Assembly (NCBI GenBank): GCA_012103315.1
Contig: WLWZ01000003.1
Span: forward strand, 1-64,000
Source: Alphaproteobacteria bacterium
GTDB lineage: Bacteria > Pseudomonadota > Alphaproteobacteria > MPNO01 > UBA2964
Length of the DNA stretch: 64,000 nucleotides
Direction: 5' to 3'
Shown here: positions 1 through 64,000 of the stretch, piece after piece
Numbering within the stretch: position 1 is the stretch's first letter
Layout of the letters: each line of letters opens with the position of its first letter
Made by a program: the position numbers and the translations under genes
The notes under the pieces: model-generated
The model's input: the letters and a program-made list of their open reading frames with translations, nothing else
Told to the model about the DNA's origin: nothing
Database searches by the model: none

Positions 1-1
1 C

Positions 2-592
2 TACGAAGACGTTCCGATGTCGCTCCGCCCCTATCAGGAGCCCCTACCCCCTTATTGGTATGGCTCATCAAACACCGTTGGCGCGGAGTGGGCGGGCGAA
101 CAGGGAATGCATTTCACCTCTAACGGCCCGATTCCACAGGCCAAAGAGAATATCGATGCCTATGTCGCTGCCTTAAAGAAACGCGGTGGCCCGGCCCAGC
201 CAAAGAGCGAGTTCCCCGGCGGTGCTGCCATCGGCCAACTACGGCACATCGTTGTCGCGGACACCGACGAAGAAGCCCGAAAACTCGCTAAGCCAGCGCT
301 TGAGCATCACATCGGCAACCTCAACTGGCTACGGATGCGCCACGGCGATACTGAGTTTACCAAGCGACTCAACGTGCATCGCGGCGCTTCCTATGAAAGC
401 TGGGAAGAGATGGAAATGGTTATCGCGGGCAGCCCAGAAACGGTTATCGCCGAGATTACCCGACAGTCGGAAATCCTCGGGATTAACTATTTACTGGCCT
501 ATCTGTTCTTTGGTTCAATGACGCTAAAACAGGCCATGCGATCCTTCACCCTGTTCCGAGACAAGGTCATGCCAAATCTCGCTGACCTTTAG
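2..592 (+). CDS. LLM class flavin-dependent oxidoreductase, C-terminal part (5' end outside window)
   Basis: The reading frame is open from the first bases of the window, so the gene starts upstream; the first ATG at 17 is internal. About 196 residues are visible. The segment LPPYWYGSSNT followed by A-x-x-G-M-H-F-T and the C-terminal region with SPETVIAEI and LAYLFFGSMTLKQAMRSF matches the last half of luciferase-like (LLM) monooxygenases, which use reduced flavin and O2 on varied substrates. The N-terminal flavin-binding part of the barrel is not visible, so the substrate cannot be guessed. It converges with the DUF427 gene, whose stop lies four bases away. Confidence 0.8.
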   Translation, partial: YEDVPMSLRPYQEPLPPYWYGSSNTVGAEWAGEQGMHFTSNGPIPQAKENIDAYVAALKKRGGPAQPKSEFPGGAAIGQLRHIVVADTDEEARKLAKPALEHHIGNLNWLRMRHGDTEFTKRLNVHRGASYESWEEMEMVIAGSPETVIAEITRQSEILGINYLLAYLFFGSMTLKQAMRSFTLFRDKVMPNLADL

Positions 593-596
593 GCCG

Positions 597-1415
597 CTAT
601 TTCTTCCACTTTGATTCCGGGCGCGGCAATTCTTCGCCATCTAGAAATACGGCGTCGACGTTCTCATTAAAGAAACAAATCAAGTCTTTAATTCGAGGGC
701 ATTCGGGCAAGGTTTCACGGTAACACCAAGCAATATCTTCATATGTTGTACCGTTGATCATCGCGGAGAAATAACTGGCACGTCCCTTATAGGGGCAAAC
801 GGATGTTGTTTCCGTTGGGGTTAGAATTTCCATCTTCACATCGGATTCTGGGATGTAAAACCGCAAGGGGTGATTGCCTTCAAACGCGAACATCGCATTG
901 GTCGTCTCTGCCACAACCTCACCGCCCAAAACAACCTTCACCGGTCGGTGCGACGGAACGGTATCAAGACGCTTTTTCGGATCTCGGGCATGGCCAAATA
1001 TCTGCTCGTCCTCTTCCCACCACTCGTCCATCTTGTTCCAGTAAAACGCAACATAGTCCTTAATGCCCAACATTTCGTCATAAGGATTTCGATAGGCCCA
1101 CATGACATTCTCTTCAGTACGGTCCCCGATTGATAACGTCCAATAAGAGGCATCTCCTTTATAACCGCAATGCGTGGTGTGATCGGTGGACGCAAACAAA
1201 TCCATTCGTACATCGCCCATGGGGAAATAGAGAGCCGGCACACGGCCACCTTCCCGCATCAGCATGACATCGGTGGAATCGACGATCACTTCACCATTGA
1301 ACTTAATACGAATACGTCGCGGACTGGGCTCAAACTCCAGAACTTTATCCGGATTTTTAGCAAACCCTGGTGCTTTACCAGGCCCGGTTGCGTTTGATGG
1401 TGCCGTTCCATCCAT
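597..1415 (-). CDS. Protein with two DUF427 domains
   Basis: This 272-residue soluble protein holds two copies of the DUF427 fold, at about residues 30-130 and 155-255. Each has the family hallmarks: a G-E-V-x-x-x-T/S opening strand, a G-x-x-P-L/A-x-Y-(F/I)-P segment, and a C-x-Y-K-G-x-A-S-Y motif (HCGYKGDASYW and VCPYKGRASYF). The biochemical role of DUF427 is unsettled. Single-domain and tandem forms are both common, so the duplication is not unusual. There is no signal peptide or membrane segment. It is monocistronic and has no obvious link to the motility genes downstream. Confidence 0.85.
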   Translation of the reverse strand: MDGTAPSNATGPGKAPGFAKNPDKVLEFEPSPRRIRIKFNGEVIVDSTDVMLMREGGRVPALYFPMGDVRMDLFASTDHTTHCGYKGDASYWTLSIGDRTEENVMWAYRNPYDEMLGIKDYVAFYWNKMDEWWEEDEQIFGHARDPKKRLDTVPSHRPVKVVLGGEVVAETTNAMFAFEGNHPLRFYIPESDVKMEILTPTETTSVCPYKGRASYFSAMINGTTYEDIAWCYRETLPECPRIKDLICFFNENVDAVFLDGEELPRPESKWKK

Positions 1416-1512
1416 GTCGACCTCCTCGATTACAACAAAATAGCTGCGCTGTTTTCATATACCCCGTAAGCATCCTTCGACGGAACGCAGCAAAGAGCGC
1501 ATACTGCATTTA

Positions 1513-1989
1513 ATGGCATCCTACAGAAAACAATCCCAAAAGTCCGGCGAGTTACTTCTCGATGCGATCATTAGGCTCATCTACAGAGTCGGATTTCGCG
1601 TGATCGTCAAATTACGGCGCTTTGGATATCCTAAAAGGCCCGGCGTTGCTGTCGTCATCTGGTTTGGAGGAAAGGTTTTGGCAGTTCAGCACTCCTATAT
1701 TCAGGATTGGGGATTACCAGGCGGCTCCATCGACACTGGAGAAGAACCCAAGCAAGCCGCCGTCCGGGAAATGAAGGAAGAGCTGGGGCTAGACCTCAAT
1801 GCCGATGACCTGCTTCGCTGCGGCAACCTCAAGAACACTGAGGTTTTTAGAATAGACCTAACAACGGCACCCAATATCCAAGTCGATAATCGTGAGATCG
1901 TAGAAGCCTTTTTCATTGATCCCGAAGAACTCATTGCCAGGGTCTCCCGCTATGCCGATATTCTTCGAACGCCAACTAAACCAAGTTAG
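1513..1989 (+). CDS. Nudix hydrolase
   Basis: This 158-residue protein contains a complete Nudix box, G-x5-E-x7-R-E-x2-E-E-x-G, at about residues 71-93 (GSIDTGEEPKQAAVREMKEE...). The acidic residues coordinate Mg2+ for hydrolysis of a nucleoside diphosphate linked to another moiety. The N-terminal 40 residues are basic and amphipathic and precede the fold. The substrate (sugar nucleotide, mutagenic dNTP or other) cannot be predicted from the sequence. It stands alone between the DUF427 gene and a molybdoenzyme gene. Confidence 0.85.
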   Translation: MASYRKQSQKSGELLLDAIIRLIYRVGFRVIVKLRRFGYPKRPGVAVVIWFGGKVLAVQHSYIQDWGLPGGSIDTGEEPKQAAVREMKEELGLDLNADDLLRCGNLKNTEVFRIDLTTAPNIQVDNREIVEAFFIDPEELIARVSRYADILRTPTKPS

Positions 1990-2054
1990 GCAGGGATTTC
2001 CAGCGCGCCAAAGCCTGCTAAAATGGGACCAACAATGAGCAGGAGCATGTTCCG

Positions 2055-4376
2055 ATGAAGTTTGGTGTTGGCCAATCGGTACCAAGAACAGAAGACCCAC
2101 GATTTTTGACTGGTCGCGGAACCTATATCGACGATATCAATCCTCCCCACTTGGCTCATGCTGCCATTGTTTATGCGCAAGTACCTAGCGCCACGATCAA
2201 ATCGATAGACACGCGTGACGCAGAAACAGCGACAGGCGTGATTGCGATCCTTACCGGCGTAGACGCGGCTGAGGATGATTTAGGTGGCATTCCGACAGTC
2301 TATTTGCCACAAATGATGGGGCTATCCGCGGGCTATCGTACCGAACAGCCGGTAATCGCTCAGGATCAAGTGCGGTTTGTGGGCGAGCGGATCGCGCTCG
2401 TTATTGCCGAAACTGAAGCTCAAGCGCGCGACGCTGCCGCCTTAATAACCGCCGAATTTGACATTCTCGAAGCCGTAACGACCGCGGAAGCAGCGATCGC
2501 GGATGGTGCCCCGCTGGTTTACGACGACGCCCCCGGCAATATCGCTACAGATATCCATTACGGCGATGAAGCCGAAAGTGATGCCGCCTTTCAGAACGCA
2601 GCCTATGTCGTGGACGTATCCATCAGCAACAACCGGCTCGCCTGCGTTTCCATAGAGACCCGCGGTTGCATTGGCGATTATAACCCCGCTGATGATCGCT
2701 ATACGCTGCACAACAGTTGTCAGGGACAACACAACACACGCACAGCGATTGCCCAGTCCGTGCTTAAAATCCCGGAATCGCGGCTCCGTGTTATTTCAAA
2801 GGATGTCGGCGGCGGTTTCGGCATGAAAGGTGCCACCTATCCCGAAGATGCGTTGGTTCTGTGGGCATCAAAACGTGTCGGGCGTCCGGTCAAATGGATC
2901 GGTGACCGTTCCGAAGCAATGCTTGCGGACAATCAAGGCCGGGACCAAGTATTGGAAGGCACTCTTGCCCTCGATAAAGACGGGAAGTTTCTCGCAATGC
3001 GCTGGCGTGCCCTGCAAAACGCTGGCGCCTATATTCCGGGGTCTGGCTATATCCCCCTTGTTTTCTCTCTCCGAATTGCGACCTCAGTTTACCACCTACC
3101 AACTGTTGATATCGCAAGCCGTCACGTCTTTACGAATACAACGCCAACGTCAGCGTATCGCGGGGCAGGACGGCCAGAAGGCATCTATGCGATTGAGAGG
3201 TTAACAGACAAAGCCGCACTCGCCACCGGGATCGACCGTGTAGAATTACGACGGCGCAACATGATTTCACCCGACGCCCTGCCCTACACGACCCACACCA
3301 AGTTCATATATGACTCCGGCGACTTTGCAGGGGTCTTGGACAAATGTGTGACACTCGCAGACTGGAATGGGTTTGCCGCTAGAAAATCAGACAGCGAAGC
3401 TAAAGGATTTAAGCGCGGTATTGGAATTTCCTACTACATAGATGATTGCGGAAATTTTAATGAAAGCGTTGATATCCGCTTCGACCCCAGCGGTTCCTGC
3501 ACAATTTTTTCCGGCACCTTCAATCACGGGCAAGGCCATGAAACCGTCTATCCCCAGATGCTATCTGACTGGTTAAGCATCCCGTTTGACACCGTTCAGC
3601 TGGAACAAGGCGACACAGCGAGCGTGGCTTCAGGCCGGGGAACCGTTGCGTCCCGAAGCACGGTCTTGGCAGGTAGCGCCATGCGTTACGCCGCAGATGC
3701 CGTTATTGAAAATGGTAAAAAATTTGCAGCCCATTTCATGGAAGCAGATGCCAGCGATATTGAGTTTGCCGATGGCGTCTTCACTATTGCCGGGACTGAC
3801 CGTTCAATGCCCATCACTGACGTTGCGATGGCGTCATTTCGACCAGCAGGCATCCCTCAGGAGCTCGGCGTTGGCCTTACAGGCACCGGTGCCTATGCCG
3901 CAGTGCAACCAAGCTTCCCGAACGGGTGCCATATCTGCGAAGTCGAGATTGATCCCGAAACGGGCTCCGTTCGCCTCGATAAATATGCGGTGGTCGATGA
4001 TATCGGCGTGGTTATCAACCCAATGCTTGCTGACGGACAAATTCATGGCGGTATTGCCCAAGGTGTTGGACAGGCTCTAACAGAAGATGTCGTCTTTGAT
4101 GACGATTCTGGACAGTTAATGACCGGTTCGCTTTTGGATTACGCCATGCCTTTCGCTGATACTTTACCCTCCTTTGACATGGAATTTCACGAAGTACCCT
4201 GCCAATCCAACCCCATTGGCGTGAAAGGCGCTGGCGAAGGTGGCACGGTAGGGGCAACTCCCGCGGTGATTAGCGCTATCCTAGATGCGTTAGGCCCGTT
4301 GGGGGTCACAGACATCAAAATGCCCGCGACTGCCCAACGCATCTGGAAAGCCATCGAAAAAGCGCGGCACCCCTAG
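2055..4376 (+). CDS. Xanthine dehydrogenase/CO dehydrogenase family molybdopterin-binding large subunit
   Basis: This 773-residue protein is full length for the molybdenum hydroxylase large subunit. The N-terminal ald_Xan_dh_C (a/b hammerhead) domain covers about residues 15-120, followed by the molybdopterin-binding domains. Visible cofactor motifs are GGGFGMKG, TSAYRGAGRPEG, NHGQGHETVYPQ and the late GVKGAGEGGTVGATPA loop, whose glutamate is the expected catalytic base. Such subunits hydroxylate heterocycles or aldehydes, or oxidise CO; the CO-specific AYXCSFR loop is absent (AYRGAGR instead), so it is not a form I CO dehydrogenase. An AGGAG site precedes the ATG. The medium FAD and small 2Fe-2S subunits are not adjacent, so partners must be encoded elsewhere. 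Confidence 0.9.
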   Translation: MKFGVGQSVPRTEDPRFLTGRGTYIDDINPPHLAHAAIVYAQVPSATIKSIDTRDAETATGVIAILTGVDAAEDDLGGIPTVYLPQMMGLSAGYRTEQPVIAQDQVRFVGERIALVIAETEAQARDAAALITAEFDILEAVTTAEAAIADGAPLVYDDAPGNIATDIHYGDEAESDAAFQNAAYVVDVSISNNRLACVSIETRGCIGDYNPADDRYTLHNSCQGQHNTRTAIAQSVLKIPESRLRVISKDVGGGFGMKGATYPEDALVLWASKRVGRPVKWIGDRSEAMLADNQGRDQVLEGTLALDKDGKFLAMRWRALQNAGAYIPGSGYIPLVFSLRIATSVYHLPTVDIASRHVFTNTTPTSAYRGAGRPEGIYAIERLTDKAALATGIDRVELRRRNMISPDALPYTTHTKFIYDSGDFAGVLDKCVTLADWNGFAARKSDSEAKGFKRGIGISYYIDDCGNFNESVDIRFDPSGSCTIFSGTFNHGQGHETVYPQMLSDWLSIPFDTVQLEQGDTASVASGRGTVASRSTVLAGSAMRYAADAVIENGKKFAAHFMEADASDIEFADGVFTIAGTDRSMPITDVAMASFRPAGIPQELGVGLTGTGAYAAVQPSFPNGCHICEVEIDPETGSVRLDKYAVVDDIGVVINPMLADGQIHGGIAQGVGQALTEDVVFDDDSGQLMTGSLLDYAMPFADTLPSFDMEFHEVPCQSNPIGVKGAGEGGTVGATPAVISAILDALGPLGVTDIKMPATAQRIWKAIEKARHP

Positions 4377-4437
4377 CGTTTTCCGATTTGGTCCGGTACA
4401 AACGCGCAACCTTAGAACCGAAATTGCGGAGAATTAA

Positions 4438-5430
4438 ATGGCTGACATAAAGCTTACCATGGCGATGAACCGATATGACCATGTTCAAGACATGGCAACC
4501 GGTCATGTAAAGCCTGAAGGCATTGACCTAACTGTCATCAACCATGGCCCCGAAGAAATCTTCCATCGCTTCTTATTTAGTCAGGAATGGGAAATCTCCG
4601 AAATTTCAATGGGCATGAGTACCTCTTGGATTTCCCGCGGCGACGCACCTTTTGTCCTGATCCCAATCTTCCCATCGCGCGTTTTCCGCCATTCCTCAAT
4701 TTATATGCTCAAGGACGGCCCCATCAAATCTGCTGCCGACCTCAAGGGTAAACGCATCGGCGTCCCCGAATGGGGTCAGACCGCTGGGATTTATACGCGT
4801 GGCTGGATGGAACATACCGCTGGTGTTCCCCTCAGCAGCGCGACGTGGTTCCAATCGGGCATTAACGATCCGGGCCGCCAGGAGGCGTCTCAACTGAACC
4901 TACCCGATGATATCGACCTGACAATTGTTACGGACCGGTCGCTGATGCAGATGATGTTCGATGGCGATCTCGATTGTGCCTTTTCTGCGCGTCCCCCGAA
5001 TGAATTTAACGCCGGTGATCCAAGGGTCGTTCAGCTCTACCCGAATTACCGTGAAGAAGAAGAAAAATATTTCAACGAGACCGGCATCTTCCCAATCATG
5101 CACACGGTCGCTGTTCGGCGCGATGTGTTTGAAAAAGAACCATGGGTCGCCTTAAACCTGATGACCGCATTTGAAGAAGCCAAGGCGCGTAGTTTCGAGC
5201 GCATCGCCAATTTCACAGTGTCTCAATTTCCTGTCGCATGGAACTATTACGACGGACTCGAGAGCAATCATAAAATGTTCGGTGAAGAGCAATGGCCTTA
5301 TGGCATCGACTCAAACCGTACAACGCTGGAAGCCTTCCTGCAGTTTGGCTTTGAGCAAGGCACATTGCACAAGAAGCTCGAAGTCGAAGACCTATTCCCC
5401 GAAGAAGTCCGTCACCATTTCAAACTCTAG
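4438..5430 (+). CDS. Substrate-binding-like protein, 4,5-dihydroxyphthalate decarboxylase-related family
   Basis: This 330-residue protein resembles the type 2 periplasmic-binding fold group that includes 4,5-dihydroxyphthalate decarboxylase and NMT1/TauA-like solute-binding proteins. The typical segment is SAADLKGKRIGVPEWGQTA, then WMEHTAGVP. It has no recognisable signal peptide, which argues for a cytoplasmic enzyme or an unusual binding protein rather than a standard ABC receptor. No permease or ATPase genes are adjacent. It lies 61 bp after the molybdoenzyme gene on the same strand, so the two may be cotranscribed in a catabolic unit. Exact function is unknown. Confidence 0.75.
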   Translation: MADIKLTMAMNRYDHVQDMATGHVKPEGIDLTVINHGPEEIFHRFLFSQEWEISEISMGMSTSWISRGDAPFVLIPIFPSRVFRHSSIYMLKDGPIKSAADLKGKRIGVPEWGQTAGIYTRGWMEHTAGVPLSSATWFQSGINDPGRQEASQLNLPDDIDLTIVTDRSLMQMMFDGDLDCAFSARPPNEFNAGDPRVVQLYPNYREEEEKYFNETGIFPIMHTVAVRRDVFEKEPWVALNLMTAFEEAKARSFERIANFTVSQFPVAWNYYDGLESNHKMFGEEQWPYGIDSNRTTLEAFLQFGFEQGTLHKKLEVEDLFPEEVRHHFKL

Positions 5431-5458
5431 GGGTTAGCCGTAACGGTCAGCGCTGGGC

Positions 5459-6547
5459 CTAGGCCCGGTTCTGGCCGGGCAATTTTCCTTTCAAACGCAG
5501 CACGTACGAGATAACTTCCGCGACCGCCTTATAGTGCTCGGTAGGAATTTCATCGCCGATCTCAACGGTGGCATGCAACGCCCTGGCCAATGGCGGATTC
5601 TCCATTATCGGAATGCCATTCTCCTCTGCGATTTCACGAATTTTAAAGGCGACATGATCCGCACCTTTTGCCAGAACGGATGGTGCCGCCATCGTGTCCA
5701 GGTCATATTTTAATGCTACCGCAAAATGGGTCGGGTTGGTCACGACGACGGAAGCTTCAGGGACAGATTGCATCATACGTTGTTGAGCACGTTCGCGGCG
5801 AATCTGACGTAAGCGACCGCGAATTTGCGGATCGCCTTCTGATTGCTTCATCTCGTCCTTAATATCCTGGCGCGACATCCGCATTTGCTTGGTGTGCTGC
5901 ACCCGTTGCACCAGAAAATCGAGCAACGCGATAACCGAGATAATTGCCAGAACGCCGATCATCAACCGGACAACCAGCTCATGCATTTTTCCCATCGACG
6001 CCGGGAGCGCCATGAGCGGCATTTGTTCGAGGCCAACGAAATCATCCCACAGCACTGCGATAGCGACACATGCGACGATGGCGAGTTTAAAAACGCCCTT
6101 GGCAAATTCGAGAAACGACTTCACTGAAAACAGACGCTTAATGCCGCTCTTCAAGGAAATCTTTTCCAGCTTTGGCTTAATCGACTCCGGCGCAAAAATA
6201 AAACCATTCTGGACAAGGCCAGCACCGAGCGCAGCGAAGATCAGCAATATCATTACTGGGGCTAAGGCCGTAACGACCTCCAAAACAGTGTCAGCCAAGA
6301 CTCCGCTAAAACCACCCGCACCGATGGGAATTGAATGTGGCTGTTCAAGAAACTTCACAAAAACTCCGCTGAGATCGGTCATGAGGGTCGGTAGCAGCAG
6401 CGCAACAAAAGCCGTGCTGGCGAGAATCATGAACCAGTGATTGACCTCACGAGATGTAGCGACTTGCCCTTTATCACGGGCGTCATCCAACTTTTTCTGA
6501 GTTGGCTCTTCAGTTTTTTGCGATTTATCTTGGGAATCTTCAGACAT
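5459..6547 (-). CDS. flhB: Flagellar export gate/specificity switch protein FlhB
   Basis: FlhB is an inner-membrane component of the flagellar type III export gate. It switches export from rod/hook to filament substrates after self-cleavage at an NPTH site. The 362-residue sequence has the charged N-terminus (SEDSQDKSQKTEEPTQKKLDDARDKG region), four hydrophobic segments between about residues 35 and 215, and the cleavage motif NPTH at residues 271-274. It is the last gene of the minus-strand operon flgB-flgC-fliE-fliQ-fliR-flhB and lies 3 bp after fliR. Confidence 0.97.
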   Translation of the reverse strand: MSEDSQDKSQKTEEPTQKKLDDARDKGQVATSREVNHWFMILASTAFVALLLPTLMTDLSGVFVKFLEQPHSIPIGAGGFSGVLADTVLEVVTALAPVMILLIFAALGAGLVQNGFIFAPESIKPKLEKISLKSGIKRLFSVKSFLEFAKGVFKLAIVACVAIAVLWDDFVGLEQMPLMALPASMGKMHELVVRLMIGVLAIISVIALLDFLVQRVQHTKQMRMSRQDIKDEMKQSEGDPQIRGRLRQIRRERAQQRMMQSVPEASVVVTNPTHFAVALKYDLDTMAAPSVLAKGADHVAFKIREIAEENGIPIMENPPLARALHATVEIGDEIPTEHYKAVAEVISYVLRLKGKLPGQNRA

Positions 6548-6550
6548 GAT

Positions 6551-7315
6551 TTATCCTGCGAGCAAGATCCCCTGAAATTTCCCTTGAAAAGAATCAAGAA
6601 ACCACATCATGCCAGCCGACAACGAAACGGCCATAACCATAAAAGCGAGTCCGATTTGAATTGGGATAGCGATGAAAAAGACCTGGACCTGAGGCATTAA
6701 CCTGGCGAGTAAACCCAGCCCAAGATAGAACAACATGCCCATCACAATTAGCGGCGACGCAATTTGCATGGCTAACAGAAAACTGTCGCTGAGGGTTCTG
6801 ATCGCCGTTTCCGCAAAATCGCCGATCGGCAGAGGTTCTCCGGGCTGAAATACCTGATATGAATCAGCAACCGCCATCAGCATCATGTGATGCAGGTCGC
6901 TCATAAAGATCAAAAAGACGCCAAGGATATTGAAGAACGTCCCAACCAAGGAGCCTTGCGTCGAGTTAACCGGATCAAATTGCTGAGCATTCGCCAAACT
7001 GCTTTGAAACCCCATGATCGTTCCGGCAGTGTGAAGGGCGGCGATCATGATCCGTGTAAGCCCGCCAAGAAACAGACCGATTGCCATCTCTCGCCCCAAA
7101 ATTGTGAGCATGCCCATGGGACCATCAGGCAGCGCTGGAATTGAGGAATTTACGGCCGGTGTAATGACAATGGTAATCGCAAAAGCCAGAACGAGTCTGA
7201 CCCGGGCGCTGACGAATACCTCGCCAAAGCCCGGCAACAGCATCATCACAGCCCCTACCCTGGCGAATACAAACGCCAGGGCAAAGACGTCTCCTGTGAC
7301 AAGGTTTTGAAACAC
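6551..7315 (-). CDS. fliR: Flagellar export gate protein FliR
   Basis: This 254-residue integral membrane protein has the FliR pattern: an early hydrophobic segment ending in R-V-G-A-x-x-x-L-P-G-F-G, and a conserved GLFLGGLTRIM region in the middle. FliR assembles with FliP and FliQ into the export gate inside the MS ring. It lies 6 bp after fliQ and 3 bp before flhB, which indicates tight translational coupling. Length and domain layout are normal. Confidence 0.96.
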   Translation of the reverse strand: MFQNLVTGDVFALAFVFARVGAVMMLLPGFGEVFVSARVRLVLAFAITIVITPAVNSSIPALPDGPMGMLTILGREMAIGLFLGGLTRIMIAALHTAGTIMGFQSSLANAQQFDPVNSTQGSLVGTFFNILGVFLIFMSDLHHMMLMAVADSYQVFQPGEPLPIGDFAETAIRTLSDSFLLAMQIASPLIVMGMLFYLGLGLLARLMPQVQVFFIAIPIQIGLAFMVMAVSLSAGMMWFLDSFQGKFQGILLAG

Positions 7316-7321
7316 GCGCCG

Positions 7322-7588
7322 CTAACCCAACGCGATTATCCGGTCGAATAAACCCTGTGTAAACGTCGTCATGGAGGTCAGCATAAAGGGCATGAACACA
7401 AGCAAAGATATGAATATCACCAAAATTTTGGGAACAAATGCCAGTGTCATTTCCTGAATTTGTGTCAGTGCTTGAAACAGCGAAATGCTGAGACCGACAA
7501 TTAGGGCAATCAACATCACGGGGGCACTGATCTTCAACATGACGATCAATGCATCTCGCGATATTTCAATAATATCGACAGCGTTCAT
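7322..7588 (-). CDS. fliQ: Flagellar export gate protein FliQ
   Basis: This 88-residue protein has two transmembrane hairpin helices (about residues 15-40 and 52-75), the standard FliQ layout. It includes the conserved LIVGLSISLFQALTQIQEMT segment between them. It packs with FliP and FliR in the export gate. The gene sits between fliE and fliR in the flgB operon. Confidence 0.96.
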   Translation of the reverse strand: MNAVDIIEISRDALIVMLKISAPVMLIALIVGLSISLFQALTQIQEMTLAFVPKILVIFISLLVFMPFMLTSMTTFTQGLFDRIIALG

Positions 7589-7636
7589 TTTGGTCTTTTC
7601 GCTTCCCCGCTTAAAACCCCATAGAGGCAGGACTTC

Positions 7637-7948
7637 CTAAATTGGCATGCTGATAATGTCTTGATAGGACTGAATGACGCGATCCCGGATCGACAAAGCG
7701 GTCTGCAATGTAACCTCGGCATTGGTAACAGCGGTCACGACTTCGCGGAGATCTGCAGTGCCCGCTACAGCTTTCGCACTCATCGCCTCACTGTGACGAC
7801 CTGTTTCGATAGCGCCTTTCATAGCATCACCGAGCATGTCAGAAAAATTCTTGGTTGGATCTCCTACCCGCGGCTCCATCCCCGAGACAGAACCAACTTT
7901 GCCCAATTTAGCGTAGGCTGACGCAGCTGCGCCTACATTAGCGACCAT
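7637..7948 (-). CDS. fliE: Flagellar hook-basal body junction protein FliE
   Basis: FliE links the MS ring to the proximal rod. The 103-residue protein has a variable N-terminus and the conserved C-terminal helices, with TADLREVVTAVTNAEVTLQT and a final RDRVIQSYQDIISMPI region. A TAGGAGA ribosome-binding site precedes the ATG. It follows flgC by 28 bp and precedes fliQ by about 48 bp in the same operon. Confidence 0.95.
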   Translation of the reverse strand: MVANVGAAASAYAKLGKVGSVSGMEPRVGDPTKNFSDMLGDAMKGAIETGRHSEAMSAKAVAGTADLREVVTAVTNAEVTLQTALSIRDRVIQSYQDIISMPI

Positions 7949-7976
7949 TGATTTCTCCTATTCGAAAGAACATCGA

Positions 7977-8387
7977 TTATCGGCCCAGCAATCCAATTGT
8001 TTTATGAATCATCGATTTCGATACTTCGATAATCCTCAGATTGGCTTGGTAAGACCGCTGTGCTTCGCGCATATCCATCATTTCAATCAGTGAATTGACG
8101 TTCGGCATTTTTAGATAACCGTCCTTATCGGCGGCTGGGTGCCCAGGATCGTACTGTTTCCTAAACTCCGCCTTATCGACATCGAAATTCCGAATTTTTA
8201 CAAGCTTGGTGCCTAACTCGTTGTCGAGGACGTTGTGAAAGTTAACAATCTGTCGGCGATACGGATCACCACCCTTTTGGGAAGCCATTGAATCGGCGTT
8301 CGCGAGATTCTCGGCGATAACTTTTAATCGAACGCCCTGCACCTTCATGCCCGCCGCCGATATCTTGATTGATTTCATTAAATCCAT
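7977..8387 (-). CDS. flgC: Flagellar proximal rod protein FlgC
   Basis: This 136-residue rod protein has the N-terminal flg_bb_rod motif (ISAAGMKVQGVRLKVIAENLANADS) and the C-terminal flagellar domain ending in MREAQRSYQANLRIIEVSKSM. The KGGDPYRRQIVNF segment is typical of FlgC. It is exported through the gate encoded downstream. It lies 15 bp after flgB in the operon. Confidence 0.96.
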   Translation of the reverse strand: MDLMKSIKISAAGMKVQGVRLKVIAENLANADSMASQKGGDPYRRQIVNFHNVLDNELGTKLVKIRNFDVDKAEFRKQYDPGHPAADKDGYLKMPNVNSLIEMMDMREAQRSYQANLRIIEVSKSMIHKTIGLLGR

Positions 8388-8402
8388 GGCCGAACTCCTA
8401 CT

Positions 8403-8807
8403 CTACCGATCACGCCCAATTGCTTGTTTGAGCATCTGGACGTGCTTCCGATACAAGTTGGTCGCAAGTGAGTGTGCACCCCGCGTTTCTGAGACCTTCA
8501 TCAACTGCTCTTCTAACACCACAGCGTTGCCGCCAAGTGCAGACTCGTAAGTGTCCTTGGCAACTTCATGGCGATAAGGTCCTTTAACGTGCCGCGGTGC
8601 GATGTGAGAACCACTCGTTTGCGTCATCGTCATCGACGCTTGTGGAGTTTCCAACATTCTTTGAAAACTTTTCTTGCTAAGGTCTTTCGGCTTGAAACCC
8701 GGCGTATCCGAGTTCGCAATGTTATGCGCCAGAATATTTTGGCGCTGCGTAAGCCAACCCATACGCCGGTTGATCAACGAAAATATCGGTGTTTTGTTAA
8801 GATCCAT
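8403..8807 (-). CDS. flgB: Flagellar proximal rod protein FlgB
   Basis: This 134-residue protein is the first gene of the minus-strand rod/export operon. It shows the rod signature LTQRQNILAHNIANSDTPGFK at about residues 20-40, and a C-terminal E-x-Q-x-M-K-V-S-E-T segment shared by FlgB. The start is supported by the conserved N-terminal DLNKTPIFSLINRRM run. The operon promoter must lie in the 211-bp divergent spacer shared with csrA. Confidence 0.95.
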   Translation of the reverse strand: MDLNKTPIFSLINRRMGWLTQRQNILAHNIANSDTPGFKPKDLSKKSFQRMLETPQASMTMTQTSGSHIAPRHVKGPYRHEVAKDTYESALGGNAVVLEEQLMKVSETRGAHSLATNLYRKHVQMLKQAIGRDR

Positions 8808-9018
8808 CGCGTCCCTACGCCCTAATCACCTGGAAACCTGTTACGCGGTACTGTCGGCCAATCGCACCGGAAACGTTAAATGTGATCAGCCGGATTTTAG
8901 ATAAATTTGATTATCAGGTGCCGTTGTAAAGAAATTGTAAACACACTTAGTTTTATCTGGTGGCGTCGGGTCGGACGTAGTTTACGTCGCAAGCGGCACA
9001 GGTAGTGGCGAGGCCAAT
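8808..9018. other. Divergent intergenic region between flgB and csrA
   Basis: This 211-bp spacer should carry the promoters for the flgB operon (minus) and the csrA-fliO-fliP operon (plus). I found no -24/-12 sigma-54 element on either strand and no full TTAA-N7-TTAA box. AT-rich stretches occur around 8885-8960. A weak CGG...CCG half-match lies near 8855-8870 but is too poor to call as an FlbD-type site. Confidence 0.5.
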
Positions 9019-9243
9019 ATGCTTTATCTAACACGCAAAGTCGGTGAGTCTGTCGTTATAAACGATAACATCGAGGTAACAGTCGTCGAAGTTCGCGGAC
9101 GATCGATCAAGCTGGGATTTGAATTCCCGCCTGAAATATCGGTATTGCGGCGCGAGCTCTTCGATAAAATTCAGGAAGAAAACCGTGCTGCTGCCTCAAC
9201 AACAGCAGACTTCCTCGAAGTCCAAAGCAAAAGCGAAGACTAA
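9019..9243 (+). CDS. csrA: Translational regulator CsrA
   Basis: CsrA is a dimeric RNA-binding protein that recognises GGA in hairpin loops and usually represses translation. The 74-residue sequence begins MLYLTRKVGESVVIND, the first beta strand and RNA contact region, and has the second contact strand near ISVLRRELF. Residues 55-74 are a non-conserved tail. FliW, the CsrA antagonist known from Bacillus and Campylobacter, is encoded at 30479. GGA-loop hairpins occur in the leaders of the flagellin genes at 52130 and 57728, so flagellin mRNAs are the likely targets. It heads the csrA-fliO-fliP group. Confidence 0.95.
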   Translation: MLYLTRKVGESVVINDNIEVTVVEVRGRSIKLGFEFPPEISVLRRELFDKIQEENRAAASTTADFLEVQSKSED

Positions 9244-9316
9244 CGCACTTCCTTCAGTCTTTTTTAACCATGATTTGCGACCGTCCTAATGAACAATTAA
9301 TGGACGAATAAGACCT

Positions 9317-9655
9317 ATGACCGAGGTTGCGGAGCTGACCAAAGAATTTGAACAGGCTTCTGGCCTGATCAATGCGTTTCGGGACCATGCCGCGCAAGGA
9401 AATGGCCTCGATTTGTCTGATCTCGACGCCAAAATTCAGGTTCTTTGCGAAAATATCAGCAAGCTTCCGCGGGACAACAGGCCGATTTTTAAATCGAAAT
9501 TGATCTCCCTCACCGACGATCTGGACCGACTGATAACGACGCTCACCAAGCAACATCAGGAGATATCCGAAAGTCTACAGGGTGTTACATCCCGGCAACG
9601 GGCCGTTTCCGCCTATGGCTCAGCGGAGTCGACATCATCAGATAGAAAGAAATAG
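9317..9655 (+). CDS. Small helical flagellar-cluster protein, function unknown
   Basis: I do not recognise this 112-residue protein with certainty. It is predicted to be mostly helical, with two coiled-coil-like segments (about residues 3-30 and 50-90) and a polar tail. This general build is shared by export chaperones such as FlgN and FliT. Its stop codon directly abuts the fliO ATG, so it is almost certainly cotranslated with fliO and fliP. A chaperone or export-gate assembly factor is a guess from size and position only. Confidence 0.6.
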   Translation: MTEVAELTKEFEQASGLINAFRDHAAQGNGLDLSDLDAKIQVLCENISKLPRDNRPIFKSKLISLTDDLDRLITTLTKQHQEISESLQGVTSRQRAVSAYGSAESTSSDRKK

Positions 9656-9982
9656 ATGGAATTGGAGGTCTCAACCTATTTCCGCTTCCTCTTGGCATTG
9701 ATCTTTGTCCTCGCCTTAATCGGCTTACTGGCCTGGGTCGCCCGTCGGTACGGCGCTTTACGTGGAACCGTACGGCCAGTTGCAGGAGAACGACGACTGG
9801 AGGTCGTTGAAATTGCACCAGTTGACTCCAAACGGCGACTTTTGCTTTTACGCCGCGACGATACCGAACACCTAATCTTGATAAGCCCGACCAGTGAACT
9901 CGTTGTTGAAATGGGTATCACGCCATCACCGGAATCAGTGGACACCGCTCGCTCCCAACTAGCTAAGGATCCTTCAGTATGA
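9656..9982 (+). CDS. fliO: Flagellar biosynthetic protein FliO
   Basis: FliO is a small membrane protein that assists assembly of the FliP ring. This 108-residue version has one transmembrane helix (about residues 9-30), then a basic segment and a compact cytoplasmic domain with LEVVEIAPVDSKRRLLLLRRDD, the FliO/FliP-family cytoplasmic pattern. Its stop overlaps the fliP start by 4 bp (ATGA type). The N-terminus is short and lacks a signal peptide, as is usual in alphaproteobacteria. Confidence 0.88.
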   Translation: MELEVSTYFRFLLALIFVLALIGLLAWVARRYGALRGTVRPVAGERRLEVVEIAPVDSKRRLLLLRRDDTEHLILISPTSELVVEMGITPSPESVDTARSQLAKDPSV

Positions 9983-10728
9983 GTGAACGGCTCGGCATTT
10001 GGGGATTAGGTGGGGTCATTATAGTAGGCTTGCTTATTTTCGGTGGACCTGCCTCGGCCCAAAGCATGTCTTTTGATTTAGGAGACGGCGCCTCGGCAAC
10101 CGGTCGGATCGTTCAGATCATTGCGTTGATTACGGTGCTTTCTTTAGCACCATCGATCCTTGTCATGGTGACATCGTTCACCCGGATTATTGTCGTACTT
10201 TCATTTTTGCGGAATGCACTTGGTGTCCAGCAAACGCCACCAAATGCTGTCCTTATCAGCTTAGCGTTGTTCCTTACGGCATTTGTTATGGCGCCGACGC
10301 TTGAACAATCTTACAAGGCTGGAATCGCGCCGCTTCTGGCCAACGAAATCAACGAAGAAGAGGCCTTTAACCGCAGCGTCAAGCCGGTCCATGGTTTTAT
10401 GATGAACCATGTTAGGGAACAGGACCTGAAGCTGTTCCTCGAAATTTCAAAAGCACCGCCAACAGAAACCGCCGACAAGACACCACTCCGATCTCTGATA
10501 CCCGCCTTCATGATTAGTGAATTGCGGCGTGCCTTTGAAATTGGATTTCTCATATTTGTACCGTTTCTGGTTATCGACATGGTCGTCGCATCAGTCCTGA
10601 TGTCTATGGGTATGATGATGCTACCGCCGATTATGATCTCGCTGCCTTTCAAGCTGATCTTCTTTGTCCTTGTTGATGGCTGGTATTTGGTTGCCGGCTC
10701 GCTGATCCGAAGCTACGGCGGCGGCTAG
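9979..10728 (+). CDS. fliP: Flagellar export gate protein FliP
   Basis: FliP forms the core pentamer of the export gate. The 249-residue sequence has a signal-peptide-like N-terminus (to about residue 28, ending GPASAQ) and hydrophobic helices with the signatures VMVTSFTRIIVVLSFLRNALG and LIPAFMISELRRAFEIGFL. The terminal LPPIMISLPFKLIFFVLVDG is also standard. It is the last gene of the csrA-fliO-fliP unit. Confidence 0.97.
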   Translation: MSERLGIWGLGGVIIVGLLIFGGPASAQSMSFDLGDGASATGRIVQIIALITVLSLAPSILVMVTSFTRIIVVLSFLRNALGVQQTPPNAVLISLALFLTAFVMAPTLEQSYKAGIAPLLANEINEEEAFNRSVKPVHGFMMNHVREQDLKLFLEISKAPPTETADKTPLRSLIPAFMISELRRAFEIGFLIFVPFLVIDMVVASVLMSMGMMMLPPIMISLPFKLIFFVLVDGWYLVAGSLIRSYGGG

Positions 10729-10828
10729 ACCACTCAAAACAGATCTTTGTACGCGAACGTTGGCTCCACCCCTTGGGCCCGTTCCGCTTGTTTGATATCG
10801 TCCTTCCAGGAAATCCAGGGAGAGACAG

Positions 10829-11965
10829 ATGCTTATCATCAACAATGAAATTGTCGCTGACGTACTTGAAATGGCGGATTGTATCCGCGTCCAGGAAGAA
10901 GCTTTTAAAAAGCTCCCAACCGGGGGGGCGATCCATCGCCCAAGAATTGACATGTATATGCCAGCAGAACGAGAAGATGGATATTTCCGCTGGGGCACCA
11001 TGGAAGGTGCTAATGACGGGTTCTTTGCAATCCGGATGAAATCCGACGTGATGTATTGGCCGGAAGATGAAAGCGGGAACTGGACCGAAGAAAAATACTG
11101 TCGCGAACCCGGAACCTATTGTGGCGTTGTCCTATTAATTAACACGAATAACGGTGAGCCACTCGCCTTTATTAATGACGGCCATATTCAGCATATGCGG
11201 GTTGGTGGTGGCGCCGGAATCGGGGTCAAATATTTGTCACGGGAAGATTCTCACATCGTGGGAATGCTTGGATCTGGTGGTATGGCAAGAACATTTCTCG
11301 ACGCATTTGCCAGCGTTCGGGATATCCAACAGTGCAAAATTTACAGTCCGACGGCAGCCCACCGCGAGGAATATGCGGCTGAAATGAACGAGAAAATGCC
11401 GTTTGAGGTCATCGCGGTCGACACCCCAAAAGAAGCCGTTTCTGGTTGCGATATTTTGTCGACCTGCACAGATTCGATGGTCCCTGTCTATGATCCTGAC
11501 TGGATTGAACCTGGAATGCATGTCACCAATTTGGGTCGGCGCGAAATTAGCGATGCCGTCATGGACAAATTCGATGTCGTCATTCGTCAGGGAACCGCTG
11601 GCCTACAAATGAAACAAACCGAGCGCTTTCAGGCGGAGCGCGGCCTTAGTCCGGCTGCCTTTATCGGCGGGACCACCGAAGAAATGAAACGGATTCCTGA
11701 GAAGAACCCTAACCCAGGGTTTGGCGGCGACGATCCTGAGTTTAATGATCGCGGTAAGGGCGGAGACAAGCCTGATTTTGCCGCCTTGATTGCCGATCCA
11801 TCGTTAGGCCGTACCAGCCGGGATCAGGTGACATTCTATCGGAATGTCGGAAATCAAGGCCTCCAATTCTCGTCCGTCGGCGGACATGTCTACAAGACCT
11901 GTATCGAACGCAAGATAGGTATGGAAATCCCAACCGAATGGTTCTTACAGGACATTCGCGACTAA
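10829..11965 (+). CDS. Ornithine cyclodeaminase/mu-crystallin family protein
   Basis: This 378-residue protein belongs to the OCD/mu-crystallin family of NAD(P)-dependent enzymes, which includes ornithine and lysine cyclodeaminases, ketimine reductases and alanine dehydrogenases. A Rossmann motif GMLGSGGMART is at about residues 145-155, and the family segment HMRVGGGAGIGVKYL lies upstream. It is longer than typical members (about 320-350), with an inserted loop rich in G/D/P around residues 290-320. An AGGGAGAG site precedes the ATG. It is the only clearly non-flagellar gene between the two basal-body blocks, and no link to motility is evident. Confidence 0.85.
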   Translation: MLIINNEIVADVLEMADCIRVQEEAFKKLPTGGAIHRPRIDMYMPAEREDGYFRWGTMEGANDGFFAIRMKSDVMYWPEDESGNWTEEKYCREPGTYCGVVLLINTNNGEPLAFINDGHIQHMRVGGGAGIGVKYLSREDSHIVGMLGSGGMARTFLDAFASVRDIQQCKIYSPTAAHREEYAAEMNEKMPFEVIAVDTPKEAVSGCDILSTCTDSMVPVYDPDWIEPGMHVTNLGRREISDAVMDKFDVVIRQGTAGLQMKQTERFQAERGLSPAAFIGGTTEEMKRIPEKNPNPGFGGDDPEFNDRGKGGDKPDFAALIADPSLGRTSRDQVTFYRNVGNQGLQFSSVGGHVYKTCIERKIGMEIPTEWFLQDIRD

Positions 11966-11987
11966 TTGAAAAGGCCGTTTAGAATAC

Positions 11988-14900
11988 TTAGTTTGCAGCT
12001 GCCGTTTGCTGTCGCGATGGCGTTGCCGGTTTCCCGCTCACCGACTTGAGGAAATCTCGAAAGGTATCAAGTTCCGCTGCTCGACGGGCGAGTGTCGCAA
12101 AATCCGTTATGGTCTGCTTTGCGCCTCCTGCCACCGCTTTAAAGGCGGTCGCCCGGTGTGATTTCTCCATCGCCTTACCAAACCGCTCGCGAAGAAAATC
12201 CATTCCCCCTGTATTCCCAGCCAAACCTAGGGCTACACTGCGCCGCAACAAAATCTCAACCTCTGGCTTTTGGAGTTTTTCAGAGGAAAAACCGCTAGAG
12301 ATCAGCGCTAACGTTCGAGCAGCTTCAAACCATCGACCTGCACGCCAGTAAATCTGAGCGCGCACCCCATCAAATCTGGCCGAAAAATCATTTTCTACGA
12401 CTTTTAGGGCCTCATCATAGCGCTTCGCACGCATAAGAGATTCTGATCGCAATAATCGGCGTCGTTCCCCGAGTTCGTTCGGGAGCTGCTCGCCGGAACT
12501 CGCGTCAAGTGCCGCAAGTGCATCCAGCGGTTTGTTATTAGACAAGCGAATAGAAGCCAGCCTGGCGCCCACCGTCGCGCGTTTTTTACCCTTGAGTCGG
12601 AATTTTATTTGATGGTCGAGTAAAGCGCTGGCGTCATCCAACAAATCAACAGCCATCAACCTATTGGCCAGCTTCCGAATCATGAGATCGCCATCTGCAC
12701 CGCTCGGCGTCAACTCGCGGAACTCATTAAACAGTCCCAATGCGACAATCGGCTCTAAACGATCAGCCTTACCCTCTAGATAAAACTGGCGAAAAAGTGC
12801 CCGCATTTGGAGGGTAATCCGTCTGGCACCCTTAATATCTTTATATAAGGTGGCCGCCTGTCTCAGCGTTACCAACGCGTCTCGTAAATTATGCTCAAGT
12901 GCATAGAGTTCACCCAAGCGTTGTAGTAAATCATACTCGAAGACACTGTTGCGCCAGCCAAATTTTAGCCTTTCAAGCCGATTGATAGCCTCCGGCCTTT
13001 TTATAGACCCAAATTTTAACTGGGCATTTACCGCGGCGTATTCAGCCTTGGTTCTACTTGGTCGATCACCGCGCTGCGCAACGGCTTTCCAAAGCTGGAT
13101 CGCCTTATCCATTTTTTTCCGCTGGTGGAGCAGATGCCCCTTCAGGAATGCCAGCTGATCGAGCTGCCCTTTTGTTGCAGGAAGCGTTTCGATTATGCCC
13201 AACCTAGTGGCAGCGATTGACGTTTTCCCAACCGACAAAGCCGCTTCCGCTGACAAAAGGCCAAAATGTACAGCCATTCGGGATGGCAAGGTCGTAATCA
13301 GAGTATCAGTGTCCGAGAACAGTTTTTCCGCGCCCACCCAATTGCCACGTGCGGCCGCAATCGCCGCACGCCACGGATAAAGCTCTCGTATGCCGGCGAA
13401 AGTCGGATGCGCCAGATCTGCGTCCGCCTCGTCATAGTGACGAATGAAGTAATTTGCGACGCCGCGAAGGGCCCGAATTCCGGGATCCTTGATAAGAGAT
13501 GGATCAGACCGAAGTAACGCCGACAAAACGCCCAAGGTTTCTGATCCCATCTCATGTGATGCGTAGAACCGAGCCAACCCCAACCTCGCGGCGTTGCGCT
13601 GTACCCCCTTGGGACGCGTGACATAGCGTAATAGCTCATGCTCTATTTTTTGGAACGCCGTAACTGGACCATACCGCCAACCAGCAAAATCGAGGAGTCG
13701 CGTCGTTCTATCCTGGGTACGCTTAACGACCATTTTGTCGAAATCAGGGGAAATCGTTAGGCCCCCTTTGCGAAACACCACAACCCCTTTCGGCGTAATG
13801 CGCACTCGAACATCTTCGCTCAAAGGTTTTATAGCCAGCCCTTGCTGACTTTTCAGAAGTTCAAATTCTGGGAATTTACGATTAACTCTTATTCCAACGC
13901 CGGCGCTTCGGATCGGAATCGCGTAGGCACCATCACCCACGGATTTATCTTTAACGACCATTATCCGACGGGCCTCTTTGGTCTTCACGAGAAGTTCTGT
14001 ACCGCGCCCCGTCTCCCGTTGAACAACCAGCTTGAGTTCCTGACGCAAACGCTTGCGTCCAGGTCCTGCTTCAACAATCCAGTTTGTTCCCTCGCGGCGC
14101 ACCGACGCATGCAAATCGGCACCAAAAGGCAAATAAACGCGAACGTCAGCCTCACCTATTTTTTGTTCTACTTTTCGAAATAAGGCACTTCCGATTACCT
14201 TGATCGCTCCAAGATCGATCCGGGCAGCACGATCAAAGCTAATCCACAAGGAACCAGCCCGTTGAAAGACTGACGCCGCCACAGGGACGCGCCAATTAAA
14301 CCGAATTGCTGTCTCCGTACCACGTCGCGCAGCATCAACACTAACCAACGCTAGCGCTCTAGGACGCGCCTTCTTTTTCCGACTTTTCCGTTCAGAAGCG
14401 CGGCGTTTCTTTATTTCTCTGGATCCGGCTGTCGCCACTGTCTTTGTTGCTGGCCGACGCCCTGTCCCTGGCGCAACAACGTCGAAAACAATCGCGGCAC
14501 CATTGTGGAAATATCTCAACTGCGAGTCTGCAGCAACAACCAGCGAAAGCTCCAGACCACGCCGATTAGAGCGGGAAATCGCTGCGCTAATTTGGCTTGG
14601 TAACTGACGGCGTAATTCTCCGATATTGAATTTGGCTGCAGCGTTAAACTGAATAGCAACAGCGCGGCCTTTTCTATCCACCGTAAATCCGACTTTCTTG
14701 GGCCAATCGAATATAAGGCGGCCATAATTCTTAAAATATCCAGCCCGAACCTTCAGCGTATTTTTCAAATTTAACGGTGACACCGATTTTACGACCTTTT
14801 GATTGGCGTTTCGGCGGTTCGCTTTGGGTCCAAGGCGTATCGGTCTTACAGGGTGCGCGGTTCGCTTCTTGTTTTTTGCGGAAATGCGTGCCGCTTTTTT

Positions 14901-15290
14901 ATCTGAATACAGATCAACAATAACGCGGGTACCGGCAACAGACGTACGAGCCGCAAATTGTTCAAGAAGCGGCGCGACAATTGTTCTCCCATCAGATGCT
15001 GTACGAATATCTGTGACATAGTCCCGAAGAACCTGTGTCACACGACCAAATGATGGCTCGATGGGCTTGTTAAATCGAATAATCAGGGTTCGATTTCTAA
15101 CTTTTGCAGAATGCTGCACAGCAACCGGCCAATCAAACACCAGGCGACCATAATCAGGATGTACGCCTGCTCGAACCGAAACAGCCTCAGCCAATGCCGT
15201 TGAAGCATTTAACCCGATCACCGTTGCCAAGACGAATGTCCAGAACCAAGTGAACCGAGTCAGTTTTATTTCATGATACTGCCAGGTCAT
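11988..15290 (-). CDS. Large secreted or periplasmic TPR protein of the flagellar motor operon
   Basis: This 1100-residue protein begins with a short basic segment and a hydrophobic signal (FWTFVLATVIGLNASTALA). Two AMIN-like beta repeats follow, with near-identical cores V-R-A-G-x-x-x-x-Y-G-R-L-(V/I)-F-D-W-P at about residues 40 and 181. A strongly basic linker (KKRRASERKSRKKKARPR) lies near residue 290. The C-terminal half, about residues 560-1070, is helical with TPR-like units. It overlaps the motB-like gene by 4 bp, so it is translated with it. Such proteins occur at the end of alphaproteobacterial motor operons. A role in anchoring the stator or peptidoglycan around the motor is an inference from context. 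Confidence 0.75.
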   Translation of the reverse strand: MTWQYHEIKLTRFTWFWTFVLATVIGLNASTALAEAVSVRAGVHPDYGRLVFDWPVAVQHSAKVRNRTLIIRFNKPIEPSFGRVTQVLRDYVTDIRTASDGRTIVAPLLEQFAARTSVAGTRVIVDLYSDKKAARISAKNKKRTAHPVRPIRLGPKANRRNANQKVVKSVSPLNLKNTLKVRAGYFKNYGRLIFDWPKKVGFTVDRKGRAVAIQFNAAAKFNIGELRRQLPSQISAAISRSNRRGLELSLVVAADSQLRYFHNGAAIVFDVVAPGTGRRPATKTVATAGSREIKKRRASERKSRKKKARPRALALVSVDAARRGTETAIRFNWRVPVAASVFQRAGSLWISFDRAARIDLGAIKVIGSALFRKVEQKIGEADVRVYLPFGADLHASVRREGTNWIVEAGPGRKRLRQELKLVVQRETGRGTELLVKTKEARRIMVVKDKSVGDGAYAIPIRSAGVGIRVNRKFPEFELLKSQQGLAIKPLSEDVRVRITPKGVVVFRKGGLTISPDFDKMVVKRTQDRTTRLLDFAGWRYGPVTAFQKIEHELLRYVTRPKGVQRNAARLGLARFYASHEMGSETLGVLSALLRSDPSLIKDPGIRALRGVANYFIRHYDEADADLAHPTFAGIRELYPWRAAIAAARGNWVGAEKLFSDTDTLITTLPSRMAVHFGLLSAEAALSVGKTSIAATRLGIIETLPATKGQLDQLAFLKGHLLHQRKKMDKAIQLWKAVAQRGDRPSRTKAEYAAVNAQLKFGSIKRPEAINRLERLKFGWRNSVFEYDLLQRLGELYALEHNLRDALVTLRQAATLYKDIKGARRITLQMRALFRQFYLEGKADRLEPIVALGLFNEFRELTPSGADGDLMIRKLANRLMAVDLLDDASALLDHQIKFRLKGKKRATVGARLASIRLSNNKPLDALAALDASSGEQLPNELGERRRLLRSESLMRAKRYDEALKVVENDFSARFDGVRAQIYWRAGRWFEAARTLALISSGFSSEKLQKPEVEILLRRSVALGLAGNTGGMDFLRERFGKAMEKSHRATAFKAVAGGAKQTITDFATLARRAAELDTFRDFLKSVSGKPATPSRQQTAAAN

Positions 15291-16003
15291 CGGCGATCCT
15301 CGCGCACCGGTCTTATGACCAGGTCAACTCGTCTCGCTAACTGCAACTGGCGTGACCGAGATTTGATTGAGCGAAGATCTCCGAACCGGCTATCGCCAAG
15401 TCCAAATGCCCCCATCCGTCTCTCGTAACCGGCAGACTTCATCATGCCAGCGATCGCTTCAGCACGCGCTAAAGACAGTTCCCAGTTAGACTCAAATATA
15501 TGACCAGAAACCGGAGACGGATCAGTATGCCCATAAATATCAACGCGGTTCGAAACATTTCGAAGAAGATTGGCTATCGCTGCAATCCGATTTCTAGAAG
15601 CGGGTATTGGGTCAGCTTGACCAGGTGCAAACAACAGATCAGCTGGAAAACTTACAAAGAGCCGGTTCTCTCGTTGTTGCAACATGACACCAGCAAGTGC
15701 CGGTTCGGTCTTGCGCAAGGCACGAAACAAGGTCTCCAGATATGATAGAGCGGCGCCTTTTTGCCGATTAAGAGTTTTTGCATTCTGTTCCGCGGTGGGC
15801 TTCGCCGACTCCAAAGTTTGCTCGACCTGAAGGCTTTGCGACAAGCTATCAACTAATGCTTGCCAGTTTCCATTCTCGATTCTTTGCGTAGAGTACAGCA
15901 TTACAAAAAAGGCCAGCAGAAGAGCGATAACGTCGGCAAAAGTTACGAGCCAGGCCGGGCCACCTGATTCCTTTATCGCTAAATTTTGTTGGTCCCACCT
16001 CAT
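15287..16003 (-). CDS. MotB-like OmpA-domain stator protein
   Basis: This 238-residue protein has the MotB plan: a cytoplasmic start, one transmembrane helix with WLVTFADVIALLLAFFVMLYS (the aspartate is the conserved proton/sodium-binding residue), a periplasmic linker, and an OmpA-like peptidoglycan-binding domain near the C-terminus. That domain shows NRVDIYGHTDPSP and NWELSLARAEAIAGMM. In a classical stator it would pair with MotA, but no motA is present in the window. It shares its first base with the stop of the preceding MotB-like gene, so the two are coupled. Confidence 0.88.
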   Translation of the reverse strand: MRWDQQNLAIKESGGPAWLVTFADVIALLLAFFVMLYSTQRIENGNWQALVDSLSQSLQVEQTLESAKPTAEQNAKTLNRQKGAALSYLETLFRALRKTEPALAGVMLQQRENRLFVSFPADLLFAPGQADPIPASRNRIAAIANLLRNVSNRVDIYGHTDPSPVSGHIFESNWELSLARAEAIAGMMKSAGYERRMGAFGLGDSRFGDLRSIKSRSRQLQLARRVDLVIRPVREDRR

Positions 16004-16560
16004 CAGTTCGCCTGCGTATCAAACGTCAACGGCGTTTCCTGACGAGGATTCACATAAAATCGCAGAAGAACCTCACCGGGCGCATCTTGTTCAATCCCAG
16101 CAATAACGTTGCGTTGGGGTATTCCTGCATTTTCAAATACGCTCGCCATATAGGCTGACCGCGCGACCGCAAGATCGTCATGCCTTGCAATTCCATTCAA
16201 AATTTCAACGTCATACCGCACACCTGAAGGCGGCGTAATCAAAGTATGGGCTACTCGATCAATTAGGGGACGGCGCAGTGGATCGATTGCGGCCCGACCA
16301 GATAGGAAGATCGAAGCACTTGGTACGGAGATCTCTAAAACGCGGCCCGGCCTAATGACGGTTACCTTGGCCAAGGAAAGTTCAGTCCGAACCAACTTTC
16401 CAATTTTCGATAAAAGGGCTGCATCAGCGATTACATTTCCCAAGCTTGACGTAAGAAGCTTCGATTTGTCAGCCAACGTACCGCGTGAGGTAAACGTAGA
16501 GTTCAAGCTGCCGGCGACAGCTTTTGATCGAGCCTCGTCGACCCTCGCAATGCTGTTCAA
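16003..16560 (-). CDS. Second MotB/OmpA-like protein, apparent 5' frameshift
   Basis: Using the only in-frame canonical start (TTG at 16558-16560) gives 185 residues with a degenerate OmpA-like C-terminus. However, the same frame continues upstream through a clear transmembrane helix (NPLLLQVLSLYLLLLAFF), typical of MotB-type N-termini, back to the cheZ stop at 16654-16656. It meets no ATG, GTG or TTG on the way. If one base is added to the five-A run on the coding strand (T run at 16627-16631), the frame joins a TTG at 16659-16661. That start overlaps the cheZ stop as TTGGCTAA, and the product would begin M-A-K-A-G-T-V-S-S-G-K-K-P-L-N-P. I therefore think the true gene is 16003-16661 with a one-base deletion or sequence error. 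Confidence 0.7.
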   Translation of the reverse strand: MNSIARVDEARSKAVAGSLNSTFTSRGTLADKSKLLTSSLGNVIADAALLSKIGKLVRTELSLAKVTVIRPGRVLEISVPSASIFLSGRAAIDPLRRPLIDRVAHTLITPPSGVRYDVEILNGIARHDDLAVARSAYMASVFENAGIPQRNVIAGIEQDAPGEVLLRFYVNPRQETPLTFDTQAN

Positions 16561-16653
16561 GACAACGAAAAAAGCGAGCAGAAGCAGATAGAGACTTAAA
16601 ACCTGTAGAAGTAATGGATTGAGCGGTTTTTCCCGCTGCTTACTGTTCCTGCC

Positions 16654-17328
16654 TTAGCCAAGATTTTCGAACAAAGAGTCGATGTCATCCTGACTAATGG
16701 CATTTTCAGGGAGCTGAGGTCCTTCCAACAACTCTCCGTCAGCAACGGCATCCTGCCGTTTTTCTGCGCGTTCTTTTTCACGTTCTTCACGACGTGCCTC
16801 ACGGGAACTTGGGTCGGTCTCACCAAAAGCACCTAGCAAGTCATCTATCTTTTCTTCAATTTCACGCAAGGCACCGACAACTTTGCTAATGCGTTGTCCT
16901 GTGATGTCTTGAAAACTACAGGCCTCATAAATTTGTGTAGTTGCCGCAACAATTTTTTCGGCCATCTCGCCACCGACCGCATCACCAACTTCCTCAATCT
17001 GTTCTGCGGCTTCCATGATTGAATTGGTTGCTTGCTCTGTCGCGTGAACAATCGCGTCAAGTTCTACACTCGCGGCAGGCAAGTGTTCGTCCGAGATTTC
17101 GTCTGGTCGTAAATCGAGAATTTCGCGTTTCGTGCTTTGAATAAACGAAGCAAGGCTCTCAAGGTCTTCTCGCACGGAAACGTCAATGGACGGAATGTCT
17201 CGGTTCATCCCTTCAATTATCGAGTTTACAACACCGAGTATTTCTTTTGCACCGGCACGCTGAATATCTCCTGTTTGGATACCTGTAATTTCGGTATCGA
17301 GATCTTTTTCGGCGTTGTTTGACGACAT
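16654..17328 (-). CDS. cheZ: CheY-P phosphatase CheZ
   Basis: CheZ dephosphorylates CheY-P and ends the motor signal. This 224-residue protein is helical with a long hairpin. The catalytic signature CSFQDITGQRISKV has D141 and Q145 in the D-x3-Q spacing used for catalysis. An acidic/basic linker (about 170-200) leads to a C-terminal peptide, ISQDDIDSLFENLG, that resembles the CheY-binding tail of CheZ and the FliM N-terminal peptide. It lies 4 bp after cheY. Confidence 0.9.
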   Translation of the reverse strand: MSSNNAEKDLDTEITGIQTGDIQRAGAKEILGVVNSIIEGMNRDIPSIDVSVREDLESLASFIQSTKREILDLRPDEISDEHLPAASVELDAIVHATEQATNSIMEAAEQIEEVGDAVGGEMAEKIVAATTQIYEACSFQDITGQRISKVVGALREIEEKIDDLLGAFGETDPSSREARREEREKERAEKRQDAVADGELLEGPQLPENAISQDDIDSLFENLG

Positions 17329-17332
17329 TGTA

Positions 17333-17701
17333 TTATTCTCGCGCTAGACGGCATAAGGAAGGGATTGCTGGTTTAACGATGTAATTGGAAACACCCGCTT
17401 CTTTCGCGATGACGACGTTTTCCGTTTTGCTCTCCGCCGTTACCATGATGAAGGGCAGCTTCTTCATATTCTCGTCTGCACGAACCTCGCGTAGAAGCTC
17501 AATTCCTGTCATGGGCTCCATATTCCAGTCGGAGATAACAAGCTTAAACTCGCTTTCCCGTAACTTTTGCAAAGCCGCCGTACCATCGGTTGCCTCCTCG
17601 ACATTGTCGAATCCAAGCTGTTTAAGCAGGTTTCGGATAATCCTCAGCATGGTCTTGTAGTCATCCACGATTAGGATAGGCATATTTTTATCGACGGCCA
17701 T
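17333..17701 (-). CDS. cheY: CheY-type response regulator with an atypical C-terminus
   Basis: This 122-residue single receiver domain has the acidic pair D13/D14, phosphoacceptor D58, switch T88 and K110. The order fliL-fliM-DUF6468-motE-cheY-cheZ and the adjacent phosphatase support a motor-binding CheY. After the conserved IVKP the sequence becomes AIPSLCRLARE and stops. The usual F-x-A-x-x-L-x-x-K helix (alpha-5) is therefore missing or replaced. Neither alternative frame restores it, so a small deletion is more likely than a simple frameshift. Alpha-4/beta-5/alpha-5 is the FliM/CheZ interface, so function may be altered. Confidence 0.9.
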   Translation of the reverse strand: MAVDKNMPILIVDDYKTMLRIIRNLLKQLGFDNVEEATDGTAALQKLRESEFKLVISDWNMEPMTGIELLREVRADENMKKLPFIMVTAESKTENVVIAKEAGVSNYIVKPAIPSLCRLARE

Positions 17702-17809
17702 TTAACTCTCCATCGGCTCGTTAATTAACGGGCAGGTTGAACCAAATAATCTAGAAGAAAGATAGACATAGGGAGTTAATGGAGCGTTAAATCTGGAACG
17801 CTCTTTCCT
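17702..17809 (-). promoter_or_regulatory. cheY upstream region with CtrA-type box
   Basis: The 108-bp gap between motE and cheY holds a perfect TTAA-N7-TTAA at 17776-17790, about 75 bp upstream of the cheY start. It also has a TTAATTAA palindrome near 17721-17728. TTAA-N7-TTAA is the established binding pattern of the alphaproteobacterial regulator CtrA. This suggests that cheY-cheZ and the downstream motB-like genes have their own CtrA-dependent promoter inside the fliL operon. By chance, about one such box is expected per 64 kb. Confidence 0.5.
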
Positions 17810-18475
17810 CTAATTAGCTCTTTTTTTGTTCTGATCTATTTTTGGAAGTGCTCGCCGTTGGGTTAGCTCTGCAGTTAGCAACTTCGCTTTCCCCGGAGTC
17901 ATTTTAGCCATAATTGGAGCAGTCCTGGCTTCCTTCATACGTTCGACGACATCGAGAAGAATTGCCATATCGAGCTCTTCAAAAATTCTGGCAGCATCTC
18001 CTGGTTTCATTTTCTCGTAGATTTTGACGATGCTTTTCATCTTTTTTTCTTTTTCTTTCTCGTGCTTCGTCAGCAAATTCGAGATGGTCTCTTGCATTAA
18101 TTTCAGTTTGTCCAACTTGGCGTTGATACGCTTTTCTGTCGCCATCAGAAGACGTTCCCGCGTATCTAACTTTTGCTCTTGAGCGTTGAGCTCTGCCCGG
18201 CGATCAACAAGCTTTTGCAGAATTTCCAACTCTGAATCTGTTACAAGACCGGGTTCGAACCGGCCTATCTGATCGCCACCCGTTTTCTTTGGCGTAATAA
18301 TTTTGTCATCAGATTTTTGTTCATTTTCAGTAGCCGCGTCCTTTTTTTCTTGCGCGATTGCAACTGAAGGAGAAAACACGCTACCTGCGCCATCCCATAA
18401 GGACCCCAGTTTAAGTGACAGCGTAAACGTCAGAACTAAAATTAAAACGGGCAGTAGCCGAATTCGCGACAGCAC
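17810..18475 (-). CDS. MotE-like flagellar protein with MgtE N-type domain
   Basis: This 221-residue protein has an N-terminal membrane or signal segment (about residues 7-28), then a long coiled coil (about 80-150) rich in K/E/L. A C-terminal MgtE_N-like helical module follows: IYEKMKPGDAARIFEELD, then RTAPIMAKMTPGKAKLLT. This is the MotE architecture; in Sinorhizobium MotE is a periplasmic chaperone for MotC. Here it lies between the DUF6468 gene and cheY in the motor operon. The family match is good; the client protein in this organism is unknown. Confidence 0.82.
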   Translation of the reverse strand: MLSRIRLLPVLILVLTFTLSLKLGSLWDGAGSVFSPSVAIAQEKKDAATENEQKSDDKIITPKKTGGDQIGRFEPGLVTDSELEILQKLVDRRAELNAQEQKLDTRERLLMATEKRINAKLDKLKLMQETISNLLTKHEKEKEKKMKSIVKIYEKMKPGDAARIFEELDMAILLDVVERMKEARTAPIMAKMTPGKAKLLTAELTQRRALPKIDQNKKRAN

Positions 18476-18479
18476 AGTA

Positions 18480-18968
18480 TTACGCCTCCGTCCTTGCTAA
18501 ACGTATTGCATCTAACACCGCCAACTCAGCCTGTTTTCGGTCCTCAGACTGTACTTCTACCGGCGGCTGATCAGTTAGCTCGGCGACATCATCACCACCC
18601 ATCCGTGAAACATCGAATTCTCTATGAAATGAATCTTGTCGTGCAGCACTTTCTTGACTCAGGGGCTCACTATTATCGTCCGGCGAAAAAAAAGCAGGCG
18701 CTGAAACGTTTATAGATGCTCGAACACCTTCAGCTTCAGCGATAGCGGCCCGCAATGAACTTTCAGCTGCCAGTCCCGCCGACTTCAAACGGGATACAGA
18801 AGCCTCCGCGCGCTGCGACGCTGCGTCGAAGCTCGCTGTCATTTCTTTTAAGTCTGCGTCCTGAGATCGGATGGCCGCCAGCCGCTTATTCAATATGATG
18901 CGATAAATGATTAAAACGGTCATCAAGACAGCAAGACCAGCTTCAAAGACGATTGTATAAACTGACAT
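18480..18968 (-). CDS. DUF6468-type flagellar operon protein
   Basis: This 162-residue protein has one N-terminal transmembrane helix (VFEAGLAVLMTVLIIYRIIL), a short conserved segment with RLAAIRSQDADLKEM, and an alanine-rich helix/coiled coil to about residue 85. A variable acidic tail follows. The layout and the position directly after fliM fit the uncharacterised DUF6468 family of alphaproteobacterial flagellar operons. Its first codon overlaps the end of fliM. Function is unknown; a membrane partner of the stator or switch is possible. Confidence 0.7.
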   Translation of the reverse strand: MSVYTIVFEAGLAVLMTVLIIYRIILNKRLAAIRSQDADLKEMTASFDAASQRAEASVSRLKSAGLAAESSLRAAIAEAEGVRASINVSAPAFFSPDDNSEPLSQESAARQDSFHREFDVSRMGGDDVAELTDQPPVEVQSEDRKQAELAVLDAIRLARTEA

Positions 18969-20128
18969 TAATCCTCCGACCGAGATTTGCCCTGCCGGGG
19001 CGCTTTATCGTCAACCTTTATCGCGATTTTGTTTTCCTTCCGGCCCATAGTGCCAACGAATAAAGGTGAGGTACCACATCTCAACGTTACCGGTGACTCT
19101 GGGCCCGCATTCAATAGGATTTGACTTCCAACCTCGAGATTCAAAGCCTTATGTAGAGATACTTCAACTTGATCCAGAACTGCTTCTATTTCGATATGGG
19201 TTTGCCATAGCTGATTGGCCAAATGAGTTTCCCAAATAGAATCGCGACCAAACTTCTCGCCGAGGAACATCTGAAGCAATAACTCACGAACAGGCTCTAA
19301 CGTCGCATAAGGGATACAAAGCTCAATCTTGCCGCCTCGGTCTTCCATATCAACTCTAAGTTTTGCGAGAATGACCGCATTGGCGGGGCGCGCGATGGTC
19401 GCGAAACGAGGATTTGTTTCCAACCGGTCAAAACGAAATGTAACTGGCGACAATGGGTCAAACGCAGCACTAAGGTCATTCAGAATGACATGAACCATTC
19501 TCTCGACAAGACTTCGTTCAATTGTCGTATAAGGGCGACCTTCAATACGGATGGGAGAAGCACCACGGCGACCTCCGAGCAAAACATCAACAATCGAATA
19601 AATCAGAGAGCTATCGACGGTAAGAAGTCCGAAATTGTCCCATTCCTCCGCTTTGAAAACACCAAGCATCGCTGGCAAAGGTATGGAATTCAGGTAGTCG
19701 CCAAATCGGAGTGACGTAATGTTATCAAGGGACACTTCAACGTTATCGGATGTAAAATTGCGGAGACTCGTCGATAGCATTCGTACGAGACGGTCAAAGA
19801 CAACCTCCAACATGGGCAGTCGTTCATACGACACCAGCGCACTGTTAACGATCGCCAGAATGCCGGATTTATTCGCGTCGTCATCGTCATCATCCCGGAA
19901 ACCGAGAAGGCTATCAATTTCGTCCTGATTGAGAATGCGCGTGGGCTGAACTGTCGGTGGGCCGTATATGTCTTGCTTTAGGGCCCCTTCTTCATCCATT
20001 GAGGCCCATTCGGACGCAATATCACCATCTGCGTCGCCATCATCTTCATCAGCCATTGCAGCCCATTCAGCCGCAAGCCGATCGTCCTCGCTCATTTCCT
20101 CTTCGGGAATCTCAGTATCTTCAGTCAT
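18968..20128 (-). CDS. fliM: Flagellar motor switch protein FliM
   Basis: FliM forms the C-ring middle and binds CheY-P. At 386 residues it is longer than enteric FliM because of an acidic N-terminal extension with two similar units (LAAEWAAMADED and DIASEWASMDEE). The CheY-binding peptide ILNQDEIDSLLG is displaced to residues 65-76. The CheC-like middle domain (about 95-290) and the SpoA-like C-terminal domain (about 300-375) are both complete. It is the second gene of the fliL operon. Confidence 0.96.
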   Translation of the reverse strand: MTEDTEIPEEEMSEDDRLAAEWAAMADEDDGDADGDIASEWASMDEEGALKQDIYGPPTVQPTRILNQDEIDSLLGFRDDDDDDANKSGILAIVNSALVSYERLPMLEVVFDRLVRMLSTSLRNFTSDNVEVSLDNITSLRFGDYLNSIPLPAMLGVFKAEEWDNFGLLTVDSSLIYSIVDVLLGGRRGASPIRIEGRPYTTIERSLVERMVHVILNDLSAAFDPLSPVTFRFDRLETNPRFATIARPANAVILAKLRVDMEDRGGKIELCIPYATLEPVRELLLQMFLGEKFGRDSIWETHLANQLWQTHIEIEAVLDQVEVSLHKALNLEVGSQILLNAGPESPVTLRCGTSPLFVGTMGRKENKIAIKVDDKAPRQGKSRSED

Positions 20129-20167
20129 CGCCGTTGAATCCGATATTTGGGAGCCAGATCAAATGTC

Positions 20168-20704
20168 TTATTGAATCAACATCTCTTTGAAGAGCACGTC
20201 CTTTACCTCGACCGGTCGAACTGCAACGTTTACCCGCGCGACCAGCTCCTCTCGAAGCCGGTAGACGCCTGCGCTACCCCGGAGATCTTCAACCCGAAGC
20301 TCGCGCAGATAAACTTGAAAGTTATCGACGATTCTTGGGCTCAACTTTTTAAGTTCAGGAATAACCGCTTCATCCGTGAGCTCGAGACTAACCTGCATCT
20401 TTAAAAAGTTCTGACGACGGCCCGTGCCGTTGAGATTGACCAACATTTCGGGCAGGTCAAAGAATACTGTTTGAATCGGCTTCGGCTTAGCGGTCTTTGT
20501 TTCGGCCTTTGCGGCTTCTTCATCACCGCCACCCAGCATGCCCGTCATCATCAAGCCACCGCCAATGCCTCCCAGTAGAAGAATGGGAAGCACGATGAAT
20601 AAAACGATCTTTTTGCCAGTGAGGCCTTTCTTTGGTGCATCAATATCATCATCGATATCTATTTCTGCATCCATTTCTGCATCATCCGCATCAGCCACGG
20701 TCAC
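20168..20704 (-). CDS. fliL: Flagellar basal body-associated protein FliL
   Basis: FliL is a single-pass inner-membrane protein that surrounds or stabilises the stator. The 178-residue sequence has an acidic cytoplasmic N-terminus, one transmembrane helix (KIVLFIVLPILLLGGIGGG, about residues 30-50), a linker, and the periplasmic FliL domain with FFDLPEMLVNLNGTGRRQNFL and a final VKDVLFKEMLIQ. It is the first gene of the minus-strand motor operon. A CtrA-like site lies upstream. Confidence 0.95.
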   Translation of the reverse strand: MTVADADDAEMDAEIDIDDDIDAPKKGLTGKKIVLFIVLPILLLGGIGGGLMMTGMLGGGDEEAAKAETKTAKPKPIQTVFFDLPEMLVNLNGTGRRQNFLKMQVSLELTDEAVIPELKKLSPRIVDNFQVYLRELRVEDLRGSAGVYRLREELVARVNVAVRPVEVKDVLFKEMLIQ

Positions 20705-20970
20705 TCTCCTCGTACATCGTTGATTGGCAGGACATGACGAAAAGGTAAAGCATGAGGGTTAAGAACTGATTTAGGTCCGTGCACTCTAGACGGAACGGTA
20801 AATCCTGCCGGGTAATCCCTGCCATGGAGAGACACAATCGTCACCTCACACATGTGTCATGCACACTAAGTAATTGTTTTTATTTAATTCTTTAAATGGC
20901 ACGAAATATGCATCCATAGAGTGATCGCAAAATCTGCGACCGGTTATGACAGACAGAAGAGCACCCGCTA
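20705..20970. promoter_or_regulatory. Divergent control region between fliL and flgF
   Basis: This spacer serves fliL (minus) and flgF (plus). It contains a near-match CtrA site, TTAA-N7-TTTA at 20759-20773. Two overlapping FlbD-like repeats lie at 20796-20810 (CGGTAAATCCTGCCG) and 20809-20823. A perfect ACACATGTGT palindrome sits near 20848, and a sigma-54 promoter for flgF at 20897-20912. The layout fits CtrA control of the early fliL operon and sigma-54/FlbD control of flgF. Confidence 0.6.
20897..20912 (+). promoter_or_regulatory. Sigma-54 promoter of flgF operon
   Basis: TGGCACGAAATATGCA has the invariant GG (20898-20899) and GC (20910-20911) separated by exactly 10 bases, and the full TGGCACG -24 block. 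The predicted start of transcription is near 20922, 49 bp before the flgF ATG. Confidence 0.8.
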
Positions 20971-21693
20971 ATGGAAAATGGCTTACTTGTTGCCCTCTCT
21001 CGCCAAACGGTAATGGAAAGGCAGATGGAAACGATCGCGAACAATATCGCGAACTCCTCTACGCCTGGATACAAAGGCGAACAGATGTTGTTCGTAGAAT
21101 ATTTGGCGCAAACGGATTCAGGGGACACTGTTTCCTATGTCCAGGATATAGCTGTCGTACGAGACTATAGTGAGGGCGAATTCGTCAAAACGGGAAACAC
21201 TTTCGACATTGCTATACATGGCAAAGGCTATTTCGTCGTCGATACACCAGATGGCAATGCTTATACGCGAAATGGGCATTTTATGCTCAACGAAAAGGGC
21301 CAGCTAGCGACCACGGGTGGGCACACCGTGCTCAACGACAAAGGAACACCAATTACAATCACCGCGGAAGACGGTGCAATTGAAGTGTCCGCCGATGGGA
21401 CCATAAGTGGTAAGACCGGCGACAAAGGGCGCTTCAATATCGTGACATTTGAAAACGAGGAATCGCTACAAAAAGCCTCGGAATCTCTCTTTAAAACCGA
21501 TGAACCTTCAAAACCGGCCCTAAAACCTAAAATTTTACAGGGAATGATCGAGAGTTCCAATGTGCAGCCTATTGTTGAGGTCACAAATATGATCTCGGCA
21601 ATGCGGAGTTATGAATCATCGCAACAGTATGTCAAAGGCGATGACAGTTTACTGCGTGAGGCCATACAGAGCCTCACCGAGCAACCCCAATAA
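20971..21693 (+). CDS. flgF: Flagellar proximal rod protein FlgF
   Basis: This 240-residue rod protein has the N-terminal motif VMERQMETIANNIANSSTPGYK, the central FlgE/F/G beta domain (FDIAIHGKGYFVVDTPDG), and a C-terminal helix ending with MISAMRSYESSQQYV. It leads the flgF-flgG-flgA-flgH operon, driven by the sigma-54 promoter upstream. Confidence 0.96.
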   Translation: MENGLLVALSRQTVMERQMETIANNIANSSTPGYKGEQMLFVEYLAQTDSGDTVSYVQDIAVVRDYSEGEFVKTGNTFDIAIHGKGYFVVDTPDGNAYTRNGHFMLNEKGQLATTGGHTVLNDKGTPITITAEDGAIEVSADGTISGKTGDKGRFNIVTFENEESLQKASESLFKTDEPSKPALKPKILQGMIESSNVQPIVEVTNMISAMRSYESSQQYVKGDDSLLREAIQSLTEQPQ

Positions 21694-21726
21694 ACCAATT
21701 ATCTTCAGCTAAAGAGTAAGTAAGCC

Positions 21727-22512
21727 ATGAGATCCCTAAATATCGCCGCAACCGGCATGTTGGCCCAACAGCTTAATGTGGAAGTAATTTCCAATAATAT
21801 TGCCAACATGAATACGACTGGCTTCAAACGTCAGCGCGCTGAATTTCAAGACTTGCTATACCAAGATGAACGCCGCGTCGGATCATCTTCGTCTGATACC
21901 GGCACTATTGTCCCTGCCGGTGTTCAGATTGGTGTGGGTGTAAAAACAGCCGCCGTTTATCGTATCACGGAGCAAGGCAACCTGATCTCCACCGACAATA
22001 CTTATGACGTCGCCATCCAGGGTAAGGGCTTCTTCAAAGTTACTCTGCCGAGCGGGGAAACCGCCTATACACGCGCCGGCTCATTTCAGCTGAGTCCTGA
22101 CGGCACTATCGTCACAACCGATGGCTATGCTGTCAGCCCCGGTCTCACAATACCTGCGAACGCAATTAATGTGACGATTAACCCAAGCGGCGAGGTTCTC
22201 GCCCAGATACAAGGCACAATCGCTCCGCAAAATGTCGGACAACTAACACTATCAAATTTCGCCAATGAAGCTGGGATGGATCCGCTGGGCGACAACTTGT
22301 TGCTCGAAACGCCCGCATCAGGAGCACCGGTCGACGGAACACCAGGTTCCGCAGGCTATGGGACTCTTATCCAAGGGTTTGTCGAAACGTCAAACGTCAA
22401 TGTCGTGCAAGAAATTACAAACCTCATTACCGCGCAGCGGGCTTATGAGATGAATTCCCGCGTCATCGAAGCTTCCGACCAGATGATGCAAACCTTGAAC
22501 CAAATCAGGTAA
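21727..22512 (+). CDS. flgG: Flagellar distal rod protein FlgG
   Basis: This 261-residue distal-rod protein is the standard length for FlgG. It begins MRSLNIAATGMLAQQLNVEV, followed by ISNNIANMNTTGFKRQRAEFQD, the D0 helix with the FlgG-specific continuation. The central GKGFFKVTLPSG and C-terminal NLITAQRAYEMNSRVIEASD are conserved. It is cotranscribed with flgF (33-bp gap) and flgA (6-bp gap). Confidence 0.97.
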   Translation: MRSLNIAATGMLAQQLNVEVISNNIANMNTTGFKRQRAEFQDLLYQDERRVGSSSSDTGTIVPAGVQIGVGVKTAAVYRITEQGNLISTDNTYDVAIQGKGFFKVTLPSGETAYTRAGSFQLSPDGTIVTTDGYAVSPGLTIPANAINVTINPSGEVLAQIQGTIAPQNVGQLTLSNFANEAGMDPLGDNLLLETPASGAPVDGTPGSAGYGTLIQGFVETSNVNVVQEITNLITAQRAYEMNSRVIEASDQMMQTLNQIR

Positions 22513-22518
22513 GAAATA

Positions 22519-23463
22519 ATGTTTAGCCGTTTTCGATCTTACGCAATCGCATTCTTCATCGTCGGGGCCATTGTCGAGACGACCACAGCCGCCACGTTGC
22601 GGAATGCAGTGTCCGTTGACCGAGACGTCATTCGGCTTAGTGATCTATTCATTGACGCTGGGAAACACAGTAAAACCGTCATCGCCAATGCTCCGGCACC
22701 AGGTCGAAGCGAAACATTTGGTGCCCGCCAACTACAAAACATCGCCCGCCGCGCAGGTCTCGACTGGTATCCAGAGAGTCGCTACGACCGCACCGTCGTG
22801 CGCCGTCCAGGTGATCTCATCGCGACAGATGAGATTATTTCGAGATTAGAGAAAACACTTCGTCAATCGGGCTTGCCAAAAAGCCAACGGATCAAACTTT
22901 CCAAGAAAGACCTTTCTATATATGTCGCACGAGGGGCACAAAGCGATATTCGAATTTCCAGCCCTAAATTTAATATCAAAACCGGCACTTTTTCTGCAGC
23001 CATTGAAATTCCTAGAGGCAAACGGGGTATCGAGCGCTTGCAGGTCACAGGACGTACTTTCAGTGTCGTCAATGTTCCCGTTTTCGCGCGTCGTCTTCAA
23101 AGAAACGACATTATCCGTAAAGCCGACCTTGATTTCATTGAACTCCCGCAAAGCGCTGTAGGACGCAATGCCTTGCTGGATACGAGAGACATCGTTGGCA
23201 AAACACCTAAACGGCTCATTCAAACTGGCAAGCAAATTCGGAATGGCGATTTAAAACCGCCAACGGTCGTGAAAAAGGGATCACTCGTTACCATCGTTCT
23301 ACGTACCAAAAAAATGTTGATTACTGCCCGCGGCCGCGCAATTGACGATGGGGCCAAAGGAGAAGTCGTTCGTGTTCAAAATACACGCAGCAGAAAAACC
23401 ATTGAAGCGACAGTCGCGGGCCCGAGCAGAGTCACAATCGGACTTTTGGGCGGCATACTTTAA
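22519..23463 (+). CDS. flgA: P-ring assembly chaperone FlgA
   Basis: FlgA is a periplasmic chaperone for P-ring (FlgI) assembly. The 314-residue sequence has a signal peptide (about residues 1-24). An N-terminal domain with LSDLFIDAGKHS follows, typical of the longer alphaproteobacterial FlgA. The C-terminal SAF/ChapFlgA region has VVNVPVFARRLQRNDIIRKADLDFIEL and the closing GEVVRVQNTRSRKTIEATV. FlgI and FlgH are encoded in the same region. Confidence 0.93.
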   Translation: MFSRFRSYAIAFFIVGAIVETTTAATLRNAVSVDRDVIRLSDLFIDAGKHSKTVIANAPAPGRSETFGARQLQNIARRAGLDWYPESRYDRTVVRRPGDLIATDEIISRLEKTLRQSGLPKSQRIKLSKKDLSIYVARGAQSDIRISSPKFNIKTGTFSAAIEIPRGKRGIERLQVTGRTFSVVNVPVFARRLQRNDIIRKADLDFIELPQSAVGRNALLDTRDIVGKTPKRLIQTGKQIRNGDLKPPTVVKKGSLVTIVLRTKKMLITARGRAIDDGAKGEVVRVQNTRSRKTIEATVAGPSRVTIGLLGGIL

Positions 23464-23473
23464 GGACAAATAC

Positions 23474-24247
23474 ATGTTTCGGTTCTGCAATTCAGTCTTT
23501 ATGTCGACAAAACTTGGTGTGGGATTTGCCGTGATTGCATCCCGGGCCTTACGCGGCTGCAACATGTTTACCCGCCTTGCAGAGGTTGGGCACGAACCAA
23601 GATTGACCCAGATTCAAAATCCCACCCATGCGCCCCAATACGCCCCGGTTTCAATGCCGATGCCACAAATTACCCAACGAAAAAGAGCACCAAATTCATT
23701 GTGGCGCCATGGCGCACGCGCGTTCTTTAAAGATCAGCGCGCTGCCCAGATTGGCGATCTATTAACGGTAACCATATCGATCTCAGACAGTGCCAAAATC
23801 AACAATAAAACAACGCGAGCAAGAACCAATAACGAGGACGCCTCTGCAAATGCGCTTCTTGGGTATGAAACGAGCTTAAGCCGTATCCTACCGGAAACCG
23901 TCAATGCCGGTAACCTGATTGACCTCGATAGCAAGTCAACGAATGAGGGCGAAGGGACGATCAATCGCGACGAGACAATTGAATTAAAACTGGCGGCGAT
24001 CGTTACCCAGAAATTACCCAATGGTAACTTTGTTATTTTGGGCCGACAGGAAGTTCGTGTGAATTTCGAAGTTCGGCAGCTCCAGATCGCAGGCGTCGTA
24101 CGACCCGAAGATATTGCCGCAGATAATACGATTTCTTACGAAAAAATTGCTGAAGCCCGAATTTCCTATGGCGGCAAAGGCCATATTTCAGATGTTCAAC
24201 AACCGCGCTATGGGAACCAGATACTGGATGTCGTCTTCCCGTTCTAA
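23474..24247 (+). CDS. flgH: Flagellar L-ring protein FlgH
   Basis: FlgH is the outer-membrane lipoprotein of the L ring. I choose ATG 23474 because AAGGA lies 7 bases upstream; this gives 257 residues. ATG 23501 is possible and would start closer to the hydrophobic stretch. The lipidation cysteine should be in A-L-R-G-C-N, where arginine at -2 makes a poor lipobox. The mature part is typical: SLWRHGARAFFKDQRAAQIGDLLTV, then GEGTINRDE, and the C-terminal RISYGGKGHISDVQQPRYGNQ. It is the last gene of the flgF operon. Confidence 0.94.
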   Translation: MFRFCNSVFMSTKLGVGFAVIASRALRGCNMFTRLAEVGHEPRLTQIQNPTHAPQYAPVSMPMPQITQRKRAPNSLWRHGARAFFKDQRAAQIGDLLTVTISISDSAKINNKTTRARTNNEDASANALLGYETSLSRILPETVNAGNLIDLDSKSTNEGEGTINRDETIELKLAAIVTQKLPNGNFVILGRQEVRVNFEVRQLQIAGVVRPEDIAADNTISYEKIAEARISYGGKGHISDVQQPRYGNQILDVVFPF

Positions 24248-24287
24248 ACGGGTGACAGAAACCAGTTAGAAAGAATTCCAGCGACGT

Positions 24288-24704
24288 TTATTCGTCACGA
24301 TAAATTCGTTCCATTCGCTCATGTCGTTCCTGAGCCTCAAGACTTAATGTCGCGATCGGTCGAGCTTCGAGACGCCTTAGCCCAATCGGCTCACCGGTTT
24401 CTTCGCAATAGCCATACTCACCATCTTCGATCCGGTTTAGGGCTTCGTCTATTTTTTGTACTAATTTGCGTTCCCGATCTCGCGTACGCAATTCGACGGC
24501 CCTATCAGTTTCCGCTGATGCCCGGTCTGCGATGTCGGGGGCCTGCAGCGAATCTTCCTGAAGACTTTGAAGGGTTTGACTGGTTTCTCGGAGAAGCTCA
24601 CCTCGCCACTGCATTAAACGCAGCCGAAAGTACTCACGCTGCTTCGCATTCATGAAAGGCTCTTTCTCTGATGGCCTGTAATTTTTAGGTAGTTTCGGTG
24701 GCAT
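24288..24704 (-). CDS. dksA: RNA polymerase-binding transcription factor DksA
   Basis: DksA binds the RNA polymerase secondary channel with ppGpp to tune transcription. The 138-residue protein has the coiled-coil with the acidic tip (DIADRASAETDRA) and a C-terminal globular part, YGYCEETGEPIGLRRLEARP. Only one zinc-finger cysteine remains, as in many alphaproteobacterial DksA proteins. GGAGGTGAC directly precedes the ATG. It converges with flgH and is probably transcribed alone. Confidence 0.93.
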   Translation of the reverse strand: MPPKLPKNYRPSEKEPFMNAKQREYFRLRLMQWRGELLRETSQTLQSLQEDSLQAPDIADRASAETDRAVELRTRDRERKLVQKIDEALNRIEDGEYGYCEETGEPIGLRRLEARPIATLSLEAQERHERMERIYRDE

Positions 24705-24818
24705 GTCACCTCCAGACGCTCAGAATTCGGCGCGGAGTATATGAACCGGTTCTCCGGACTTCAAGTGCCATGAAGAAATTTACGAAATTAACCTAAACGC
24801 TTGATGAGCAACCATTTT

Positions 24819-25232
24819 CTATGCCATGCGCCCAAGTTTTGCCAATTCAACAGCGGCGCGGAGCTCTATCTCGCCCAAAATTTCCTGTAATTGCGGGTCC
24901 GCAAGATGTTCTTGCTGCGTTTTGACCATCGCCAGGATCCGATTGAGTTTCTCTTCAGGAAATGACCCGATGAGCAAGCCATGACGTAACTCATCGAGTT
25001 CTTCGAGGAGGTCTTCGCCATGTTTAATAGCGCGTTGCCGTTCCTGAAGCGGGTCATTTACCTCCTGAACGCTGAGTAAAGAGGATAACGCTGCAACACC
25101 GCCGGCAGATTGCGCCGCAACCACAGGCGTATTATCGGAAATTTCCTTCGAAAACCCGGTTGATATTGATCCGGCCCGGTCACGGCGGCGCGTGGGCGTC
25201 ACTCCAATCGGACCTGTATTGCCAACCTTCAT
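24819..25232 (-). CDS. fliX: Class II flagellar assembly regulator FliX
   Basis: FliX in Caulobacter couples basal-body assembly to the sigma-54 activator FlbD. I place the start at 25230-25232 (MKVGNTGPIG), because the family begins there; an ATG 39 bp upstream (25269-25271) would add an unconserved MQLNDERHHRLLK. The protein has 137 residues, a disordered basic first third, and the conserved helical C-terminus with HGEDLLEELDELRHGLLIG and EIELRAAVELAKL. It diverges from flgI, as in Caulobacter. A perfect CtrA-type box is upstream at 25281-25295. Confidence 0.88.
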   Translation of the reverse strand: MKVGNTGPIGVTPTRRRDRAGSISTGFSKEISDNTPVVAAQSAGGVAALSSLLSVQEVNDPLQERQRAIKHGEDLLEELDELRHGLLIGSFPEEKLNRILAMVKTQQEHLADPQLQEILGEIELRAAVELAKLGRMA

Positions 25233-25280
25233 CTTAAGCAACCTGTGGTGCCGTTCATCGTTAAGCTGCATCGGGTTTGG

Positions 25281-25295
25281 TTAAAATCTTCTTAA
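25281..25295. promoter_or_regulatory. CtrA-type box upstream of fliX
   Basis: TTAA-AATCTTC-TTAA matches the CtrA consensus TTAA-N7-TTAA exactly. It lies about 50 bp upstream of the chosen fliX start, a plausible -35 position. In Caulobacter fliX is a CtrA-controlled class II gene, so the location fits. Confidence 0.6.
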
Positions 25296-25327
25296 TCTAT
25301 CATGGTGACCAAATCATTCTGCCCAGT

Positions 25328-25367
25328 CGGCAATCATTGCCGATCTCAGTGGCCAACTTTTCCGGCC
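25328..25367 (+). promoter_or_regulatory. FlbD-like enhancer sites upstream of flgI
   Basis: CGGCAATCATTGCCG at 25328-25342 is a perfect 7-bp inverted repeat around one base. A second, weaker copy, GGCCAACTTTTCCGGCC, lies at 25351-25367. They sit about 70-110 bp upstream of the sigma-54 promoter, the usual place for activator sites. Similar sequences precede the other sigma-54 promoters in this window. Confidence 0.6.
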
Positions 25368-25437
25368 CATGATCTGCTAATTTCCACAAAAAACTATAAC
25401 CTATTGAAATTACGTCGTAATTAAGAGTGTGGCCGGT

Positions 25438-25453
25438 TGGCACGCTTTTCGCA
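25438..25453 (+). promoter_or_regulatory. Sigma-54 promoter of flgI operon
   Basis: TGGCACGCTTTTCGCA carries GG (25439-25440) and GC (25451-25452) 10 bases apart with a complete TGGCACG block. Transcription would begin near 25463, 25 bp before the first ATG of flgI. Confidence 0.78.
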
Positions 25454-25487
25454 TGGAGAAACGCGGACAACCACGACGTAGATGTAA

Positions 25488-26666
25488 ATGTTAAGCAAAA
25501 ATTTCAGTTTCAAGTTGGTCAAAGCGCTCCGTAGCCGCGCCCGCAGTGCCTCTGCCCCACTTCTTTGGGGTAGCGTCCTTGCGGCTCTTCTCATGAGTGT
25601 GACGGTCCATTCGCCTGCATCCGCAACATCCCGGATCAAAGATATTATCGATTTTGAGGGTATTCGGGACAACTTGCTCGTCGGCTATGGGCTGGTTGTT
25701 GGCTTGAATGGGACTGGCGACGACCTGACGAATTCCGCCTTCACAAAACAGAGTCTGGTCGGAATGCTGGAACGGCTTGGGGTCAACACACGAGACGTCA
25801 CTCTTAAGACTAAGAATGTAGCGGCCGTTATGGTTACAGCGACCTTGCCCTCATTCTCTAGACAGGGAACTCGGATAGACGTTTCCGTATCCGCCCTGGG
25901 TGATGCCTCCAGCCTCCTCGGCGGCACGCTCTTAGTAACACCCATGATCGGCGCCGATGGAGAAGTTTATGCAGTGGCGCAGGGACAAACCGCAATCGGT
26001 GGGTTTTCCGCATCCGGCAAAGCGGCATCGGTAACCAAAAATATTCCGACAAGCGGTCGCATTGCCAATGGCGCCATCGTCGAGCGTGAAATTTCTTTCG
26101 ACATGCGAAAACTCAAAAAAGCCCGCCTGTCACTGCGAAACCCCGACCTAACAACAGCTCGGCGTGTAGTTTCGGCAATTAATCGTTTTCTAAAACGCCA
26201 AGCTGCAGAAACCACTGACCCAGGCACTATTATGCTCTCCGTACCAAAGAAGTACCCCGGCGGCGTAATCGCATTGATGACTGATATTGAGCAAATCCGC
26301 GTCGCGCCAGATCAGTTGGCGCGAGTCGTGGTCGACGAGCAGAACGGTATCATCGTAATCGGAGAAAACGTTCGAATAAGCACGTTGGCCATCGCGCAGG
26401 GCAATCTCACAATCAAAGTCACCGAAGCACCACAGGTCTCTCAACCAAACGCTTTCGCAAGTGCTGGAACCACGCAAAACGTTGATCGTACCGGCATCGA
26501 TATTTCGGAAGAAAAAAACAGTCTTGCGATGTTGCCAACTGGCGTCAGCCTTCAAGAACTCGTCAATGGGCTAAATACGCTCGGCGTAGGTCCACGCGAT
26601 ATGATCAGCATTCTTCAAACGATCAAAGCATCTGGCGCTCTCCAGGCAGAAATTCAGGTGCTCTGA
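25488..26666 (+). CDS. flgI: Flagellar P-ring protein FlgI
   Basis: FlgI forms the periplasmic P ring around the rod. The 392-residue precursor has a long signal peptide (basic to about residue 20, hydrophobic to about 40, cleavage after ASA near 47). The conserved mature start is SRIKDIIDFEGIRDNLLVGYGLVVGLNGTGD. Later signatures include NIPTSGRIANGAIVERE and the C-terminal LQELVNGLNTLGVGPRDMISILQ. Its stop overlaps the flgJ start (TGATG). Confidence 0.97.
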   Translation: MLSKNFSFKLVKALRSRARSASAPLLWGSVLAALLMSVTVHSPASATSRIKDIIDFEGIRDNLLVGYGLVVGLNGTGDDLTNSAFTKQSLVGMLERLGVNTRDVTLKTKNVAAVMVTATLPSFSRQGTRIDVSVSALGDASSLLGGTLLVTPMIGADGEVYAVAQGQTAIGGFSASGKAASVTKNIPTSGRIANGAIVEREISFDMRKLKKARLSLRNPDLTTARRVVSAINRFLKRQAAETTDPGTIMLSVPKKYPGGVIALMTDIEQIRVAPDQLARVVVDEQNGIIVIGENVRISTLAIAQGNLTIKVTEAPQVSQPNAFASAGTTQNVDRTGIDISEEKNSLAMLPTGVSLQELVNGLNTLGVGPRDMISILQTIKASGALQAEIQVL

Positions 26667-26983
26667 TGATGGATACATCCCTGGCAACTGCCCTTACAGC
26701 CCAACGTACAGCCGCAGCCGTCACTCCAAGACTGCCGGTAAAAGGCAATGCTGAAGAAGTTGAGAAAGCTGCCAAAGAATTTGAAGCCGTATTCCTCACG
26801 CAGATGCTCGAAACCATGTTCGAGGGTATCGGCACAGACGGCGTATTTGGTGGTGGATATGGGGAGGACGTATTCCGTCCCCTCATGCTGCAGGAATACG
26901 GAAAAGTTTTAGCTAAATCTGGCGGAATTGGAATTGCGGATGCCGTCGGCCGCGAATTAATGCGCATGCAGGAGACGTCATAA
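26666..26983 (+). CDS. flgJ: Rod-binding protein, FlgJ N-terminal type
   Basis: This 105-residue protein corresponds to the rod-binding domain of FlgJ: KAAKEFEAVFLTQMLETMF, followed by GGGYGEDVFRPLMLQEYGKVLAKSGGIGIAD. The C-terminal muramidase domain of enterobacterial FlgJ is absent, which is normal in alphaproteobacteria, where a separate lytic enzyme is used. It overlaps flgI by one base and flgN by one base. Confidence 0.92.
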   Translation: MMDTSLATALTAQRTAAAVTPRLPVKGNAEEVEKAAKEFEAVFLTQMLETMFEGIGTDGVFGGGYGEDVFRPLMLQEYGKVLAKSGGIGIADAVGRELMRMQETS

Positions 26984-27432
26984 TGACTGGACCAATCAAC
27001 AACCAAGTTGAAGCACTCATTCGGGTCACAAGCCGTCTGATCGGTGTCTTAAACAGCGAAGTAGAAATGCTACGGGCCATGCAGGTCAATGAGATTGAAA
27101 ACCTGCAGGGAGAAAAAAAGGACCTAACGATCCTGTATGAAGAAACAATTCGTTCTCTCGCCGCGCAACCTGAAGCTCTTGCAGCTCTGGAACCCGCCCT
27201 GCGCATGGAATTGTCGGAATTGGCAGGCCGCTTCGACATAGCCCTTGCTGAAAATGCTCGCGCCCTCAACGCAGTTCGGGATTCTCATGACCGATTACTG
27301 AAGGCGATTGTCGATGCTGTGTCGGAGAACCGAGCAAAGGAAAAGGGCTACACGCGTGATGGCAAGCTCGGTGACCAGCACAAAGGACGGTCAACTCAGT
27401 CGCTTTCTCTTTCTGTCGACCGCCAACTCTAA
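26983..27432 (+). CDS. flgN: FlgN-like export chaperone
   Basis: This 149-residue helical protein lies directly between flgJ and flgK. It resembles FlgN, the cytoplasmic chaperone for the hook-filament junction proteins FlgK and FlgL. Residues 5-115 form long helices with ALIRVTSRLIGVLNSEVEMLRAMQVNEIENLQGEKK, and the last 25 residues are disordered and polar. The position before flgK and flgL supports the assignment, while sequence similarity alone is weak in this family. Confidence 0.75.
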   Translation: MTGPINNQVEALIRVTSRLIGVLNSEVEMLRAMQVNEIENLQGEKKDLTILYEETIRSLAAQPEALAALEPALRMELSELAGRFDIALAENARALNAVRDSHDRLLKAIVDAVSENRAKEKGYTRDGKLGDQHKGRSTQSLSLSVDRQL

Positions 27433-27465
27433 GACCTAGCACGCAACACAAATCAGTACTGAACG

Positions 27466-29523
27466 ATGTCACTCAATATCGCCCTTCTCAACGCCATCAG
27501 TGGATTGCAAGTCAATTCGCGGGCCTTGGATGTAACCGCACAAAACGTCTCGAACGTAAATACCGAGGGTTATTCACGAAAAACCATCCATCAACAGGCT
27601 GTCGTTGTTGCCGGACAAGGGGCGGGCGTTGAAATTGCTGCAATAACGCGGACCGTAAATGAGTTCATGGTCAAGGAATTGCGGGGTTCCGTAACGGAGC
27701 TTGGCGATGCCCAGGTCCGTAGCGATTTCTATGCGCGAATGCAGGACCTCTTCGGCTCACTCAGCTCAGACACGTCGCCGTCCCTCGCCATTGCGGATCT
27801 AGCAACTAAGTTTCAAGCACTAGCCGATACACCAGAGAACGTTTCTTTGAGAACAGATGTTGTCGAACGGGCGCGCCTTCTCGTCGAACAATTCGTCGAT
27901 ATGGCGGAACAGATTGAAGCACTACGCGTTGAAGTAGATCGCGAAATTCAAGACGACATCACTTCCGTCAACACACAGCTAACTCTCATTCAAGAACTCA
28001 ATATTCAAATCGCGGAAGGCACAGCGCTGGGCCAAGGCGTCTCCGAGCTCCAGGATCAACGGGATATTGCTTTGAGCAAAGTCGCTGAAGTGATGGACAT
28101 TCAACAATTCACCCGCGGCAATGGCGAAATTGTAGTCCTCACAAAATTGGGGCGCCCTCTCGTTGATCGGATTGCATCAACCCTCAGCCATAAGTCTGTA
28201 TCGTCAATCAACCCATTGACCACTCACACGAGCGGCGCCATCGACGGAATCTCGTTGGGTGGCGTTGACATCACGAATGAGATTTCATCTGGGCGCGTTG
28301 CCGGGCTTGTCGCCATGCGCGACACTTTATTGCCAAACCTGCATTCACAAATGCAGGAATTAGTCGGGGCGTTGCACAACGAGATCAATGCCCTGCACAA
28401 CCAGGGCACTGCCCACCCCGGACTAGCCACTGCCACCGGAACCCGAACCCTGGCATCGACAGATACCCCGGTTTGGACCGGCACATTCCGGGTCGCCGTC
28501 AATGATAGCACTGGTACGATTGTTGAATTGCTCGACATCAATTTGGCAACCACAACAACAATCGGAAATCTGGTGACAGCAATTGACGGCATGACCAATG
28601 CGTCGGCCAGCTTAAATGCCTCAGGAAAACTGGTTGTTACGGCTGCAGGTGCAAACAGCGTAGCCTTCAATGAAATGAGCAGCGTTGTCACCGTGGGCAG
28701 CGAAACCAAGGGTGCCTCTCAATTTTTAGGCCTCAACGATTTTTTCACAAGCGCGACGGAATATGATGATTATCAAACGTCGTTTCTGTCGAGCAATACC
28801 GCCTCACTGGGTATCGCGGGATCATTGACATTTCATCAAGCGAGCTTCGGCACCACGGCTATTGCCTACACAACCGGCAACTCATTGAATGATCTTGCGA
28901 CGGCCATCAACGCCGACGCAACACTGTCTACTGCAGGAATTTTCGCGTCTGTCATCGCCGACGGCACCGGTTACCGATTGCGAATTAATGATAATGGGGC
29001 AGATAATTTTTATGTTACTGACAGTTCAACCTTTGTCAGCTCGCGGAACCTAAAACCACGCGATTCCGGTATCGTTAGTCAAATTGGCGTTCGGTCCGAT
29101 ATCGTGTCCGATCCTTCCAACATCTCTCGCGGAACCCTGAGTAGTTCGTTGACAGCTGTTGCCACGGATTCGGGGGTCGCTGTCGGTGATAAAACGGCGG
29201 TACAAGCGATGGCGAACCAATTCAACGCTAAATTAGATTTTGATGCGACGAATTTGCTCGCAGCCAGTTCCGCAACGCTCTCTCAATATGCCAGCGAAAT
29301 TCTGTCACTGAACGCAGCACAAGCAAACTCGGCCAACGACACGCGGGATGCCAGACAAATTCTTGTTGATAGCCTAAGAGAGAAAACGTCGGCGATCAGC
29401 GGCGTCAATCTTGATGAAGAAATGTCATTGATGATCGTGTTGGAAAACGCCTATGCGGCATCTGCACGAGTTGTGTCCGCTACGCAGGAAATGTTCGACC
29501 TCTTAACGCAGATGGTGAGATAG
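27466..29523 (+). CDS. flgK: Hook-filament junction protein FlgK (HAP1)
   Basis: At 685 residues this FlgK is larger than enteric FlgK (about 550). The N-terminal helix region LNAISGLQVNSRALDVTAQNVSNVNTEGYSRK and the C-terminal VNLDEEMSLMIVLENAYAASARVV are conserved. The extra length is in the exposed middle. It contains flagellin_IN-like units around residues 340-420 and 450-520, for example SLTFHQASFGTTAIAYTTGN. It is followed after 10 bp by flgL. Confidence 0.95.
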   Translation: MSLNIALLNAISGLQVNSRALDVTAQNVSNVNTEGYSRKTIHQQAVVVAGQGAGVEIAAITRTVNEFMVKELRGSVTELGDAQVRSDFYARMQDLFGSLSSDTSPSLAIADLATKFQALADTPENVSLRTDVVERARLLVEQFVDMAEQIEALRVEVDREIQDDITSVNTQLTLIQELNIQIAEGTALGQGVSELQDQRDIALSKVAEVMDIQQFTRGNGEIVVLTKLGRPLVDRIASTLSHKSVSSINPLTTHTSGAIDGISLGGVDITNEISSGRVAGLVAMRDTLLPNLHSQMQELVGALHNEINALHNQGTAHPGLATATGTRTLASTDTPVWTGTFRVAVNDSTGTIVELLDINLATTTTIGNLVTAIDGMTNASASLNASGKLVVTAAGANSVAFNEMSSVVTVGSETKGASQFLGLNDFFTSATEYDDYQTSFLSSNTASLGIAGSLTFHQASFGTTAIAYTTGNSLNDLATAINADATLSTAGIFASVIADGTGYRLRINDNGADNFYVTDSSTFVSSRNLKPRDSGIVSQIGVRSDIVSDPSNISRGTLSSSLTAVATDSGVAVGDKTAVQAMANQFNAKLDFDATNLLAASSATLSQYASEILSLNAAQANSANDTRDARQILVDSLREKTSAISGVNLDEEMSLMIVLENAYAASARVVSATQEMFDLLTQMVR

Positions 29524-29533
29524 GAGCCATAAC

Positions 29534-30445
29534 ATGACCCGTGTCGCCAATTTCGCTCAGCACGAACGCAATCTTGCACATATTCTGAACGCGCAGGAGA
29601 GACTGAATACAGGCCAAATTCAGATTTCAAGCGGCAAGAAAGCCGAACAATTCTCGGGAATTGCCAGAGACGCACGTCGCCTCGTCAATGTTGAAACCTC
29701 GCTCGTCCGTACCCAGCAATATATGTCCAATAACGACCTTACTGAACAACGGCTCCAGAATATGGAGACAAACGTCGCGCAAATCTTTGACGTTATCAGC
29801 GAGTACAAGACACTTCTGATTAACGCCCTCAACGCAGACAACGGCGCAGATTTGGCAATGCCAATACAAGCACAGGCAATGCTCGACGAAATCACGGCCT
29901 TACTCAATGTCGAAGATGATGGACGGTTTCTATTTTCTGGAACATTGACGGACACACAGCCGATCGATCAAACCGGCCTGCCAGGAAGTTACACCCTACC
30001 AACCTCAGACGGCGACGCGAGTGGTTATTTTGCGGGTAATAGCACCAAACTAACACTCCAGGCCGATGAGAATTTCACTGTGACTTATGGCGTAACGGCT
30101 GATGAAGTCGGCTTCGAACAGGCCATTCGGAGCATGCATATGATCGTGATCGGTCCCCCGAATGACCGGTCAACGCTGGAAGACGCGCTCACCGTTGTGG
30201 GCAACGCTATTGATTCAGTTTCCGATATTCGGACGAGAATTGGCGCGTCACGATCCGCCATCGAAAACGTCAACACCAGATTGTCGGACTTTGTTTTGTT
30301 TTCCGAGAAAACGATTGGCGAACTTGAGAACACCGATATCACGCGCGTGATAACCGAGATGAACTCAGACCAAGTTGCCGTCGAGGCGTCATTCGCTGTC
30401 ATCGCGCGACTGGCGAATCTTAGCCTTACACAATTCCTTCGTTAG
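29534..30445 (+). CDS. flgL: Hook-filament junction protein FlgL (HAP3)
   Basis: This 303-residue protein has the flagellin-like N-terminal helix (LNTGQIQISSGKKAEQFSGIARDARRLVNVE) and C-terminal helix (DITRVITEMNSDQVAVEASFAVIARLANLSLTQFLR region) of FlgL. The middle domain includes DDGRFLFSGTLTDTQPI, typical of alphaproteobacterial FlgL. It joins FlgK to the filament. Confidence 0.93.
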   Translation: MTRVANFAQHERNLAHILNAQERLNTGQIQISSGKKAEQFSGIARDARRLVNVETSLVRTQQYMSNNDLTEQRLQNMETNVAQIFDVISEYKTLLINALNADNGADLAMPIQAQAMLDEITALLNVEDDGRFLFSGTLTDTQPIDQTGLPGSYTLPTSDGDASGYFAGNSTKLTLQADENFTVTYGVTADEVGFEQAIRSMHMIVIGPPNDRSTLEDALTVVGNAIDSVSDIRTRIGASRSAIENVNTRLSDFVLFSEKTIGELENTDITRVITEMNSDQVAVEASFAVIARLANLSLTQFLR

Positions 30446-30478
30446 TTAATTCGTAGAGCACTGAGTGGAGTAAATGTC

Positions 30479-31027
30479 ATGACACCCCCAACCGTAGCAG
30501 TTCAGACACGAAACGAGCCAAGCAATCCACCTATTCAAGACCCGGCAAACATGCCAACGCTTGAATCGGAGTCAGACGCCGTCACCGTCGAGACTCGTTT
30601 TGGTCAGATGGAATTCAACCAAAACAGCATGGTCACAATGCCAAGGGGATTGCTGGGCTATGCTAACTATCGGGAATTTGGACTAGCCGCTATGCCAGAT
30701 CCAAAACTCGGACAGTTTATGGTTCTCCAAAGTCTAACAGACGCCGAATTATCCTTTGTCGTCGCACCTCTAAATCCAGACGGAGAGACAATTGAACTGA
30801 GCGACATCAGTGATGCCTGCGAAACCCTTTCAATTGACCCGATAAAAAGCGCGACCTTGCTTGTTGTCTCTACCCGTCGGATCGGCAATGTCACGCAAAT
30901 ATCGGTCAATCTACGCGCACCAATCATTGTAGATACACAGGCTCAACAAGCTTGGCAGCATGTTCTCCCCAACAGCCGATATCCAGTCCGACAGGTCATC
31001 GCGTCGGCAAATCATGATGAAGATTAA
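30479..31027 (+). CDS. fliW: Flagellar assembly factor FliW
   Basis: FliW binds CsrA and relieves its repression of flagellin mRNA; free flagellin competes for FliW. This 182-residue protein has a 35-residue non-conserved N-terminal extension, then the FliW domain: VETRFGQMEFNQNSMVTMPRGLLGY and later LLVVSTRRIGNVTQISVNLRAPIIVD. The gene ends the flgI-flgL-fliW unit, 33 bp after flgL. Together with csrA at 9019 and GGA-loop hairpins in the flagellin leaders it completes a partner-switch circuit. Confidence 0.93.
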   Translation: MTPPTVAVQTRNEPSNPPIQDPANMPTLESESDAVTVETRFGQMEFNQNSMVTMPRGLLGYANYREFGLAAMPDPKLGQFMVLQSLTDAELSFVVAPLNPDGETIELSDISDACETLSIDPIKSATLLVVSTRRIGNVTQISVNLRAPIIVDTQAQQAWQHVLPNSRYPVRQVIASANHDED

Positions 31028-31038
31028 GGCTGAATTAA
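31024..31038. promoter_or_regulatory. CtrA-type box between fliW and rfbF
   Basis: TTAA-GGCTGAA-TTAA is a perfect match to the CtrA pattern. It overlaps the fliW stop codon and lies about 70 bp before the rfbF start. It could drive the sugar island in step with the cell cycle. Because the left half includes the TAA stop, coincidence is a real possibility. Confidence 0.4.
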
Positions 31039-31107
31039 CCCTAATGACCAACAATCCCAACCGAAGGCAGACGGGCGTTATCTTCGTCTGCGGGGGAGTT
31101 AGAGAAA

Positions 31108-31920
31108 ATGATAAATCCTTCTGAACTCAGTACTGTCATTTTGTGTGGTGGCCTAGGCACCCGTTTGCGCGAGGAAACAGAGTTCAAGCCGAAGCCAATG
31201 GTGGAAATCGGCGGACGGCCAATCCTATGGCACATCATGAAACATTATCGCCACTATCTGATCCGCAATTTCGTTCTATGCATAGGATACAAGGGTGATG
31301 CCATTCGAGATTACTTCCTGAACTATCCGATCTACAATTCTGATTTCGCGATCGATTTTGCTTCAGGTGATGTAGAGACCCTTGCCAGCAGCTGCGAGGA
31401 AGATTGGCGTGTCGTACTCGCCGATACGGGTCGGGAAACGCTCACCGGATCACGCATTAAACAGACCCTGCGTTATATCGATCATGATGTCTTTTTTGCA
31501 ACCTATGGCGACGGTGTAGCTGACATCGATATAGATCGGCTTTACGCGCATCACCGGGCATCCGGACGATTGGCAACAGTAACGGCCGTGAGGCCATCTT
31601 CGCGATTCGGAGAACTGTCGATCGACAATAATCTAGTCACCCAGTTCCGTGAAAAGCCTCAAGTTGCCGAGGGCTGGATCAATGGCGGTTTCTTCGTATT
31701 TGACCGACGCGCATTTGATCTCGTGCGGCCGTCGGATGACGTCACTCTGGAAGAGGCCGTTCTCGAACGGTTAGCCGCCGAAGGGCAATTATCCGTCTAC
31801 AAGCATCACGGGTTTTGGCAATCGATGGATACCTTCCGCGAGATGACCCTTTTGAATGACATGTGGGATAGCGGCAAAGCCCCCTGGAGTATTTGGCAAG
31901 AATGCAGACTAACGGCTTAG
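31108..31920 (+). CDS. rfbF: Glucose-1-phosphate cytidylyltransferase
   Basis: RfbF makes CDP-glucose from glucose-1-phosphate and CTP, the first step to CDP-activated deoxysugars. The 270-residue protein shows the nucleotidyltransferase signature ILCGGLGTRLREETEFKPKPM and the RfbF-type FFATYGDGVADIDIDRL and GWINGGFFVFDRRAFD segments. Length is normal. It opens the glycan island and overlaps the dehydratase gene, so they are cotranslated. Confidence 0.94.
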   Translation: MINPSELSTVILCGGLGTRLREETEFKPKPMVEIGGRPILWHIMKHYRHYLIRNFVLCIGYKGDAIRDYFLNYPIYNSDFAIDFASGDVETLASSCEEDWRVVLADTGRETLTGSRIKQTLRYIDHDVFFATYGDGVADIDIDRLYAHHRASGRLATVTAVRPSSRFGELSIDNNLVTQFREKPQVAEGWINGGFFVFDRRAFDLVRPSDDVTLEEAVLERLAAEGQLSVYKHHGFWQSMDTFREMTLLNDMWDSGKAPWSIWQECRLTA

Positions 31921-32987
31921 ACCTCGCATTTTGGCGTAATCGTCGGGTATTCATCACCGGACATACCGGGTTTATGGGCTCCTGGCTGAGCCTTTGGCTG
32001 CACCAACTCGGCGCAGAGGTAGCAGGATACGCCTTATCACCGCCAACACAGCCGAGCCTGTTCGATGTTCTCGGCCTTGAAAACCACATGGTTTCGACAA
32101 TCGGTGACATTCAAAACTTGCCGCAACTGCGCGCGTCCATGAATGAGTTCGCCCCCGACATTGTTTTTCATTTAGCTGCCCAGCCAATCGTGAGCAAAGG
32201 ATATATCGACCCTGTCGGAACCTTTGGCACCAATATCATGGGCACAGTGAACTTACTGCAATCTATGCGTACGGCCCCCAGCATCAAGACAGCGCTGATC
32301 GTTACAACTGACAAGGTATACGAAAATCAGGAATGGGCATGGGGATACCGCGAAAGCGATCCGCTCGGCGGCCATGAGCCTTATGGCGCAAGCAAGGCCT
32401 GCGCAGAACTTGCTGCAAACGCCTTTCGGCATAGCTATTTCTCAGAAGACGAACAAGTTGGCATTGCAACCATCCGCGCCGGAAACATCATCGGTGGCGG
32501 TGACTGGGCGACAAACCGTATTATTCCGGACGCTATCCGAGCATTCTCCAACGGCAATCCGTTATCGATCCGTAATCCCGCCGCGACGCGCCCTTGGCAA
32601 CATGTTCTGGAACCATTGCGTGGCTATATGCAATTGGCGCAAAGCCTTCACCTAGATCCCGAAAATTTCGATGGACCATGGAACTTCGGCCCCTCTGAAG
32701 AGGATAGTGCACCGGTTTCGGTAGTCGCTGAGGAAATGACAACTCTCTGGGGCGGCGGGGCCAGTTGGAATTCTGCAATGGCACCTGCCGACATGGAAGG
32801 TACAAAAGAATCGCAAAGGTTAACTCTGAGTAGCAGTAAAGCTCATGAAATACTTGGGTGGCGACCGGTTTGGGGGTTGCAACGTGCGCTCTCCTCTACT
32901 GTCGCCTGGTATAAGGCCTATTTAGATCGTCAGAACATGGTTGATTTTTCGCTGGAACAAATAGCCCTTGCAGACGGAGCCAACTGA
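31902..32987 (+). CDS. rfbG: CDP-glucose 4,6-dehydratase
   Basis: RfbG converts CDP-glucose to CDP-4-dehydro-6-deoxyglucose. It is an extended SDR with a Rossmann GHTGFMGSW motif near residue 20 and the catalytic Y-x3-K in HEPYGASKACAE (Y161, K165 counted from ATG 31902). A TTG at 31893 would add three residues. TTDKVYENQEWAWGYRE and GNIIGGGDWA are typical of CDP-glucose dehydratases. Overlap with rfbF is 19 bp. No RfbH-type 3-dehydrase follows, so the 3-OH is probably kept. Confidence 0.94.
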   Translation: MQTNGLDLAFWRNRRVFITGHTGFMGSWLSLWLHQLGAEVAGYALSPPTQPSLFDVLGLENHMVSTIGDIQNLPQLRASMNEFAPDIVFHLAAQPIVSKGYIDPVGTFGTNIMGTVNLLQSMRTAPSIKTALIVTTDKVYENQEWAWGYRESDPLGGHEPYGASKACAELAANAFRHSYFSEDEQVGIATIRAGNIIGGGDWATNRIIPDAIRAFSNGNPLSIRNPAATRPWQHVLEPLRGYMQLAQSLHLDPENFDGPWNFGPSEEDSAPVSVVAEEMTTLWGGGASWNSAMAPADMEGTKESQRLTLSSSKAHEILGWRPVWGLQRALSSTVAWYKAYLDRQNMVDFSLEQIALADGAN

Positions 32988-32988
32988 G

Positions 32989-34275
32989 ATGGCGACAGCA
33001 ATTCAGGAATCTAGAAAACGGCAAACACCCTCGACACACTCGATGCATGCGACACCTTGCCGATTCTGCGGCACACCGCTGGAACAAAGTTTTATCGATC
33101 TCGGCGTACAACCGCCATCGAACAGCTATCTGCGGGCCAGCGAATTAAACTGTTCCGAACATTTCCATCCGCTCCATGCTTATGTCTGCACCAAGTGTTT
33201 TTTAGTTCAACTTGAGCAGTTTGAGTCGCCGGAAGAAATATTTAGCGACTACGCATACTTTTCGTCCTATTCCGAAAGCTGGCTAAAACACGCAAAGAAT
33301 TATTGCCAGATGGTCTCAGACCGGTTCGGCCTTAACGGACAACACCAAGTGATCGAAGTCGCAAGCAATGACGGCTACCTGTTGCAGTATTTTACAGCAA
33401 GAGGAATACCTGTCCTGGGCGTAGAACCAGCCGCCAATGTTGCACGTGTCGCCGAACAAAAGGGAGTGAAAACCAGGGTTGGGTTTTTTGGTCGCGCTAC
33501 AGCGCGACAACTCGTGGAGGACGGCTACGCCGCTGACCTTCTCATTGGCAATAACGTATTGGCGCACGTTCCCGATTTAAACGACTTTGTTGCGGCCTTG
33601 CGGATGACTCTTAAACCGGATGGTGTCATTACCATGGAGTTTCCCCATTTGCTCCGGCTCATGAGGGATTGCCAGTTTGATACAATTTACCACGAGCATT
33701 TTTCTTATTTTTCACTGTCCGCTGCCGAGCGGGTATTCCATGCACATGGTATGCGTTTATTCGACGTCGATGAACTACCGACGCATGGCGGTTCACTACG
33801 AATTTATGGCTGTCACCTCGAAGGACCACACCCGCTAGACACTCGCGTGGCAGAGCTAAAGCGACGCGAGGAGGATGCCGGCCTCAACAAAATCGGTACT
33901 TATGAGGGGTTTGGCGAACGGGTTCGGGTCGTAAAACGAAACCTGCTTTCCTTCCTGATTTCCGCAAAGAATGAAGGTAAAAATGTTGTCGCTTACGGCG
34001 CGGCTGCAAAGGGCAATACGCTTCTCAACTTCTGCGGCATCGGGCCCGACATGATTGATTACGTCGTCGACGCTAATCCGCACAAACAAGGGCTTTATTT
34101 GCCCGGCACACGCATACCCATTGCAACGCCAGACAAAATTGCGAGCACCCGCCCTGACTATGTTTTGATCCTACCGTGGAATCTGAAACACGAGATCATG
34201 GAGATGAATGCAAACGTCAAAGATTGGGGCGGCCAGTTTGTCTTACCAATTCCCGATGTTGAGATCGTTGGATGA
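32989..34275 (+). CDS. NDP-sugar C-methyltransferase (TylCIII/NovU type)
   Basis: This 428-residue SAM-dependent enzyme has three parts. An N-terminal zinc site comes from CRFCGTPL and VCTKCFLVQLEQF. The methyltransferase core has motif I VIEVASNDGYLLQYF, and the C-terminal C-methyltransferase domain has VAYGAAAKGNTLLNFCGIG. The start at ATG 32989 follows the rfbG stop at once. Family members put a methyl on a ring carbon of a 4-keto-NDP-sugar (C3 in mycarose, C5 in noviose). The substrate here would be the RfbG product or its epimer. Confidence 0.9.
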   Translation: MATAIQESRKRQTPSTHSMHATPCRFCGTPLEQSFIDLGVQPPSNSYLRASELNCSEHFHPLHAYVCTKCFLVQLEQFESPEEIFSDYAYFSSYSESWLKHAKNYCQMVSDRFGLNGQHQVIEVASNDGYLLQYFTARGIPVLGVEPAANVARVAEQKGVKTRVGFFGRATARQLVEDGYAADLLIGNNVLAHVPDLNDFVAALRMTLKPDGVITMEFPHLLRLMRDCQFDTIYHEHFSYFSLSAAERVFHAHGMRLFDVDELPTHGGSLRIYGCHLEGPHPLDTRVAELKRREEDAGLNKIGTYEGFGERVRVVKRNLLSFLISAKNEGKNVVAYGAAAKGNTLLNFCGIGPDMIDYVVDANPHKQGLYLPGTRIPIATPDKIASTRPDYVLILPWNLKHEIMEMNANVKDWGGQFVLPIPDVEIVG

Positions 34276-34865
34276 TCTTCCACTACACAGAAATAGAAGG
34301 TGCTTTTGTCGTAGAACCTGAACGACACGAAGACAATCGCGGTTGGTTTGCGCGCACTTATTGCCAAAAGCATTTTGAGGAAATGGGATTGGCAACGGAA
34401 TTCTCGCAATGCAGTGCCTCTTTCAATCAACATCGCGGAACTTTACGTGGACTTCATTTTCAGAAGGCGCCCTTTGGTGAAGCGAAGCTCGTTAGATGCG
34501 TACAGGGCGCAGTCTTCGATGTCGCTGTCGATATTCGACCAGACTCAAATACATTTGGCGCATGGACGGGGATCGAACTTAGCGCTGCAAATGTGAAATC
34601 GCTCTATATCCCAGATGGTTGTGCGCACGGTTTCCAGACACTGACCCATGACACCGAATTGTTTTACCAGATCGATATTCCATACCAGCCTGACTATTCT
34701 TGCGGCCTTCGGCACGACGATCCAGAAATCGGAATTGATTGGCCGATCGATTACCCAACATTGTCGGAACGCGACAAAACGTTGCCACTACTCGCGGAGC
34801 TTACGGGAGACCATTCCCACGTCCAAAACGGTGAAAACAGGCCGAATATAGCTGCTGCAAGCTAA
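34272..34865 (+). CDS. dTDP-4-dehydrorhamnose 3,5-epimerase family protein
   Basis: This 197-residue cupin-fold epimerase belongs to the RfbC/NovW family. FNQHRGTLRGLHFQKAPFGEAK contains the catalytic-base histidine region, and IPDGCAHGFQTL is the second signature. It overlaps the methyltransferase gene by 4 bp. In a CDP-sugar pathway it would epimerise C3, C5 or both of the 4-keto intermediate. The dTDP name reflects the family, not a shown substrate. Confidence 0.88.
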   Translation: MIFHYTEIEGAFVVEPERHEDNRGWFARTYCQKHFEEMGLATEFSQCSASFNQHRGTLRGLHFQKAPFGEAKLVRCVQGAVFDVAVDIRPDSNTFGAWTGIELSAANVKSLYIPDGCAHGFQTLTHDTELFYQIDIPYQPDYSCGLRHDDPEIGIDWPIDYPTLSERDKTLPLLAELTGDHSHVQNGENRPNIAAAS

Positions 34866-34937
34866 GTTTCTCATGGTTAACGAAATACCAACGGTTGGGA
34901 GGCATTCTAAACCGATAAACCGGTAGAAAAGCACTCT

Positions 34938-35879
34938 ATGCGTAACAACACAGCCGAAATAGTCGACATTGCCGCCCAACGGGCGAGTAATATCTCTCGG
35001 CTGAAGCGCTTCTATTCAGAAATGATATTGATTCGTACCGTTGAACAAACCCTACTGGACCTGTTTTCCGAAGGATTGCTGCGCGGCACCGTTCACACTT
35101 GTCTCGGTCAAGAAGCGAGCGCAGCGGGCGTGATCAACGCCCTCGACAAAGATCGCGATATCGTATGTTCGAACCATCGTGGCCATGGGCATTACCTCGC
35201 CTATTGCGCCGACGTCGAAGGTCTGATCGCAGAAGTTATGGGGCTTCCCCAAGGTGTTTGCGGTGGAATTGGCGGTAGCCAACATCTCCATCGGAAGAAT
35301 TTCTACTCCAACGGCATCCTCGGCGGCATGTCTCCTATCGCAACCGGGTTTGCGACAGCGGAGAAGTCGAAGAATAGCGGCGCGGTCACGGTCGTGTTCC
35401 ACGGCGACGGCGCGATGGCAGAAGGCGCCATATACGAGTCGTTCAATCTCGCAGCATTGTGGCAACTACCGATACTGTTCGCTGTTGAAAGCAACAAGTA
35501 CGCGCAATCAACGCGGATTGAGAGCGAGATCGCTGGATCATTCCTTGGGCGTGCCGAGGCCTTTGGCCTAACGGCTGCCGAAGTCGACGGTAATGATGTT
35601 CTTGCCGTCAATGACGCAGCTACGGAGATCGTTTCAAACATCCGGACTGGCAAGGGCCCCGCAATGCTAGTCCTCGACACATACCGGATGGGCCCTCATA
35701 GCAAAGGTGATGACGATCGAAATCCCCAAGAAATAGAATCACATCGCGATAATTGCCCGATTACCCGTACACGCACTCAACTCGATGCTGATTGGTGCGA
35801 CGAGACCAAACTCGCAGCAACAGCAAAAGTTGATGCCGTTGTTAATACGCTAAAGGCGAGTAGAGGGCGAACGGACTGA
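34938..35879 (+). CDS. Thiamine-diphosphate 2-oxoacid dehydrogenase E1, alpha subunit
   Basis: This 313-residue protein is an E1-alpha of the PDH/acetoin dehydrogenase type. It has the ThDP motif GDGAMAEGAIYESFNLA with VESN about 26 residues on, and the histidine-rich NHRGHGHYLAY and GGIGGSQHLH loops. E1 decarboxylates a 2-oxoacid and hands the acyl group to a lipoyl lysine. The beta subunit follows after 2 bp, and then a lipoyl-domain fusion instead of a normal E2. No E3 or housekeeping PDH gene is nearby, so this E1 seems dedicated to the glycan island. It could also add a two-carbon branch to a keto-sugar, as AviB1/AviB2 are proposed to do in avilamycin. Confidence 0.9.
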   Translation: MRNNTAEIVDIAAQRASNISRLKRFYSEMILIRTVEQTLLDLFSEGLLRGTVHTCLGQEASAAGVINALDKDRDIVCSNHRGHGHYLAYCADVEGLIAEVMGLPQGVCGGIGGSQHLHRKNFYSNGILGGMSPIATGFATAEKSKNSGAVTVVFHGDGAMAEGAIYESFNLAALWQLPILFAVESNKYAQSTRIESEIAGSFLGRAEAFGLTAAEVDGNDVLAVNDAATEIVSNIRTGKGPAMLVLDTYRMGPHSKGDDDRNPQEIESHRDNCPITRTRTQLDADWCDETKLAATAKVDAVVNTLKASRGRTD

Positions 35880-35881
35880 CA

Positions 35882-36883
35882 ATGACGACGTATCTCGCCA
35901 GCCTGCAAACAAGTTTGCACAACGCCTTTGAAGCCGATGCCCGAGTTGTCTTATTGGGAGAGGATGTCCTCGATCCCTATGGCGGCGCCTTTAAAGTTTC
36001 AAAGGGCTTGAGCACTGACTTCCCCAACCGGGTCATGACCACCCCCATTTCCGAAGGCGCTATCACCGGTGTTGCCGCAGGCATGGCAATGCGTGGCATG
36101 AAACCCGTTGTCGAGATTATGTTTGGTGACTTTCTAACATTGTGCGCCGACCAAATCGTCAACCACATCGCCAAGTTCCGCGGTATGTTCAATGATCAGG
36201 TGCGGGTTCCGTGCGTGATAAGAACACCAATGGGGGGCGGTCGCGGTTATGGTGCGACCCATTCACAAAGCCTAGAAAAAATGTTTCTCGGCACACCGGA
36301 AATTCGGATTGTTGCCCCCAGCCACGCTCACGACCCCGGCGAAATGCTTGCCAAGGCGGTTCTTCAGGCCGAAGAACCAATTTTGTTTCTTGAAAATAAG
36401 CTGCTCTATCCGATGTCACTTGCGGAATCTGAAGGCGCTATCAACGTTGAGTATTGGGACAAGGAAAGCGGCTATCCAACCGCCATCGTCCGGAACCATT
36501 CGTTGACCGCAGCTGATGTAACCGTTGTCTCCTACGGGGGCATGTCTCGTGTGATTCTGCCGTTGTTGGAAGAACTCGCCGAAGAAGAAATTTCCGTCAC
36601 CGCAGCATTTCCAGGAAGTCTCCAACCTCTTCCAATCGATAGTTTAATCATGGCTGCATCGGAAAGCGGCCGCGTCGTTATTGCAGAAGAAGGAACCGAG
36701 GCCTTCGGTTGGGGAAGCGAAGTATCCGCCTTACTCGGTGAGCACCTGTATGGCAAACTTGAGGCTCCGATTGTTCGCCTTGCAGCGAAATCCCGGGTCA
36801 TACCTGCCGCAGAAGCTGGCGAGGAAGACGCGCTCGTACAAGCCACTAATATCGAAGATGCCATTATGGGGCTGCTGGTATGA
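35882..36883 (+). CDS. Thiamine-diphosphate 2-oxoacid dehydrogenase E1, beta subunit
   Basis: This 333-residue protein pairs with the preceding alpha subunit. The ThDP-binding glutamate region PISEGAITGVAAGMAMRG, then KPVVEIMFGDF, and the substrate loop RTPMGGGRGYGATHSQSLEKM are intact. The transketolase C-terminal domain begins near residue 205. The stop overlaps the start of the lipoyl fusion gene by 4 bp, which indicates equimolar synthesis of all three proteins. Confidence 0.92.
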   Translation: MTTYLASLQTSLHNAFEADARVVLLGEDVLDPYGGAFKVSKGLSTDFPNRVMTTPISEGAITGVAAGMAMRGMKPVVEIMFGDFLTLCADQIVNHIAKFRGMFNDQVRVPCVIRTPMGGGRGYGATHSQSLEKMFLGTPEIRIVAPSHAHDPGEMLAKAVLQAEEPILFLENKLLYPMSLAESEGAINVEYWDKESGYPTAIVRNHSLTAADVTVVSYGGMSRVILPLLEELAEEEISVTAAFPGSLQPLPIDSLIMAASESGRVVIAEEGTEAFGWGSEVSALLGEHLYGKLEAPIVRLAAKSRVIPAAEAGEEDALVQATNIEDAIMGLLV

Positions 36884-38049
36884 GCGGCTTAATCCTTACC
36901 CCTACTGTAACGGCCAATGAAGATACCCTCATTCTTTCGCAGTGGTACAAGGATGACGGCGCCTTCGTCCGAAAGGGTGAAGTTCTCTGTGGTGTGGAAA
37001 CCAGCAAAGCAACGGTCGATATCGAAGCTGATCAAGACGGTTACTTATCGCGCCTGACAGATATCGGCGCTACGACAAAGGTCGGCACGGCCATCGCAGC
37101 CATAACAGACTCAGTCAATGACGATGTTCAAGCTCTCATCGACGGGCCAGCAGCTGAGACCGACACGAAGAAAAAATGGACCAAGAAGGCCGCTATCGTT
37201 GCTAAACGGCTAAACATCGACATAGAAAAACTTTCCGAAAGATCACCAAGCACAACGATTACCGAAGCCGATGTCCTCGCCGCTCAGGACATATCTGCTG
37301 AACAGACCCAGCCGGCTGCACCAACAGTGCAGTCCACGGCACCTACTCAAGAAACCCAAGACATCTTTGAAAGTGCATACCCCAACAACCAGCCTGAACG
37401 GGTACTCCTGCTCGGCGGTGGCGCTGGCGCCGGGGCCATGAGTGTCGATGTCTTGGCTCGGACACACAAACAACGTGCCGTTGGCATTCTCGACGGAAAC
37501 GCGGCAACGCACGGCAAAACCGTTGGTGGTGTTTCCGTTATAGGAACCCTTGATTTAGTTGAGGAGCTCTGGGGCGAAGGCGCCTTTGACGCGGCAGTTA
37601 TCCTGTTTACCCAAGATGTCGACGAACGGGCAGAAGTATACAACGAGCTGAGACGCAAGGGTGTTCGTTTTACGAATATCATCGATCCAACCGTCGATAT
37701 TCGCGGTGGCACGACCTTTGGCGAGGGTAACCTCATCATGGCCAATGCGTTTTTCTCGACAGCCGTTACAGTTGGCAACAATTGTTTCTTTGCCAGCCAT
37801 TGCGTGATCGAACATCACAGCAAAATTGGCAATCACTGCGCGTTTGGTCCGCGGACGACAACTTCCGGTGCCGTTGTCGTTGGCGACCGAGTGAAGACCG
37901 GCATGTCAGTCTCTATCGAGCCCTATATTACCGTCGGCGCAAATTCGTTAATCGCTTCGGGAAGTATGATCACCAGTGATGTTCCCGAAAACTCGCTGAT
38001 TAAATCGAAACAAACCCACAACGTTCAAGCCAAACAGGGCACGAAATGA
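36880..38049 (+). CDS. Lipoyl domain + E3/E1-binding domain + NeuD/PglD-like left-handed beta-helix acyltransferase fusion
   Basis: This 389-residue protein combines parts not normally joined. Residues 1-80 are a lipoyl domain with modifiable K43 in VETSKATVDIEAD. Residues 97-136 match a peripheral subunit-binding domain (TKKAAIVAKRLNIDIEKL, then TITEADVLAA). A Q/A/P/T-rich flexible linker runs to about 168. Residues 170-389 are a NeuD/PglD-like sugar acyltransferase: a Rossmann-like start (RVLLLGGGAGAG), then hexapeptide repeats with FFASHCVIEHHSKIGNHC, where an H is the expected base. In ordinary complexes the C-terminal E2 domain passes acyl from lipoyl to CoA. Here a sugar acyltransferase takes its place, suggesting direct acyl transfer to an amino- or hydroxy-sugar. 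Confidence 0.85.
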   Translation: MSGLILTPTVTANEDTLILSQWYKDDGAFVRKGEVLCGVETSKATVDIEADQDGYLSRLTDIGATTKVGTAIAAITDSVNDDVQALIDGPAAETDTKKKWTKKAAIVAKRLNIDIEKLSERSPSTTITEADVLAAQDISAEQTQPAAPTVQSTAPTQETQDIFESAYPNNQPERVLLLGGGAGAGAMSVDVLARTHKQRAVGILDGNAATHGKTVGGVSVIGTLDLVEELWGEGAFDAAVILFTQDVDERAEVYNELRRKGVRFTNIIDPTVDIRGGTTFGEGNLIMANAFFSTAVTVGNNCFFASHCVIEHHSKIGNHCAFGPRTTTSGAVVVGDRVKTGMSVSIEPYITVGANSLIASGSMITSDVPENSLIKSKQTHNVQAKQGTK

Positions 38050-38900
38050 GCAGTGTTCTGAAATCAGTCGAGACATCCCACTCAGTTGGCAAAGCGCCAC
38101 ATGGGCAACAGCTCAGCGCCACCCGCCGAACGATGCTCGACGAGATGGGATACGTCCATATCCCGGGATTCTTCGACGTCGGAGATGAGTTGCAGCCGAT
38201 TATCGATGACATCGCACGTTGTGGCGAACGCATATGCGATGAATTTGACTTTTACGATGCCAGCTACATTGAAGCCTTGGGTCAGGAACAGCGATCCACA
38301 CTCTACAATCTGCTGCGCTATCTGCCGTCCCTCACCCGACTGACCTCCTCAGAAACACTTTTGGACAGTTCAAGGCGTGCAGGCATGGAGTTCCCGATGG
38401 TTCTTCGGTCCTACAACATCCGAATGGACACACCGAACCGAGATGAGTTTCTGTTTCACTGGCATCAGGACATCACCTATTTGCTTGGCTCTGCCAACAC
38501 CCTCACCTATTGGATTCCATTGGTCGAGGTCGATGAGAACAACGGCAGCGTGGAAGTTGTGCCTGGTAGCCATCGGCAAGGCATACGCCCCTTTCGATAT
38601 ACCGGCGAAAAGGCGCTCGCGAGGGATACTGTCCTTTCGCCATCCGACGCGCGGTTAATAGAAGAGCCCGAAACAGCTGGGGTCACAATCACAGCCAAAC
38701 CCGGTGACCTTGTTCTCTTTTCCCAGTTTCTTCTGCATAGGAGTACACCCAACCGATCTCGTCAAACCCGGTGGACAGTCCAGATCCGCCATGCCGATGC
38801 TTTCGATCAAAATTTCATCGATGCCGGTTATCCATGCGGCGATGCAACCAACATTTTCCATACCGATTTGTTTGGTCATTTTTCAGCCGAGGAAAAATGA
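38046..38900 (+). CDS. Phytanoyl-CoA dioxygenase (PhyH) family oxygenase
   Basis: This 284-residue Fe(II)/2-oxoglutarate-dependent oxygenase has the metal triad H140-x-D142 (WHQD) and H231 (LLHRSTPNRS), with a basic R-Q-T-R stretch behind it for 2-oxoglutarate. PhyH enzymes hydroxylate or epimerise small molecules, including sugars in antibiotic pathways. It overlaps both the acyltransferase fusion and the next methyltransferase by a few bases, so it belongs to the island operon. Likely substrate: the sugar nucleotide or its acyl group. Confidence 0.87.
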   Translation: MSSVLKSVETSHSVGKAPHGQQLSATRRTMLDEMGYVHIPGFFDVGDELQPIIDDIARCGERICDEFDFYDASYIEALGQEQRSTLYNLLRYLPSLTRLTSSETLLDSSRRAGMEFPMVLRSYNIRMDTPNRDEFLFHWHQDITYLLGSANTLTYWIPLVEVDENNGSVEVVPGSHRQGIRPFRYTGEKALARDTVLSPSDARLIEEPETAGVTITAKPGDLVLFSQFLLHRSTPNRSRQTRWTVQIRHADAFDQNFIDAGYPCGDATNIFHTDLFGHFSAEEK

Positions 38901-40012
38901 TGCTCACAGCCGAACAACATATCAATAACTACGCCAATAGCATGTTTCGGTTTGAACGGCTGAATGACGCGTGGATCGATTCATGCGCAGCATACCTACA
39001 GTATGTCTTTGGTGATCGCTTGCTGGGCAAAACTGTCGTGGATTACGCATTTGGTCGCGGCAATTGGTCCCTGGCCTTCCTTAAAGCCGGGGCGAGCAAA
39101 GTCATCGCAATCGATGCAGCAACGGATAACGTTGCGCGGTTCTCCAGATATTGTCGACAGAATGGGATTGCCGATATTGAAGTCATCGAGGGCAACGTAC
39201 TGTCTGCTCCAATAAACGCCGATGCCGACATCGTTTGGCTATATGGCATCCTACATCACGTCGAACCTGCCGCTTTATTCTTGAAACATATAACTGCGCT
39301 GGCACCGCGTGATGACGCGTTGTTCTATGTCTATGCATATAATCGAGACTCTTTACGCGAATTTGTTGTCAATGCGTGCCGCCGTGTCTGTCAATATGAC
39401 AACGAACAAGATTTTCGTACCGATGCCCCTTACCTCACACGTGCCGCTCGACTACGCGGACGCGATGATCTAACTGCGCCACATATCGACTGGTATCGAT
39501 CTAGTGATCTTGCTGAATTGCTCGCGAGCAACGGCTTATATGCCACCGTACGTCACGATGGATTTGAGAAATTTAACAACAGCTTTTGTTGCGATGAATT
39601 TCAACCGCATCAATGGCTGTGCCAGCGGGGCGAAGCCGGAAAAATTTCCGTTCTCGACGCAAAACGACGTTATGAAGATGATGTCAATGTTCTTAAATCT
39701 ATGTGGCAGTCAATCGTCACTGCGGGTATCGCAGAGCCTGACCTTCAGAAAATTGGGCTCGGTCTGTTTAACGCCCATTTCGCGGCGCTAGAGAATACTG
39801 CCACGTCAGAGGGCGCCGTCATCGAGGACTTTCAATTCCTCCTCTACGTTCTGATATCTCATGACGTTGAGCTGGATAATCAGTCGCCGGCATCCCGCTA
39901 CACAACACTGGCGCTTGCGTCTCTCAACGGCAATCCAACTGATCAAATTGCAGCAGCTAGCGATGACACGCTTGTCGCTCACCATCTGCGCACCAACCGC
40001 ATTCGTTTGTAG
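38897..40012 (+). CDS. Class I SAM-dependent methyltransferase
   Basis: This 371-residue protein starts at ATG 38897 (AGGA 3 bases upstream) or the adjoining ATG 38900. Residues 45-160 form a class I methyltransferase fold, with motif I VVDYAFGRGNWSLAFL, an acidic motif II IAIDAATDN and the post-motif IVWLYGILHHVE. The C-terminal 180 residues are helical and not recognised. An O- or N-methylation of the island sugar is likely from context, though the family alone does not fix the substrate. Confidence 0.82.
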   Translation: MMLTAEQHINNYANSMFRFERLNDAWIDSCAAYLQYVFGDRLLGKTVVDYAFGRGNWSLAFLKAGASKVIAIDAATDNVARFSRYCRQNGIADIEVIEGNVLSAPINADADIVWLYGILHHVEPAALFLKHITALAPRDDALFYVYAYNRDSLREFVVNACRRVCQYDNEQDFRTDAPYLTRAARLRGRDDLTAPHIDWYRSSDLAELLASNGLYATVRHDGFEKFNNSFCCDEFQPHQWLCQRGEAGKISVLDAKRRYEDDVNVLKSMWQSIVTAGIAEPDLQKIGLGLFNAHFAALENTATSEGAVIEDFQFLLYVLISHDVELDNQSPASRYTTLALASLNGNPTDQIAAASDDTLVAHHLRTNRIRL

Positions 40013-40039
40013 GAAAAAGATGCTTAGGAGTTCGAGACT

Positions 40040-41623
40040 ATGATCGTACTAGGGCTGCATAAGGACCCCTGGCACAATTCCGGGGCCACGATCATTCGCG
40101 ATGATGGTGACGGACCTCAATTCGCCTATATTTCTGAGGAACGGATGGATCGGGTCAAGGACTCTCGTTCGTTTCCGGAATGCTCCACCCGAGCCTGTAT
40201 GGAGGAGCTCGGTATTGAGGGTATCGAAGAGATTGATCTCATCGTCCTTGATTATATTCTAAATGGTGACGACTGGCGGCAGGATTATCACCAAGCCAAA
40301 TCCCGCACTGATGTTTTTCTCGCAGATGTTCCGGCCAGCAAAGTAAGAACTGTCAACCATCACCTGTGTCATGCCTTCTCAACCTTTTACTCTTCATCCT
40401 TTGAAGATGCTGCTGTTCTTGTCATCGATGGACGCGGCTCGGATCATGAAACGCAGAGCCTCTTTCACGGCACTAAAGACGGCCTGGAACTCGTTGAGAC
40501 TACTGACGCGATCGGAATCGGGCTTCTCTACGCAGCGGTTACAAATGTCATTGGGTTTGGCCTCCTTCAGGAAGGCAAGACTATGGGGCTTGCTCCCTAT
40601 GGCGATGGCGTCGGTTCACAAATATTCGATTTTAAGGGTGAATTTGACGGCATACGAACGGATTACAGCGCCGTCTGCGCGGAAGGGAAGAATGAGTTCA
40701 AGGTCCCTTTCAAGGCCATCAGCAACGATGAAGAACAAGCCCGCGCCGCGTTCGAGGTTCAGGAAGAATGCGAACGTGCCATGCTCCATTTAGCTGAATA
40801 TGCCAAAGCCCGAACCGGTAGCGATTACCTTTGTATTTCCGGCGGTGTTGGACTGAATTCGGTCTCTAATTACAAATGCCTGCAGGCAAACATTTTCAAA
40901 GACGTTTTCATTAATCCAGCAGCATCAGATACGGGCATCCCGCTTGGTGCCGCTCTTTATGGTTACCACCAGCTGTGCGGTCAGCCAAAAACCTATGACA
41001 CGATTTCACCCTTCCTCGGCCCGTCTTATTCAGAGGATCGAATTGAAACTGCGATCAAAGCAGCTGACGGTTTCGAATGGATTCGGAACGGAATTGATCA
41101 CGCCAGCGAAATGCTCGCGAAGAACCAGATTGTCGGCTGTTTCCAGGGACGGTCCGAAATGGGCCCACGGGCTCTCGGTAATCGTAGCATCTTAATGAGT
41201 CCCATCGATCCCAAGAATAAGGACACGCTCAATAGCCGTGTCAAACATCGTGAGGCGTTTCGACCATTTGCACCTGCCATTCTAGAGGAGCGGGTAGCAG
41301 AGTACTTCGAGATCGATCGTCCCAGCCCCTATATGCTTTTTGTGCCGACCGTCGTTCCTGACAAACGCGATATCATTCCAGCGGTCACCCATGTTGACGG
41401 AACTGCTCGGGTTCAAACTGTTACCAAAGAACGCAATCCGCATTTCCGTCGTCTGGTTGAATCCTTCGAGGCCCAGACCGGCGTACCGGTTCTCCTAAAC
41501 ACATCGTTTAACGATAACGGCGAACCAATTGTAGAGACCCCTGAAGACGCCATCCGCTGTTTCCTCAAAACCGATATCGATGCGCTTCTTATTGGCGATC
41601 ACCTCCTGATCAAGGCGGCCTAG
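40040..41623 (+). CDS. O-carbamoyltransferase, NodU/CmcH/NovN family
   Basis: This 527-residue enzyme uses carbamoyl phosphate and ATP to carbamoylate a hydroxyl, usually on a sugar. The N-terminal kinase-like part has VNHHLCHAFSTFYSS (H107/H108/H111 metal site) and VLVIDGRGSDHE. The C-terminal YrdC-like part has FQGRSEMGPRALGNRSIL, RVKHREAFRPFAPAIL and VPVLLNTSFNDNGEPIV. Relatives include NovN, which carbamoylates noviose. Full length and all motifs suggest an active enzyme. Confidence 0.93.
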   Translation: MIVLGLHKDPWHNSGATIIRDDGDGPQFAYISEERMDRVKDSRSFPECSTRACMEELGIEGIEEIDLIVLDYILNGDDWRQDYHQAKSRTDVFLADVPASKVRTVNHHLCHAFSTFYSSSFEDAAVLVIDGRGSDHETQSLFHGTKDGLELVETTDAIGIGLLYAAVTNVIGFGLLQEGKTMGLAPYGDGVGSQIFDFKGEFDGIRTDYSAVCAEGKNEFKVPFKAISNDEEQARAAFEVQEECERAMLHLAEYAKARTGSDYLCISGGVGLNSVSNYKCLQANIFKDVFINPAASDTGIPLGAALYGYHQLCGQPKTYDTISPFLGPSYSEDRIETAIKAADGFEWIRNGIDHASEMLAKNQIVGCFQGRSEMGPRALGNRSILMSPIDPKNKDTLNSRVKHREAFRPFAPAILEERVAEYFEIDRPSPYMLFVPTVVPDKRDIIPAVTHVDGTARVQTVTKERNPHFRRLVESFEAQTGVPVLLNTSFNDNGEPIVETPEDAIRCFLKTDIDALLIGDHLLIKAA

Positions 41624-41633
41624 GTACAGTAGG

Positions 41634-42488
41634 GTGGCAAGCGAAACCTTCACCATATTCGGCGCGACCGGCTTTATTGGCTCAGCTCTTGCAAACCGCC
41701 TCAAAGCAGAAGGACATTGTGTTCAAACGCCAGCACGAGATACCCCAATCGAAAGCAAACCGATGGGCCATATTATCTATGCGATTGGACTGACAGCTGA
41801 TTTCAGAACCCGCCCGTTCGAAACAATCGACGCCCATATTGGTCGGCTCCAGGAGATTCTCTCTTCGGCAACTTTCGACTCGTTTTTGTATTTATCTTCC
41901 ACGCGCGTATATGCGCGGGCTTCGGACGGACAAGAAGACACATCAATCCCGACCGACACGTCTGATCCAAGCGATCTCTACAACCTGTCAAAGCTTACGG
42001 GCGAGTCACTCTGTCTCAACTGCGGCCCAGCCACACGCATAGCGAGGCTTTCTAACGTCTTCGGTGCGGCAATGATGGAAACACCAAGTTTTCTATCGAG
42101 TGTCATAGGCGAAGCATTAGCGCAAAATCACATCACTCTTCACAGCAACCCGGCCTCCGCCAAAGATTATGTCGCCATCGATGATGTCATAACGGCACTT
42201 ATTCATATTGCCCTAAATGGCAGCGACCGAATTTATAATGTCGGTTCTGGCGCCAATGTCACACACGGTGAAATTCTTGACCGCATCGCCGCGCTGACAG
42301 GGGCCACCTGGTCTGTGGACGAGAAAGCCAACGCCATCGAATTTCCGGTAATTTCAACTCAAAAACTGTCAGAGTCTGTTAACGCATTCGGGGCAAAATG
42401 GTCCCCACAAAGCGTTATCGACGAACTCCCCGACCTTATTGCCGAGACGCAACGATATATCGAACCAGCCAAAGGTGCTGTCGCATGA
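41634..42488 (+). CDS. NAD-dependent epimerase/dehydratase (SDR)
   Basis: This 284-residue SDR starts at GTG 41634, because the Rossmann motif FGATGFIGSALA (G10, G13, G16) begins just after it. The catalytic Y116-x3-K120 is in DLYNLSKL. In this setting it may be the 4-ketoreductase that finishes the deoxysugar, as NovS does for noviose, or an epimerase. Its stop overlaps the next start (ATGA type). Confidence 0.85.
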   Translation: MASETFTIFGATGFIGSALANRLKAEGHCVQTPARDTPIESKPMGHIIYAIGLTADFRTRPFETIDAHIGRLQEILSSATFDSFLYLSSTRVYARASDGQEDTSIPTDTSDPSDLYNLSKLTGESLCLNCGPATRIARLSNVFGAAMMETPSFLSSVIGEALAQNHITLHSNPASAKDYVAIDDVITALIHIALNGSDRIYNVGSGANVTHGEILDRIAALTGATWSVDEKANAIEFPVISTQKLSESVNAFGAKWSPQSVIDELPDLIAETQRYIEPAKGAVA

Positions 42489-43264
42489 CACAAGCAGAAA
42501 CGATTACGATCGACCCAACAAACGACATGGTTATTCTCAAAAATGGTGATGCCGAAACACAGCTCGCCATGGATTCCGCGGAGGCGTTCTCCGCCGTCAG
42601 TAAAGCCTGGTTGCGCTGCGGGTGGGACACCAAATATGTTTATAGCTTCAGCTGGTTGGGACGACCGATGATCCAGTTGCCGGAAGATATGATCCGGCTT
42701 CAGGAGGTTATCTATCAGGTCAAACCTGACGTGATCATCGAAACCGGCATTGCTCATGGTGGTTCTCTTATTTTTCACGCTTCACTTTGTCAGGCGATGG
42801 GGAAAGGGCGCGTTGTTGGTGTCGACATTGAGATACGACCTCATAATCGTGAGGCGATCACCAGCCACGAACTTCACAAGTACATAACCATGTACGAAGG
42901 CAGCTCAATCGATCCAGACGTCGTGAGTAAAGTTCGGAATGAAGTCAAAGATAATGACCGTGTTCTCATAATTCTCGATTCAAATCACACCAAGGAACAT
43001 GTCTTGGGCGAAATCGAAGCCTATGCGCCCCTCGTCTCCAAAAACTCATACGTCATTGCCTGTGACGGCATCATGGCCGAAGTAAAGGGCGCGCCACGCA
43101 CTGAAGAAGATTGGGACTGGAACAACCCAGTGACCGCAGCAAAAGAATTTGCAGCCAACAGTGACGACTTCATCCTTGAAGAGCCGGTATTCCCATTCAA
43201 TGAGGGGGTGGTCTCTGAGCGCGTAACTTACTGGCCCAGCGCCTATCTCAAGAAGATTAGCTAG
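42485..43264 (+). CDS. Cephalosporin hydroxylase (CmcI)-like methyltransferase/hydroxylase
   Basis: This 259-residue protein belongs to the CmcI family, which has a Rossmann methyltransferase fold. The start at 42485 overlaps the SDR stop. Motif I is VIIETGIAHGGSLIFHASL, followed by VVGVDIEIRPHNR and LIILDSNHTKEHV. CmcI helps install a 7-alpha-methoxy group on cephamycin, and relatives in glycan clusters are probable O-methyltransferases acting on sugars. It is the last gene of the plus-strand island. Confidence 0.85.
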   Translation: MTQAETITIDPTNDMVILKNGDAETQLAMDSAEAFSAVSKAWLRCGWDTKYVYSFSWLGRPMIQLPEDMIRLQEVIYQVKPDVIIETGIAHGGSLIFHASLCQAMGKGRVVGVDIEIRPHNREAITSHELHKYITMYEGSSIDPDVVSKVRNEVKDNDRVLIILDSNHTKEHVLGEIEAYAPLVSKNSYVIACDGIMAEVKGAPRTEEDWDWNNPVTAAKEFAANSDDFILEEPVFPFNEGVVSERVTYWPSAYLKKIS

Positions 43265-43268
43265 GCCT

Positions 43269-45791
43269 CTAGCGTAGACAGTGGTCGCTCGCGACCTTGA
43301 CCATTAGCTCACTAAAGTTCCGACCAAACTCTTCGGCTTTGCCGAGCGGAGAATCCTTCACCATATTCCGTAAATTACGCCGCAGTTCCACGAGCCTGCC
43401 ATGGTTCTGTGCGAGTTCTATGGCAACATCGATGTAAGCTTCGTCAGTTTCGACACACAAATCACGCAATCCCAAATCACAAAGATGGCTATAGGTCAGC
43501 CGCTGATGCACGCTAGGCCCATATTTCGTCACGATGGGAACCCCCATCCAGAGAGCGTCACAGCTCGTTGTCCCCCCTGTGAGCGGGAAACTATCCAACG
43601 TTAAATCAATCTCATTATAAAACGAGAAGTGAGACAATCCGCTTTCCCGGTTATTGGTAAAGGTCAACCTATCCCTTGTAACGCCCTGTGCTTCAAACTC
43701 CCTAACGATGTTCTCAACCACGAGCTGTTCTCGATATTCAGGATGAGCAAAAAGGTAACGAGCGTCAGGCAATTGCTTTAGAACTTTTGCCCAAAGCGCG
43801 ATGGCCTCACGGGTAAATTTATACGGGTTATTCAATGTGCCGATGGTGACATAACCATTGCGGTGTACCGGCGGGTTTTCAATGGTTGGTATCGCCTCAA
43901 AAGGATCATAACAAACCCAACTTCCGGGCATGATCAGTGGCTTTTCGATGAGCCAGTCTGATTCTGCAGGTGCCACGTCTTCATCAAGCAAGACGTAATC
44001 CATTGCCGCCATGCCCCGGGTAAAGGGGTAGCCAAGCCAACAAACCTGCACCGGTGCCGGACGATGCGCCATGACAGAAAACTGGCTATCCGCCGTGAAG
44101 CCGTTGAGTTCAAAAAGGATATCAATTTCATCATCGCGAATAATTTGTGCCGCTTCCTTGTAATCACCAGTACCGGTAATCCGAAATTCTTTGACCAGCC
44201 CTCGAATACGACTCTGAATGTCGTCGTCTTCGGCTGCCTTCGGGGAGTAACAATAAATTTCAATCTGAGACCGGTCGTAATTTTCAAATAGCGGCAAGAC
44301 AAAACGGGCAACGGAGTGCCGCCGAAGGTCAGACGACACAAACCCCACCCGTATCGAGCCAGATCTATTACTCAAGTCAATGACGGCTGCGTCCTTAACC
44401 TCAGCCCCTCGGGTGATCTTATCGCCCCAGCGGCAATGCATATCTGCAAGCTCACCAATCTTCTCCGGCGTATCTGCCCAAGTGAGCAATTCCAGAAAAA
44501 CACCAGCCCATTTTGAGAGGTCATAGTCTTCCACCTCCGAAAGAGAAATCGGTAGATTCTCGATATCGTCAAAAGCGCAGGCAGCCCGGAACACGGTATA
44601 GGGCTTCATAAACATCGATGGTCGGAAATCCTTCATTCGGGCCACATCGTGCGCCAGCGCCGTTGCCTCACCGAGCTCATCCAATGCCGCCAAGACCAAT
44701 GACAAATCCAGACTGGCAGCCAGATAGTACGGCGACCCTTTCCTAATTTTCCGAAGGAGTTCGATAGCTTCATCCAAATTTTTCTGAATCAAAAAGCAGC
44801 GTGCCAACTCTATGCAGGACGCGTCGCTGCCCTCACCTGTTGCGAGGATATTCCGCAACACCATTTCCGCGGCCTCGAGTCGACCCGCTTTGAGTAAGGC
44901 TGCGCCAAAGTCATGATGCAATGTGACATCAGTTGGTCTTTCCCGAGCAAGCTCGTCATAAAGCGCCAACGCCTCTTCGAACTTACCATTATTGAAGAGG
45001 GCGCCCGCAAGATGCTGCGGATCCTCCCACCGGTCGGCCGGATGGGTCAGCGCCTCATCGAATAGGGCACGCGCTTCGTCGAATTTCTCAAGACACTGCA
45101 GAACGGTACCCAGATTGTTAAGAGTCTCTGGCTTATCGGGCTCTAACTCGAGAGCGCGCCTATAGTGACCTTCCGCCTCCACAAAATTTTCAACATGCTC
45201 AAGAGCGTAGGCAAGATTGTTGTGCGTGGTCGCGTCGCCTTCTGACAGAGACAAAAATCGCGAATACCAGTCTACTGCCTCCGTAAACTGCCCGTGATCG
45301 AGATAAAGCTCTGCGAGTCTCTTTAAAAACCGGGGTTCGTCAGGCTTCAATTTGTGGGCGATCTCGAAACTTTTTTGTGCGCTACGGACGTCACCGATCC
45401 GAGCAGAAATTGCCGCCAGGTTTGCATGCGCATCAACGAAGCGTGGATTTAACTTTACCGCACGCTTAAAACTGTTGGCCGCTTCCTTTAGATCATCAAT
45501 TGCGGTTTGGGCCGCGCCCAAGTTCGAGTACGCATCAGGGTTTTTCGGATTCTTCTTGAGAGATCGTTTGATGAGATCGACGGCCTTGGCATGTTCGCCA
45601 CCCTGGTGATGCACGACACCCAATAGATGCAACGCATCAGGCTGCGTCGGCTGGTGTGCAAGAACCTTCTCGTAACATTGTGCCGCAAGCGCCAAATTGC
45701 CCGACTGATGATACTGAACACCCTGTTGAAGAGTCTGCCCTAGACCAGTTTGGTTTTGACCTGGCCCACCAGCCGCATTTCTTACTGTCAT
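43269..45791 (-). CDS. TPR-GT41 (FlmG/SPINDLY-like) protein glycosyltransferase, copy 1
   Basis: This 840-residue protein has about ten TPR units (residues 20-380), then a GT41 O-GlcNAc-transferase-like catalytic region (about 480-830). Visible motifs are RVGFVSSDLRRHSVARF, ILFELNGFT, WLGYPFTRGM and LDSFPLTGGTTSCDALWMGVP. In Caulobacter the TPR-GT41 enzyme FlmG glycosylates flagellin in the cytoplasm. Here three such genes lie between the sugar island and the flagellins. It ends 4 bp from the CmcI-like gene, in convergent orientation. Confidence 0.9.
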   Translation of the reverse strand: MTVRNAAGGPGQNQTGLGQTLQQGVQYHQSGNLALAAQCYEKVLAHQPTQPDALHLLGVVHHQGGEHAKAVDLIKRSLKKNPKNPDAYSNLGAAQTAIDDLKEAANSFKRAVKLNPRFVDAHANLAAISARIGDVRSAQKSFEIAHKLKPDEPRFLKRLAELYLDHGQFTEAVDWYSRFLSLSEGDATTHNNLAYALEHVENFVEAEGHYRRALELEPDKPETLNNLGTVLQCLEKFDEARALFDEALTHPADRWEDPQHLAGALFNNGKFEEALALYDELARERPTDVTLHHDFGAALLKAGRLEAAEMVLRNILATGEGSDASCIELARCFLIQKNLDEAIELLRKIRKGSPYYLAASLDLSLVLAALDELGEATALAHDVARMKDFRPSMFMKPYTVFRAACAFDDIENLPISLSEVEDYDLSKWAGVFLELLTWADTPEKIGELADMHCRWGDKITRGAEVKDAAVIDLSNRSGSIRVGFVSSDLRRHSVARFVLPLFENYDRSQIEIYCYSPKAAEDDDIQSRIRGLVKEFRITGTGDYKEAAQIIRDDEIDILFELNGFTADSQFSVMAHRPAPVQVCWLGYPFTRGMAAMDYVLLDEDVAPAESDWLIEKPLIMPGSWVCYDPFEAIPTIENPPVHRNGYVTIGTLNNPYKFTREAIALWAKVLKQLPDARYLFAHPEYREQLVVENIVREFEAQGVTRDRLTFTNNRESGLSHFSFYNEIDLTLDSFPLTGGTTSCDALWMGVPIVTKYGPSVHQRLTYSHLCDLGLRDLCVETDEAYIDVAIELAQNHGRLVELRRNLRNMVKDSPLGKAEEFGRNFSELMVKVASDHCLR

Positions 45792-45826
45792 TCGGCTCTA
45801 CCTCTATCCGTTGGAGCTACTATCCA

Positions 45827-46795
45827 TCACGAACGAAGCCCGTGACGTTCAACCAACATTTCCATTTTCTTCTGAAACGCTTGGACATAATCCTGGGTCC
45901 GGCAAATAGCCGAGCCTTGAAGGCCTGAAGGCAATTCACGCCTTAAAAATACTAGCGTTTCGGGATCATTTGCTAATTCAACGGCGATGCGGACATAATC
46001 CTCATCATTGTCGGCACAAAGTTCCTGCAGATTAAGATTGACCATGTGACTGTATCCGAGCCGCTGATGAATGCTTGGACCATATTTCGTCACTACCGGA
46101 ATACCCATCCACAGAGTCTCGCATGTGGTGGTCCCTCCGGTGAGAGGAAACGTATCCAGTGAAACATCGAACTCATCGTAGAAAGAGAGGTGAGAGAACT
46201 CTGTCTTCCGATTATTCACAAAGAATAATCTTTCTGCTCCAACGTCGTGTTTCGCAAATTCATCACTAAGATTCTGGCGAATAATGGCCGAGTCAGCCTC
46301 CGGGCGAACATAAAGAAACCGAGAACCAGGCACCTCTTTCAAAACCCTCGCCCACAGAGCGATGGTCCCCTTAGTCAGCTTATAGGGGCTATTTTGCGAT
46401 CCGAAAGTCACAAAACCATTGCGCTCCATAGGGGGACGTTCGCTAATGGGCTCAGCAGAAAACTCGTCAAAGGCGACCCAACTCTCCGGCATTTCCAGTA
46501 CAGCCTCTGACGTCCAATTAGCATTTTCTGGTTTTACGTGCGGATCCAGTAATATGTAATCCATCGCCTCCAGCCCGGTCGTGAAAGGAAAGCCAAGCCA
46601 AAATATTTGAATTGGCGCTGGTTTATAGGCAAGTGCCTTTAGGCGGCTATCATTAGTAAAGCCATTCAGTTCGAACAGGATATCAATTTCGTCTTCCCGA
46701 ATGCTGGCTGCAAATTCTCGGTCATTAGTGGTCGACAAAACTTTGAAATCGGCGACTTTTGATTTGATCTGCAACTGAATTTCATCTTCTGGATA
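45827..46795 (-). pseudogene. TPR-GT41 glycosyltransferase copy 2, C-terminal catalytic part after an amber codon
   Basis: This segment continues in the same frame as 46796-47710 after a TAG stop. It carries the GT41 domain: EDEIDILFELNGFTNDSR, FWLGFPFTTGLEAMDY, LDTFPLTGGTTTCETLWMGIP and RLGYSHMVNLNLQELC. Compared with copy 3, the stop aligns to a glutamate codon (A-P-M-E-A-R-D-D versus A-P-I-stop-Y-P-E-D), so one GAG to TAG change explains it. The only nearby start is a weak TTG at 46772-46774. Without readthrough this half is probably not made. Confidence 0.85.
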
Positions 46796-47710
46796 CTAAA
46801 TGGGCGCATAACAAAATATTTCGATTTTATCTCGGTCGTACTGCTCAATGATCGGAAGAACAAATTTTGCAACTGCATGATCACGCAAATCTGATGAAAC
46901 AAACCCGAGCCTGATGCGGCCAGTCCGCTCTGTATTAGATATTTTCGGCAAGGGGTCTTGGCCCACATGCGCGGCAACCTTTTTCCCCCAGCGCTTATGG
47001 GCCGAGACCAACTTCCCGATCCGTTCAGGCGTATCCGCTCGAACCAGAAACTCCAGAAAGTTTAGGGACATGTCCCGGTCCGGATTGGCCTCAATAATTT
47101 CCCAGATGTCCCCAAATTCCTCGACGCCGTCATAGTCACACTGGCCGAGAAATACTTTCTGCGGCAGTGCAAACATCACCGGCTCAAAACCTTGCCGAAG
47201 GACCAACCCTTTTGCATAGACATAAGCTTCGTCGAGGCGTTTCTGAGTACCTAATACGGCACAAATATTTACATAGGCAGGCACATAATCTGAATCGAGC
47301 TCGATCGCCTTTTTGAACTGCGTAACAGCGGCATCGTAATGACGGAACTTCATAAGTTCGCAGCCATAATTGTTGTGCGGTGCCGGCCACGAAGGGGTTA
47401 CGTCTATCGCTTTCAGAAATGCTTCTTCGGCATCCCCGAACTGCCCCAAGCGAGACAATGCCACGCCTAAATCGTTGTAGAATTCTGATCCTTCTGGATC
47501 TTCCGCAACCAGTTTGGAATAGATATCAACTGCTTCTGCGATATCTCCATTCGTCATAAACTCTTCAGCCATTTTGGCCAAAGTCGTCTGACCAGGCTGC
47601 AATATCGAGACCTTTTTGCCTTCGATGCCCAACCGTTGCATGGTGCTTGCGGCAATATCATTCTTTGCGAACGACAATACGTCCTCAACCAGCTCTTCTT
47701 CGCGGCTCAT
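46796..47710 (-). CDS. TPR-GT41 glycosyltransferase copy 2, N-terminal TPR part ending at an in-frame TAG
   Basis: These 304 residues hold about three to four TPR units (residues 45-190), then the start of the GT41 catalytic region (IRLGFVSSDLRDHAVAKFVLPI and IEIFCYAPI) before TAG at 46796-46798. The TPR array is much shorter than in copies 1 and 3. The complete gene would be about 627 residues (45827-47710). As it stands it is a truncated protein unable to transfer sugar, unless the amber codon is suppressed or is a sequence error. Confidence 0.85.
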   Translation of the reverse strand: MSREEELVEDVLSFAKNDIAASTMQRLGIEGKKVSILQPGQTTLAKMAEEFMTNGDIAEAVDIYSKLVAEDPEGSEFYNDLGVALSRLGQFGDAEEAFLKAIDVTPSWPAPHNNYGCELMKFRHYDAAVTQFKKAIELDSDYVPAYVNICAVLGTQKRLDEAYVYAKGLVLRQGFEPVMFALPQKVFLGQCDYDGVEEFGDIWEIIEANPDRDMSLNFLEFLVRADTPERIGKLVSAHKRWGKKVAAHVGQDPLPKISNTERTGRIRLGFVSSDLRDHAVAKFVLPIIEQYDRDKIEIFCYAPI

Positions 47711-47743
47711 CCTGTGGCCCCCTTCAACCGCCGCAAATTTGCA

Positions 47744-50302
47744 CTACCGCAAACCATGCTGTTCAACCAAACCCAACATTAAATCCTGGAAATGCCGTGC
47801 GAAATCTTCGGAGCGGCAGAGCGCTGACTCCCTCAACGCGCCTCGTAATTCACTGCGTAAGAAAGCAAGCGCATCAGGGTCTTCGGCCAAGCCCACCGCC
47901 GTTTTGACGTAATCGTCGTCCGTCTCGACGCACAACTCCTGCAACCCGGCATTCGTCAAGTGACTATAGCTCAAACGTTGATGCATGCTGGGTCCGACCT
48001 TTGTGACAACGGGAACCCCCATCCACAAGGTGTCGCATGTCGTCGTCCCGCCTGTCAGCGGAAAGGTATCCAACGAGATATCAATTTCGTCATAGTAGGA
48101 TAGGTGTGAAAGACCGGTCTTGCGATTATTCACCAGAAAGAGCCGCTCCGGGCCAATGCCGTGCTTACCGAACTCCTGGGTCAGATTCTGGCAAAGCGCA
48201 AGGGAATCTGCCTCCGGACGAACATATAGAAATCGGGAGTTTGGTACCTTGTTCATAACCTGACACCACAGGGCAATGGTTTCACGTGTCAGTTTGTAAG
48301 GGTTATTTAGGGTGCCAAACGTCACAAAGCCATTGCGCTCCATTGGCGGTCGTTCGGAAATTGGCTCCTCATCAAAACTACCGAAGCAAACCCAGCATTC
48401 CGGCATCAAAAGAGGCTTTTCGACCATCCAATCAGGATTAGTCGGTGCGACATGCGGGTCGAGTATAATATAATCGATCTCTCCAATACCGGTCGTAAAG
48501 GGATAGCCCAGCCAATAAATTTGTATAGGAGCAGGCTTAAACGCGAGGACCTTTAATTTAGTGTCCCGTGTGAACCCATTCAGTTCGAACAGAATATCAA
48601 TTTCATCTGCGCGAATGACTTCAGCAATCTCCAAATCGCTGTGGTTCGACATGATACGAAATTCGGAGACCAACTCCTTGATTTGGGCTTGAACTTTATC
48701 GTCTCTAGCTTCCATCGGTGCGTAGCAGAAAATCTCAAATTTCTCGTGATCGTAATTCTCCAAAATTGGTAGAACAAACTTCGCAACCGAATGATGTCGA
48801 AGATCTGACGACATTATACCAAGGCGAATTTTTTTGTTCTTGGACGGCAACGATACCGGCGGCAGGGGCTCACCCATAACCCGATACTTTAAATCCTCGC
48901 CCCATTTCCGATGCAGCCCCGTAAGCCTGGTGGTTTTTTCTTCGGTATCCGCAAGAACGAGCATTGCAAGAAAGTTAGCCGAATAATCGGCGGCATTAGT
49001 TTGCTCGACGTTCTCCCAAGGATCACCGAGAGCCTCCATTGCATCGAAGTCACATACCGCCCGAAAGACCTTGTGGGGATTCGAAAACATTTCCGGCCGG
49101 TAAGCCGAGTTCAGCGTCGTTGCCTGCGCATACACATAGGCTTCTTCCAAACGCTGCTCGTTGGCCAATGCCAAACAAATATTGATATGGGGTTCGATAT
49201 AGGTTGGCGCGAATTGAATAGCCTTTTTAAAATGATCAATTGCTTCGATGCGGCGGCCCTGATTGAGAAGGTTACTCCCCAGGTTATTGAAGGCTTCGGA
49301 GAATTCCGGATCGATTTCTATTGCCTTTTCAAAGGCTTGTTCGGCATTGGAAAGCTGGCCAGCAACCGAGAGGGCCACCGCATAATCGTTATATAGCTTA
49401 GCGTTGTCAGGCTGTTTGGCGATCAGCTGGTCATAAATTGGCAAGGCCCTATCAACCTCGCGCCGATTCACATATGTACCCGCAAGATTTGAGAGATCTT
49501 CCCATTTTTCGGGGTCTATCTCGAGGGCAAGATTAAAATAGGCATCAGCCTCTTCGTGATGGCCGAGGCGGCCGAGCACACTACCGAGATTATTGTTAAT
49601 TTCAGGCGAGGTGGGGCAAAGCGTGGCAGCTTTGCGATACCACTCCGCCGATTCCTCAAGCTTACCCATACGTTCAAAGGCATAGCCCAGGTTATTGCTA
49701 ACCTCGCCGTCTTCGTCTTCAACTACTACCAGAAATTTTGTGAACCAATTAATAGCAGCAGTGAAATCTTCAATCTCTATAAAAAGGTCACCCAATCTTT
49801 TGACAAATTTTGGTTCGGTCGGCGCGATTTCATGCGCAAGCTTGTAGGCTTCTATTGCTTCCTCGCGTTTGCCTTGTTCGATCAACACCGCAGCCAAATT
49901 GGAATGGGCCTCTGGTAAGTCCGACTTGAGCTCGGCAGCACGCCGAAAGCTGGCTTCGGCTTCCGGAAGATTTTCCATCGCATGATAAGCAGCGCCCAAA
50001 TTACTGTAAGCGTCCGCAAAATCAGGAAGACCTTCTATGGCCCGTGATATGAGGGTGATCGCTTCCGTAGAATTACCCTTCTGATGTTGCAAAACACCCA
50101 TGAAGTGCAAAGCGTGCGGATGATCAGGAACCATATCCAGCGCACGATGATAGCCGTCTTCGGCAGCGGTTAGGTCGCCTGACTTATGAACTTCAATCGC
50201 CTTTGAGAGAATACTAACAAGAGTTTGATCAAACGCGCTCTCATCTGGCGCCGGGACATCTTCGTTGGCACGTCCTGCCAGATATTCCGATTTGGTCGCC
50301 AT
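47744..50302 (-). CDS. TPR-GT41 (FlmG/SPINDLY-like) protein glycosyltransferase, copy 3
   Basis: This 852-residue protein is intact, with about ten TPR units (residues 30-400) and a GT41 region (about 490-840). Motifs are IRLGIMSSDLRHHSVAKF, ILFELNGFTRDTK, YWLGYPFTTG and LDTFPLTGGTTTCDTLWMGVP. It shares more sequence with copy 2 than with copy 1 (for example MERNGFVTFGTLNNPYKLTR), so copies 2 and 3 look like a recent duplication. It is transcribed away from the first flagellin. Confidence 0.9.
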   Translation of the reverse strand: MATKSEYLAGRANEDVPAPDESAFDQTLVSILSKAIEVHKSGDLTAAEDGYHRALDMVPDHPHALHFMGVLQHQKGNSTEAITLISRAIEGLPDFADAYSNLGAAYHAMENLPEAEASFRRAAELKSDLPEAHSNLAAVLIEQGKREEAIEAYKLAHEIAPTEPKFVKRLGDLFIEIEDFTAAINWFTKFLVVVEDEDGEVSNNLGYAFERMGKLEESAEWYRKAATLCPTSPEINNNLGSVLGRLGHHEEADAYFNLALEIDPEKWEDLSNLAGTYVNRREVDRALPIYDQLIAKQPDNAKLYNDYAVALSVAGQLSNAEQAFEKAIEIDPEFSEAFNNLGSNLLNQGRRIEAIDHFKKAIQFAPTYIEPHINICLALANEQRLEEAYVYAQATTLNSAYRPEMFSNPHKVFRAVCDFDAMEALGDPWENVEQTNAADYSANFLAMLVLADTEEKTTRLTGLHRKWGEDLKYRVMGEPLPPVSLPSKNKKIRLGIMSSDLRHHSVAKFVLPILENYDHEKFEIFCYAPMEARDDKVQAQIKELVSEFRIMSNHSDLEIAEVIRADEIDILFELNGFTRDTKLKVLAFKPAPIQIYWLGYPFTTGIGEIDYIILDPHVAPTNPDWMVEKPLLMPECWVCFGSFDEEPISERPPMERNGFVTFGTLNNPYKLTRETIALWCQVMNKVPNSRFLYVRPEADSLALCQNLTQEFGKHGIGPERLFLVNNRKTGLSHLSYYDEIDISLDTFPLTGGTTTCDTLWMGVPVVTKVGPSMHQRLSYSHLTNAGLQELCVETDDDYVKTAVGLAEDPDALAFLRSELRGALRESALCRSEDFARHFQDLMLGLVEQHGLR

Positions 50303-50444
50303 TTATTGTTCCCCATTTCCACAGACCAGGTCGAGTCTCCTACGGAGACCCAAGTGGCTGTGTAGGTTGACCAATTATGGTTGATATTCCCTTAACCTCT
50401 CGACTTCTCAGGGAGCGGTTTTCACAAGTGCGCACACTTACAAT

Positions 50445-50475
50445 CGGCAAGAATTTCCACTGGACGGAATTTCCG
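50445..50475 (+). promoter_or_regulatory. FlbD-like enhancer sites of flagellin 1
   Basis: CGGCAAGAATTTCCAC (50445-50460) and the perfect inverted repeat CGGAATTTCCG (50465-50475) are about 80-110 bp upstream of the -24 element. They match the CGGCAAnnnTTnCCG pattern found before the other sigma-54 promoters here. Confidence 0.55.
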
Positions 50476-50554
50476 CTGGGCCAAATGTGCCGCAGGTGCC
50501 GCCACTAACAATTTTACGAATCACCAACCCATTGATTTCATTACCTCTTTTATT

Positions 50555-50570
50555 TGGCATCTTTCTTGCA
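50555..50570 (+). promoter_or_regulatory. Sigma-54 promoter of flagellin 1
   Basis: TGGCATCTTTCTTGCA has GG at 50556-50557 and GC at 50568-50569 with the required 10-base spacing and a full TTGCA -12 block. The start of transcription would be near 50580. Confidence 0.85.
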
Positions 50571-50676
50571 AAGGTTTGCGTGCAACGAAACCGAAGGTCC
50601 GTTGCATGAACCGCCTTTTGGAACCGCTGCTTGCTTGGGTAAGCAGTCGGCAACGTAAAGAATGAGCGTCTAAAAC

Positions 50677-51825
50677 ATGCCTCTGAATATTATCTCGAAC
50701 TTTGCCTCCCACATCGCACAACGCAATTTGGCTATTTCTGATAGCGCCGCGACAACATCATTGGCCAAGCTGTCTTCTGGCAGCCGCGTTGTTTCGGCAA
50801 AAGATGATGCCGCATCGATGGCAGTAGGCTCTCGTTTGGCTGCTGAGGTCGTCGGACTTAAACAGGCGTCCGTTAATGCTGGTCAGGCCATTTCGATGTT
50901 GCAGATCGCGGATGGTGCGATGTCCAAGATCAATGACATTATGATCCGCCTGAAATCGCTGTCAGTGCAAGCGGGCTCTGGACAGTTATCCGGCACCGAA
51001 CGGGCTATGCTGGACACGGAATACCAAGCCTTGGTCTCAGAAGTTGATCGAATTTCAAACGATACCGACTTCGCCGGGACACAGCTCGTTGATGGTGCAA
51101 TTTCTGTCGACCGATCATCAGCAACGGCTTTCGAAACCGCTGATGGCGTCCAGGACATCATTTTTCGAGGTGATACAAGCACAGCGGGCGATGCAACAAT
51201 CGCCTCAAGCGCCGCCGGCACCTTCTCGGTTACCTTAGGTACAGATGTTTTCACGGGCTCTATCCCATCTGATACGAATGATGGGTCCTCTATGTCCACC
51301 GGTACTGTGGTCACTCTCACCAATACCAGTAGCAGTAATAAAGTCGACCTGGTCCTCAACACGGCCTATGACGTCGATCTGACTAAAGCCGATGGCACAC
51401 TGGATCTTAGCGGTTCCAGCACCACCTCCTTTAGCTTCAAAGTTGGAACGGGAACCAGTAGCACTGCGGACGAGATACTGGTTACTATTAGCTCCGTTAG
51501 CTCATCCGCCCTCAGTATCGGAACAACATCAATAACCTCTAAAGCCGACGCAGATATTGCATCTGTTGCTATCAGCAATGCTATTGATGACATCCAGACC
51601 GCTCGCGCCGATGTCGGTGCCAACCAGAACCGGCTCGAATTCGCTGCAGCAAATATCGCGACGGCCACGGAGAACACCGAGGCAGCGAGATCTCAGCTTC
51701 TTGATCTCGATGTCGCTTCTGAGATGAGTAACTTTACGAGCAAGCAGATTTTGATGCAGGCAGGCGTATCTATGTTGGCTCAGGCCAACCAGCTGCCGCA
51801 GAACCTCATGCAGTTATTCCAGTAG
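50677..51825 (+). CDS. Flagellin 1
   Basis: This 382-residue flagellin has conserved D0/D1 ends (SLAKLSSGSRVVSAKDDAAS at the N-terminus; ARSQLLDLDVASEMSNFTS and QANQLPQNLMQLFQ at the C-terminus). The Ser/Thr-rich middle (about 150-290) is a likely target for the GT41 enzymes. Its last 150 bp are almost identical to flagellin 2 although the rest differs by many silent changes. It is driven by its own sigma-54 promoter. Unlike the other two it lacks a strong ribosome-binding site. Confidence 0.97.
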   Translation: MPLNIISNFASHIAQRNLAISDSAATTSLAKLSSGSRVVSAKDDAASMAVGSRLAAEVVGLKQASVNAGQAISMLQIADGAMSKINDIMIRLKSLSVQAGSGQLSGTERAMLDTEYQALVSEVDRISNDTDFAGTQLVDGAISVDRSSATAFETADGVQDIIFRGDTSTAGDATIASSAAGTFSVTLGTDVFTGSIPSDTNDGSSMSTGTVVTLTNTSSSNKVDLVLNTAYDVDLTKADGTLDLSGSSTTSFSFKVGTGTSSTADEILVTISSVSSSALSIGTTSITSKADADIASVAISNAIDDIQTARADVGANQNRLEFAAANIATATENTEAARSQLLDLDVASEMSNFTSKQILMQAGVSMLAQANQLPQNLMQLFQ

Positions 51826-51878
51826 GTATTTTGGGCATGACCTTTTCTTGGTCCACCTCCCCGCACCGGCAGCGATCC

Positions 51879-51945
51879 CGGCAAAATTTTCCGTCCCCCG
51901 GACAAATTTGCCGGGCATTTTCTACAATATCGGCAGGAACTGCCG
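51879..51945 (+). promoter_or_regulatory. Three FlbD-like enhancer sites of flagellin 2
   Basis: CGGCAAAATTTTCCG (51879-51893), CGGACAAATTTGCCG (51899-51913) and CGGCAGGAACTGCCG (51931-51945, a perfect 6-bp inverted repeat) lie 65-135 bp upstream of the -24 element. This is the densest set in the window. Confidence 0.65.
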
Positions 51946-52009
51946 TCGACAGCGTTAGCCGTTGGTTAAGATTGCTTCCAAGCTATTGAATTTATTGAGA
52001 ACGAATATC

Positions 52010-52025
52010 TGGCATGAGACTTGCA
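52010..52025 (+). promoter_or_regulatory. Sigma-54 promoter of flagellin 2
   Basis: TGGCATGAGACTTGCA has GG at 52011-52012 and GC at 52023-52024 with 10 bases between. Transcription would begin near 52035 and give a leader of about 95 bases. Confidence 0.85.
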
Positions 52026-52085
52026 TTTAAATCCTCGTCCCGAGAATTCTCTGGGACAAAAAATGGGAAAGAAAACCTTTCCTGC

Positions 52086-52124
52086 CAGGTGACAGGAAGT
52101 CGCCTGAACATTCCAAGTAGGAGG
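52086..52124 (+). promoter_or_regulatory. CsrA-type hairpin and GGA-containing ribosome-binding site in the flagellin 2 leader
   Basis: CAGGTGAC (52086-52093) pairs with GTCGCCTG (52099-52106), with one G-U pair, and exposes AGGAA in the loop. This matches the CsrA preference for ACA-GGA in a hairpin loop. A second GGA pair lies in the ribosome-binding site AGGAGG (52119-52124), 5 bases before the ATG. Two such sites, one hairpin and one on the ribosome-binding site, are also how CsrA represses hag in Bacillus subtilis. Confidence 0.6.
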
Positions 52125-52129
52125 AAACT

Positions 52130-53284
52130 ATGCCTTTAAATATCGTTTCAAACTTTGCATCCAATATCGCCCAGCGTAACTTGGGCATGTCCGATGCGGC
52201 AGCAACTTCTTCGCTCGCCAAGCTGTCCTCCGGTAGCCGGGTTGTGTCTGCTAAAGATGATGCAGCCTCACTTGCTATTGGTTCACGGTTGAACGCTGAA
52301 GTAGTTGGCCTGAAGCAGGCTGCGGTTAATGCTGGCCAAGCCAGCTCAATGCTGCAGATTGCCGATGGTGCCATGGCGAAGACGAATGACATCCTGGTTC
52401 GGATGAAGTCGCTTTCCGTTCAGGCTGGTTCGGGTCAGCTATCCGCCACCGAGCGGGCCATGCTGGACACCGAGTACCAAGCGTTGGTTTCGGAAGTTGA
52501 TCGTATCTCGAACGATACGGACTTCGCCGGAACATCACTGGTTAATGGTGCTATTACGTCTACTACTACAGCGACGAACTCGGCGTTTGATGTTGCCGAC
52601 GGCGTTCAGGACATCGTTTTCCGTGGTGATACCAGTACTTCAGGTGATGCCACTATCGCCTATGACGGAGGGGGTAACTTCTCTGTCACAGTTGGTTCTG
52701 ACGTCTTCACCGGGTCGATCTCTTCTGACACCAATGATGGTTCAGCCATGTCGACGGGTACCGTTGTCACGCTGACTAATACTGGATCTACCAATAAGGT
52801 CGATATCGTCCTCAACACGGCATTTGACGTTGACGGGACCACCGGTACGACTGAGTCACTGGCCTTAGCCGGCTCGAGCACCACCAGCTTTACGTTTAAA
52901 GTTGGTACGGGCACGAGCAGCACAGCAGATGATATCTCTGTATCGGTCAACAGTGTCTCTGCCTCTGCCTTGAGCATCGGCAGCACAAGCGTAACCACGG
53001 AAGCCAATGCGGATGCCGCATCGGTGGCAATCAGTAACGCCATTGATGACGTCCAGACGTATCGTGCGACCATTGGTGCAAACCAAAACCGTCTCGAATT
53101 TGCTGCGGCAAATATCGCAACGGCAACGGAGAACACCGAGGCAGCGAGATCTCAGCTTCTTGATCTCGATGTCGCTTCTGAGATGAGTAACTTTACGAGT
53201 AAGCAGATTCTTATCCAGGCAGGCGTATCTATGTTGGCTCAGGCCAACCAGCTGCCGCAGAATCTTATGCGTCTATTCAACTAA
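52130..53284 (+). CDS. Flagellin 2
   Basis: This 384-residue paralogue of flagellin 1 has the same plan. The N-terminal helix region is SLAKLSSGSRVVSAKDDAAS, the C-terminal one ARSQLLDLDVASEMSNFTS, and the final residues are LPQNLMRLFN. The S/T/G-rich middle offers many glycosylation sites. It has the best translation start of the three (AGGAGG at 5 bases) and the most enhancer sites, so it may be the main filament protein. A strong hairpin follows the gene. Confidence 0.97.
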   Translation: MPLNIVSNFASNIAQRNLGMSDAAATSSLAKLSSGSRVVSAKDDAASLAIGSRLNAEVVGLKQAAVNAGQASSMLQIADGAMAKTNDILVRMKSLSVQAGSGQLSATERAMLDTEYQALVSEVDRISNDTDFAGTSLVNGAITSTTTATNSAFDVADGVQDIVFRGDTSTSGDATIAYDGGGNFSVTVGSDVFTGSISSDTNDGSAMSTGTVVTLTNTGSTNKVDIVLNTAFDVDGTTGTTESLALAGSSTTSFTFKVGTGTSSTADDISVSVNSVSASALSIGSTSVTTEANADAASVAISNAIDDVQTYRATIGANQNRLEFAAANIATATENTEAARSQLLDLDVASEMSNFTSKQILIQAGVSMLAQANQLPQNLMRLFN

Positions 53285-53291
53285 TAGACGT

Positions 53292-53331
53292 TTGAAGTCC
53301 GGAGAGGAGCGAAAGCTCCTCTCCAACTTCA
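53292..53331 (+). terminator. Long hairpin after flagellin 2
   Basis: GGAGAGGAGC (53301-53310) and GCTCCTCTCC (53315-53324) form a perfect 10-bp stem closed by a GAAA tetraloop. Outer arms TGAAGT/ACTTCA extend it. No U-run follows (the sequence is AACCTAAAAAAG), so it may act as an mRNA 3'-end stabiliser or a weak terminator rather than a standard intrinsic terminator. Confidence 0.6.
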
Positions 53332-53408
53332 ACCTAAAAAAGAAAAGGGAAGAGACAGGGAACTGAGACTAAGAGGAAGAAGAGAGTTTAGTTGTAGAGA
53401 GTAGTATA

Positions 53409-55241
53409 GTGATTGAAGGTCTAAATCTTGATAATTTGACGGTCGACGAAAGCGGCCGTGTTTCCTTTTCTGGCCTATCTTCAGGCATCGATCTCCAGGG
53501 GACAGTCGATGCAATTATTCCCGCACGCCGTATTCCGATCGACACGTTGGAGACCCGCGTTGCCAGCAACGAATCTCAGATTGCTGCACTTGAAGATTTG
53601 CAGGTCACACTCGAAACCCTGAGAACATCATTATCCAGCCTTTATGGTGCCGTAAGCTTTGGCAGTACAAATGACATCTTTTCTGGCAAGCAAGTCTTCG
53701 CATCTTCAGCCCGAATTGATGGCGCCGCGCCTTCTGCCGCAGGGAATTTACTTGGAGTAACGGTCGGAAATGACGCCGCTGTCGGCAATCACACTGTTGA
53801 GGTATTGCAAGTCGCCAAGGCCCACAAAATCAGCTCTGATAACATTGCAAGTGCAACCGCTTCATTAGGGTTCGGCGCCGGTGACGAGTTCACAATTTCC
53901 AGCGACAGAACCAAAACCAATTTCGAGTCGGCCATATTTTCAAGCGGCAGCGATACAATCGGCTCTTCCGGAACTCTTACCTTCGTCGATGAAACCGGGA
54001 CAACTATCGGCACTGTTGCATATACTTCAACGGACACATTAGACGACTTTGCCAGCTCAATATCAGCAAATGTTACTGGCGTAACCGGCACAGTCGAATC
54101 CGCATCAGGCGGATTTCGCCTCGACCTGACTTCTGCGACGGAGTTTCGGTTCTCGGAAAGCGGCGCCGGTACTGCGCTTACCGACTTTGAACTCGGTGTT
54201 CGTAAAGTCGGCGTTTCCGCGACGACCACCCTTCTCGATCTACGAGATCTGATCAATCAAGCCAATACCGGTAGCAATGCAACCGGCATCAATGCCAGCG
54301 TTGTCACTGTTAGCGCAACCGAGAGCTATCTCGTGATGACTGCCGAAGACACCGGCGTAACGATGAGTTTGGGCGAAACGACGGGGACTCCAATGCAGAC
54401 CGTCGGCCTACTCACAGCAGGAAGTGCTATCAAGAACACTCTGCAAACTCCGCAGAGCGCCCAGGTTTACGCTGATGGTATTCTCGATCAAACAAACACA
54501 ATTTATGAAACAAGCTTCCAGACTGCCTCAACCGTTCAGATCGGTTCCGCTGGCACCCTAACCTTTACACGGGACAGCGATTCCGGCGCACTTGGAACAG
54601 TCAACTACCTCGCCACAGACAGTCTCAGTGATCTCGCCGCGTCGATCACCGCCAACATCACAGATGTCACGGCATCCGTTGTGACAGAAGGGGCTGGCGT
54701 CAGACTTGAAATAACAGCGACCAGCGGCACCTCCATCACCGAGACTGCCAGCGGTACCGCAATAGAAGACCTGGGTATTAACAACAAGCGCCGCGCGATT
54801 GAACGCAGCAGCAATACAATTGATGACCTATTCACAGGCGTAACATTGAGCCTCTTCGCTGCTGAAGCGGGCACCGTCATTTCGCTCGATATCGAGCAGG
54901 ATCTGTCGCAGGTTAAAAACCAGATCGTTACTTTCGTCGACTCCTATAATGCAGTTCGGCAATTCATCAATAGTCACCGTTTGGTTGACGAAAATACCGG
55001 TACGGCGGACGAAGAATCAGGTGTCTTGTTTAGCTCGACTGCCTTATCCGAGGTCGGTCGCGCCCTATCGCTAATCGTTGGACAAGGTGCCACCGGCGTC
55101 GACCAGAACTTTACCGTTTTGTCACAAATTGGTGTGGATTTCGTTGACCGGTCAGCCTCCGACCCGCTCCTTGCTGAGAACCTTGAAATTAACGAAACGA
55201 CCCTTGATGCCGTCTTGTTATCCAATCCAGATGACGTTTGA
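53409..55241 (+). CDS. fliD: Flagellar cap protein FliD, N-terminal part ending at an in-frame TGA
   Basis: This 610-residue product starts at GTG 53409. It has the FliD_N domain (GLSSGIDLQGTVDAIIPARR, about residues 20-130) and two similar flagellin_IN-like units (about 175-265 and 380-465). The start of the FliD_C region follows (FTGVTLSLFAAEAGTVISLDI, about 475 on). It stops at TGA 55239-55241 after LLSNPDDV, where FliD proteins normally continue with a short Q/R-K-M-F-N-F type segment. The next in-frame codons are AAG ATG TTT AAC, so the C-terminal half is intact. One CGA or TGG to TGA change would explain it. A 65-base purine-rich leader precedes the start. Confidence 0.88.
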   Translation: MIEGLNLDNLTVDESGRVSFSGLSSGIDLQGTVDAIIPARRIPIDTLETRVASNESQIAALEDLQVTLETLRTSLSSLYGAVSFGSTNDIFSGKQVFASSARIDGAAPSAAGNLLGVTVGNDAAVGNHTVEVLQVAKAHKISSDNIASATASLGFGAGDEFTISSDRTKTNFESAIFSSGSDTIGSSGTLTFVDETGTTIGTVAYTSTDTLDDFASSISANVTGVTGTVESASGGFRLDLTSATEFRFSESGAGTALTDFELGVRKVGVSATTTLLDLRDLINQANTGSNATGINASVVTVSATESYLVMTAEDTGVTMSLGETTGTPMQTVGLLTAGSAIKNTLQTPQSAQVYADGILDQTNTIYETSFQTASTVQIGSAGTLTFTRDSDSGALGTVNYLATDSLSDLAASITANITDVTASVVTEGAGVRLEITATSGTSITETASGTAIEDLGINNKRRAIERSSNTIDDLFTGVTLSLFAAEAGTVISLDIEQDLSQVKNQIVTFVDSYNAVRQFINSHRLVDENTGTADEESGVLFSSTALSEVGRALSLIVGQGATGVDQNFTVLSQIGVDFVDRSASDPLLAENLEINETTLDAVLLSNPDDV

Positions 55242-55244
55242 AAG

Positions 55245-56846
55245 ATGTTTAACTTCGATTTTACATCGGGGGATTCTCGTGTCACGCTTCTCGGATTCAA
55301 TGGCAATACCACCTACGATGCCAGCGGTTATACGCTCAACCTAAAGCCCGGCGCTGGCGACAATATGCTGCAGTACAGCGAAGAAGCGGACAACGCGTAC
55401 TATACGCAAACACTCATGACGGTAAGCGCAAATTCCTCTGCCGCCCCAGATTCCACGACCACCGCTGACGGCCTAATTGCCTCCGCAGGAGCGGGTCCAC
55501 ACACGTTGAGCAGCAGTACAGTCAGCGTTACCGCCGGAGAATCCTATGTCCTGTCAGCTTATGTGAAAAAGGGCGACGTCAATGAAGTCCGCCTCGGCCT
55601 CTCAGGAGCCGGTGCACCATCCAATGCCTATGCAGACTTCAACATCAATACCGGTGCACTCGATAGCCACGGGACCGGCGCCGACACTACAACGATTGAA
55701 GATGCTGGCAACGGTTTCTACCGGGTAAGCGTGACCGTAACCGCAGATACAACAGGTACAGCTACATTCGACATTACCCCAAAAGACACCACGAATGGTG
55801 TCGGGTTTACGGGCGACGGGTCCACAGTAAACACTCACGTCTGGGGTATGCAGGTTAACGAACCTGCAACGGACACAACGGAAATCACAGCCTTTACAAA
55901 CACGCGTGCGACCATCAATACCGATGTCGCCGCGACCACAGCCCCGGACGGAACATCAACCGCAGACGCCATTGTTTCAGACGCAACAAACAATACTCAT
56001 CTGATCGAAAGTAATCCGTCGATCACGGTTACAGCAGGCGACTCGTACACATTCACCACGTACGCCAAAGCTGGAGCTCGAGACAAAGTGCAGATCGGAA
56101 TGGGTGGAACTAATTTCGGCTCCAACGCACTGGCAGAATTTGATCTCAACCTGGGCACCACAACATCTACAGGTGCAGATCTCGCATCCGCAACAATCGA
56201 AGACGCTGGCAGTGGCTGGTATCGGATTAGTGTCACGGCAACAGCAAATTCTGGCGGAACAACACCATTTGAAATTTATCCGGTAGATGCAGCCGGGAGC
56301 ACTTTTACCGGAGACGGTTCAACCGAAGACACATTTTTTTGGGAACCCCACGTTCTTGATAACAGTGATGCGGTAGCCGGCAACTACGTGCCAACGACGA
56401 GCGCTGCTGTTTCCGGCGGGGCCGCAACGGCAAACATCAATGGAACAGCAAACGGTGCTGATGATGCCAGCGCGTCGATCTCTGGAAATTCAATAACGGT
56501 CAATACCGGCAGTGCACAGGGTCTACAGTTGTTTTTCAGTGGACTGGATTTTACGAGTTCAATTCAGCTCGATTTTACCATCGGCATCGCCGCCCAGATG
56601 TTTTTTGAAATAGATGATTTGCTCAACACCACTACCGGTATCGTAGATGGGGAAATAGATCAGCTCACCGATCAAAACGTCGTCAATAATGAACGCATCA
56701 TTGAAATGGAAGCGCGGTTAGACATCCAACGTCAAAGCCTGCTCGAACGCTATATCGCTATGGAAACTGCTCTTGCGCAGGCAAACAATATTATCGAGAG
56801 CATAACGGCATCTACTACAGCTCTTCTTAACTCTCAGAGTGGATAA
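55245..56846 (+). CDS. fliD: FliD C-terminal part with two phage-fibre-like beta-sandwich modules
   Basis: This open frame begins at ATG 55245, 3 bases after the fliD TGA and in the same frame. It starts with the FliD junction MFNFDFTSGDSRVTLLGF. Two tandem modules of about 165 residues follow (about 41-206 and 215-376). Both contain A-P-D-(S/G)-T-(T/S)-T-A-D, (S/T)-V-T-A-G-(E/D)-S-Y, a (V/A)-K-(K/A)-G segment and T-I-E-D-A-G-(N/S)-G-(F/W)-Y-R. That pattern is seen in phage tail-fibre or head-spike carbohydrate-binding-like domains. The last 100 residues are a FliD_C coiled coil (IDQLTDQNVVNNERIIEMEA). Whole FliD would be about 1145 residues. Confidence 0.82.
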   Translation: MFNFDFTSGDSRVTLLGFNGNTTYDASGYTLNLKPGAGDNMLQYSEEADNAYYTQTLMTVSANSSAAPDSTTTADGLIASAGAGPHTLSSSTVSVTAGESYVLSAYVKKGDVNEVRLGLSGAGAPSNAYADFNINTGALDSHGTGADTTTIEDAGNGFYRVSVTVTADTTGTATFDITPKDTTNGVGFTGDGSTVNTHVWGMQVNEPATDTTEITAFTNTRATINTDVAATTAPDGTSTADAIVSDATNNTHLIESNPSITVTAGDSYTFTTYAKAGARDKVQIGMGGTNFGSNALAEFDLNLGTTTSTGADLASATIEDAGSGWYRISVTATANSGGTTPFEIYPVDAAGSTFTGDGSTEDTFFWEPHVLDNSDAVAGNYVPTTSAAVSGGAATANINGTANGADDASASISGNSITVNTGSAQGLQLFFSGLDFTSSIQLDFTIGIAAQMFFEIDDLLNTTTGIVDGEIDQLTDQNVVNNERIIEMEARLDIQRQSLLERYIAMETALAQANNIIESITASTTALLNSQSG

Positions 56847-56890
56847 TAGTTGGTGAAAAACTCAAGTAATAAGTCAGGAGGAGAAATCCG

Positions 56891-57337
56891 ATGAATGCGG
56901 ATATCTCAAAATATCTAACTCAGGAAGTGATGACAGCGTCGCCGGCGAAACTGGTGAGTATGCTCTATGACAAAGCTGTTATGTCCCTCAAAGAGGCCAT
57001 AGTGGCGATTGAAGCCAACGATATCGAAGCCCGTTGGAAAGCAAATGCTCGCGCGATTGAGATCATTTCTCATATGTGGTCGACGTTGGATATCGAGAAA
57101 GGCGGCGAAATAGCCTCCAACCTCAACGATTTGTTCTCCTTTATGCTAGCGCGGCTACCTGAAATTGACATCCATAATGACCCCGAGCCGGCGCGCGAAG
57201 TCATTGTCCTGCTTGAACCATTGCAGCAGCCTTGGCGAGAACTCGCTCGTCAACAGGCCGGTGGTCAGAATTCATCAGCTGATACAGCGCCGGGCTCCGC
57301 AGAAATCACCCGCCTGCCAACCTCTTTATCAGCATAA
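56891..57337 (+). CDS. fliS: Flagellin chaperone FliS, copy 1
   Basis: FliS binds the flagellin C-terminus in the cytoplasm and prevents early polymerisation. This 148-residue protein shows Y-L-T-Q-E-V-M-T-A-S-P-A-K-L-V-S-M-L-Y-D-K-A near its start, the FliS family opening, and four helices to about residue 120. A polar tail follows. AGGAGG lies 7 bases before the ATG. It follows fliD by 44 bp and ends at a strong terminator. Confidence 0.9.
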   Translation: MNADISKYLTQEVMTASPAKLVSMLYDKAVMSLKEAIVAIEANDIEARWKANARAIEIISHMWSTLDIEKGGEIASNLNDLFSFMLARLPEIDIHNDPEPAREVIVLLEPLQQPWRELARQQAGGQNSSADTAPGSAEITRLPTSLSA

Positions 57338-57357
57338 ATAAAGAAGATATTTCAACG

Positions 57358-57382
57358 AACCCCGCCCCTGGCGGGGTTTTTT
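57358..57382 (+). terminator. Intrinsic terminator after fliS copy 1
   Basis: AACCCCGCC (57358-57366) pairs with GGCGGGGTT (57370-57378) around a CCT loop and is followed by more T residues. This is a textbook rho-independent terminator for the fliD-fliS transcript. Confidence 0.9.
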
Positions 57383-57422
57383 GTATCTTGGTTCCAAAAC
57401 TCGGCACGAAACGTGCTCTGCC

Positions 57423-57480
57423 CGGCATAAATTTCCAGTTCAACCACGCAGATATTTCCGCTGCGATGCCAATTTCCAGC
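57423..57480 (+). promoter_or_regulatory. FlbD-like enhancer sites of flagellin 3
   Basis: CGGCATAAATTTCCAG (57423-57438) and two partial copies, GATATTTCCGC and GATGCCAATTTCCAGCG, lie about 55-110 bp upstream of the -24 element. They are less symmetric than those of flagellin 2. Confidence 0.45.
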
Positions 57481-57532
57481 GAGTTTTGTAAATTTCTCAA
57501 TATAAACAGATACTTACAAAACTTTGGCCAAT

Positions 57533-57548
57533 TGGCATCGTTCTTGCA
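57533..57548 (+). promoter_or_regulatory. Sigma-54 promoter of flagellin 3
   Basis: TGGCATCGTTCTTGCA has GG at 57534-57535 and GC at 57546-57547 with 10 bases between, nearly the same as the flagellin 1 promoter. The start of transcription would be near 57558. Confidence 0.85.
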
Positions 57549-57616
57549 AATTCGTTGGCATAGGTAGGGCGCAATGCGCGTCCGTTCCTGGCGCCAGTGA
57601 GTATTGTGTCGGAGCG

Positions 57617-57633
57617 CTCAAAAAGGAATTGAG
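57617..57633 (+). promoter_or_regulatory. Possible CsrA hairpin in the flagellin 3 leader
   Basis: CTCAA (57617-57621) and TTGAG (57629-57633) form a short stem with AAAGGAA in the loop, so a GGA is exposed. A further GGA lies in the ribosome-binding site AAGGAGA (57714-57720), 7 bases before the ATG. The stem is weak (5 bp), so this is less certain than the flagellin 2 site. Confidence 0.4.
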
Positions 57634-57727
57634 TAACACGAGAAAAGGTAGTGACCGCAGCGAACAAGAAGACTGATCGATCAAAGACCAGCTTCACGAA
57701 TCAGACGGTCCAGAAGGAGATTTTAAT

Positions 57728-58876
57728 ATGGCGCTCAATGTAATTTCAAACTTTGCCGCAAATGTAGCACATCGGAACCTATCCGAGTCCGATATGGAAC
57801 TAACAGAATCACTGGCAAAGCTGTCATCCGGTACACGCGTTGTATCCGCAAAAGACGATGCCGCTTCAATGGCCATCGGTTCACGGCTGATGTCCGAGGT
57901 GGTCGCCCTTCGTCAGGCACAGGTAAATGCCGGGCAAGCCGTGTCCATGTTGCAAGTCGCAGATGGTGCAATGTCACGAACCCATGACATCTTAATGCGG
58001 ATGAAAGCCTTGTCAGTTCAAGCTGGTTCCGGCCAATTGTCCGGCACAGAGCGCGGAATGCTAGACACTGAGTATCAGGCTCTTGTTTCAGAAATCGACC
58101 GCCTTGCCGCCGATACCGAATTTAACGGCAGCCAAGTCGTTAATGGCGCGATTGGCGTAGACCGGTCGTCAGCCACCGCTTTCGAAGTCGCTGATGGTGT
58201 TCAAGACATCGTCTTCAAAGGCGACCACGCCACCTCCGGAGACGCGACAATAGCCTACGCCGCCAGCGGGTCCTTTTCAGTAACGGTCGGATCTGACGTG
58301 TTCACCGGTTCAATTGCCTCAAACACCAATGATGGTTCGGCGATGTCAACAGGCACCGTCGTAACGCTAAGCAATTCTGGGTCGACCAATACGATCGATC
58401 TGGTGTTGAACACGGCCTACGATGTTGATCTGACAAAAGGTAATGGCACACTCGACCTAAGCGGTTCTTCGACAACGACCTTTACATACAAAGTCGGAAC
58501 TGGAACGAGCCCAACGGCAGACGAGATAGCCGTAACGCTGAATAGCGTTAGTGCCTCAGCTCTCGGCCTTTCGTCTACCAATGTGACATCGAAAACTCAA
58601 TCAGATGCCGCATCGGTCGCGATCAGCGTTGCAGTGGATACCCTCAACGATGCCCGAGCCAATCTCGGCGCGGCGCAAAACCGACTGGAATTCGCTGCCG
58701 CGAATATAGCTACCACTCTGGAAAATACCGAAGCGGCCAGAAGTAACTTGCTCGATTTGGATATCGCTTCTGAGATGAGCCAGTTCACGAGCAAACAAAT
58801 TCTTGTTCAGGCCGGCGTCGCGATGCTTGCCCAGGCGAACCAGTCGCCACAGGTGTTACTTCAGCTCCTCCAGTAG
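57728..58876 (+). CDS. Flagellin 3
   Basis: This 382-residue flagellin is more diverged from copies 1 and 2 at both ends (N-terminal LSESDMELTESLAKLSSGTR; C-terminal ARSNLLDLDIASEMSQFTS and SPQVLLQLLQ). The middle keeps the shared G-V-Q-D-I-V-F-K-G-D and S-T-G-T-V-V-T-L blocks. It has its own sigma-54 promoter and is followed by its own fliS. It may form a distinct part of the filament or a minor flagellin. Confidence 0.97.
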   Translation: MALNVISNFAANVAHRNLSESDMELTESLAKLSSGTRVVSAKDDAASMAIGSRLMSEVVALRQAQVNAGQAVSMLQVADGAMSRTHDILMRMKALSVQAGSGQLSGTERGMLDTEYQALVSEIDRLAADTEFNGSQVVNGAIGVDRSSATAFEVADGVQDIVFKGDHATSGDATIAYAASGSFSVTVGSDVFTGSIASNTNDGSAMSTGTVVTLSNSGSTNTIDLVLNTAYDVDLTKGNGTLDLSGSSTTTFTYKVGTGTSPTADEIAVTLNSVSASALGLSSTNVTSKTQSDAASVAISVAVDTLNDARANLGAAQNRLEFAAANIATTLENTEAARSNLLDLDIASEMSQFTSKQILVQAGVAMLAQANQSPQVLLQLLQ

Positions 58877-58962
58877 TCCAAACCCTAATCCCAACATTGT
58901 CCCAGGCTTTCACACCGTCACCTTGCAAGACAGCAAAAAGCCGAAGAAAAGGAAACGAAAAC

Positions 58963-59424
58963 ATGTACACAGACATCAACCTCGAAGAAATCGAAGAAGT
59001 TAACGCAGCTTTCCCCAGCCACCTAATTGTCGTTCTTTATGATGAGGCAATCGCCAGCTTGATGGCTTCCATCCAAGCGATCGGTGACGGAGATATCGAG
59101 GCTCGCTTCAATGCAACATCCCATACAGCAGAAGTAATCTCGCAGCTTTATCTCGCTCTTGATATGGAGACGGGCGGGGAAATCGCTGAGAATCTCGGCG
59201 CGATTTACAATCACATTATTACGCAACTTCCTCGGATCAACTTTGCAAATGATCAACAGGTCGCAGAGCAGGCCATCAAACTCCTACGCCCGATTCGCGA
59301 TTCATGGTTCGAATTGGATGAACGCATTCGCAGTACAGTTGAGAATGCAGAAGCCGAAGACATGGCAGATGTCGCCGCAGCTCTCGTTGCCAAAGAAGCA
59401 ATGGCCGCGCAGCCCACTCTTTAA
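58963..59424 (+). CDS. fliS: Flagellin chaperone FliS, copy 2
   Basis: The start at ATG 58963 is chosen because AAGGA lies upstream and the conserved region follows; an in-frame ATG at 58897 is possible. The 153-residue protein resembles fliS copy 1 in its core (L-I-V-V-L-Y-D-E-A, D-I-E-A-R-F-N-A, ETGGEIAENL) but differs at both ends. Its place directly after flagellin 3 suggests chaperone-client pairing. A strong terminator follows. Confidence 0.88.
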   Translation: MYTDINLEEIEEVNAAFPSHLIVVLYDEAIASLMASIQAIGDGDIEARFNATSHTAEVISQLYLALDMETGGEIAENLGAIYNHIITQLPRINFANDQQVAEQAIKLLRPIRDSWFELDERIRSTVENAEAEDMADVAAALVAKEAMAAQPTL

Positions 59425-59445
59425 GATTTCTACGAGCTTTGTTTC

Positions 59446-59472
59446 AAGGGGCGCCAACGGGCGCCCCTTTTT
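59446..59472 (+). terminator. Intrinsic terminator after fliS copy 2
   Basis: AAGGGGCGCC (59446-59455) pairs with GGCGCCCCTT (59460-59469) around an AACG loop and runs into T residues. It is a strong rho-independent terminator for the flagellin 3-fliS transcript. Confidence 0.9.
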
Positions 59473-59535
59473 ACATGTTGGTTTCAAAGAGACCCACCGG
59501 AGAAAGCGGCATAAACATCCTTCCGAATTTTAATA

Positions 59536-59572
59536 CGGCAGTAATTGCCCGTACTTTACGGCAAAAGATACC
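59536..59572 (+). promoter_or_regulatory. FlbD-like enhancer sites of fliK operon
   Basis: CGGCAGTAATTGCCCG (59536-59551) and CGGCAAAAGATACC (59559-59572) lie about 90-130 bp upstream of the -24 element. The first has the CGGCA...TGCC(C)G symmetry seen before flgI and flagellin 2. Confidence 0.55.
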
Positions 59573-59662
59573 AGCTCAAATCCCATCCAGCTCACAGAAA
59601 TATATATGCGTCATAACCGATTGAAATAACTGAGTAATTTTTCAACCACTGACAATCGCAAC

Positions 59663-59678
59663 TGGCCCAAAAATTGCA
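59663..59678 (+). promoter_or_regulatory. Sigma-54 promoter of fliK operon
   Basis: TGGCCCAAAAATTGCA has GG at 59664-59665 and GC at 59676-59677 with 10 bases between. Transcription would begin near 59688, about 47 bp before the fliK ATG, and should include flgD and flgE. Confidence 0.78.
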
Positions 59679-59734
59679 TCTGTATATATAGCGATCAGTA
59701 CATCGCCCAGTATTAGTAAGTAGTAGTAGTAAGT

Positions 59735-61258
59735 ATGCGAACCGATCCAACGATATCCCTGAAAGCCCCTGCGGCGGCAAAGTTGCCGACAGAACGCGGC
59801 GACCGCAATGATGGTTTCGCAAACATGCTGAATAGCGCTGATCATGCCGCGGCACGTTCAGCTCGGGATGATAAATCTGATAAGCAGAATGTTTCTTACA
59901 GTGAGCGCCCCAATGCGGTGAATACTCCCAAAAGAACAGAAGCCCTCCACGACGAACGCCCAACCGATACTCCGGAAACAAATACCGCAGACCGGCTTCC
60001 CCAAACTTCTGACGAGAAAGTCTCGGTGCCAGTAGATGAGCAACTCATCGACGCAATAGGGACCCCTGGATTTACCGTACCGCAAGAACTCCAAACCCCG
60101 ACTTATCAAGTGGCAATCGATGGAAAGCAATGGGCAACTGAAGACACCCAAATCAGTATGCCACCGGCGACCTCCACCTCTGGGGAGGAGTTAGATGTTA
60201 CACCGATTGCAAGCGGCACTTCCGGCGACGGCAGCAGCGACGCAGGCTTGGTTATGACAGCATCAGAGCCATCGACCAAAACACCTACTTCTGCAGCCCC
60301 GATGGAAATAGCGACACAACAGTCAGCGCCTCCTCCCCCGACAGCAACAGCGCCTGCCTCTGCGAGCGACGCCTCCAAGACTATAGTGACTGGCACGCCA
60401 ATCGCCGCAATTGCAATGCAACGCCCCGTCGATCCCAGCCTATTGTCGGAAATTGACTCGGGTGACATTGATACAGATGCAACTGAAGCGAAAACTTCTA
60501 TAGCTGGAACTGGCCAAAGACGCTCGGAAACCACATTCAATCTGATAGACAAGGCAGCACCAATTGTAGTGACCGGTGAAACCGAAACAGAGTTTGCATC
60601 AACAGCATTCTCACGTTCCGGATCGGCATCAGTCACGACGCCAGATTCGCCTGTCGCAATAATTACACCACACGGAAACGACTTATCGGCAACACGCAGT
60701 GAAAACATCGCATCACCTCCAGGGACACCTAGTGCCGTCAACACGCAGATATCCACCGCGAACAGCTTTGTTAGCGAATTGAAATTCGCGACTGATATTT
60801 CCGCAACGACCGAGACTGTGTCTACACGGCTTCCGCCTGCCCCAGCCACACATCAGGTTGCTATTCAAATCAGCCGGGCAGTGCAGGACGGAAATGATCG
60901 CTTCACGCTTGAACTGAAACCTGCAGACCTCGGCCGGGTAGCCGTCAAAATGGAGGTCGGGCACGACGGCAGGGTCATCGCTGTCATCCAGGCAGAACGA
61001 AGTGACACGTTGGAACTCCTACAGCGCGATGCCCGTGCTCTTGAACGTGCGTTGCAAGAAGCAGGACTTCGTACCGACTCCGGCAGCTTGAGCTTTAGCC
61101 TTCAGGGCGAAGGAGCCGACGGTCAAACATCCGATGAGGATGGGGTGTCCGCCAAAGACTCCAATTTTTTAGTGCAGGAAGACCTGGTCGAAGACCAGAA
61201 CTCAGCACCAGCCCACGCCTCAGTTTTGAATGACTCAGGCATTGATATTCATGTTTAA
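59735..61258 (+). CDS. fliK: Flagellar hook-length control protein FliK
   Basis: FliK measures the hook and triggers the FlhB switch. This 507-residue protein has a long, low-complexity region rich in T/A/S/P (residues 1-370) and the conserved Flg_hook domain at about residues 375-460: FTLELKPADLGRVAVKMEV and RDARALERALQEAGLRTDSG. An acidic tail follows. It is exported and interacts with FlhB (5459). It lies 15 bp before flgD. Confidence 0.9.
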   Translation: MRTDPTISLKAPAAAKLPTERGDRNDGFANMLNSADHAAARSARDDKSDKQNVSYSERPNAVNTPKRTEALHDERPTDTPETNTADRLPQTSDEKVSVPVDEQLIDAIGTPGFTVPQELQTPTYQVAIDGKQWATEDTQISMPPATSTSGEELDVTPIASGTSGDGSSDAGLVMTASEPSTKTPTSAAPMEIATQQSAPPPPTATAPASASDASKTIVTGTPIAAIAMQRPVDPSLLSEIDSGDIDTDATEAKTSIAGTGQRRSETTFNLIDKAAPIVVTGETETEFASTAFSRSGSASVTTPDSPVAIITPHGNDLSATRSENIASPPGTPSAVNTQISTANSFVSELKFATDISATTETVSTRLPPAPATHQVAIQISRAVQDGNDRFTLELKPADLGRVAVKMEVGHDGRVIAVIQAERSDTLELLQRDARALERALQEAGLRTDSGSLSFSLQGEGADGQTSDEDGVSAKDSNFLVQEDLVEDQNSAPAHASVLNDSGIDIHV

Positions 61259-61273
61259 ACCAGGATTAAACCC

Positions 61274-61939
61274 ATGGAAGTAGCAAGCGCAACATCAACG
61301 ACAAGCCAGACCGCCGCTGATCTAGCAGGAGCGAAGCTTGCCGATAACTTCGACACGTTTCTACAGCTGTTAACAACGCAGCTACAAAATCAGGACCCCT
61401 TGGACCCACAAGACTCGGCAGAATTTGTAAACCAGCTGGTTCAATTTAGTGAAGTGGAGCAGTCGATCGCATCCAATAAATCGCTGGAACAGCTGCTCGA
61501 TCTACAAACAACAACTCAAGGGACCGCAGCCCTAAATTATATAGGCCAGACTGTTGAAGCGTCCGGTGCTACTGCGCCTCTTCAGGGAAACCGTGCGCAA
61601 TTCTCGTATACGTTGCCCGACAACACAGAGACAACAAATCTCATTATTTCCGACGAAAACGGCAGTGTCGTGTTCTCAACATCCGGGGAAACCGACACCG
61701 GCCAACATGATTTTGTGTGGGATGGCAATGATAGTAACGGCACGCAGCTACCGGAAGGCGCCTACACCCTCACCGTAAGTGCGCAAAATTCTGATGGCGA
61801 TCCGGTAACCGCAACAACATCGGTTTCAGGCCTTGTAACTGGCGTTGAGACCGGTGACGCCGGTGCCCTGCTTTCCCTTGGCCTTGTCAAAATCCCACTA
61901 ACGAATGTCATTTCCGTTCAACAACAGGAAGAAAGCTAG
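61274..61939 (+). CDS. flgD: Hook cap/assembly protein FlgD
   Basis: This 221-residue hook scaffold has the N-terminal signature FDTFLQLLTTQLQNQDPLDP followed by EFVNQLVQFSEVEQ. The C-terminal Ig-like/tudor part contains FVWDGNDSNGTQLPEGAYTLTV. Both fit FlgD of normal length. It is cotranscribed with fliK and flgE. Confidence 0.96.
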   Translation: MEVASATSTTSQTAADLAGAKLADNFDTFLQLLTTQLQNQDPLDPQDSAEFVNQLVQFSEVEQSIASNKSLEQLLDLQTTTQGTAALNYIGQTVEASGATAPLQGNRAQFSYTLPDNTETTNLIISDENGSVVFSTSGETDTGQHDFVWDGNDSNGTQLPEGAYTLTVSAQNSDGDPVTATTSVSGLVTGVETGDAGALLSLGLVKIPLTNVISVQQQEES

Positions 61940-62015
61940 ACCACACCTTCCCAAACCAGATTCCAAATTTTGTAACAGTAGTTCTCACCAGTACCTAGTT
62001 GTAAGGAGTTAAGTA

Positions 62016-63293
62016 ATGAGCCTTTACGGAGCAATGTTTTCCGGCGTATCCGGCCTCAACGCACAGAGCCAGGCGCTTGGAATGATTTCCGACAATATTT
62101 CGAACGTAAACACTGTCGGCTATAAGAACGCCCATGCGTCATTCTCGACGTTGGTTACTCGACAAACCGGCAACACGTATGCTCCGGGTGGCGTACGTTC
62201 CGCACCGGTTTATTCGATTGATCGCCAAGGGTTGCTTCAAGCATCTGAGGACAATACTGATCTCGCGATTTCGGGACAGGGGTTCTTCGTCATGACCGAG
62301 GCAGCCACGCCTACCGCGAGTGACACTCGATTTTATTCTCGGGCCGGCGAATTTGCGGCAGACTCAGAAGGCTTCCTACGTGCACCGACAGGTTTCTATC
62401 TGCAAGGCTGGAGAACCGATCTTTCGGGGACGCCAACAGCCTCAAACACGTCACTTCTAACAGGATTAGAGTCAATTCGGGTCAATAGCGTTTCTGGAAG
62501 TGCCAGCCCTACTAGTACAGTTGACTTAGGTCTTAATTTGCCAGCATCAGCAACAACCGGCGCGACAGAATCTACAAACACCACAGTCTTTGACTCTCTA
62601 GGCGTTTCCCACACTGTTGCCCTTACCTGGACGAAACAGGCGGCTGCCAACACTTGGGTGGTCACGGCCGCTGCAACAGATGCAGGCAGTGTCGAAGAGG
62701 GGACCGTGGGATCAGGTACTGCCTATAGCGTAACGGTTGTTTTCAATGGTGACGGTACGCCCGCCAGCTTTGACGGTGGCGCCACACCACCCGTTTTAGC
62801 GTTGGGCACCTGGAGCTCTGGAGCAAGCAATAGTCTCATCACCCCGAATCTGGGGACTCAAAATGTGGCAGACGGCGTCACACAATTTTCTAGTACCTAC
62901 AGCGTTTCCTTTAACAACCAAGACGGTACACAGTTCGGTAACTTCTTCGGCGTGAAAGTCGATGAAGACGGCATTGTAACCGCTCTATTCGATAACGGCG
63001 AAACCCAGAAGATATACAAAATTCCGATTGCGACGTTCCCTAACCCGAACGGTTTAGGCACCAAAACCGGAACGGCTTTTACCCAGAGCGAAAAATCTGG
63101 TGATTTCTTCCTACGATCTCCCGGAGAAGGTAATGCCGGCACAATCGTGCCGTCAGCCCTTGAATCTTCGACGTCGGATATAGCGACCGAATTCACGAGT
63201 TTGATCATTACTCAACGGGCCTACGCGGCAAAAACAAGAATTATTACCACTGCCGATGAAATGCTCAGCGAGTTGATCGCGATAAAACGATAG
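62016..63293 (+). CDS. flgE: Flagellar hook protein FlgE
   Basis: This 425-residue hook subunit has the N-terminal helix region SGLNAQSQALGMISDNISNVNTVGYKN, the FlgE middle with FDSLGVSHTVALTWTK, and the C-terminal TSLIITQRAYAAKTRIITTADEM. AAGGAG precedes the ATG. It is the last gene of the fliK-flgD-flgE unit and ends before a hairpin. Confidence 0.96.
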   Translation: MSLYGAMFSGVSGLNAQSQALGMISDNISNVNTVGYKNAHASFSTLVTRQTGNTYAPGGVRSAPVYSIDRQGLLQASEDNTDLAISGQGFFVMTEAATPTASDTRFYSRAGEFAADSEGFLRAPTGFYLQGWRTDLSGTPTASNTSLLTGLESIRVNSVSGSASPTSTVDLGLNLPASATTGATESTNTTVFDSLGVSHTVALTWTKQAAANTWVVTAAATDAGSVEEGTVGSGTAYSVTVVFNGDGTPASFDGGATPPVLALGTWSSGASNSLITPNLGTQNVADGVTQFSSTYSVSFNNQDGTQFGNFFGVKVDEDGIVTALFDNGETQKIYKIPIATFPNPNGLGTKTGTAFTQSEKSGDFFLRSPGEGNAGTIVPSALESSTSDIATEFTSLIITQRAYAAKTRIITTADEMLSELIAIKR

Positions 63294-63312
63294 GAATAAC
63301 CGGTAGTTAGAA

Positions 63313-63341
63313 AAATAGGGCGGGAATCGCTCGCCCTATTT
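63313..63341 (+). terminator. Probable terminator after flgE
   Basis: AAATAGGGCG (63313-63322) pairs with CGCCCTATTT (63332-63341) around a 9-base loop. The stem is 10 bp; only three T residues close the 3' arm, so it is a moderate intrinsic terminator. Its A-run on the other side could help termination on the minus strand as well. Confidence 0.7.
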
Positions 63342-63430
63342 GGGATCGTAACCTCCCTTTTACCGTCTTCCTTAGCCCTTTTTTAAAGGCCTTTCGGTAC
63401 ATTGTTTGAACGATTGATGGAGAGTTTCGG

Positions 63431-63733
63431 GTGGCTAGTAATTTAAATCACGAATCACAGGTCAACGCAGGTCGTTCCGTCATGGGACCCGCCGGCCAAC
63501 AGATTACGATCGACGATTTACCGTCGCCAGACACAAAGCGTTGGGTCGTCCGTCGCAAAGCAGAAGTCGTAGCGGCGGTTCGTTCAGGTTTGATTTCCCT
63601 CGAGGATGCCTGCAATCGTTACAAGCTTTCTGTCGAAGAATTTGCGTCCTGGCAGAGCCTCGTCGACAAATACGGTGTACGAGGTTTACGGGCGACAAGG
63701 GTCCAGGATTACCGACACATCACCCGTTCATAA
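63431..63733 (+). CDS. sciP: CtrA inhibitor SciP (DUF1153)
   Basis: SciP is a small helix-turn-helix protein that blocks CtrA-dependent transcription at CtrA targets in Caulobacter. The 100-residue product starts at GTG 63431, with GGAGA 8 bases upstream. The DUF1153 core is complete: ITIDDLPSPDTKRWVVRRKA, then SGLISLEDACNRYKLSVEEF and W-Q-S-L-V-D-K-Y-G-V-R-G-L-R-A-T-R-V-Q. Its place directly before fliF, and the CtrA-type boxes in the window, suggest feedback on flagellar class II genes. Confidence 0.92.
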   Translation: MASNLNHESQVNAGRSVMGPAGQQITIDDLPSPDTKRWVVRRKAEVVAAVRSGLISLEDACNRYKLSVEEFASWQSLVDKYGVRGLRATRVQDYRHITRS

Positions 63734-63891
63734 CGGACCAACAATTCAAACCGGCAAATATTACCCCCAAACCGGCAAAAAATTCCCCGTAGTTAACGGC
63801 TTATTCACCGTGCCGTCATATGGTCATCCAATCAGGTTGAGGCGAACCACTCTTTTCGGGCCTCATTAGTAGTTGGCGGGAGACCATTAAC
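63734..63891 (+). promoter_or_regulatory. fliF upstream region with FlbD-like repeats and CtrA-like site
   Basis: Two CGGCAAA elements (63752-63766, ending TTACCC; 63773-63789, ending TTCCCCG) are spaced 21 bp apart. A 7-of-8 CtrA match, TTAA-N7-TTCA, is at 63793-63807. In Caulobacter FlbD represses the CtrA-driven fliF promoter, and this arrangement fits that. No sigma-54 element is seen. Confidence 0.5.
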
Positions 63892-64000
63892 TTGCAGAGT
63901 ATTGCTCAAACGTTGCGAAATCTTGGCACAGTACGCCTTGTCGCAATGGGCGGTGTCGCAATGGGCATCGTAATTTTTTTCGTATTCTTGTCAGCCCGTC
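63892..64000 (+). CDS. fliF: Flagellar MS-ring protein FliF, N-terminus (3' end outside window)
   Basis: From TTG 63892 the frame is open to the window end. It reads M-Q-S-I-A-Q-T-L-R-N-L-G-T-V-R-L-V-A-M, then a hydrophobic stretch ending F-L-S-A-R. This matches the FliF N-terminus (T-L-R-N-L-G-x-x-R-L-x-A-M) and its first transmembrane helix. GGGAG lies 9 bases upstream of the TTG. FliF forms the MS ring on which the rest of the motor is built. Only 36 codons are visible. Confidence 0.85.
   Translation, partial: MQSIAQTLRNLGTVRLVAMGGVAMGIVIFFVFLSAR

Follow-up and report, generated by a model that had tools for sequence, protein, structure and literature searches.

Sugar acyltransferases of the NeuD-type fold are known to draw on acyl-CoA or acyl-ACP. 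The NeuD/PglD/VioB enzymes are CoA-dependent, and in Pcryo_0637 CoA binding flips the proline of a C-terminal GxP hinge from trans to cis (PMC8040287). The QncN/QncL/QncM system is a described precedent for the passage of an acyl group from an E1 through a lipoyl arm to a non-CoA acceptor (PMC6335953). Here we analysed 64,000 nucleotides of an alphaproteobacterial contig (WLWZ01000003.1; hereafter the window), in which genes for both subunits of an E1 and for a lipoyl/acyltransferase fusion form part of a flagellin-glycosylation locus. We consider it likely that this gene trio encodes an acyl-delivery machine for nucleotide sugars, in which the acyl group would pass from E1 to the lipoylated K43 of the fusion, on to its left-handed beta-helix (LbH) domain and thence to the sugar without CoA. 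A search of the open-licence literature returned nothing on NeuD with lipoyl, or on the combination of a lipoyl domain, a left-handed beta-helix and an acyltransferase.

Organization and distribution of the gene trio

The preliminary description of this DNA had read E1alpha, E1beta and the fusion as three coupled genes, which the positions and overlaps of the ORFs bear out exactly (Table 1). The E1alpha stop and the E1beta start are separated by 2 nt, the start of the fusion gene shares 4 nt (ATGA) with the end of the E1beta gene, and the next gene likewise overlaps the end of the fusion gene by 4 nt.

Table 1. Features of the trio and of the surrounding CDP-sugar cassette in the window
Feature	Start	End	Strand	Evidence
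RfbF-type glucose-1-phosphate cytidylyltransferase; opens the CDP-sugar pathway	31108	31920	+	TIGR02623, 335 bits (cut-off 300.25)
CDP-glucose 4,6-dehydratase, RfbG type	31893	32987	+	TIGR02622, 470 bits (cut-off 278.45)
Sugar C-methyltransferase	32968	34275	+	Pfam Methyltransf_13, Methyltransf_14
3,5-epimerase, RfbC type	34272	34865	+	TIGR01221, 183.9 bits (cut-off 155.75)
E1alpha subunit, ThDP binding	34938	35879	+	Pfam E1_dh, 6.5e-57
E1beta subunit, pyrimidine-binding and transketolase C-terminal domains	35882	36883	+	Pfam Transket_pyr, 3.9e-33; Transketolase_C, 9.4e-19
Lipoyl/subunit-binding/NeuD-type LbH acyltransferase fusion, 389 aa	36880	38049	+	Pfam, NCBIfam, model, profile
Lipoyl domain, residues 1-80 (K43 codon 37006-37008)	36880	37119	+	Pfam Biotin_lipoyl; model
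Peripheral-subunit-binding-like domain (PSBD), residues 97-141	37168	37302	+	Profile matches to PDH E2 PSBDs; helices in model
Flexible linker, residues 142-165	37303	37374	+	pLDDT <50 at 143-154 and 156-165
NeuD/VioB/PerB-like sugar acyltransferase domain, residues 172-378 (H312 codon 37813-37815)	37393	38013	+	Structure matches
PhyH-type Fe(II)/2OG dioxygenase	38046	38900	+	Pfam PhyH, 2.6e-21
Methyltransferase	38894	40012	+	Pfam Methyltransf_25, 1.4e-9
NodU-like carbamoyltransferase	40040	41623	+	Pfam Carbam_trans_C, 2.8e-72; Carbam_trans_N
NAD-dependent epimerase/reductase, candidate 4-ketoreductase	41634	42488	+	Pfam Epimerase, 1.7e-22; counterparts in L062, L066
CmcI-family (rhamnosyl O-methyltransferase) methyltransferase	42485	43264	+	Pfam RMNT_CmcI, 5.1e-71; start taken in-frame inside ORF 42398-43264
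TPR-GT41 (SPINDLY-like) protein, candidate flagellin glycosyltransferase	43269	45791	-	ORF, named from reading the sequence; counterparts in L062, L064, L066

A search of other genomes, proposed in the preliminary description, recovered the trio in approximately ten phyla. Among these relatives, which were collected using E1beta as the query, all 77 that were named and had flanking sequence carry a lipoyl-acyltransferase gene close to E1beta (approximately 70 of them NeuD-type). Cassettes syntenic to that of the window are present in Nitrospiria, Rhodoferax, Aliidiomarina and Chromatiales, and no full-length fusion was found on PLSDB plasmids or in same-genus relatives. DegT aminotransferases head the list of neighbouring genes, ahead of glycosyltransferases and sugar transferases, and for this reason many trio loci probably have an amino sugar as the acceptor. 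The window's own cassette contains no DegT aminotransferase, so the acceptor group there is probably a hydroxyl. The acceptor proposed earlier, a CDP-deoxysugar, remains a probable one for the window, as a CDP-6-deoxy-hexose; the probable amino sugar of many other loci is a point of difference.

The E1 subunits and the acyl donor

The ThDP motif of E1alpha (G156-D-G158...N186), its R250 and H254, and E58 and H127 of E1beta are conserved across the family. H128beta and H271alpha have been implicated in the acylation of lipoate (PMC2663715), and their apparent equivalents in these E1s are invariant in the family; the residues for E1 chemistry are intact. In the E1beta tree, the trio E1s, RenH and the ACP-linked E1s of loci L157 and L158 form one clade (100% SH-aLRT), and the pyruvate, acetoin and other 2-oxoacid E1s, of which few conventional ones were sampled, fall outside it. 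The E1 of L160 groups with those of L157 and L158 and was kept out of the conventional set. In addition, the pocket residues Q115, Q190, R121, Y123 and T126 are common to the trio, RenH and ACP-linked E1s and absent from the conventional E1s compared. H80 of E1alpha was rejected as a marker of donor specificity, because conventional E1s carry it too.

The acyltransferase domain has been swapped on the same E1/lipoyl chassis, and is a NeuD-type LbH, another LbH or a CAT domain. The E1s of all these variants belong to the clade with RenH and carry its pocket residues. These swaps amount to 10 changes on the E1beta tree, with the starred branches alone forcing only approximately two per label.

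The preliminary description had derived the acyl group from a 2-oxoacid. Because the E1s and their pocket residues go with RenH and the ACP-linked systems and not with the sampled 2-oxoacid E1s, a ketose phosphate that would give a glycolyl group is the more likely donor. The evidence on the donor consists of this phylogeny and the shared pocket residues, and the clade may not have a single specificity. If the same machine used pyruvate or a branched or hydroxylated 2-oxoacid instead, the sugar would receive an acetyl, propionyl, branched acyl or similar group. The retention of the PDH catalytic residues is consistent with such a donor, as is the finding that the nearest solved relatives of the E1s are PDH and other 2-oxoacid E1s. 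An acetyl route, however, would presumably bring little gain given abundant acetyl-CoA, and we regard a 2-oxoacid donor as possible but unlikely.

The lipoyl-acyltransferase fusion and the use of CoA

The N-terminal domain of the fusion matches Biotin_lipoyl (2e-9, 37.6 bits against a cut-off of 22.1), and K43 is invariant in all 73 aligned fusions, in an E-x-[TSA]-K context of lipoyl type. The biotin MKM motif occurs in none of these 73 relatives, and biotinylation of the domain was rejected on that ground. In the AlphaFold2 model (mean pLDDT 88.7), a turn carrying K43 connects strands 35-40 and 45-49 of the lipoyl barrel, in keeping with the earlier assignment of this domain and lysine. The subunit-binding-like domain, also claimed earlier, was recovered by a profile of residues 97-140, whose top matches are PDH E2 subunit-binding domains (1w4i, 1.3e-9), and by three short helices in the model (102-110, 115-121 and 129-140). 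It did not reach the threshold of Pfam E3_binding in the window fusion, and just 4 of 34 relatives gave weak matches. The divergence of the PSBD, which in the window fusion falls below the Pfam cut-off, counts against the acyl-delivery reading. Beyond this domain, residues 143-165 of the model form a disordered linker and residues 172-378 adopt a NeuD fold, in agreement with the flexible linker and NeuD/PglD-type beta-helix described previously.

The C-terminal part matches Hexapep (4.8e-15) and resembles VioB (7txp, Z 28.9) and PerB (4eaa, Z 28.6), with a Rossmann-like lobe and a left-handed beta-helix; its score against the NCBIfam NeuD model TIGR03570 (131.5 bits) is under the cut-off of 160.8. 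The fusion has no match to PF00198, the CAT-type catalytic domain of 2-oxoacid dehydrogenases. H312 is invariant in the 73 fusions and aligns with PerB H141, the residue mutated in 4eaa/4eab, and the nucleotide-binding D205 is present in 71. PglD His125 and Pcryo_0637 His142 form a conserved pair in the sugar site (PMC8040287).

The fusions differ from stand-alone NeuDs at the C-terminal GxP hinge, which is present in 2 of 73 fusions versus 39 of 41 stand-alone NeuDs and is missing from the window fusion. GVPGR or G[IV]PAK is kept in the NeuD-type fusions of L014 and L082 and in the other-LbH variants of L076, L124 and L129, and these may still use CoA. The best tree, with three changes, makes separate origins of the fused LbH domains look likely, but a single origin was not rejected (AU p 0.37-0.47). 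Since independent origins are thus not established, we do not claim convergent loss of the hinge. Its loss may represent one or two historical events, which counts against the acyl-delivery reading.

These features bear on a simpler reading, in which the LbH domain is an ordinary acyl-CoA sugar acyltransferase, the lipoyl-PSBD part is only a tether, and E1 supplies acyl-CoA through a nearby housekeeping E2. The CoA dependence of the NeuD/PglD/VioB enzymes and the fold match to CoA-bound structures speak for it, but the hinge is nearly absent from the fusions, no CAT E2 adjoins the NeuD-type trios in the loci inspected, and tethering alone would require no invariant lipoyl lysine; we consider this reading improbable. 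YerE has been shown to add a two-carbon branch to a keto-sugar, and AviB1/B2 has been proposed to do likewise. That E1alpha/E1beta is such a carboligase, with the fusion as a separate modification enzyme, would agree with the E1-like pairs known in deoxysugar pathways and with the keto-sugar genes of the window, but is very improbable given the strict linkage of E1 with a lipoyl domain, the invariant lipoate-acylating histidines and the grouping of E1 with lipoyl/CAT systems.

Proposed route of acyl delivery and comparison with known systems

In the lipoyl-delivery route that we favour, the E1alpha/E1beta heterodimer would cleave its donor, probably a ketose phosphate, via ThDP and pass the resulting unit reductively onto the lipoyl group of K43, giving an acyl-dihydrolipoyl intermediate. 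The PSBD would hold E1 and the fusion together, and the linker would allow the lipoyl arm to swing to the LbH domain. With the nucleotide sugar bound there and H312 acting as the base, the acyl group would be handed to a sugar amino or hydroxyl group, bypassing CoA. Replacement of the E2 catalytic domain by a sugar acyltransferase and direct delivery to a sugar, as first put forward for this locus, gain support from the cross-phyla architecture, the invariance of K43 and H312 in the aligned fusions, the scarcity of the CoA-responsive hinge and the domain swapping. The accompanying suggestion that the trio saves E3 has to be abandoned. Whichever donor is used, the dithiol ends up reduced once the unit has passed from ThDP to lipoate, and re-oxidation by E3 is therefore not saved. 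A full-scoring E3 gene is present in none of the 68 long trio loci or the window, and the window's genome encodes two elsewhere; a host lipoamide dehydrogenase would serve for re-oxidation. Complexes do not always carry the E3 gene alongside those for E1/E2, and its co-localization is a weak criterion for complex membership.

The probable acceptor in the window is the 4-OH of a CDP-6-deoxy-3-C-methyl-hexose, and GT41 transferases would place the finished sugar on flagellin. CDP-vinelose of Azotobacter vinelandii is a CDP-linked, 6-deoxy, 3-C-methyl, O-methylated sugar with an O-methylglycolyl ester at O-4, and its glycolyl ester has been known since the 1960s. These features match the gene content of the window, which may make a CDP-sugar of vinelose type that bears a glycolyl ester; the link is a prediction made here from the window genes, and no paper on vinelose was found in the open-licence literature. 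The trio thus offers a testable genetic basis for this ester. A wider hypothesis, which we judge to be evenly balanced, is that CoA-independent sugar acylation is widespread, with glycolyl groups from ketose phosphates, one E1-lipoyl chassis serving CAT domains (ACP) or LbH domains (sugars), and a vinelose-like glycolyl ester on flagellin in CDP-deoxysugar loci.

If correct, lipoyl delivery would be a third donor class for sugar acyltransferases of the NeuD-type fold, would explain how surface sugars could acquire uncommon acyl groups, glycolyl among them, with no CoA ester involved, and would give a function to a gene trio of approximately ten phyla. The pyruvate-dehydrogenase toolkit would also have been put to a new use, the decoration of flagella and surface glycans, and lipoyl-tethered transfer to ACP, a natural-product oddity, would take its place as a single branch within a general modular system.

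The trio shares the ThDP E1 heterodimer, lipoyl domain and PSBD-like domain with the 2-oxoacid dehydrogenase complexes (E1-E2-E3), but has neither a CAT catalytic domain nor an E3 gene, and its E1 belongs to a separate clade. With the sugar N-acetyltransferases NeuD, PglD, VioB and PerB, the fusion shares the two-lobed fold, the catalytic His and the nucleotide-binding Asp; unlike them, it has a lipoyl-PSBD arm and nearly always lacks the CoA-responsive GxP hinge. A motif scan of the window and trio loci gave no ACP-like ORF, the pattern being crude, limited to 60-140 aa and prone to miss real ACPs such as that of L158, which was recognised by eye. A further likeness is to the NapB/NapD, QncN/QncL/QncM, SclQ1-4 and RenH/RenI-type lipoyl-tethered systems of natural-product clusters, which have a lipoyl(-PSBD) arm and a non-CoA acceptor, as proposed for the trio; the E1 clade and pocket residues, compared for RenH and L157/L158/L160, are common to these and the trio. 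Whereas these systems combine the arm with a CAT-type acyltransferase and an ACP acceptor, the trio combines it with a NeuD-type LbH domain and, by prediction, a nucleotide sugar.

Architecture of the trio and conserved residues of the fusion

The three ORFs proposed in the preliminary description (Table) were borne out, as was their translational coupling, and Pfam and NCBIfam identified E1alpha, E1beta, a lipoyl domain and a NeuD-family hexapeptide acyltransferase. The subunit-binding domain (PSBD) of the fusion scored under the Pfam cut-off; when a 25-sequence profile of this region was run against the PDB, the top matches were subunit-binding domains of E2 (1w4i, 1.3e-9). The AlphaFold2 model of the fusion (pLDDT 88.7) contains a lipoyl barrel, a helical PSBD, a disordered linker and a NeuD fold matching VioB (Z 28.9) and PerB (Z 28.6). 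The gene trio and the fusion architecture were thus confirmed by ORFs, domain searches and model. No description of this architecture was found in the open-licence literature searched.

Eleven residues are invariant in 73 aligned NeuD-type fusions (P8, N13, E40, K43, G54, A104, G179, R250, G283, H312 and P324). H312 aligns to PerB H141, the residue mutated in 4eaa and 4eab, and the counterpart histidines of Pcryo_0637 (His142) and PglD (His125) are situated in the sugar site (PMC8040287). D205, in the nucleotide-binding lobe, is present in 71 of the 73 fusions. In Pcryo_0637, CoA binding flips a conserved C-terminal proline from trans to cis (PMC8040287). The GxP motif at this hinge is found in 39 of 41 stand-alone NeuDs, whereas only two of the 73 fusions (at loci L014 and L082) carry it; two further regex matches in fusions lie at other positions. 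Because H312 and D205 are conserved and GxP is rare, the fusions appear to retain the acceptor site without the CoA-responsive element. The best tree of left-handed beta-helix (LbH) domains places the fusions in three groups, but a single origin was not rejected by the tree test, and GxP loss may therefore have been one event.

Genomic setting and predicted product

The window is a flagellar region containing fli/flg-type genes, flagellins and TPR-GT41 proteins (identified by reading the sequence); no DegT-type aminotransferase was found within it. A further SPINDLY-like TPR-GT41 gene is seemingly split: about 22 nt separate its TPR part from its catalytic part, and the two are not in the same frame. 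The cause is either a frameshift in the gene or an error in the assembly.

Table. Coordinates of the trio, its surroundings and variant loci
Feature	Location	Positions	Content
CDP-deoxysugar cassette	window	31-43 kb	RfbF, RfbG, C-methyltransferase, RfbC, trio, PhyH, methyltransferase, carbamoyltransferase, epimerase/reductase, CmcI methyltransferase
E1alpha	window	34938-35879	
E1beta	window	35882-36883	
Fusion	window	36880-38049	lipoyl, PSBD, NeuD-type LbH
PhyH dioxygenase	window	38046-38900	directly after fusion
PhyH dioxygenase	L095	12147	follows fusion
Split TPR-GT41 gene	window	45827-46774 + 46796-47710 (-)	
Second glycan locus	L020, own genome	C14:240000-257000	NeuB-, NeuC-, NeuD-, deacetylase- and formyltransferase-like genes
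CAT variant	L061 (G509)	1159-4307	fused E1alpha-E1beta, lipoyl-PSBD-CAT, methyltransferase-like gene
Longer-LbH variant	L124	6505-8166	
Longer-LbH variant	L129	10815-12569	
Longer-LbH variant	L076	2176-3672	
Longer-LbH variant	L081	2343-3245	

The encoded route would convert CDP-glucose to a 4-keto-6-deoxy sugar, followed by 3-C-methylation, 3,5-epimerisation, 4-reduction, acylation, O-methylation and transfer onto flagellin. CDP-vinelose bears a 4-O-(O-methylglycolyl) group, and the end product is predicted from the gene content to resemble it closely. The PhyH gene of the window is translationally coupled to the fusion; its product may be a hydroxylase for the sugar or for the acyl group, e.g. 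converting acetyl to glycolyl. The gene set of the second glycan locus, named by reading, suggests N-acyl group exchange on a nonulosonic acid.

Distribution and variants

The fusion was not found in same-genus genomes. Full-length fusions occur in one of 385 alphaproteobacteria sampled (the own genome), in 2 of 369 genomes from the class of genome G753 and in 2 of 48 from another class. An E1beta scan of named genomes yielded at least 567 relatives, of which the best 80 were analysed; three stop at E1beta, and all of the remaining 77 have a lipoyl-acyltransferase ORF near E1beta, nearly always directly downstream. Approximately 70 of these are NeuD-type (two cut by contig ends), four carry another LbH acyltransferase (one cut) and three a chloramphenicol-acetyltransferase-like (CAT) domain. 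Host phyla include Nitrospirota, Pseudomonadota, Chloroflexota, Chlorobiota, Verrucomicrobiota, Myxococcota, Bacillota, Planctomycetota and Actinomycetota.

CDP-sugar genes are present in four loci (L062, L066, L095 and L099), where shared pathway genes are ~40-62% identical to those of the window; GT41-like genes occur in L062 and L066, and flagellins in L066. The commonest neighbours elsewhere (n=94) are DegT aminotransferases (11), glycosyltransferases (6) and sugar transferases (5).

L061 is one additional CAT case, its E1 belonging to the clade that holds the NeuD-type systems; no NRPS gene is present in the 7 kb visible. E1alpha and E1beta also form one ORF, like RenH, in L018 (G753), L017 (G457) and L060 (G1107). 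In the longer-LbH variants, a different LbH acyltransferase follows the lipoyl-PSBD arm of an E1 trio; complete ones have ~500-520 aa and keep G[IV]PAK. These possibly represent a separate acceptor class.

E1 clade and comparison with lipoyl-tethered systems

The ThDP motif and catalytic residues of E1 are intact, including apparent equivalents of H128beta and H271alpha, which have a role in acyl transfer from ThDP to lipoate (PMC2663715). The E1beta tree contains a 90-row clade (SH-aLRT 100%) including all NeuD-type systems, RenH of the renieramycin plasmid, and E1s adjoining ACP genes in Streptomyces/Streptantibioticus NRPS/PKS clusters; the own PDH and E1s from acetoin-type or other 2-oxoacid-type operons fall outside. 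E1alpha Q115, A189 and Q190 and E1beta S44, R121, Y123 and T126 are common to LbH and CAT members (except L087 at R121 and Y123) and missing from the conventional E1s compared. RenI has a lipoyl N-terminus of the same kind and, as read by eye, a CAT-like domain.

Acyltransferase domain type changes 10 times on this tree, an uncertain number given its weakly supported forks, as expected for a modular chassis in which the last domain sets the acceptor. CAT goes with ACP in annotated natural-product clusters, and LbH with sugar clusters.

The E1-bound acyl would pass to the lipoyl arm and then to the nucleotide sugar. The core of the earlier proposal, direct lipoyl delivery bypassing CoA, is supported; its 2-oxoacid donor is less probable than a ketose phosphate, and its saving of E3 is corrected. 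Reduced lipoyl would have to be re-oxidised, and, since no E3 gene is present in the trio loci, this step is assumed to fall to a housekeeping E3. Besides LipA, the own genome has two lipoamide dehydrogenases that pass the family cut-off.

In the original work on QncN/QncL/QncM, the glycolyl unit was reportedly derived from a ketose phosphate. This C2 unit is loaded and attached via a lipoyl-bearing acyltransferase and ACP (PMC6335953). The simplest reading, by analogy, is that the trio would perform the same chemistry on another acceptor: it shares with such systems the E1 clade and the lipoyl arm, but differs in its sugar acyltransferase domain.
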